A stretch of DNA of 22,631 bases from a virus: positions 1 through 22,631 of the IMG/VR virus record IMGVR_UViG_3300035670_001317; one strand, 5' to 3'. Shown piece by piece: positions 1 to 22,631 of this stretch. Position numbers and translations under genes: made by a program. Position 1 is the stretch's first letter, and each line of letters starts with the position of its first letter. The notes under the pieces were generated by a model. It was not told the DNA's origin and searched no databases. It was given only the letters and a program-made list of their open reading frames with translations.

Positions 1-325
1 AATCTGCGGGCAGTGTGCTACCAGCTGTCAGACTTACCGCCGCAGTTGCAGAAGCAGATAGTCTACCTGTCCAGGTACGAAAACGAAAAGAACTCAACCA
101 ATATGTCCCATTCCAAAACCACTCAGTCCCATCATCAGTCTTCCACCATCTATCGCCAATCACTAAAGCACTACCATCGACTCTTGTGGTAGGCTTGGAT
201 GTTTGATAGATGTGTTCCACCCCATTAATGCGTGTGCCGTTAGGGAGCAGACTAGAAGGAGAGCCGGCTTCTCCGCTAGAAGTCGCATCAAGCTTTCCGG
301 TGAATGGGTTAAAGACGTATGGCAT
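1..325 (-). CDS. Tail-associated protein, N-terminal part (runs off the left edge)
   Basis: An open minus-strand frame begins at ATG 325, two bases after the TAG of the gene before it, and stays open to base 1. The product starts MPYVFNPFTGKLD and has an aromatic, glycine-rich stretch (GDRWWKTDDGTEWFWNGTYW). The NPFTGKLD opening and the tryptophan-rich segment resemble tail or fibre proteins of phages that I associate with cyanobacteria. That resemblance is from memory. Its position after the connector, tail terminator and PVSG-rich genes fits a tail structural role. About 108 residues are visible and the C-terminus is missing. It could equally be a baseplate or receptor-binding component. 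Confidence 0.6.
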   Translation of the reverse strand, partial: MPYVFNPFTGKLDATSSGEAGSPSSLLPNGTRINGVEHIYQTSKPTTRVDGSALVIGDRWWKTDDGTEWFWNGTYWLSSFRFRTWTGRLSASATAAVSLTAGSTLPAD

Positions 326-327
326 GG

Positions 328-1242
328 CTAGCTCTTGGTAACCGTTAATAGATTGCCCGAACCGTCATAGGTCATGGTCAGGGTTGCGACTGTTGTTCCT
401 CCTGCCCCACCAACCTTGAAGACGGTTTCGGTTAGGTTTCCATCTGTCCAGGTATTGCTGAGGTAGTCATGGGGAGGAATTGTTAATGAACCATAGGTGG
501 CAAAGACAGCATCAGATGCTGGTGCTACTGATAGGCTATTGGCGGTGGTTTTTATTCCCAGACTAGAGGGGAAAAGATCAATTAGGCTCGTTAGCCTTTG
601 GGCAATTCGTTGTAGCCGCCCATTCAATCCAGAACTAGCCGTATCGCTAGCGGGGGACGTTTCGGTTAAATCCCCAATCCGAGTGTTGCCGGTGTCTTGA
701 TTAGCACTGGTGGCCGCTTGATCAGGCAAAGGCAAAGATGCAACACTAACCGGCTGAGTCGTTTGCCAGAATGTCCCACTAACAGGAACTGGGGCGGCCC
801 GTAATTGGGTGTCGGTAAGGGGGGTTAGCCCAGTGTCAACCGTTAAGCCACCACCCAGAAGGGTTTCGATGCCGTCAATATGCCCAATGATAATACCTTG
901 GTTGTCCGCTGTCGCCGCCCCACCCGGCAAGGGCAGAGAGGATGCGCTAACCAGTTGAATAGCGGGGAAGTTATTTACCGCAACAGTCCAAGCCCCGGAT
1001 TGAATAGCCGAGAAGGTGGCGGGGAAGTTGCCGACGCTAACGGTGCCACTAACGGGGATAGTACCCGAGATGGTGGCGGTGATATTCTCTAGGGCCGCCA
1101 GGGATGCACTATCTAGTCCTACCACCGTCCCCGATGGCAAGGCATTAGTGACAACAAATGGGTCTTGGTTTGTCCCGCTCCCTGTTGCGGCAATATAAAC
1201 GAGAGAAACGCCATCTGCTGAGACGGCAGGCAAATTAGACAT
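328..1242 (-). CDS. Putative virion/tail protein with PVSG-type beta repeats
   Basis: 304 residues, low in charge and rich in Ser, Thr, Gly, Val and Ala. Short repeated motifs occur along its length: ISGTIPVSGTVSVGNFP, SSLPLPGGAATADNQG, APVPVSGTFWQTTQPVS and ASLPLPDQAATSANQD. Phage proteins with PVSGTFW/ASLPLP repeats are common next to tail or baseplate genes and probably form a beta-rich fibrous shaft. The last 70 residues (SLTIPPHDYLSN to LTVTKS) look like a small beta domain, perhaps for attachment. Its ATG overlaps the stop of the tail terminator gene by one base, and two bases separate it from the next tail gene. The exact role (tail fibre, collar or decoration) is not settled by sequence alone. 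Confidence 0.6.
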   Translation of the reverse strand: MSNLPAVSADGVSLVYIAATGSGTNQDPFVVTNALPSGTVVGLDSASLAALENITATISGTIPVSGTVSVGNFPATFSAIQSGAWTVAVNNFPAIQLVSASSLPLPGGAATADNQGIIIGHIDGIETLLGGGLTVDTGLTPLTDTQLRAAPVPVSGTFWQTTQPVSVASLPLPDQAATSANQDTGNTRIGDLTETSPASDTASSGLNGRLQRIAQRLTSLIDLFPSSLGIKTTANSLSVAPASDAVFATYGSLTIPPHDYLSNTWTDGNLTETVFKVGGAGGTTVATLTMTYDGSGNLLTVTKS

Positions 1243-1709
1243 TAGAACCCCCTCCCGAGGTAACTATGGCGCAAGGAAAGATTAAGGGTGAGATTAACCG
1301 GGAAGCTTTGATAGTATTCCGCCACAAAAGCCACAGACACAGCCATCTGGAACCAAGCCGCTGTTGCCTCCTGGGCCACGGTACGAGGGCCATTAGCCGG
1401 ACGGAAGTAAACACCGCTAGCCTTAATCCGATTGAATAGACCCTTGAGGCGTTGAGCCAGGGCCAGGGCCGTCCCTGTGCCAGATGCGACGGGGGCGAAT
1501 ACGTTGACCTGGGCCACCCCATCCACCCAATCAAGCCCATCTAGAGACTGGTAGGAACCATCCCCAAAATTCACCCCACACCAAAGCCAATGGGTATTGT
1601 TGGGGGGAGTGGTCTGTTGGTTGCCGAAATAGACCGGCACATCAACAAACTCAGTGGCGATGCGTTGCTCAATGGTGCGGCGGATCAGTTGGAGGTCAGG
1701 TAGTGCCAT
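1242..1709 (-). CDS. Tail terminator-like protein (gpU/DUF4128 type)
   Basis: 155 residues starting MALPDLQLIRRTIEQRIATEF. The central pattern WVDGVAQVNVFAPVASGTGTALALAQRLKGLFN, given here only as landmarks around residues 60-100, matches the usual alpha-beta core of tail terminators: a beta strand with VNVFAP, a glycine-rich turn, then a helix with LA..LK.LF. In long-tailed phages this protein caps the tail tube and joins the tail to the head. Order supports the call: the HK97 gp10-like gene precedes it with a 14-base overlap and a tail protein follows. A beta-strand region near the end (AAWFQMAVSVAFVAEYYQ) is typical. The last ~20 residues (LTLNLSLRHSYLGRGF) are an unremarkable tail. Confidence 0.7.
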   Translation of the reverse strand: MALPDLQLIRRTIEQRIATEFVDVPVYFGNQQTTPPNNTHWLWCGVNFGDGSYQSLDGLDWVDGVAQVNVFAPVASGTGTALALAQRLKGLFNRIKASGVYFRPANGPRTVAQEATAAWFQMAVSVAFVAEYYQSFPVNLTLNLSLRHSYLGRGF

Positions 1710-2079
1710 TTAATGCCCTCGCTATTTGTTCCGCACGGTTAGGAATACCAGCGGCAATCAACTCCACCCAGCCCGCCGGGGCCTGTCTCGACCATCCCTC
1801 CGCTAGTCGTTGGGCATAGGGCAGAGAGTTGGTGATGTAGTAATCCTTGTCAGCGGTGATTTCCAGGGTATAGGGCGGGGCCTCTTGCCCATCGGGATAG
1901 GTGGTATCGTCTAACTCGTCCTCTGAGATGAGCCAATTAGCCCGGAAGCGGCCCGTATCTACGGGGGACTGTTCCTTGAGTTTGGCTTGGGTTTCTAGCA
2001 CCACAGTAGAGACCAGAACGTTGGCGTTGTGGTGTAGTTTGGCTAGGATTTCGGTGATCTGTTGGCGGTTGTTGTCCAT
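1696..2079 (-). CDS. HK97 gp10-like tail/neck component
   Basis: 127 residues. The landmarks KLKEQSPVDTGRFRANW (about residues 33-50) and YYITNSLPYAQRLAEGWS (about 80-97), followed by QAPAGWVELI, are the characteristic motifs of the HK97 gp10 family, which includes the SPP1 gp16.1/gp17 neighbourhood and lambda gpZ-like tail completion proteins. These sit at the neck between head and tail and take part in tail completion or joining. It overlaps the tail terminator start by 14 bases. The gene before it is the accessory protein ending at 2082, so the usual adjacency to the head-closure gene has been broken by an insertion. Confidence 0.8.
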   Translation of the reverse strand: MDNNRQQITEILAKLHHNANVLVSTVVLETQAKLKEQSPVDTGRFRANWLISEDELDDTTYPDGQEAPPYTLEITADKDYYITNSLPYAQRLAEGWSRQAPAGWVELIAAGIPNRAEQIARALNGTT

Positions 2080-2081
2080 GG

Positions 2082-2966
2082 TTAGAAAATCCCCTCATCA
2101 CCGTCTCCGACAATAACCGTCCATATCTTACTGTTACCAGCCCGCTTTGCCGCCAGATAGACCTCCTGGTTCCCCACTACTTCAAAACCCGCACGATTTT
2201 GTTTGACATAAACAGGTGCCCAATTTCTGTTTTCAGGATCTGCCTTTATTACCTTTTCATACTCTGCAATTCTCTTATTGGAAACTTTTGCACTTTTACC
2301 CAGATACACCTCATCTGAGTAAAGGTTCAATAATAAGTTTCTGTCTTGTGGCATATTTCCAGAGTAGTTAGATGGTGGTTTCTCTGCCTTTGCTGTCACC
2401 AGTTTTCTGTCCTTCATCTGTTCAATCTTCCCATAGGGACGGGCATTTTCATTGGCGATGACCACTCTAACCCTCCCGGTATTGGCTCTCTTGTTGGCCA
2501 AATAAACATCGTGCCCGGACACAATCTCAAATGCGCCTTTCTTGTCCTGTATGGCCAATGCAGTTGATGGTAGATAAGGATCACCTTTGGATTGATACGC
2601 TTTTGCCATTTTGTCAACCTTACTCTTAGAGACCTCCACCGAACTAAGCGAATAAACCTCATCTTGATAAAGATATAGTGCTGTGCCCTCGTCCTGTTTC
2701 ATTGGGTCTTCTACCTTCTTAGGCGGGGACTCAGCCGGAACCACATATACCCCAGACTTAGGTTTCGCAGATTCTTTGTCTTTGTCGGCACTGGTCTTTT
2801 TATCCGACTTAGCCGCTTGTTTTCTGACTTCGTTAAATTCTGCCTGGGTAATCGTCTGCCCCTGTGTGAAGGCATCGCCCCCTTGGGTCATCCCAATGGC
2901 TCTGGTGGTAATCCGACCACCCTTTCCAACTACTTTTACCCATGTCGCTTTATTTGGCCCTGCCAT
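2082..2966 (-). CDS. Accessory protein: shared N-terminal module plus two ParB/Srx-like repeats
   Basis: 294 residues from ATG 2966, chosen because AAGGAG sits six bases upstream; a longer reading from 2987 would overlap the previous gene and lacks this. Residues 1-50 (MAGPNKATWVKV ... QGQTITQAEFNEVR) match the N-terminus of the protein at 9680-10228. Then comes a Lys/Ser/Asp-rich linker (about 52-90). Two related ~80-residue units follow: YSLSSVEVSKSKVDKMAKAY ... FEIVSGHDVYLANKRANTGR, and YLGKSAKVSNKRIAEYEKVI ... FEVVGNQEVYLAAKRAGNSK. The pattern (V-S-K, helix, FE-V-G--VYLA-KRA, hydrophobic strand) resembles the ParB N-terminal/sulfiredoxin fold. I see no sure catalytic motif. Parts of the gene are near 33% GC by eye, lower than its neighbours, suggesting late acquisition between head-closure and gp10-like genes. 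Function unknown. Confidence 0.65.
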   Translation of the reverse strand: MAGPNKATWVKVVGKGGRITTRAIGMTQGGDAFTQGQTITQAEFNEVRKQAAKSDKKTSADKDKESAKPKSGVYVVPAESPPKKVEDPMKQDEGTALYLYQDEVYSLSSVEVSKSKVDKMAKAYQSKGDPYLPSTALAIQDKKGAFEIVSGHDVYLANKRANTGRVRVVIANENARPYGKIEQMKDRKLVTAKAEKPPSNYSGNMPQDRNLLLNLYSDEVYLGKSAKVSNKRIAEYEKVIKADPENRNWAPVYVKQNRAGFEVVGNQEVYLAAKRAGNSKIWTVIVGDGDEGIF

Positions 2967-2968
2967 AG

Positions 2969-3331
2969 CTATCTCCTTACCTGACAACTAAAAATCGCAC
3001 TCTGATCACCCGAGTAGAATTGCTGAATACTGATGATGTTGTGGGTGATGCCATCAAACACAATCTGGTCAGAGGGTTGGGGTTCAAAGGTCAGGTCAGC
3101 CGAGGCAATCAACACCTTGCGGTCTCCCACTTTAACCAAACCTTCTTGCAGTTCTCGGGCCTTGTAATCCTCGATAACAGCTTTGACAGCGTATTCCGTG
3201 ACCGATTCGACACTGGTACCCGTCTGGATGTTGTAAGAGGGGGCACCCCGGCGGATCAGGGTGACAGTGGTGCCAAACTGTTTAATCAGCCGGGTTGCTA
3301 CTTTGCGTAATGGCTTATCGAGGATTGCCAT
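2969..3331 (-). CDS. Putative head-closure / head-tail joining protein
   Basis: 120 residues: an N-terminal helix (LDKPLRKVATRLIKQFG) followed by beta-rich sequence with VKVGDRKVLIASADLTFEPQ and QIVFDGITHNIISIQQF. The order beta strand, KVLI, P..-D-IVFDG, I-SI, and a final strand (IFSCQVRR) is typical of small neck proteins that close the connector and bind the tail (SPP1 gp16/HK97 gp9-like adaptors). It lies after the DnaT-like connector and a small virion-like gene. Its stop is two bases from the start of the accessory gene. The family call rests on fold pattern and position. Confidence 0.6.
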   Translation of the reverse strand: MAILDKPLRKVATRLIKQFGTTVTLIRRGAPSYNIQTGTSVESVTEYAVKAVIEDYKARELQEGLVKVGDRKVLIASADLTFEPQPSDQIVFDGITHNIISIQQFYSGDQSAIFSCQVRR

Positions 3332-3333
3332 GG

Positions 3334-3558
3334 TTAGCTCACTTTGTAGAGGATGACAGAACCGGAGTTAACGGTCACGGAGGTAAAGCGGCCGAGTATT
3401 TTACCCCGTACCGGAATAGCGAGTGACGACAGATCCGGCGTGGAACCATTACCGATAGCTGTAACGCTAGAGTCAGCCAGGGCGTAGATACATCCAAAGT
3501 TCCCGGTATGGGTACCAGTGGTAGCTTGGACAAATCCAGCGTAGTTGTCATAACCCAT
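3334..3558 (-). CDS. Small beta-rich structural protein, unknown
   Basis: 74 residues: MGYDNYAGFVQATTGTHTG, then FGCIYALADSSVTAIG, a Ser/Leu stretch, and IPVRGKILGRFTSVTVNSG ending in SVILYKVS. The run of short strands and the RFTSVTV-SGSV-LYK ending recall small virion-associated proteins that accompany phage head or neck genes. I cannot name the family. It is two bases upstream of the head-closure gene and five bases downstream of the connector gene, on the same strand, so it is co-expressed with the neck module. A decoration or spike-like role is possible but unproven. Confidence 0.55.
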   Translation of the reverse strand: MGYDNYAGFVQATTGTHTGNFGCIYALADSSVTAIGNGSTPDLSSLAIPVRGKILGRFTSVTVNSGSVILYKVS

Positions 3559-3563
3559 AGTCC

Positions 3564-4115
3564 TTAATTCCTGTAGATGGAAATGTTCTGAGGGCTTGCC
3601 TTGAGACCCCGGAGATATTGGTCAACCAACGGGGGCAAGAGCCGCTGGTTTTGGGGTTGTACGGGTTGAACAGATAACGGGCCAACGGTGACGCTCTTGA
3701 ATTGCTCCAGCCCGCCTAGGCTCAATGCTTCTGGCTCTGTGACCAGATACATCGCTAGGATGACAGTCGCCTTTTTGATTTCGTCTGGGATTTCGTCGTC
3801 GTCGTAGTAGTCCTGACGTAGAGAGAACAGATAACCCGCTTGGTAAGCCGGTTGATATTGGTCAGGTTTGCGAACGCCGACCCGTGGCCATTGGAGTGCT
3901 TGGGCGTTGCCGGTTTTGTTGCCAAAGAACCGCTCTCGGTCAAGTCGCCAGGTAGCGGTCACTAAAGCTCTGTTTTTGGTATCGGTGGTGGCGGAGTCCC
4001 AGTTGGTGGTCTCCTCCGTGGGCATCAGAGAGTCCACAATAGCTTGGGCATCATTCAGCGTCAGGTATGTGTTGCTGTTTGCCCCGCCCACCGTTGCGTC
4101 TAGGGTTACCGGCAT
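3564..4115 (-). CDS. Head-tail connector, DnaT-like/gp6-type adaptor
   Basis: 183 residues beginning MPVTLDATVGGANSNTYLTL. The opening (VGGANSNTY-T---A), an early helix with VDSLMPTEETTNWDSA, then NRALVTATWRLDRERFFGNK and QALQWPRVGV are the hallmarks of the phage family often annotated as putative DnaT-like ssDNA-binding protein. In phages it is an adaptor in the neck beneath the portal. A helix with IPDEIKKATVILAMYLV follows. The name DnaT-like is historical and does not imply replication; the structural position supports connector. The ATG lies inside the small upstream gene (4051-4203), with GAGGTGAAAG just ahead as ribosome-binding site. Confidence 0.7.
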   Translation of the reverse strand: MPVTLDATVGGANSNTYLTLNDAQAIVDSLMPTEETTNWDSATTDTKNRALVTATWRLDRERFFGNKTGNAQALQWPRVGVRKPDQYQPAYQAGYLFSLRQDYYDDDEIPDEIKKATVILAMYLVTEPEALSLGGLEQFKSVTVGPLSVQPVQPQNQRLLPPLVDQYLRGLKASPQNISIYRN

Positions 4116-4203
4116 CTTTCACCTCGTCAGCAGGAATGACAGGTTGAGGTTGTTGGGCCTCAGCCTGCCGTTTTCGGAGTCTATTGAAAGCAAATAACGC
4201 CAT
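4051..4203 (-). CDS. Small basic protein overlapping the connector gene
   Basis: A 50-residue frame from ATG 4203 to TGA 4051-4053, starting MALFAFNRLRKRQAEAQQPQ and ending in basic, Gly-rich sequence. Its start is two bases from the stop of the upstream gene (4206), and it overlaps the connector gene by 65 bases in another frame. Short proteins opening M-LF-FNR-R-R-AE occur between capsid and connector genes in many tailed phages, which is why I keep it. It has no good Shine-Dalgarno, so it would depend on coupling to the upstream gene. The C-terminal 20 residues may only be a consequence of the overlap. Function unknown. Confidence 0.5.
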   Translation of the reverse strand: MALFAFNRLRKRQAEAQQPQPVIPADEVKDAGNPRRNGGRGKQQHIPDAE

Positions 4204-4205
4204 AG

Positions 4206-4586
4206 TTAAACGTCAGAGGTATTAACCCGGTAGAAGGTCACCGCAGGGGTGGAGGTGGAGGTCACAACGCCACGGAATTGGCCCACCTTACCGCTGGCAA
4301 CGGTGGCAGTCCCGGTGATGGTGATGCCAGAACCAGCGGCAAAGGTGACGGTGTTGGAACCACCGCTATTGCGGATGATGAAGTCAAAGGCACTGCCAGC
4401 CTTGGCATTTTTCAATTCATCAATCAGAGCGGTTGCACTGGGAGAATTGAGGGTAACACCAGAAGCAGGAGCAGAGAGGATCAGACCGGCAACGGTCTCG
4501 GCGGCCGTTAGGGTGCCCGCTACGTCCTTGGTGGAGACAGCGGTATAACCAGTAAACGGCTCTTGCAAGTCAAAAATAGAGGCCAT
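4206..4586 (-). CDS. Putative capsid decoration/accessory head protein
   Basis: 126 residues, low charge and rich in Thr, Ala, Ser, Gly and Val: MASIFDLQEPFTGYTAVSTK, then GTLTAAETVAGLILSAPASG, an AGSAFDFIIRNSGGSNTVTF segment, and TATVASGKVGQFRGVVTSTS. The alternating strands and ITITGTATV-SG core suggest a beta-sandwich virion protein. It follows the major capsid gene by 12 bases with TAGGAGATACCACCC before its ATG, the usual place for a decoration or head-fibre protein. I cannot assign a named family. Expression with the capsid operon is expected. Confidence 0.6.
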   Translation of the reverse strand: MASIFDLQEPFTGYTAVSTKDVAGTLTAAETVAGLILSAPASGVTLNSPSATALIDELKNAKAGSAFDFIIRNSGGSNTVTFAAGSGITITGTATVASGKVGQFRGVVTSTSTPAVTFYRVNTSDV

Positions 4587-4598
4587 GGGTGGTATCTC

Positions 4599-5615
4599 CT
4601 AGAAGTTGCTAACGACAGTGGCACGAACCACGCCAATGTTTTTGGTCTCGTAGACCTTAGACCAGTTGCCGATGGTGGCAAGTTGGGCACGGGTGGGGTT
4701 GATGATGCTTTGGCTCACCCAGGACAGCCCCATGGGGTGATAGAGCCAGTGCATATCAATAGACATCGCATCTTCTTTGGCTAGGATGTCCCGGTCGGTT
4801 TCCGTCCGTTGGCCCTGCTGTTCTGCTTGACCGATAGCGCCATTGGTGAAGCCATAAACGGCATAATTGGTGCCATCGTTGGTCACATCGTCATCTACCA
4901 CTAGGCGCAGACCGCAGAAGTAGGGGACGTTCTCAGAACCAGGGGAACCAAAAGCTCCCTGGTAGGACTGACCACCGAAGCTAGAAGCGGGAACAGATAG
5001 CGCATCCCCCGTAGCAACGAAGTCCACTAGCTTGCGTTCTTGCAGGTCGTAGTAGACAGCAGAATGAATGGCGATAGCAGAGAGTTTGTCACCGTGGTCG
5101 CCCAACAGGGAGCGCATTTTGGCAATGGTGCCAGCGGTCAGAGTAGCGGTACCACCGGGAATGTAGGAAAGGGTTTCCAGGGCCGCCCCAGTGTTAGAAG
5201 CCAGCCCACCAAAGGCACCTTCTAAAATCTTGAGCAGTTCTTTTTGTTGTTGGTTGGCGATGTACTCAGACACCCGCTCACCAATGGCGGCCATGGGGTC
5301 GGAACCTGCCGCTAGGGCCGCTAGGTCACGGGAAGCCCAAGCACGACCACGGTGCAACACAACGCCCACCTGAGAGTCAGCGGTGAGCTTACCAGGAGTA
5401 AAACTGGTGGTGTCGGTCATCACCTCTAGATCGCCATCGAGGTTAGCAACCCAGAAAGGCACGTTAACGAAATGACCACCTTCTTTCACCCCTTGCAGAT
5501 TGGGGACGGATTGAATAATCCCAGAACGAATAAATTGGTTCTTGTAGGTGGACATCTCGGAAATGTAGGGATCCCAAATGTCAGGAACAATGATGTCTGC
5601 TAATCTTACGGTCAT
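4599..5615 (-). CDS. Major capsid protein (HK97-fold coat protein)
   Basis: 338 residues from ATG 5615 (MTVRLADIIVPDIWDPYISE), chosen over a GTG at 5654 because GGAGG lies four to eight bases ahead of it. Landmarks: IQSVPNLQGVKEGGHFVNVPFW near residue 45, VLHRGRAWASRDLAALAAG near 95, IGERVSEYIANQQQKELLKIL near 120, and an AIAIHSAVYYDLQERKLVDF strand near 190. This pattern is the major capsid family that follows a coiled-coil scaffold and uses the HK97 fold. The AWASRDLAALAAGSDPMAAI helix matches the spine region. The gene sits downstream of the scaffold, but a ParB-radical SAM pair is wedged between the two. Its leader can fold over the ribosome-binding site. Confidence 0.85.
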   Translation of the reverse strand: MTVRLADIIVPDIWDPYISEMSTYKNQFIRSGIIQSVPNLQGVKEGGHFVNVPFWVANLDGDLEVMTDTTSFTPGKLTADSQVGVVLHRGRAWASRDLAALAAGSDPMAAIGERVSEYIANQQQKELLKILEGAFGGLASNTGAALETLSYIPGGTATLTAGTIAKMRSLLGDHGDKLSAIAIHSAVYYDLQERKLVDFVATGDALSVPASSFGGQSYQGAFGSPGSENVPYFCGLRLVVDDDVTNDGTNYAVYGFTNGAIGQAEQQGQRTETDRDILAKEDAMSIDMHWLYHPMGLSWVSQSIINPTRAQLATIGNWSKVYETKNIGVVRATVVSNF

Positions 5616-5618
5616 AAG

Positions 5619-5663
5619 CCCTCCGTGGGCTAAGGTTTTTCGTTCCTTTGGCACAGCCTACGG
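5619..5663 (-). promoter_or_regulatory. Capsid mRNA leader stem that reaches the ribosome-binding site
   Basis: On the minus strand CCGTAGGCT (5663-5655) can pair with AGCCCACGG (5631-5623): eight of nine positions pair, with one A-C mismatch, leaving a 23-base loop. The last two paired bases are the first two of the GGAGG ribosome-binding site (5624-5619). The stem is seen in sequence; an effect on capsid translation is inference. Confidence 0.4.
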
Positions 5664-5686
5664 ATGCGGTCACAGACCTATTTCTA
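5650..5686 (-). repeat. Copy 1 of a duplicated stem-loop element
   Basis: Begins with the TAG stop of the radical SAM gene and reads TAGAAATAGGTCTGTGACC, then TCCGTAGGCTGTGC a few bases later. GGTC-TGT-GACC forms a short hairpin. A second copy lies at 10263-10297 with GGCC-CGT-GGCC, so the stem is kept although the bases change. About 28 of 35 aligned positions agree, allowing two small gaps (counted by eye). Role unknown: RNA processing, mRNA stability or a relic of rearrangement. Confidence 0.5.
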
Positions 5687-6895
5687 GTCTAAGGCAAAAA
5701 CTAATTCTTTGAAGGGTTGGCGGCGAAATACCAGCATGGGCAGGCCCTCTTCATTGTCCACAATCAGTTTTCCCCCATAGCTGGCATAGGCAAAACACCA
5801 CCATTTCGTTAGATTAGTGCGGGCGTTGGGTTCAGCCCAAAACATTTTTAGGATGCTTTCAAAACTCTGATACCGGGATTGCATTAGGGCCCTTGTCGTC
5901 CTCATGTCCTTGACCGAGACCCGGACATAATCCCCAATTCGGTTCGTCCCACCCGGCAATCTCGGGGCCATGTAATCGGCATAGTCTCGGAAGGAAACCA
6001 GGGCATAATCCCCTAGCCCCTGTTCGTAGCAGTGGTTAATGAATCCCTGATTAGTGGGGAACAGTTTGGGATAGCATTCCTCAAAAGGTTCCCAGAAGCG
6101 GGAATGGTGGCCCTGTCCGATGGTGTGGACTTCCAGCCCCCGGTCTAAGGCCTTGGCCCTGAAATCCTCTAACTGCCGGATTTTATAGTCCGGGTGCTTG
6201 CGTTTGAGGGCATCATAGACCGTTAGCAGTCCGATAGCCTCTTGCCCTTTCTGGGGGATGCGAGAAACCTGATCCTTGTTGAGGTGGAGCAGTTCACACC
6301 AGATACCCCATGCCCCACGATCCGCTAGTTCCTGCAATAACAATTCCTCTTCTCCCCGTTCAAACCAATCTGGCTCGTAGGGGTTCACGCCAACAATGAC
6401 ATGGTGGCCCTTGTCTCGCAGGGTGGTGATTAGTTCCAGTCTGGACTGAATAGAAGGGGCCCCCGGCTCGATGCCTTTGCGTTTCTCCTCGTCCCACATA
6501 GCAATGGAGAGGTACCACACCGCTGGGGGGGAGCTTTCTAACACTTCATCTATGCCCCGGCCGCCTTTGGTCTGGTAGGACACGGGGATATTACAGCCCT
6601 GGAGCATTTCTAGCACGGGTAACACCTGCCGCCAATTGCTAGCGGCAAAGGGATCAACCCGGTTAGACGCAAGAACGGGATAGCCCTCTTGCAATAGTCT
6701 CGCTAGGTAGGTATCCCGCTCTTGATAGCTAGCCAAGAGGTTGATGCTGGCTTTGATGTCAGCCCGCCGGTTGGGTTGGTTTAGGTTTGCAAAGCAATAA
6801 TGACAGGAATGCGAACAATAGTTAAAACTGACTTCTGTTGGTACTGGTGAAATTAGGAAATCCCCCCAGTATGGCGTGAAGGTATCTCCTGCCAT
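5684..6895 (-). CDS. Radical SAM enzyme, SPL-like, substrate unknown
   Basis: 403 residues. Near the N-terminus, SFNYCSHSCHYCFANLN holds Cys27, Cys31 and Cys34 in the CX3CX2C order that binds the 4Fe-4S cluster of radical SAM enzymes. PVLASNRVDPFAASNW (about 74-89) and VSYQTKGGRG (about 104-113) fit the barrel strands seen in spore photoproduct lyase-like and phage Gp37/Gp68 (DUF5131)-like members. VIVGVNPYEPDWF and ELLHLNKD continue the barrel; the last ~180 residues are not recognised. Its ATG shares one base with the stop of the ParB-domain gene (TAATG), so the two are translationally coupled. It lies directly ahead of the capsid gene. Possible targets are DNA bases, tRNA or a virion protein; the sequence does not decide. 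Confidence 0.75.
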   Translation of the reverse strand: MAGDTFTPYWGDFLISPVPTEVSFNYCSHSCHYCFANLNQPNRRADIKASINLLASYQERDTYLARLLQEGYPVLASNRVDPFAASNWRQVLPVLEMLQGCNIPVSYQTKGGRGIDEVLESSPPAVWYLSIAMWDEEKRKGIEPGAPSIQSRLELITTLRDKGHHVIVGVNPYEPDWFERGEEELLLQELADRGAWGIWCELLHLNKDQVSRIPQKGQEAIGLLTVYDALKRKHPDYKIRQLEDFRAKALDRGLEVHTIGQGHHSRFWEPFEECYPKLFPTNQGFINHCYEQGLGDYALVSFRDYADYMAPRLPGGTNRIGDYVRVSVKDMRTTRALMQSRYQSFESILKMFWAEPNARTNLTKWWCFAYASYGGKLIVDNEEGLPMLVFRRQPFKELVFALD

Positions 6896-7539
6896 TATGG
6901 ATTTACCTCGTCCAGCAATTGCAGAAAGGCCTGTAAATCCCGCTTAATTCCTATCCCCTCTTTGTAGGCTTTCCAGCGTTGGAAGTCGTTAAACCCCAAC
7001 ACAATGGCTAGGGGATAACTGCCGCCAATGGAGGGCACAGGGCCAGCCTCGTCCTCCTCTTCCTCATCATCACCAGGGCCATAGTCACCTCCACCCCGGA
7101 ATATCTGGGCGGGTTGATAGTCCGTCTGGGGTTTGTCGGGCACCTCCTCTCCTAGCAGGTTATCTATCTCCAGGTCAGAGAAGCCGGTTAACTCCAGGTC
7201 AAAACCTGCCATATCCAACTCCTCTAATTCCTGGGACAAGAGGTCAGCATCCCAATCGGCCCAATTAGCGGAACGGTTGGCCAACAGTCGGAAGGCCTTT
7301 ACCTGCTCTGATGTGAGTTCATCAGCCAGGACGACGGGCACCTGGGCCAATTCCATCTGTATGGCGGCTTTTAGGCGTAGGTGGCCATCTACCACCGTGC
7401 CATCGGACTGCACTACCACCGGCATCCTAAACCCAAACTCAGCGATAGAGGCGATCATCTTGTCCACCACTGCATCATTCTGGCGGGGGTTGCGCTCGTA
7501 GGGTTTGAATCGGTCTAGTGTCCAGTGTTCTAGCTTCAT
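6895..7539 (-). CDS. ParB N-terminal-domain protein
   Basis: 214 residues. Residues 1-90 are a ParB/sulfiredoxin-like domain: LDRFKPYERNPRQND, IASIAEFGFRMPVVV, then TVVDGHLRLKAAIQM (about 48-62) with the conserved G-H-R box that binds nucleotide in this family. In phages such domains usually lead a DNA methyltransferase. Here there is no methylase; a helical segment with SANWADWDADLLSQELEEL follows, then an acidic run (GDDEEEEDEA, about 155-165) and an IVLGFNDFQRWKAYKEGIG segment. It is coupled by a TAATG junction to the radical SAM gene. Its ATG shares bases with the stop of a tiny membrane-peptide frame. Likely a DNA-binding, nucleotide-dependent or targeting subunit for its partner; nuclease activity is not evident. 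Confidence 0.8.
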   Translation of the reverse strand: MKLEHWTLDRFKPYERNPRQNDAVVDKMIASIAEFGFRMPVVVQSDGTVVDGHLRLKAAIQMELAQVPVVLADELTSEQVKAFRLLANRSANWADWDADLLSQELEELDMAGFDLELTGFSDLEIDNLLGEEVPDKPQTDYQPAQIFRGGGDYGPGDDEEEEDEAGPVPSIGGSYPLAIVLGFNDFQRWKAYKEGIGIKRDLQAFLQLLDEVNP

Positions 7540-7616
7540 AGGATGCGATCTAGGCAGTAGGTAAACAGCAAAAAGATGGAAACGAGCAGGAGCATGACAG
7601 CGAATAGTTCCAGCAT
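7536..7616 (-). CDS. Possible 26-residue membrane peptide
   Basis: A tiny frame starts at ATG 7616 (MLELFAVMLLLVSIFLLFTY...) and ends with TGA overlapping the ATG of the ParB-domain gene (ATGA). Nearly all of it is one hydrophobic helix. Against it: the ATG follows the T-run of a terminator directly and has no Shine-Dalgarno. For it: the clean hydrophobic composition and the coupled stop/start. It may only serve to deliver ribosomes to the next gene, or may be chance. Confidence 0.3.
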   Translation of the reverse strand: MLELFAVMLLLVSIFLLFTYCLDRIL

Positions 7617-7618
7617 AG

Positions 7619-7640
7619 AAAAAACCCGCCGTAGCGGGCT
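7619..7640 (-). terminator. Intrinsic terminator after the scaffold gene
   Basis: On the minus strand AGCCCGCTACGGCGGGTTTTTT: a CCCGC/GCGGG stem with a TACG loop, extendable by a G-T and an A-T pair, followed by six T. It starts eight bases after the scaffold stop and would stop or reduce transcription into ParB, radical SAM and capsid genes. Confidence 0.7.
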
Positions 7641-7647
7641 ATTGAGG

Positions 7648-8394
7648 TCACATCGACTGGGCTTCTGCTTTGAGGCGGTCATATTCAGCCCGATTGTTTT
7701 TATAGAGCTTGGCTTGCTCGGTTAGATTCCAGGTTCCCTTAGCAAAGGGGTTGTTGCCACTGCTAGCCACGGTGCCGCTATTGGGGGCCGGAGGGGCACC
7801 AGACCCACGCATCCCACTAGAGCGGAAATGGTGGGCATACTCGTCATTTTTCTTTAAGGATTCGATGTACTCTTTGACCGGGATCTCTCGGTAGCCATCC
7901 ACTACCACGGGTTCCCGTCCCTCATTGAGTTTGAGTTGGGATTTGGTCAGGGCCAGCAGTTGCTTAGGAGCGATCACCCCAGCCCTGGCGTATTCGTCGA
8001 GGACTCGGTTATCGAGTTGGAGGGTTTGCAGTTCCCGTTCCCGCTCCTCGGCTTTTTTGGCAAGCTCCTCTTTTTCCTGTTTTAGGAGGTCTTCCCTTTC
8101 TTGTAGTTGTCGCCGGAAGTCTTCCCTTTCTTTTTCGAGCCTTTTCCGCTCTTTTTCGAGGGCATCGGCATATTTTCCTTGGGATTCGAGTTCTTCACGT
8201 TCCTTGTCCTCTTTGAATTTGATTAGGGATTCAATGTCTAGGTCTTGGTATTTGCGGTAACGCTCAGCGTCGGCCCTGCGTTCTGCAATCAGTTCGTCTC
8301 GTTTGGAGAGTAGTTTGGCCTTCTCCTCTTCCAGGGTGCCGATCTTGCTCTCTAGGGTGGAAATAACTGCCTTTGCTTCCTCTAAAGTTTCCAT
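7648..8394 (-). CDS. Capsid scaffolding protein
   Basis: 248 residues, highly charged. Residues ~1-130 are a long heptad-rich coiled coil (TLESKIGTLEEEKAKLLSKR; EKERKRLEKEREDFRRQLQE; KEELAKKAEERERELQTLQL). Then come LDEYARAGVIAPKQLLALTK, a short IPVKEYIESLKKNDEYAHHF helix, a Gly/Pro/Ser linker, and the ending NPFAKGTWNLTEQAKLYKNN with RLKAEA. That NPF-KGTWNLTEQ tail is typical of phage scaffold proteins and probably binds the coat protein. Scaffolds guide capsid assembly and leave before DNA fills the head. The capsid gene would normally follow at once, but two accessory genes intervene. Upstream lies a motif shared with the portal leader. Confidence 0.8.
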   Translation of the reverse strand: METLEEAKAVISTLESKIGTLEEEKAKLLSKRDELIAERRADAERYRKYQDLDIESLIKFKEDKEREELESQGKYADALEKERKRLEKEREDFRRQLQEREDLLKQEKEELAKKAEERERELQTLQLDNRVLDEYARAGVIAPKQLLALTKSQLKLNEGREPVVVDGYREIPVKEYIESLKKNDEYAHHFRSSGMRGSGAPPAPNSGTVASSGNNPFAKGTWNLTEQAKLYKNNRAEYDRLKAEAQSM

Positions 8395-8406
8395 AATTGC
8401 TTCAAA

Positions 8407-8425
8407 TAGACTCAGCCCTAGTCTA
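8407..8425. repeat. Inverted repeat between divergent scaffold and glycosyltransferase genes
   Basis: TAGACT-CAGCCCT-AGTCTA: two six-base arms around a seven-base centre, 12 bases ahead of the scaffold ATG. It could be an operator for either divergent gene or an mRNA hairpin in the scaffold leader. No T-run follows on either strand. Confidence 0.35.
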
Positions 8426-8431
8426 GCAGTT

Positions 8432-8455
8432 TGTTCGGTGTACGATATAGCAAAC
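8432..8455 (-). promoter_or_regulatory. Promoter-like motif, copy 1 (ahead of scaffold)
   Basis: Minus-strand GTTTGCTATATCGTACAC plus six more bases matches the motif at 13083-13106 ahead of the portal in 20 of 24 positions. It contains TTTGCTATA, resembling an extended -10 (TGnTATA). It ends 37 bases before the scaffold start. A shared late-gene promoter or activator site is inferred. Confidence 0.4.
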
Positions 8456-8469
8456 GTCTATTGAACCTT

Positions 8470-9609
8470 ATGCCTAAATTACTATTCTGCGGAGATGCCA
8501 TGGCGGCTACCGGATTCGCCCGTGTAACGCATGGACTACTGGACAATCTGAGCCACGATTGGGACGTTCATGTGTTGGCTATAAACTACTACGGCGACCC
8601 CCACGGGCACCGTTACCGGCTCTATCCTGCCTACTCTGGGGGGGATGTCTATGGATTCGGACGAATGAAGGAATTAGTGCGGAAAATCCAGCCCGATATG
8701 GTGGTCATCCTGAACGACATCTGGATCTGCCGGAAACTAGCAGAGCAGATTCCCGAGGACTACGATGGTCGGATTATCCTCTATTTCCCCATTGACTCTA
8801 AGAACTTCTGCCAGCCCTTGGTGGAGAACCTAGAGCGGTATGAGCTAGTCACCTATACCCAATTTGCGGTCAATGTGTTGCGAGAGGCAGGGGTGACACA
8901 ACCGATCAAGGTGTTGCCCCATGGGGTGGATACTAACGTCTTTTACCCGGTGAATAAGTCACAGGCTCGGCGGGTGGGCAAGGGAATCGGAGAGGAGGAT
9001 TTTATTGTCCTCAACCCCAACAGGAATCAGCCCCGAAAGCGCATAGACCTCACCATCCAGGGTTTCTGTCGGTTCGCCGCTGATAAACCCGATGCCCGCC
9101 TGTATCTACACATGGGCAAAAAGGATTTGGGGTGGGATATTGAAATGCTGTTCACAATGGAGGCCCAGCGGCATGGCTTTGACCCCAAGGGCCGCCTTAT
9201 CACCAGCGGAGATCTAGACGTAGGAGCAGGGGGCCTGCCCGTGGACATTCTCAATGCGGTGTATAACGTGGCAGACTGCCATATCAATACCAGTGAGGGG
9301 GAGGGGTGGGGGCTTACCAGCCATGAGGGTGCCGCCTGTCGCATTCCTCAAATCGTCCCGGCTCACTCGGCCTGCCAGGAGTTGTTTTCAGATTGTGGGG
9401 TGATCATGCCCGTGGCCCAAGAGCGCTATGACATGGAAACTCTGCGGGTCTGGGGGGTGGTGTGGCCGGAATCTGTTACCCGTGCCCTGGATTGGGTTTA
9501 CCACAACCGAGACCAATCCCAATCCCTGTCCACCAAAGCCTATTACAAACTAACCAACTACACCTGGGATAAGGTAGCCCAGCAGTTTGAAGCAATTCTG
9601 CTAGGATAG
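8470..9609 (+). CDS. GT4-family glycosyltransferase (GT-B fold)
   Basis: 379 residues from ATG 8470 (MPKLLFCGDAMAATGFARVT); a TTG 39 bases earlier is less likely. The first half has a GT-B N-terminal domain with the G-A-R loop after strand 1 and IQPDMVVILNDIW. The C-terminal domain has KVLPHGVDTNVFYP (148-160), NPNRNQPRKRIDL (182-194) with the basic residues that hold the nucleotide-sugar phosphates, and EGEGWGLTSHEGAA, where Glu278 and Glu286 form the E-x7-E motif of GT4 retaining enzymes. IPQIVPAHSACQELF follows as in that family. Acceptor unknown: phage DNA, a virion protein or host surface glycan. It alone points rightward inside the late operon and has its own terminator, typical of an independently expressed accessory gene. 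Confidence 0.85.
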   Translation: MPKLLFCGDAMAATGFARVTHGLLDNLSHDWDVHVLAINYYGDPHGHRYRLYPAYSGGDVYGFGRMKELVRKIQPDMVVILNDIWICRKLAEQIPEDYDGRIILYFPIDSKNFCQPLVENLERYELVTYTQFAVNVLREAGVTQPIKVLPHGVDTNVFYPVNKSQARRVGKGIGEEDFIVLNPNRNQPRKRIDLTIQGFCRFAADKPDARLYLHMGKKDLGWDIEMLFTMEAQRHGFDPKGRLITSGDLDVGAGGLPVDILNAVYNVADCHINTSEGEGWGLTSHEGAACRIPQIVPAHSACQELFSDCGVIMPVAQERYDMETLRVWGVVWPESVTRALDWVYHNRDQSQSLSTKAYYKLTNYTWDKVAQQFEAILLG

Positions 9610-9647
9610 TCCTGCTGTTTCACACAGAAAGACGCGCAGTATTGGCG

Positions 9648-9668
9648 ACCCCTGTTTAGGGGTTTTTT
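9648..9668 (+). terminator. Intrinsic terminator of the glycosyltransferase gene
   Basis: ACCCCT-GTTT-AGGGGT followed by a run of T (TTTTTT in all) 38 bases after the glycosyltransferase stop: a six-pair stem with a U-run on the plus strand. The minus strand has no U-run after it, so it acts mainly rightward. Confidence 0.8.
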
Positions 9669-9679
9669 ATTGTCTAACC

Positions 9680-10228
9680 TTACTCCAACCGACTAATTTC
9701 TTGTTTGCGCTCAAGCCTTGGCGTTTTTAGCATACGCCCCTTTTTACTACGGACAACCTCATATACATTTTCAAATTTATCCGCGCCTATAATCTTTCCA
9801 TGTTCTGACTCAAGCCCCTTTATCACGTTGTCAATAGCCTCGCGGCTTCTCGTCTCAACGCTTAACGACTTGAATTTAAGCCCGCCTTTTGGCTTGATGC
9901 TTAACGTATAGGCATCAATTTCCCGATACCCAGTGTTACCAACTTGGTTGTCCCATATTGGCTTTTTCTGATAGACAAGCTCTACTTCTGTCCCATCCTT
10001 GTACTGAAACAAATTACTGTTACTGAATTGCGTAGCAGACTTAGATGGCGACGATTGCTTTTCTCTTAGTCGCCCAGCCCGTTTCTGGCGCAACTCATTA
10101 AACTCTGACTGAGTGATAACTTGCCCCTGGCTATACTGCCCGCCCCCGTCCTTGTTGGGAATCACCCGAGGGGTTAGCCCCGTCTTGGTTTTCACCTTGA
10201 CCCATGTTCCAATACTTGGCCCTGCCAT
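9680..10228 (-). CDS. Accessory protein with the shared MAGP/TWVKV N-terminal module
   Basis: 182 residues, ATG 10228 preceded by AGGAAGG. Residues 1-50 (MAGPSIGTWVKVKTKTG ... QGQVITQSEFNELRQ) align with the first 50 of the protein at 2082-2966: MAGP, TWVKV, a K-x-G, paired Gly, QGQ-ITQ-EFNE-R are all kept. After a basic, Ser-rich linker (RAGRLREKQSSPSKS) the rest differs: a beta-rich stretch with VELVYQKKPIW and IDAYTLSIKPKGGLKFKSLS, then a helix with REAIDNVIKGLESEHG and a basic C-terminus. I do not recognise this domain. The gene lies just downstream of the MuF-like gene and runs toward the rightward glycosyltransferase. It may be a virion-targeted or DNA-binding cargo protein; unproven. 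Confidence 0.6.
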   Translation of the reverse strand: MAGPSIGTWVKVKTKTGLTPRVIPNKDGGGQYSQGQVITQSEFNELRQKRAGRLREKQSSPSKSATQFSNSNLFQYKDGTEVELVYQKKPIWDNQVGNTGYREIDAYTLSIKPKGGLKFKSLSVETRSREAIDNVIKGLESEHGKIIGADKFENVYEVVRSKKGRMLKTPRLERKQEISRLE

Positions 10229-10262
10229 GTTGACCTTCCTATAAGTGATCTGTGTCGCATCA

Positions 10263-10297
10263 GCACTGCTTAGCGGAGGGCCACGGGCCTATTTCTA
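10263..10297 (-). repeat. Copy 2 of a duplicated stem-loop element
   Basis: Starts at the TAG stop of the MuF-like gene: TAGAAATAGGCCCGTGGCC, then TCCGCTAAGCAGTGC. The GGCC-CGT-GGCC hairpin replaces GGTC-TGT-GACC of copy 1 (5650-5686), so both arms changed in step. It sits in the leader of the gene starting at 10228. Confidence 0.5.
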
Positions 10298-11530
10298 GTT
10301 TAGCCGTTGCAACTGGGCCAGGCTAATTTCAGACCCGTCAGAGCGCACCATCTCCGCCAGTGTTACCCGGCCATCTAGGAACAGTTTTGCTTTGCCCTTG
10401 CCCAGGATGGCTTGCACCTTCTCCGGTGGTTGAGCCTTTAGCCATTCTTCATAACTCAGGTCAGCCCGCACCTGTCCCCTGTCACTGGCCCTGGTTCCCG
10501 TCTCTGGCTCAGGGATTCCTAACCCCTTGTAATCAATAACCGGGGTGGTTGTACTACGGCAATTGAAATGGAGGGGCGGGGTTGGCCCTTCGCCATAGTT
10601 GAACACTTTGCGGTCTAAAGCCCTGCATTGGGCGGTAGTCCGACTGTCCAGGGTGGCAAGGTAGCGGTATTTTTTAGTAACGTGCTGGTTTGCCTGGTAG
10701 ACCGCTTGATTGGCCGCATTAGCTACGTTCTGCACCGATGTCCTAACCAAGGTTCTAACCTGGGCGTTTTTGGCTTCCAGGGCCGCTCCTTTGCCCAGGA
10801 AAGTTCGGCCCTCTTGGTAGCGGATTTGGCCCACTAGCCGCCGGGTGATTTGGTCGGTGGTCTCGGATTGCATCAGCCCTAGCCTCACCTGTCGGTCAAA
10901 CAGATCGGCACTGCCTTCAGTGATGGCCCGAAACCTTTTGATGATCGGTACGTTATCCATGGTACGGGCCAATTCTGTACCGAGGGGTGTCCGTAGGTTG
11001 ATGGTGACGGGCATATCAGCCACAGCCTGAGCCATAGCTTCTGCTTTCTCTCTACCCAGGATCAGGGGAATGTCTGAGGGGTTCTGGGTGGCTAATAACC
11101 GGGCATAGTTGGGCGGCACCTCTACGGTGTTGATAACGACGCTGGAGGGGATGGTGTCAGCGGCTAGGGTTTGGCCAATGAGCCGTCCGTCAATGGTGCC
11201 CCCTTCGATAGCCAGGGCCATCTGTCGCTGAATGAAATCGGCCTGGGCTTCTGCCACCCCCTGCAATGCTTCCACCAATAGCGCCTCAGCCTCTGCCCCA
11301 GCGGTGGCGATACTCTGACGGGTCTGGAGCAGAAAGGCCCTGAGCCGTTGGGCATTGTAACTAGCCGGACTGCCGCCTTGCCCTAGGTCGATGGTGGCCA
11401 ACTGTTTGACCGCATCAATGTAGGCATCGTTGAGCAGGGTGAGGAGCCGGTTACTAACGCCATTAGAGTAGCGGTTGAGGTAGATCTGCCGGGTGATGAT
11501 GTTTTGGACTGGATCATCGCGGTTGACCAT
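10295..11530 (-). CDS. Minor head protein, SPP1 gp7/Mu gpF-like
   Basis: 411 residues. Around residues 290-330, LATLDSRTTAQCRALDRKVF, then GPTPPLHFNCRSTTTPV, is the diagnostic MuF core (D-RTT--C, PP-HFNCRST). The N-terminal 250 residues are mostly helical, with LTLLNDAYIDAVKQLATIDL and RRLVGQIRYQEGRTFLGKGA. MuF proteins bind the portal, are packed in small number in the head and help DNA ejection. Its start overlaps the portal stop by 17 bases, the classic portal-MuF order. The C-terminus (GKAKLFLDGRVTLAEMVRSD) looks short: no toxin-like extension of the MuF-toxin kind is fused here. Confidence 0.85.
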   Translation of the reverse strand: MVNRDDPVQNIITRQIYLNRYSNGVSNRLLTLLNDAYIDAVKQLATIDLGQGGSPASYNAQRLRAFLLQTRQSIATAGAEAEALLVEALQGVAEAQADFIQRQMALAIEGGTIDGRLIGQTLAADTIPSSVVINTVEVPPNYARLLATQNPSDIPLILGREKAEAMAQAVADMPVTINLRTPLGTELARTMDNVPIIKRFRAITEGSADLFDRQVRLGLMQSETTDQITRRLVGQIRYQEGRTFLGKGAALEAKNAQVRTLVRTSVQNVANAANQAVYQANQHVTKKYRYLATLDSRTTAQCRALDRKVFNYGEGPTPPLHFNCRSTTTPVIDYKGLGIPEPETGTRASDRGQVRADLSYEEWLKAQPPEKVQAILGKGKAKLFLDGRVTLAEMVRSDGSEISLAQLQRLN

Positions 11531-13055
11531 TGGTGTCCTCCGGTGGCATCATCTCAGCCTGAGCCTGTTGGCCCTCTAGGGCAATCTCCTGGGACTGCCG
11601 CTGTTGCTCGGCCTGCATCTCCATCTGTTGGGTCTGTTTCTCAACCAGGGATTGCTGGGTCATCTCAATCTCTTTCTCAACGTCAAACTCAGTGACACCG
11701 GCAAAAACGTCACCGTCTTGCAGGATTTCTAACAGGGTTTTGTGGGTAATGGCTTGAGATAGCCAGAGTTGCATATAGGCGTTAATTTCGGCGGGGTCTA
11801 AGCCAACGTCGATAAAGTCCCGATTAACTTTGGCGGTGCCAGCCTTCTCACCCAGATAAGCGGCATGGAACATCAGGCAGTTATCCAAACAATCCTCAAG
11901 TCCCTGGGCCAGAGTGTTCAGACCGGCATCCCCCTGGGAACGGTCAATGCGTTTGGCTTGGGCAGTCTCGGCCCCCATTTTTTGCCCCATGATAGCCGCC
12001 AACGATAGGGAGTTAATCTCATGCTCGATTTTGGCTAGTCTCTCAGCCTGGGCACTGAAGGAAGCACCTCCCGGCTCGATGTATTGAGCCTTGCCATCAG
12101 AGGGGAAATTGATGGCCTCGTTTGGCCCTACGCTCACCTCATCCACGGTATTAGGGAAGCCAAAGAACGCCAGCATGGGGACTGCTGAGATATGGAGCAT
12201 CCAGTCTAGGTCTGACTGTAACTGAAAATGTTTTAGGTTCAAGTGTGCTATATCAAGCAATGGGGGACGGGATTCTAGCACCCTCACCTTATCGGCGTAG
12301 CAGATTGAGAAGGGGATGTACTCTAGAGACGTTGTACCCTCATCAGATAGGCGGTAGTCTCCACCCTCCTCCACCTGGGTATAAAGCCGCCATTTCCCCG
12401 GCTCTAGTACCCGAATCCTGTACAAGAATTTTTCGCCAAATTCGCCATCAGGCTCAGTAATGGACTCCCTTAACCGTACCTGGGTTAGTTGCTCCGCTCC
12501 TCCCTTGATGGTGGAACGCCAACCCAAGATGTCCTTCGGCTCGTACAAAACCCAATAAGGCCTGCGGTTGGCGGTCTTCTCTTCCGCCAGAGTGAGCAGG
12601 GGTTGATCCTCGGTAGGCATATCCACCAAAACGCCCGCATGACCGTAATAGACAGCGCACTCTAATAGCTTCTTGGTGAAGACCTGAAGATTATCTCCCA
12701 AAAGGTTAATATTATATGCGTGCTGAAGAAAGGTGTCGCTCACATCGTCTAGGGACACTTCTTTCCTTAGCACCAGCCCGGTAATCAACTGCTGGAGACG
12801 GACTAGGTAAGGGGAGAGGACTGAACGGTTTAGACGTGATTCATATGCACTGTCCCCCTCTCGCGGCTCTTGAGGGAGGAAGGTTTGCCTTTGTTGTCTC
12901 ATCGCATGGGTTCCCCCGCGCAAAGAATCGATCAGCTTCCAGTGCTTGGACATATTCAAGTAGGCCCAGCACGGGTCTTCCGGTTTTGTAACCGCAACCG
13001 CCCTCGTTAGATAAGGGGCACGTTCAAACTGGTTGTAATACAAATCTTGGCTCAT
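11514..13055 (-). CDS. Portal protein (DUF4055 type)
   Basis: 513 residues. It lies between terminase and MuF genes and matches the DUF4055 portal pattern: YLNMSKHWKLIDSLRGGTHA at about 32-51, YLVRLQQLITGLVLRKEVSL near 83, LLECAVYYGHAGVLVDMPTE near 132, a RRPYWVLYEPKDILGW strand near 163, IPFSICYADK near 247 and FQLQSDLDWMLHISAVPML near 282. A helical SFSAQAERLAKIEHEINSLS follows and a Gln-rich C-terminal tail (VEKQTQQMEMQAEQQRQSQE). Portals form the dodecameric ring at the packaging vertex, bind TerL and admit DNA. The leader has a promoter-like motif shared with the scaffold leader. Confidence 0.85.
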   Translation of the reverse strand: MSQDLYYNQFERAPYLTRAVAVTKPEDPCWAYLNMSKHWKLIDSLRGGTHAMRQQRQTFLPQEPREGDSAYESRLNRSVLSPYLVRLQQLITGLVLRKEVSLDDVSDTFLQHAYNINLLGDNLQVFTKKLLECAVYYGHAGVLVDMPTEDQPLLTLAEEKTANRRPYWVLYEPKDILGWRSTIKGGAEQLTQVRLRESITEPDGEFGEKFLYRIRVLEPGKWRLYTQVEEGGDYRLSDEGTTSLEYIPFSICYADKVRVLESRPPLLDIAHLNLKHFQLQSDLDWMLHISAVPMLAFFGFPNTVDEVSVGPNEAINFPSDGKAQYIEPGGASFSAQAERLAKIEHEINSLSLAAIMGQKMGAETAQAKRIDRSQGDAGLNTLAQGLEDCLDNCLMFHAAYLGEKAGTAKVNRDFIDVGLDPAEINAYMQLWLSQAITHKTLLEILQDGDVFAGVTEFDVEKEIEMTQQSLVEKQTQQMEMQAEQQRQSQEIALEGQQAQAEMMPPEDTNGQPR

Positions 13056-13082
13056 GGTGGCACGGATGGGGATTGGTCACTA

Positions 13083-13106
13083 TGTCCAGTGTAGGCTATA
13101 GCAAAC
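13083..13106 (-). promoter_or_regulatory. Promoter-like motif, copy 2 (ahead of portal)
   Basis: Minus-strand GTTTGCTATAGCCTACAC plus six bases, 27 bases before the portal ATG, agrees with the scaffold-leader motif (8432-8455) at 20 of 24 positions. It sits in a 60-base gap after the AT-rich nuclease gene. A loosely similar CTGTAACCTACA occurs ahead of the small terminase gene. Confidence 0.4.
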
Positions 13107-13115
13107 AGCGAACAC

Positions 13116-14411
13116 TTACGTCGTTTGGTATGACCTCACTTTTGATTCAATAAAATCAACTACTTTTTGGTGGGGCATACTCGGAATAAAGCATTCTGTG
13201 TCGCCAGAAATGCTAAGCAAAGAAAACAGAAAGCTATCGTCAAACCTGTATTCTCTAAATTCCTTTAACACCGACTGCTCTATCTGGTGCGCATAACGCC
13301 CTATGTCTAACACCCATGTATATTTGGAGGTAATGAAAGCATGATCGCTACCGAACCTTTTTTTGATTGTTTTATTGGTTATGCCAATCTTCCAAAATGA
13401 AGCAAATGGCTTTTCAAACTTAAGGAAGTAAAGTAGCCCAGGCTTTGTTGGATCAAATCCATATTGAGCACACGATGGACACCCCTGCCCCATTAAATGG
13501 CTATTCGGTGCCTGCTCAAAAGCTCCGTGGGTTGGACAAATAATTTTTATTTTTGTTCTGTCGTTGATGTATGTACATTCTGAGTAGTCGTACTTTTTGG
13601 CATGGATTTTATTAACCCTCTCTATAAACTCTTCCGTGGTCGGAGATTTTATCCCAGCACATCCGGTACACCCATGTCCCCTCAAATGAGCAGTAGCCTT
13701 TTGCTCAAAGACTCCGTGAGTTGGGCAAATGATTTTTACTTTTGATAGTGCGCGGATATATACACACTTGGAATAATTGTACTTTTCACCGTGAACCTGC
13801 TTGGCTTTTTGGACAAATTCTTTTGTGTTTAATCGCTTTTTACCGCTACAAGCCGCACACCCATGCCCACTCAAGTGACTGCTTGGTACTTGCTCAAAAA
13901 CTCCATGGATTGGACAAATGATTTTTACTTTTGTGGCGCTATTAACGTAGTGAGACACAGAATAATCATAGCTTTCGCCATGTACCTGCTTAGATTTTTT
14001 TACAAACTCTTTTGTGGTTAATTGCTTTTTGCCACCACACACAGAACACCCTTGTCCCATCAAATGAGAATTAGGCTTTTGCTCAAACATTCCGTGAGTT
14101 GGGCAAATAATTTTTACCTTTTTGTGAGCATCAACATATATGCACAGAGAATAATCATACTTATCTCCATGTAACCGTTTAGCTTTTTGGATAAACTCTT
14201 TTGTGTTTAATTGCTTGTTGCCACTACATACCGAACACGCTTGTCCCATCAAATGACAGTTTGGCCTTTGCTCAAACACGCCATGCTCTGGACAAATTAT
14301 TTTTACCTTTGTCTTGTTATTGACGTATTCACTAAGAGAATAATCGTACTTGTCACCGTGGACTAACTGGGCATCTTGAATAAACTGCGCCCTTGTTTTA
14401 AGCTTAGGCAT
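13116..14411 (-). CDS. GIY-YIG-like nuclease with five zinc-finger repeats
   Basis: 431 residues. Five tandem units of 63 residues fill 1-315, each with F---A---HG-KYDYS, then KVKIICP-HG-FEQ, H-L-G-GC--C. Metal ligands recur as C-x2-H and C-x2-C (first unit Cys40, His43, Cys59, Cys62; next Cys103, His106, Cys122, Cys125). These resemble DUF723 DNA-binding zinc domains. Residues 325-400 look like a GIY-YIG nuclease: GLLYFLKF, then SFWKIGITN, Arg352 in KKRF and Glu379 in QIEQSVLKEF as candidate catalytic residues. Such proteins are usually free-standing homing endonucleases between conserved phage genes. Position between TerL and portal and low GC (about 40% in a line counted by eye) fit a mobile gene. 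Confidence 0.8.
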   Translation of the reverse strand: MPKLKTRAQFIQDAQLVHGDKYDYSLSEYVNNKTKVKIICPEHGVFEQRPNCHLMGQACSVCSGNKQLNTKEFIQKAKRLHGDKYDYSLCIYVDAHKKVKIICPTHGMFEQKPNSHLMGQGCSVCGGKKQLTTKEFVKKSKQVHGESYDYSVSHYVNSATKVKIICPIHGVFEQVPSSHLSGHGCAACSGKKRLNTKEFVQKAKQVHGEKYNYSKCVYIRALSKVKIICPTHGVFEQKATAHLRGHGCTGCAGIKSPTTEEFIERVNKIHAKKYDYSECTYINDRTKIKIICPTHGAFEQAPNSHLMGQGCPSCAQYGFDPTKPGLLYFLKFEKPFASFWKIGITNKTIKKRFGSDHAFITSKYTWVLDIGRYAHQIEQSVLKEFREYRFDDSFLFSLLSISGDTECFIPSMPHQKVVDFIESKVRSYQTT

Positions 14412-14473
14412 GTTGACCTCTCATACAGGTTGACCGCGCCTCCGAGTGTTACCAGCACTGCGGGGGCTTTAAC

Positions 14474-14479
14474 ATTATA
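14474..14479 (-). promoter_or_regulatory. Perfect -10 hexamer between TerL and the nuclease
   Basis: Minus-strand TATAAT just after the TerL stop. The best -35 candidate is GGGACA (four of six) at a 19-base spacing, so the promoter is weak or atypical. It would serve the nuclease and perhaps the portal. Confidence 0.35.
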
Positions 14480-14480
14480 C

Positions 14481-15875
14481 CTAATAGAGCATAACTTTTG
14501 TCCCACTTCCTGCTCTTTGGTGGATAAAACTGTACTCCCTGTGGAGGAAATATCCCATCGCATCCCCCAAATGGTCTAAGCCATTGGACTTATCGGGCAT
14601 TTCCTTATCGTCATAAGCCTGTTGCTCTAGGGTTTTGAGTAACTGGGGGCACTTGGTGGTATTGACCATGAATCGACGCTCCCCGGCCGCATTGAGAATC
14701 AAGGTATTAACAGTCAAGATGCGGTCTCGGATAGGTGGATTGGACTTAGGTGCGTTCACCTTCAGTCTTGCTTCCCTCAAAAGCTCGATGTCTGACTTGC
14801 TGGCATTGGTATGGGAGGCCGAGCCGGAAGCATCGGGATAGACCCAGATTTTGCCCTGGCGGAAATGCTCAGGGTACCGCTGTTTGATAGCGGCGATCAT
14901 GGCGGCGGTGTCCCTTAACTTAGTGAACTCATCCACCGCCACAGGCCACATTCCACTTTTGATAAAGACGACGCTTGACATCTTGCCAATGTTGAAATCC
15001 ATCCCAAGGTACAATTGATCATCTGCCAGGGCCACCCGGTCAGAGTGGTTGAGGGTACGGCTAAAGTCGGGATAGACCGCACTGGTATTAAGGTTTACAA
15101 ACTCCCCGTTAATGTACGCTTCGATTAGTTCAGAGGGATAGTTGGCCCTCAGAGATTCAACATAATCAGGGGGCAGAAAATAATTGTCCGTCGTCTTTGC
15201 CCGGATGAGCCGCCGGTCTTCAGCCTCATTGGTGACAAAGATGTTGTACAACAGACCAAATCCCTCGGGAGTGGACACCACGCCAATCTGTCTCACCTTG
15301 CCTGTACGGATACGGCCCTGGATCAGATTCCAGGCCTTGTCTGCGCTCCCCTTATCGGCGGTGTCGATTTCATCCACTAGGGCAAAAGCGGCGTTGTCTC
15401 CCCGGATCCGGTTCCAGTTCTCAAAGGAACGGAGGTATAGGGTCGAGGTAAAGCCATCGAAATACAGCTTTACTTCGGGCAGTGGAGACAGTTTTAGCTC
15501 ATAGGCCACACCCCAATCCTGAAAGCGGTTAGTCATCTCTGGGACGATCAGGGTGCGGATCATGGTGTTGTTAGGCTCTAGCACCAACCCCAAACAGCCT
15601 GGGTTAGCTATAGCCAGTAACACGGCCTTGCCCACCAGGCATCGAGTCTTCCCGGCCCCGAACCCTGCCACCAGTCCAAGAATGCGGTGGCTCACATCGT
15701 CTAAAAATTCCTTTTGGTGGGGGAGGTGGAGGTCTTCCCGCACAGTGCGCTCGATGTCTTCAGCCTTGGGGAATTGGGGAGCATGGGCCTGTTGTTGTCG
15801 TTCCTCATGGCCCTGGATGGTGAACAGGTCATCAAAGGCCCTGGATAGGGTCGAATCAGTATAGCCCCTAGCCAT
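14481..15875 (-). CDS. Terminase large subunit
   Basis: 464 residues. ATPase domain: Walker A GFGAGKT at 71-77 and Walker B FALVDEID at 164-171. Nuclease domain: LYLGMDFNIGKMSSVVF (Asp293), WVYPDASGSASHTN with a further Asp, and GLDHLGDAMGYF near the C-terminus with the last metal-binding Asp. The protein packs phage DNA through the portal by ATP hydrolysis and cuts the concatemer. Its ATG overlaps the small subunit stop by eight bases. Length is in the usual range (about 400-550). The separate small subunit precedes it, so the packaging pair is complete; cos or headful cutting cannot be told from this. Confidence 0.93.
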   Translation of the reverse strand: MARGYTDSTLSRAFDDLFTIQGHEERQQQAHAPQFPKAEDIERTVREDLHLPHQKEFLDDVSHRILGLVAGFGAGKTRCLVGKAVLLAIANPGCLGLVLEPNNTMIRTLIVPEMTNRFQDWGVAYELKLSPLPEVKLYFDGFTSTLYLRSFENWNRIRGDNAAFALVDEIDTADKGSADKAWNLIQGRIRTGKVRQIGVVSTPEGFGLLYNIFVTNEAEDRRLIRAKTTDNYFLPPDYVESLRANYPSELIEAYINGEFVNLNTSAVYPDFSRTLNHSDRVALADDQLYLGMDFNIGKMSSVVFIKSGMWPVAVDEFTKLRDTAAMIAAIKQRYPEHFRQGKIWVYPDASGSASHTNASKSDIELLREARLKVNAPKSNPPIRDRILTVNTLILNAAGERRFMVNTTKCPQLLKTLEQQAYDDKEMPDKSNGLDHLGDAMGYFLHREYSFIHQRAGSGTKVMLY

Positions 15876-16350
15876 CCTCGTTTTGCAGACGCTCTAGGAG
15901 TTTGTCAACCGCCAGGGCCTTGGCCCAGAGGTCGGCTACAGGCATTAATGACCGGACGATATTGGCCGCCTTGTTGGCATCATCGAGGGTGAGAATGGAC
16001 TCATTTTTCTCCATGAAATCCATAATTTGTTTGACGCAGGTAGCCGAGGACTTGAATGCGGCCTTACCAACTTGGAGATGATTCCTGCGAAATTCGCTCA
16101 GTTGTTCTCTGTACTCTTTTTGGCGGGATTTTATCGCCTCTTTTTGCATAAGGTAGTCCTGGTCTGTATCCCAGGCGGACACCCTCTCCATCCAGTTGTA
16201 CTTCACTGACCACCGTGCCACAACCGTTGTGGCTTTGTTTAACTGCTCTCCAAGGTCTCGGAGGGAGCGTTCTACACCCATGTCACGATAGGCACAAAAC
16301 GCATCGTAGGCTTTTACTGTTTCTCCAGGTAAGCGGTCGTAGATCGCCAT
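15868..16350 (-). CDS. Terminase small subunit
   Basis: 160 residues upstream of and overlapping TerL. Residues 12-60 form a helix-turn-helix-like segment (VKAYDAFCAYRDMGVERSLR; LGEQLNKATTVVARWSVKYN; WMERVSAWDTDQDYL). A long helical region with QMKEAIKSR-type charge follows (EYREQLSEFRRNHLQVGKAA), then a C-terminal helix (AKALAVDKLLERLQ). This matches small terminases that recognise the packaging site and bring DNA to TerL. The ATG follows an A-rich leader (CTACAAAAAACAAT) with no visible Shine-Dalgarno, so initiation may be unusual. The gene is divergent from the lysis cassette. Confidence 0.75.
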   Translation of the reverse strand: MAIYDRLPGETVKAYDAFCAYRDMGVERSLRDLGEQLNKATTVVARWSVKYNWMERVSAWDTDQDYLMQKEAIKSRQKEYREQLSEFRRNHLQVGKAAFKSSATCVKQIMDFMEKNESILTLDDANKAANIVRSLMPVADLWAKALAVDKLLERLQNEDG

Positions 16351-16432
16351 ATTGTTTTTTGTAGGTTACAGAATAATTTTCATTTAGGGCAGTGGGGTCG
16401 AGGTTACGATAAGAGACAGGAGGCAATTACCA

Positions 16433-16807
16433 ATGAACAAATCCACCTTAATTTTGGCACAAACCCAGCCTCAGTCGTCGATGGTGAGCGTTGAGCCGGG
16501 TTTGCTTATGGTGGGGGGCATCCTGTTTTCAGTGATTGCCACCACCGTCACCGTCTCATTTTTCCTGTCGGGCCTCAAACAAGCCATATCCGAGGTGAAC
16601 GCTAGGATCAACCAGATTGCCATTGAGAACAAGGCATCAAACGATCAGATTATCTTAAGAATCACCTTAAAGGAGGAGTCGGTTAAAACCCTCGAAAAAA
16701 AGTTAGAGCGGCTCCAGGGAGATCTGTTGTCGTTAATGAACTTCATCAATCAAGAGATGAAATACACAAGCTCCCATAGATTCCAACCCAGACCGGAGGA
16801 GGACTGA
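16433..16807 (+). CDS. Holin-like or lysis-accessory membrane protein
   Basis: 124 residues with AGGAGG ahead of the start. A single hydrophobic helix spans about 22-46 (PGLLMVGGILFSVIATTVTV). A polar helical region follows, with a coiled-coil pattern over about 50-108 (ISEVNARINQIAIENKASND; SVKTLEKKLERLQGDLLSLM) and a short basic-acidic tail. Its TGA overlaps the ATG of the endolysin gene by one base (TGATG), so the two are coupled. Position and membrane topology point to the lysis step. One membrane pass with a long coiled coil is not a standard two- or three-helix holin; it could be a class III holin, an XhlA-like partner or a structural membrane protein. Confidence 0.6.
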   Translation: MNKSTLILAQTQPQSSMVSVEPGLLMVGGILFSVIATTVTVSFFLSGLKQAISEVNARINQIAIENKASNDQIILRITLKEESVKTLEKKLERLQGDLLSLMNFINQEMKYTSSHRFQPRPEED

Positions 16808-17556
16808 TGAAGTTTACTGAATTACCGGCTATTGGCAAGGCTGTTTTGCTAGAGAGCCTAACCATGGCTCAACTGAGAGAATTACAACAGGCCTTGCATC
16901 ACCTTGGTTACCCCGTGGGGCCAATTGATGGGTTATATGGCCCTCGGACTAAAACGGCGTGGTCTGAGTTCAAGTTTGATGAGTATCAGGGCAACGTGGA
17001 TGAGATTGGCCCTGGGTCTATCCGGTTGCTGGCGGAACGGGTCAGCAAGCGGGATGGCGTAGTCCACGATTTCAGCACCAAGGATGGGACAATCAAGGCA
17101 ATTGCTTGGGAGTGTGCCGATCAGGGGCTACCACTGCGGTCTCAGATCGCCTATGTCATTGCCACCGTACAACATGAGACTGGCAACACCTTCAAGCCCA
17201 TTGCGGAGTGGGGCAAGGGCAAGGGGAGGAGTTATGGCCGCCCTGACCCAGTGACCGGCAAGACCTACTATGGGCGGGGATATGTCCAACTGACTTGGAA
17301 GACCAATTATCAGAAGTACAGCAACATCCTAGGGGTGGACTTGGTGAACAATCCAGACCTAGCTATGGAGCCAAACGTCAGCCTGTTTATCCTGGTGCAT
17401 GGATTTAAGACGGGTGCCTTTACGGGCCGCAAATTAACGGATTACGTCAACACCAGAACCACCGACTTTGTAAATGCTCGGCGTTGTATCAATGGCATGG
17501 ACAAGGCGCAACATATCGCCAATCTAGCCCGCTCTTGGTTGCCCAAGGTATTTTGA
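16807..17556 (+). CDS. Endolysin: peptidoglycan-binding domain plus GH19 chitinase-like domain
   Basis: 249 residues. Residues ~20-78 are a PG_binding_1 domain: LRELQQALHHLGYPVGPIDG, then LYGPRTKTAWSEF. Residues ~90-249 are a GH19-like lysozyme: IAYVIATVQHETGNTFKPIA with Glu124 in HETG as the likely acid and Glu134 nearby as a second candidate, followed by KTYYGRGYVQLTWKTNYQKY (152-171), the family's substrate-binding motif. There is no signal peptide, so release would depend on a holin, presumably the coupled gene before it. It degrades host cell-wall glycan at the end of infection. The two plus-strand genes are transcribed away from the packaging operon. Confidence 0.9.
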   Translation: MKFTELPAIGKAVLLESLTMAQLRELQQALHHLGYPVGPIDGLYGPRTKTAWSEFKFDEYQGNVDEIGPGSIRLLAERVSKRDGVVHDFSTKDGTIKAIAWECADQGLPLRSQIAYVIATVQHETGNTFKPIAEWGKGKGRSYGRPDPVTGKTYYGRGYVQLTWKTNYQKYSNILGVDLVNNPDLAMEPNVSLFILVHGFKTGAFTGRKLTDYVNTRTTDFVNARRCINGMDKAQHIANLARSWLPKVF

Positions 17557-17572
17557 AGCCTACAAACAACAA

Positions 17573-17590
17573 AAGCCCCCGGAGGGGCTT
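17573..17590 (-). terminator. Convergent terminator between lysis and early operons
   Basis: AAGCCCC-CGGA-GGGGCTT, a perfect seven-base inverted repeat. On the minus strand it is followed by TTGTTGTTTG, a T-rich tail, so it mainly ends the early operon; on the plus strand it may still slow transcription after the endolysin gene. Confidence 0.8.
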
Positions 17591-17625
17591 GTGAACTAAG
17601 GAGGGAAACAGTGGAAAATGCTTAC

Positions 17626-18324
17626 TTAGAATATAGCACCGTTGACGATGGCTACTTGCAGGCTATCGAGGTAGGTCAGAAGCTCCGATAGTTCGCAAGT
17701 GTTGGGGTTTTTCTCAAACGATGGGGACTCTACGCCTAGGCTAGTAGCGTAGGCTGTAGCGTTGGCGATACGCGCAAGGGTTTTTTCCCGTGCATCTTTT
17801 TTCCACAGGTCAGAGAAGGGGTCGGCACCGTAGTAGAGTGCCTCTAGGGCAATGGGCCGGTCTTCCACCATAACCCGGACGTTATCAGAAAGAGGCTGGG
17901 GACGGAGGGGAATCACACTGTACTCTGTCTCAAGCTTCTCGCCTGTTTTCATGATTTTGATTGAGTAATCCCGTGGGTCTCCCCATTCCTCGTCCTGATA
18001 GAGGTCAATGATGGCTTTCTGTAGACTGGCCTGGGTGATTTCCAGAATAGCTACAGTGTCAGCGGCAAAATTGTAAACCGACAAACACCAGAAATGTTTT
18101 AGTTTCTCAGGATTGCCCCATTGGTTCACTTGGCGCATATCGTAGGGCTTGTAGGTGGGCTGGGATGGCAGACGGATCGGTTTGTCCTCGGTTGACCAAT
18201 AGAGCCATCCGGTGATGGGGGCCGAGAGGATGCGAACTTTGTTCTCCCCTGGCAGGAGTTTCATGTAGGAACCACCGTTGCCGGTAGCTTGGGGGATTTC
18301 GTAGCTGGTGGGTAGGAAGCTCAT
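17626..18324 (-). CDS. Putative phage single-stranded DNA-binding protein
   Basis: 232 residues: MSFLPTSYEIPQATGNGGSY, then MKLLPGENKVRILSAPITGW and later KHFWCLSVYNFAADTVAILE, ITQASLQKAIIDLYQDEEWG, YSIKIMKTGEKLETEYSVIP. The start (FLP--YE-P), K-L-GENK-RIL, W--D-KP-R and the FW--VYN--A segment match a phage family often annotated as a gp32-like ssDNA-binding protein; the core is an OB-fold. That the family binds ssDNA is from memory and inference. The end of the early operon, near replication genes, is a normal site. Its ATG shares ATGA with the upstream stop. No acidic C-terminal tail is visible, unlike typical SSB. Confidence 0.6.
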   Translation of the reverse strand: MSFLPTSYEIPQATGNGGSYMKLLPGENKVRILSAPITGWLYWSTEDKPIRLPSQPTYKPYDMRQVNQWGNPEKLKHFWCLSVYNFAADTVAILEITQASLQKAIIDLYQDEEWGDPRDYSIKIMKTGEKLETEYSVIPLRPQPLSDNVRVMVEDRPIALEALYYGADPFSDLWKKDAREKTLARIANATAYATSLGVESPSFEKNPNTCELSELLTYLDSLQVAIVNGAIF

Positions 18325-18560
18325 GATTTAATTCTCCAGATTGTGTATTCGGTAACGGTGACACCATCCCAGCGGTTTTCGCAGTGGGCATGGACTAGCC
18401 CTAGTTGGGCCATTCTTTTCAGGACTTGTTGAAGCTGAACAACCGAGACATTGAGGTCACAGGCTAATTCAGTGTGGTCAATTCCCTCTGGGGGGATGTG
18501 TTGCAGGATTTGGGCAAAGGTAAAAGGGAATCGTTTTTGAACGTATTTAGCTGTCGGCAT
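18321..18560 (-). CDS. Small winged-helix protein
   Basis: 79 residues: FPFTFAQILQHIPPEGIDHT, then ELACDLNVSVVQLQQVLKRM, AQLGLVHAHCENRWDGVTVT and a short EYTIWRIKS strand. Helix-turn-helix then wing is the visible pattern: LACDLNVSVVQLQQVLKRMAQ as turn and recognition helix, followed by the beta wing. It probably binds DNA, perhaps as an early regulator. The ATG overlaps the preceding stop by 14 bases and its TGA overlaps the next start. Confidence 0.65.
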   Translation of the reverse strand: MPTAKYVQKRFPFTFAQILQHIPPEGIDHTELACDLNVSVVQLQQVLKRMAQLGLVHAHCENRWDGVTVTEYTIWRIKS

Positions 18561-18717
18561 CGAAACGACTGGGGTCTAAGGGTTGGCGGCGGATCTCCTG
18601 GCATTTGGATTTGAGCCATAGTCGGCGTTGGGCAATCTGCCGGAGGTGCTGTTCTTTCTCTCCGCTGGTGTTGTCAGCGGTATAGCGAGAGTCGTAGTGT
18701 TCGTAGTTTCGTGGCAT
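18547..18717 (-). CDS. Small basic protein, unknown
   Basis: A 56-residue frame from ATG 18717 (MPRNYEHYDSRYTADNTSGE) to TAA 18547-18549. The middle is basic and helical (QHLRQIAQRRLWLKSKCQEI), the end polar. It fills the gap between dCTP deaminase and the winged-helix gene and overlaps the latter by 14 bases, as real operon members here do. Unknown function. Confidence 0.5.
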   Translation of the reverse strand: MPRNYEHYDSRYTADNTSGEKEQHLRQIAQRRLWLKSKCQEIRRQPLDPSRFDADS

Positions 18718-18763
18718 AGGCGTTAGATGTAAGGGTCTAGTTTTACGTCATCTCGGACGGGGA

Positions 18764-19270
18764 TTAGCCTTTACTAGCCATGACCGTGGTATCGCCGTTG
18801 TAGCGGCCTGTTTGGCCATAGTGCCGATTGGGAACTTCGGTTTGGTAGAAAATTACCTGTCCGATTTTTAGCCCTGGGTAGAGCGGGAGGGATGAGAAGC
18901 AGAGATTGTTTACCAACTCAAGGGTTAGCTTGCTTCCATGCCAGCCATTGTCCATCCATACAGCAAGTGCCTGATCTAGCCCTTCTCTTGCCCTGGAAGA
19001 CTTCAGACGAAACTCTGCACAGATGTCAATCGGGATATTGAATGTCTCCATTGAGGACACCAACAGGAACTCCTTAGGGCCAACCATGAAAGGGTTTTCT
19101 TTGGTGTAAGTCGTCAAGTCGATTTTTTTCCACCCGTGGGCCGTTTCAATGATTGCCGTTTCCCCAATGAGGATGTCCAGGGAGGCGGGGTTGAGGAGTG
19201 ATGGGTCATAAGGGACGACCATGGACTGACTAAGGCAACGGTGGGCAATTTGGCGGTCAATGAGAATCAA
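18764..19270 (-). CDS. dcd: dCTP deaminase
   Basis: 168 residues. MILIDRQIAHRCLSQS is the typical start (MIL-D--I). LNPASLDILIG (26-36), AEFRLKSSRAREGLDQ (85-100) with the Ser-Ser and Arg of the active site, DNGWHGSKLTLELVN (107-121) with the catalytic Glu118, and YPGLKIGQVIFYQTE (131-145) are family hallmarks. YGQTGRYNGDT near the end matches the closing lid. It converts dCTP to dUTP (some members also cleave dUTP to dUMP), feeding dTTP or a modified uracil pool during phage DNA synthesis. The start is TTG, overlapping the stop of the upstream gene (TTGA), with AGGAG a few bases ahead. The cytosolic enzyme is a homotrimer in known cases. Confidence 0.9.
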   Translation of the reverse strand: MILIDRQIAHRCLSQSMVVPYDPSLLNPASLDILIGETAIIETAHGWKKIDLTTYTKENPFMVGPKEFLLVSSMETFNIPIDICAEFRLKSSRAREGLDQALAVWMDNGWHGSKLTLELVNNLCFSSLPLYPGLKIGQVIFYQTEVPNRHYGQTGRYNGDTTVMASKG

Positions 19271-19500
19271 AACGGCACTCCTGCAACTTCAACGAATAGG
19301 TTTTCAAAATTGGTGAACTCTTTGCCTGACTCACAGGCCATGAGGAGAGGTGGGTCGGTGTCTATGCCCCAGGAACATTCCTGGGACACCATCCAGAAAT
19401 AAATCCAGCCTTCCTCCTCTTTGGGGGCCCCATTGGAGATATAAAACCAGGCCATGTCGCCCAATTGGGACTTGATCGCGTCTTTGTGCTTTTCAATCAT
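19267..19500 (-). CDS. Small acidic protein, unknown
   Basis: 77 residues from ATG 19500 (MIEKHKDAIKSQLGDMAWFY), picked because it overlaps the preceding stop as ATGA-type coupling; a longer start at 19572 would run through that gene. It contains aromatic-rich WIYFWMVSQECSW and an acidic end (FTNFENLFVEVAG). The stop overlaps the TTG start of dCTP deaminase. No family recognised. Confidence 0.6.
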   Translation of the reverse strand: MIEKHKDAIKSQLGDMAWFYISNGAPKEEEGWIYFWMVSQECSWGIDTDPPLLMACESGKEFTNFENLFVEVAGVPF

Positions 19501-19648
19501 TGGGCTTCTCCCCGCCATTTTCTTGGCGAAAACGTTTGAGCATTTCGGCTCGGCGGCGTTGAATCTCTGCATCCCGCAGATCTTGGTGGGTCGGAACGTC
19601 CCATGGGGTGCGGAATGGGTGGTCTTTTTTGGGTTTGGGTTTAGGCAT
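19493..19648 (-). CDS. Small basic protein, unknown
   Basis: A 51-residue frame from ATG 19648 to TGA 19493-19495, with TAGGAG five bases ahead of the ATG. It begins MPKPKPKKDHPFRTPWDVPT and continues as a basic helix (EIQRRRAEMLKRFRQE). The stop overlaps the next start. Lysine/proline-rich start and Arg-rich helix suggest nucleic-acid contact, but no family is evident. Confidence 0.55.
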   Translation of the reverse strand: MPKPKPKKDHPFRTPWDVPTHQDLRDAEIQRRRAEMLKRFRQENGGEKPND

Positions 19649-19656
19649 GGAAACTC

Positions 19657-19887
19657 CTACAGGCAACCTGGATAGGTAAATCGGTGTTGGTCAATGTCTT
19701 CTAGGTAGTCGGAATAGAGATGGCTCCATTTGTCGTCCCGTTCGGGCTTTGTACACTCATGGCTGTCCCTCCCTTGCTCAATCCAGCAATATCGGCAGTA
19801 CCCCTTTTTGTCTCCGTCTAACAGTCCGTACACCATCGGGGACTTCCTTTTGCAGTTTTTGCAAGTGGGCATTTTTTTTGCTGTCAT
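19657..19887 (-). CDS. Small zinc-ribbon protein
   Basis: 76 residues from ATG 19887, whose ATGA overlaps the preceding stop. Cys9-x2-Cys12 and Cys31-x2-Cys34 (CKNC and CRYC) form a four-cysteine zinc ribbon, followed by an acidic, aromatic C-terminus (DKWSHLYSDYLEDID). Likely a structural or nucleic-acid-binding zinc finger. No partner is known. Confidence 0.65.
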   Translation of the reverse strand: MTAKKMPTCKNCKRKSPMVYGLLDGDKKGYCRYCWIEQGRDSHECTKPERDDKWSHLYSDYLEDIDQHRFTYPGCL

Positions 19888-20096
19888 GTCGCACATCCTT
19901 CCTCTGCCTTGTTCAGGGCCTCAATCAGATAGTCGGCGGCCTCGACAGCCCATTCAGCCGCTTCGTCGGGGGAATCTCCATCAGCAAGGAACCCTTGCAG
20001 GGCCATAGCCGCAAAGCATTCCCGCTTGGTCAGTCCAGTTTGTCCTTGCACAGTTGAGGACAACAAGGGAAATGCGAGATCGTTTGGGTTAGTCAT
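19884..20096 (-). CDS. Small phage protein of the TKRE-FAA-ALQG type
   Basis: 70 residues. The middle, GLTKRECFAAMALQGFLADG, is a recurring motif in small phage proteins of unknown function, followed by DEAAEWAVEAADYLIEALNK, a C-terminal helix. The start overlaps the preceding stop (ATGA) and its stop overlaps the zinc-ribbon gene. Function unknown; early expression is implied by the operon. Confidence 0.7.
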   Translation of the reverse strand: MTNPNDLAFPLLSSTVQGQTGLTKRECFAAMALQGFLADGDSPDEAAEWAVEAADYLIEALNKAEEGCAT

Positions 20097-20290
20097 AACT
20101 GGCTCTCGTAATTGAAAAGTTGGGCAAAAACAGGCACAGGGCCATCGGATGGCAATAGTCGTCGGGGGCGGCGATACCAGTATTCGTGGAGTATTACCCG
20201 TGAATTTTTATCGCCTTCACAAGCGATCCAGGTATCGCCTTGAAAAAAGATGAGATCGCCCGGTTGTAATTCAGAAATCTGCTTAATCAC
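20093..20290 (-). CDS. Small protein, unknown
   Basis: 65 residues from GTG 20290, which overlaps the previous stop as GTGA; a start further upstream would overlap that gene deeply. It holds ISELQPGDLIFFQGDTWIAC, then a basic patch (WYRRPRRLLPSDGP). The LQPGDLIFF-GD pattern is like small beta-barrel (SH3-like) phage proteins. Its stop overlaps the next ATG. Confidence 0.6.
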   Translation of the reverse strand: MIKQISELQPGDLIFFQGDTWIACEGDKNSRVILHEYWYRRPRRLLPSDGPVPVFAQLFNYESQL

Positions 20291-20673
20291 AGTCCACCTC
20301 CAACAGAGGCGATACCAGCGGCTACTGCGGCTTGCTGGGCCAGGGCCTTTTCCCGGTTTTCTCGCCAATATTTCACGGTGTCTAACCATTCCTGGCGACA
20401 GGCTTGGTGGAGGTCTTCACAGTCCCCCTCCTCAAGGAGGTTCAGGGCCTCTTTGTGGGGCGGGGTATAGCATCCCTTGCGGATACAGGCCACCATCGGA
20501 TGGGTGGCTAGGTGGTACCCAGAACACATCTTGTTCATGTTGTGGGGAGTGACCGTCCCGGTGTCCTCACAACAGAAACAGTCCCATCTGGGGAAAAATA
20601 TGCCCTTATCCGCTTCCGAGGGGTTGCTAAGGGGTTTTATCGTAATTTGTCTGAAAACTTGTTTTAGGGGCAT
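20287..20673 (-). CDS. Cysteine-rich zinc-binding protein, unknown
   Basis: 128 residues. An early cluster DCFCCEDTGTV with Cys32, Cys34 and Cys35, then Cys50, Cys63 and Cys68, suggests a zinc-binding fold. The second half is helical and ends in an Ala/Gly stretch. ATG shares one base with the loader gene stop (TAATG). In SPP1-like gene order a helicase would follow the loader; this gene is too short to be one. It may help replication, but that is inference. Confidence 0.6.
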   Translation of the reverse strand: MPLKQVFRQITIKPLSNPSEADKGIFFPRWDCFCCEDTGTVTPHNMNKMCSGYHLATHPMVACIRKGCYTPPHKEALNLLEEGDCEDLHQACRQEWLDTVKYWRENREKALAQQAAVAAGIASVGGGL

Positions 20674-21131
20674 TATCGTGCGGCTAATAAGGGTTGACCA
20701 TTGGGGGAGGGTTGTTCAGTGTGCAGAATACTGAACGACTCAAGGAAAGCTTTCCGCAACCGAGGAAGCTCGTAATTGGTATCAGCGGTCTCTACGGCAA
20801 TGCGGCCACCGATGGCCACCAGGGCCTTTTGACCCGCTTCGGAGATGGTGGGACGTTGCCCCCGGCTGGCGGCTTCCACAATGGCATCCCATTCCTTCTG
20901 GGCCAGTTGTTTTGGGTCGCCTTTGGCATAGGCGATCAGTTCCTTGGCAGAGGGGAAGTGAGTGTTATCAGTCAGGGCCTTATTGGCGGCAAGGACAAAC
21001 TCTTCAGTCGTCAGGTGTTTTGACAAGTGTTCATAGAACAGTTCAAACACGGAATCATTGGGGTTGCGGTTAAATAGGCTCTTGAGGTTGGCCCATTGGG
21101 CGACAAACACGTTTAGGTCAATCTTTGCCAT
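20673..21131 (-). CDS. Putative helicase loader, G39P-like
   Basis: 152 residues. The N-terminal 80 residues (FVAQWANLKSLF, then VFELFYEHLSKHLTTEEFVL, AANKALTDNTHFPSAKELIA) match the helical domain found in SPP1 G39P-type loaders and similar phage proteins: a W---L--F start, L-YEHL----F--A, then P-A-EL. The rest (QLAQKEWDAIVEAASRGQRP; ALVAIGGRIAVETADTNYEL) is a helical C-terminus. G39P loads the replicative helicase. The initiator-like gene directly before it, overlapping by 14 bases, mirrors SPP1 genes 38-39. No phage helicase is in this window, so a host DnaB might be used. Family call by pattern only. Confidence 0.6.
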   Translation of the reverse strand: MAKIDLNVFVAQWANLKSLFNRNPNDSVFELFYEHLSKHLTTEEFVLAANKALTDNTHFPSAKELIAYAKGDPKQLAQKEWDAIVEAASRGQRPTISEAGQKALVAIGGRIAVETADTNYELPRLRKAFLESFSILHTEQPSPNGQPLLAAR

Positions 21132-22089
21132 ACTTTTTCTCCAGAATTTTCAGAAGGCGCTCTGCCTCGGTAATGGTGTCTCGATTGGCTTGGGTATTCA
21201 GTTCAGGGGGAAGCTGAGTACCCGTAATGCTCCTTTCAACCCAACGCTCATGGAGTTGAAGGATTTTGCCGTTGCTGGCGAAATTGTCAAAGGAAAGGTC
21301 TTTGCCTCGATACCAATCGTCAGCATTGGCGTAGCGGAGGGCATTGGCCAAGGCGACCAGAGCGTTATCGACACCTCCGCAGTCTCGGATTAACTGCTCA
21401 AACTTTTTCCGGCGGGCTGGGCTAACTGTGGTCAGAGACGCAAACGAGGCCGGCTTGTGTTGGTTGTAGCACTCACGAAACGCATCAAACCTGTCATTTT
21501 TCGCGCGCGCTCTCTCTTGCTCTGTAGAAATCTCTGTAGAAATCTTAGAAGAAGTCTTAGTAGTAATCTTATTATGTTTGCAGATTTCTACTTTAGGAGC
21601 GCAGATTTCGACTTCAGGAAAGCAGTTTTCGGCTTCAGGAATGCAGTTTTCTGCACTCAGATCGCTGTTTTCTGCACTCCGGTTGTACGAATTCTGCAAC
21701 CAGTCGTTGACCACATCGGGGTTAAACAGAAAGTGCCTTGTGGTGTCCAGCTTCATCCGAGGGCTAACCATGGTCACAAAGCCAAGGGATACCAGGGTGG
21801 TGATTGCCTTGTTGATTGAGTGGCGCTTGAGTCCCGTTCTACGGCTGATGTCCTCGGTTGTGTGCCACTGGACAAGGGTTTCTATTTGTCCACCCTCTTT
21901 CCCGTGTTTTTTAGCCGTCTCGTTGTAACGGTGGACTTGCCCAAGAGACTCAAGTTTGATGTTGTGCCAATACTCGAAATAGCTAAGCATGATTGCACTT
22001 GAGATACACCCATCACAGGCTGTTAACTGCCATTGCCGATAAACTACCAGCGACTCGCTTGAGGGATGATCAATACAGGATGTCTTCAT
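21118..22089 (-). CDS. Replication initiator-like protein with internal repeats
   Basis: 323 residues. Residues 1-130 hold a winged-helix domain: IMLSYFEYWHNIKLESLGQV, VQWHTTEDISRRTGLKRHSI, NKAITTLVSLGFVTMVS. A linker (138-172) repeats a seven-residue unit five times: SAENSDL, SAENCIP, EAENCFP, EVEICAP, KVEICKH, then Lys/Thr/Ser repeats (TTKTSSKISTEISTE). The C-terminus (FRECYNQHKPASFASLTTVS; LANALRYANADDWYRGKDLS; FDNFASNGKILQLHERW) resembles the replisome-organiser C-terminal domain of phage DnaD-like initiators. The DNA encoding the linker carries 12-bp and 21-bp direct repeats, a likely origin. It would bind that origin and hand over to the downstream loader. A plain transcriptional regulator is the alternative. 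Confidence 0.7.
   Translation of the reverse strand: MKTSCIDHPSSESLVVYRQWQLTACDGCISSAIMLSYFEYWHNIKLESLGQVHRYNETAKKHGKEGGQIETLVQWHTTEDISRRTGLKRHSINKAITTLVSLGFVTMVSPRMKLDTTRHFLFNPDVVNDWLQNSYNRSAENSDLSAENCIPEAENCFPEVEICAPKVEICKHNKITTKTSSKISTEISTEQERARAKNDRFDAFRECYNQHKPASFASLTTVSPARRKKFEQLIRDCGGVDNALVALANALRYANADDWYRGKDLSFDNFASNGKILQLHERWVERSITGTQLPPELNTQANRDTITEAERLLKILEKKYGKD
21521..21684. other. Candidate replication origin: 12-bp and 21-bp direct repeats inside the initiator gene
   Basis: Four 12-bp units lie at 21521-21568: tctgtagaaatc twice exactly, then two variants (ttagaagaagtc, ttagtagtaatc). After AT-rich ttattatg, five 21-bp units lie at 21580, 21601, 21622, 21643 and 21664, each opening GCAG (GCTG in the last) and followed by TTTTC or ATTTC. 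Spacing is exactly 21 throughout. Lambda ori lies as iterons plus an AT-rich stretch inside gene O, so the arrangement fits an origin. The same repeats encode the protein's heptads, so a purely protein-level repeat remains possible. Confidence 0.5.
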
Positions 22090-22093
22090 GGAC

Positions 22094-22369
22094 TTACTTT
22101 TTGAAAAAGATTCTTTGCCCTGTTATTCTCCCCTTAACATCCTTGGTCAAGGTTCGCTCCACATAGCCAGCGTCCTCAAGTTCTTTCAGCGCTCCCATAA
22201 TGGAACCTCGACCACAGTTAAATCGCTCTCTCAACTCATCAACCGTGAAAGGCACCCCCTCCTTATCCATCAAGATGTAATGTGCCACCGAGACAAGATA
22301 GAGATAAAGCCCAACAGCCTTAAGACCAAGCCTCGTATCTTTATGCAAATCACTCGATACATAAATCAC
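22094..22369 (-). CDS. Winged-helix protein (replication or early regulator)
   Basis: 91 residues with a GTG start overlapping the preceding stop (GTGA). LGLKAVGLYLYLVSVAHYIL, then GVPFTVDELRERFNCGRGSI, MGALKELEDAGYVERTLTKD and RITGQRIFFKK show a winged-helix DNA-binding fold: helix, turn-recognition helix, wing. Such proteins resemble the N-terminal domain of DnaD-like replication proteins and also early regulators. It sits directly before the initiator gene with a four-base gap. Confidence 0.7.
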   Translation of the reverse strand: MIYVSSDLHKDTRLGLKAVGLYLYLVSVAHYILMDKEGVPFTVDELRERFNCGRGSIMGALKELEDAGYVERTLTKDVKGRITGQRIFFKK

Positions 22370-22530
22370 TGGTTTAACTCCTTCATTTTCTTGAGGGTTG
22401 CCAGGGCCGCTTTAACAACTGCGTGTCTGGCAAATTCCGATGAGGTCTGTCCTACCGATTGGGCCGCTTCGTCTAGGAACTGCCGCTCCTTTTCGCCAAG
22501 CTTAAACCCAAACATTTTTCTTTGTGCCAT
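22366..22530 (-). CDS. Small ribbon-helix-helix (CopG-like) protein
   Basis: A 54-residue frame from ATG 22530, first gene of the early operon. It opens MAQRKMFGFKLGEKERQFLD, with a beta strand (KMFGFKL), helix (EKERQFLDEAAQSVG), turn (TS) and second helix (SEFARHAVVKAALATLKKMK): the ribbon-helix-helix pattern of small dimeric repressors such as CopG. The TGA overlaps the next GTG. The palindrome over its promoter could be its own operator. Mobilisation-type RHH proteins look alike, but no mobilisation genes are near. Confidence 0.7.
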   Translation of the reverse strand: MAQRKMFGFKLGEKERQFLDEAAQSVGQTSSEFARHAVVKAALATLKKMKELNQ

Positions 22531-22547
22531 TGGCTGTAATCCTTGTT

Positions 22548-22564
22548 TTTTGTATTGTACAAAA
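22548..22564. promoter_or_regulatory. Palindromic operator candidate
   Basis: TTTTGTA-TTG-TACAAAA, a perfect inverted repeat with seven-base arms, 18 bases ahead of the RHH gene. It covers the -10 hexamer of the early promoter, so a bound dimer would block transcription. Confidence 0.55.
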
Positions 22565-22582
22565 TATGTGAGGAGTAAACAA
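22554..22582 (-). promoter_or_regulatory. Early operon promoter
   Basis: Minus-strand TTGTTT (22582-22577), 17 bases, then TACAAT (22559-22554): -10 five of six, -35 three of six, ideal spacing. It precedes the RHH gene and the whole leftward early operon. Confidence 0.55.
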
Positions 22583-22631
22583 GCGTTTAGGAATACTATT
22601 TGAGTAAACCAGGGAAATTAGGATGGTAAAT

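Follow-up and report, generated by a model that had tools for sequence, protein, structure and literature searches.

Replication origins that lie inside the gene for their own initiator are already known from phages. In bacteriophage lambda (gene O), as in the Stx phages P27 and 933W, iterons and an AT-rich tract are found in the middle of the initiator gene; these origins contain four to six iterons, the units of which are inverted repeats with an A-tract at their centre. The AT-rich tract of lambda is needed for unwinding (PMC7466680). In SPP1, oriL lies within gene 38, and in Staphylococcus phage 80alpha an origin has been proposed inside gp20 and annotated as a putative rep_origin; both are replisome-organizer genes (PMC5499656). 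The origin of Lactococcus phage Tuc2009 is annotated in rep2009, a DnaD-like gene with short linker repeats. RK2-type iteron plasmid origins combine repeated initiator sites with an adjacent repeated opening sequence of about 13 nucleotides (PMC10797057).

Here we describe a locus in a viral contig of 22,631 bp, the whole of which is referred to as the window. It shares with the phages above an intragenic position, with the lambda group the iterons, their type of unit and the AT-rich tract, with Tuc2009 the short linker repeats, and with RK2-type origins the pairing of two kinds of repeat. In contrast to RK2-type origins, it lies within a gene, and its initiator is a winged-helix phage protein without a Rep family match. 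What is new is a shared 12-bp motif and its natural capture by plasmids, not the layout.

The initiator gene and its neighbours

The source contig belongs to a tailed phage, with genes for a terminase, a major capsid protein and a dCTP deaminase. The terminase is about 43% identical to those of Edwardsiella eiAU, cyanophage KBS-S-2A and MED4-184. Faint relatives of the initiator are found in Aphanizomenon and Nostoc elements, and for this reason the host could be a cyanobacterium, although this is unproven. Elsewhere in the window, a minus-strand gene at 13116-14411 encodes a 431-aa protein with several 63-aa repeats of a Cys-containing module (189-bp repeats at the DNA level, 74% matches) and lies in an AT-rich island beside the terminase gene. 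Another, at 5684-6895 (minus strand) in the head gene cluster, encodes a 403-aa protein with CSHSCHYC near its N-terminus, which by eye only has a likeness to radical-SAM enzymes.

The initiator gene (P0001, 323 aa; 21118..22089, minus strand) encodes an N-terminal winged helix, a disordered linker and a helical C-terminal part. In profile searches the protein matches PHROG 345, 'replication initiation O-like', over aa 73-320 (E 7.9e-9) and PHROG 678 (E 2.1e-5); its resemblance to lambda O is confined to this remote O-like profile match. The winged-helix DNA-binding part (aa 68-135; 21685..21888, minus strand) rests on sub-cut-off Pfam matches of the HTH_36, DUF4423 and MarR types and on the AF2 model, where the wHTH spans approximately aa 78-122 with pLDDT mostly 70-81, falling to 58 at aa 111-120. 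The linker at aa 136-190 has a pLDDT of about 22-30 and is predicted to be disordered. No Foldseek match of the model reached E<=0.001; the best matches were mostly winged-helix proteins, including the plasmid initiators 5kbj and 4pt7.

Which protein would load the helicase? The downstream gene (P0002, 152 aa; 20673..21131, minus strand) overlaps the initiator gene by 14 bp, and its position suggests a helicase loader of unproven family. The neighbour gene in L005 is 96% identical to it, and it has no BLAST similarity to the downstream genes of L013 or Yong-L1-251. The original prediction of a G39P-like loader did not hold up, as neither G39P nor any other loader was matched in Pfam, PHROGs or PDB sequences; the G39P family was absent from Pfam matches at E<=1 and from PDB sequence matches at E<=10, and this identity was dropped.

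Two adjoining types of repeat in the linker

The linker of this winged-helix, O-like gene contains the two sets of repeats that had been noted there, five units of 21 bp and four of 12 bp with a gap between them. The iteron array (21577..21681, minus strand; TRF and periodicity test) reads, on the gene strand, CGGAGTGCAGAAAACAGCGAT, CTGAGTGCAGAAAACTGCATT, CCTGAAGCCGAAAACTGCTTT, CCTGAAGTCGAAATCTGCGCT and CCTAAAGTAGAAATCTGCAAA. The register is kept throughout, with unequal likeness among the units, and the centre of the second is the inverted repeat TGCAG-AAAA-CTGCA; dyad enrichment is not significant for the window array as a whole. Lambda iterons, by comparison, are 18 bp long at a spacing of 20-24 bp. 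A 6-bp gap, CATAAT (21571..21576), separates the iterons from four 12-mers of the form RAG-AYT-WCT-WCW (21523..21570, minus strand), the putative unwinding element. Their gene-strand units are AAGATTACTACT, AAGACTTCTTCT, AAGATTTCTACA and GAGATTTCTACA; in the rotation CTCTGTAGAAAT two 12-bp units are identical (TRF), and the opposite strand, read towards the iterons, is 5'-...TAGAAGAAGTCTTAGTAGTAATC-3'.

Both periods far exceed what shuffled sequence yields (period 21: 62 of 81 matches, shuffle mean 20.9 and maximum 36; period 12: 32 of 39, mean 10.5 and maximum 20). They also exceed the matches expected when synonymous codons are re-drawn, 50.7 +/- 2.8 for period 21 and 23.3 +/- 2.5 for period 12 (P <= 4e-4 in each case). 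Recent tandem duplication would beat this synonymous null as well, so the argument is carried by comparative data. At the locus itself the direct evidence for selection is thin, because there is a single close relative, L002, with a 90% identical protein. Between the two, 93 bp (21514-21606) are unchanged while 73 codons, of 324, have changed outside them; none of the 18 codons 172-189 has changed, compared with 73 of 306 elsewhere (P 0.009). In the part of the iterons that precedes these 93 bp, 10 of 27 codons (138-164) differ, and the 21-bp register is kept. More distant homologues, L007 (40% identical, N-terminal part only) and L008 (32%), have otherwise divergent linkers that finish with the same words, AAGACTACTTCTAAGACTACTTCTAAGACTTCTACAGAA of L007 being one instance.

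Among the features of a lambda-type intragenic origin are an O-like initiator, tandem repeats inside its gene and an adjacent tract that melts easily. The window has these three, although binding of the iterons by the initiator has not been shown: by nearest-neighbour energy, no 50-bp stretch of the entire 22.6 kb is less stable than 21525..21574. In 18 of 31 other initiators, too, the 50 bp of lowest stability within the gene fall in the motif region. In lambda, the best match to the 12-mer on either strand of the 1.8-kb O-P region is GACACTATTACA, located where the known AT-rich tract begins and 8 bp past iteron 4; unlike the window, lambda has only this one degenerate unit and none in tandem. 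Helix instability, position and the lambda match thus favour the earlier suggestion that the 12-mers are the melting region, with unwinding itself inferred. GC skew is uninformative about the origin, since the contig ends about 1 kb beyond the repeats.

The plus strand of the 12-mer block also resembles the DnaA-trio (3'-GAT-5') of the basal unwinding system (BUS; PMC8287927), in that a trinucleotide-phased TAG/TAA run (TAG AAG AAG and TAG TAG TAA) leads 5' to 3' into the putative binding sites. In the consensus 12-mer no more than two middle-A trios follow one another, below the three NAN trios of the DnaA-trio system, and no DnaA box (TTWTNCACA, <=1 mismatch) occurs within 140 bp, the nearest being at 21365. 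Membership of the DnaA-box/BUS system was rejected, as there is no DnaA box near the 12-mers.

The 12-bp motif in other initiator genes

Is the 12-bp unit peculiar to this phage? It recurs elsewhere as a DNA motif, GAGAYTACWACA, which has the form RAGAYTWCWWCW in the window. The window units, RAGAYTWCTWCW, are a K/S variant of this set and not the consensus (scored against the motif, one unit reaches 14.7, the highest value in the window, and two reach 7.6), and they show its defining features: repetition in tandem, fixed third codon bases and a place directly 3' of the iterons, which here are 6 bp away. Scans covered 2.9 million viral contigs with every synonymous codon allowed. The window-derived pattern, AAGAYTWCTWCTAAGAYTWCTWC, matched four contigs among the 2.9 million, namely L002, L007 and two unrelated ones; these two encode initiators of PHROG 9773 (E 3e-19) and PHROG 186 (E 2e-6), and both have iterons directly in front of the pattern.

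The peptides K[IT]TTK[IT]TT and E[IT]TTE[IT]TTE were scanned with all codons allowed to avoid codon bias; the resulting counts are samples and represent lower bounds among the matches listed. The second scan gave at least 50 clusters at 60% identity, and PHROG calls on every cluster representative among the matches listed identified 34 initiators, 15 other proteins and one unresolved fragment. Within the 34 initiator clusters, again among the matches listed, the motif uses GAG over GAA by 98:4, has T as the third base of the second codon of each unit in 68 of 68 cases and has ACA as the fourth codon in 68 of 68. The remainder of the same genes differs sharply (GAG:GAA 312:435, Fisher 6e-29; ACT/ACA/ACC/ACG 122/181/149/130, Fisher 5e-36), and the same peptides in the non-initiator proteins listed have mixed codons. 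The exact consensus is present in 30 of the 34 initiator clusters and in none of the 15 others among the matches listed. A CGCG block that follows the 12-mers (mean 1.0 vs 0.47 per 48 bp) was considered as a further conserved element and is not claimed, as it occurs in only 14 of 34.

Synonymous sites show the same constraint. In the two best-sampled clusters, synonymous diversity in motif, iterons and remainder is 0.000, 0.077 and 0.282 (33 genes) and 0.000, 0.185 and 0.503 (7 genes); in a small third cluster (3 genes) it is 0.07 in the motif and 0.41 elsewhere. The repeat DNA is therefore kept at synonymous sites, as expected of an origin. The prediction would have failed had homologues kept the heptad protein and scrambled the DNA; the opposite was found, with initiators scrambling the protein and keeping the DNA repeats and the 12-mer.

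In all 43 initiators examined among the matches listed, direct repeats in the 165 bp ahead of the motif are stronger than those in any other segment of the gene. The commonest iteron periods in this sample are 23 bp (21 genes), 22 bp (8) and 21 bp (6), and 33 of the 43 have a period that is not a multiple of three, which argues that these are not protein repeats. The heptads of the window are accordingly one instance, at 21 bp, of a rule that spaces the DNA units about two helix turns apart. Iterons precede 12-mers in both O-like and DnaD-like initiators, commonly at a distance of 7-17 bp. Dyads are enriched in the iterons overall (167 vs 40 expected), reaching significance in only 17 of 35 arrays.

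The exact 12-mer is missing from Tuc2009, from 80alpha and from phrog_345 matches in Pseudomonadota genomes. A phrog_345 survey of 150 genomes returned many weak MarR-type matches; the likely initiators among them often have linker repeats and do not have this 12-mer. In 80alpha (L304, 3675-3900) the iterons are followed by ACT-AAT-AAT repeats (peptide TNN) and not by the motif; this run makes a third form of the element that follows the iterons. In Tuc2009 (L305, 4097-4879) the downstream repeat is a different word, approximately GGTAAGGATAGTATA (peptide GKDSI), and may represent an opening element of another class. In one initiator (L185:2-925, minus strand), the winged helix is separated from the EITTEITTE linker by an inserted HNH endonuclease domain. 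Cyanobacterial plasmids also contain the motif: in plasmid2 of Nostoc sp. HK-01 (L308, 1841-3253), a hypothetical gene with repeats and ACAGAGATTACATCAGAGATTACTTCAGAGACTACT lies directly upstream of dnaB.

Among complete E. coli genomes, 2,001 of 5,426 contain the motif, so that convenient laboratory prophages exist. No description of the 12-mer was found in the literature searched, which did not cover Weigel and Seitz (2006), and prior notice is not excluded; the matches to the motif string were, by their titles, studies of H-NS in K. pneumoniae.

Plasmid copies, rival readings and inferred origin opening

A bare 42-nt motif search of annotated phage records returned mostly initiator genes. 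The same 42 nt also occur in non-coding DNA of pBSG3 and five near-identical plasmids, where they form part of an iteron and 12-mer cassette (L306, NC_014104, ~723-893). The hosts of the cassette are small plasmids of Bacillus velezensis and B. amyloliquefaciens. Related plasmids share the site but have it empty; alignment shows about 170 bp of additional DNA there in the cassette carriers. Over 181 columns this insert has 76% identity to the stretch of iterons and 12-mers in the initiator gene of Bacillus phage PM1, and single-base indels break the PM1 reading frame. In the version on pEA19 (L311), iterons and exactly one 12-mer have been lost. It is possible, as an inference from these alignments, that the cassette is a phage-dependent (piggyback) origin, and the capture of a homologous segment gives indirect support to the inferred binding of the iterons by the protein and replication of the segment in trans.

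Could the repeats be conserved for some purpose other than replication? The alternative that survives best, improbable though it is, makes the 12-mer a boundary at which DNA-binding and C-terminal initiator modules are swapped. The 12-mer does fall precisely at the junction of divergent N-terminal and C-terminal modules, and the neighbouring parts are mosaic, but a recombination joint would leave unexplained the fixed iteron neighbourhood, the helix instability and the joint capture by plasmids. It is more doubtful still that the repeats are merely an operator, through which the initiator represses its own gene without any role in origin function. Iterons of Rep plasmids are often autoregulatory, and dyads are found in many of the arrays. 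However, the mid-gene position, the adjoining unstable 12-mers and the precedents of lambda and 80alpha/SPP1 do not fit an operator, nor does the capture of the segment by plasmids without the gene.

Is it instead the protein that is conserved? Retention of the heptads and the T/S-rich linker for flexibility, with the DNA repeats arising only incidentally through tandem duplication, is already largely refuted and very hard to sustain. The window repeats are in frame, and the 12-mer reading frame is the same in all initiator genes, so some coexisting protein constraint is possible; against this stand iteron periods that are mostly indivisible by three, frozen synonymous sites, mixed codons for the same peptides elsewhere, and a plasmid copy that is frame-shifted and non-coding. 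The least credible alternative, hairpins or a codon run controlling how the initiator mRNA is translated or degraded, can draw on a stable RNA fold of 21515-21690 (z -3.8), but such hairpins are the expected shadow of the DNA dyads and the plasmid copy has no surrounding initiator gene; since the iteron dyads also form mRNA hairpins, an RNA role is not formally excluded.

The comparative evidence thus supports the prediction of an iteron-type origin in the initiator gene, and we regard it as very probable that the site is such an origin, with a sequence-specific unwinding element. Observation extends to the iterons, to constraint at the DNA level on the two kinds of repeat, to the constant order of these in O-like and DnaD-like initiators, to the helix instability and to the gene-free plasmid copy; binding, opening, the strand used and its reader are inferred from sequence. 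In the proposed mechanism, the winged-helix domain would bind the five 21-bp iterons, as lambda O binds its own; a spacing of about two helix turns would place them on one face of the DNA. The initiator-iteron complex would then open the adjacent 12-mer block, where selection is presumed to act on the DNA and not on the encoded K/E-[IT]-[TS]-[TS] peptide. The initiator, or else a protein of the host or phage, might hold one exposed strand, allowing a helicase loader to place DnaB.

A wider proposal is plausible, but the evidence does not yet lead us to favour it: many tailed phages of Bacillota, Pseudomonadota and Cyanobacteriota may share a tandem 12-bp origin word, TGTWGTARTCTY, which is read single-stranded by a common host or phage factor at opening, and plasmids may capture this word together with phage iterons for replication by an infecting phage. 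The sequence rule of iterons followed by tandem GAGAYTACWACA gives a simple guide to phage origins where genomes are unannotated, and selection on the motif explains the odd ETTTETTT or KTTTKTTT linkers of these initiators. The findings suggest that origin opening in many O-like systems needs a specific word, and not only AT richness.
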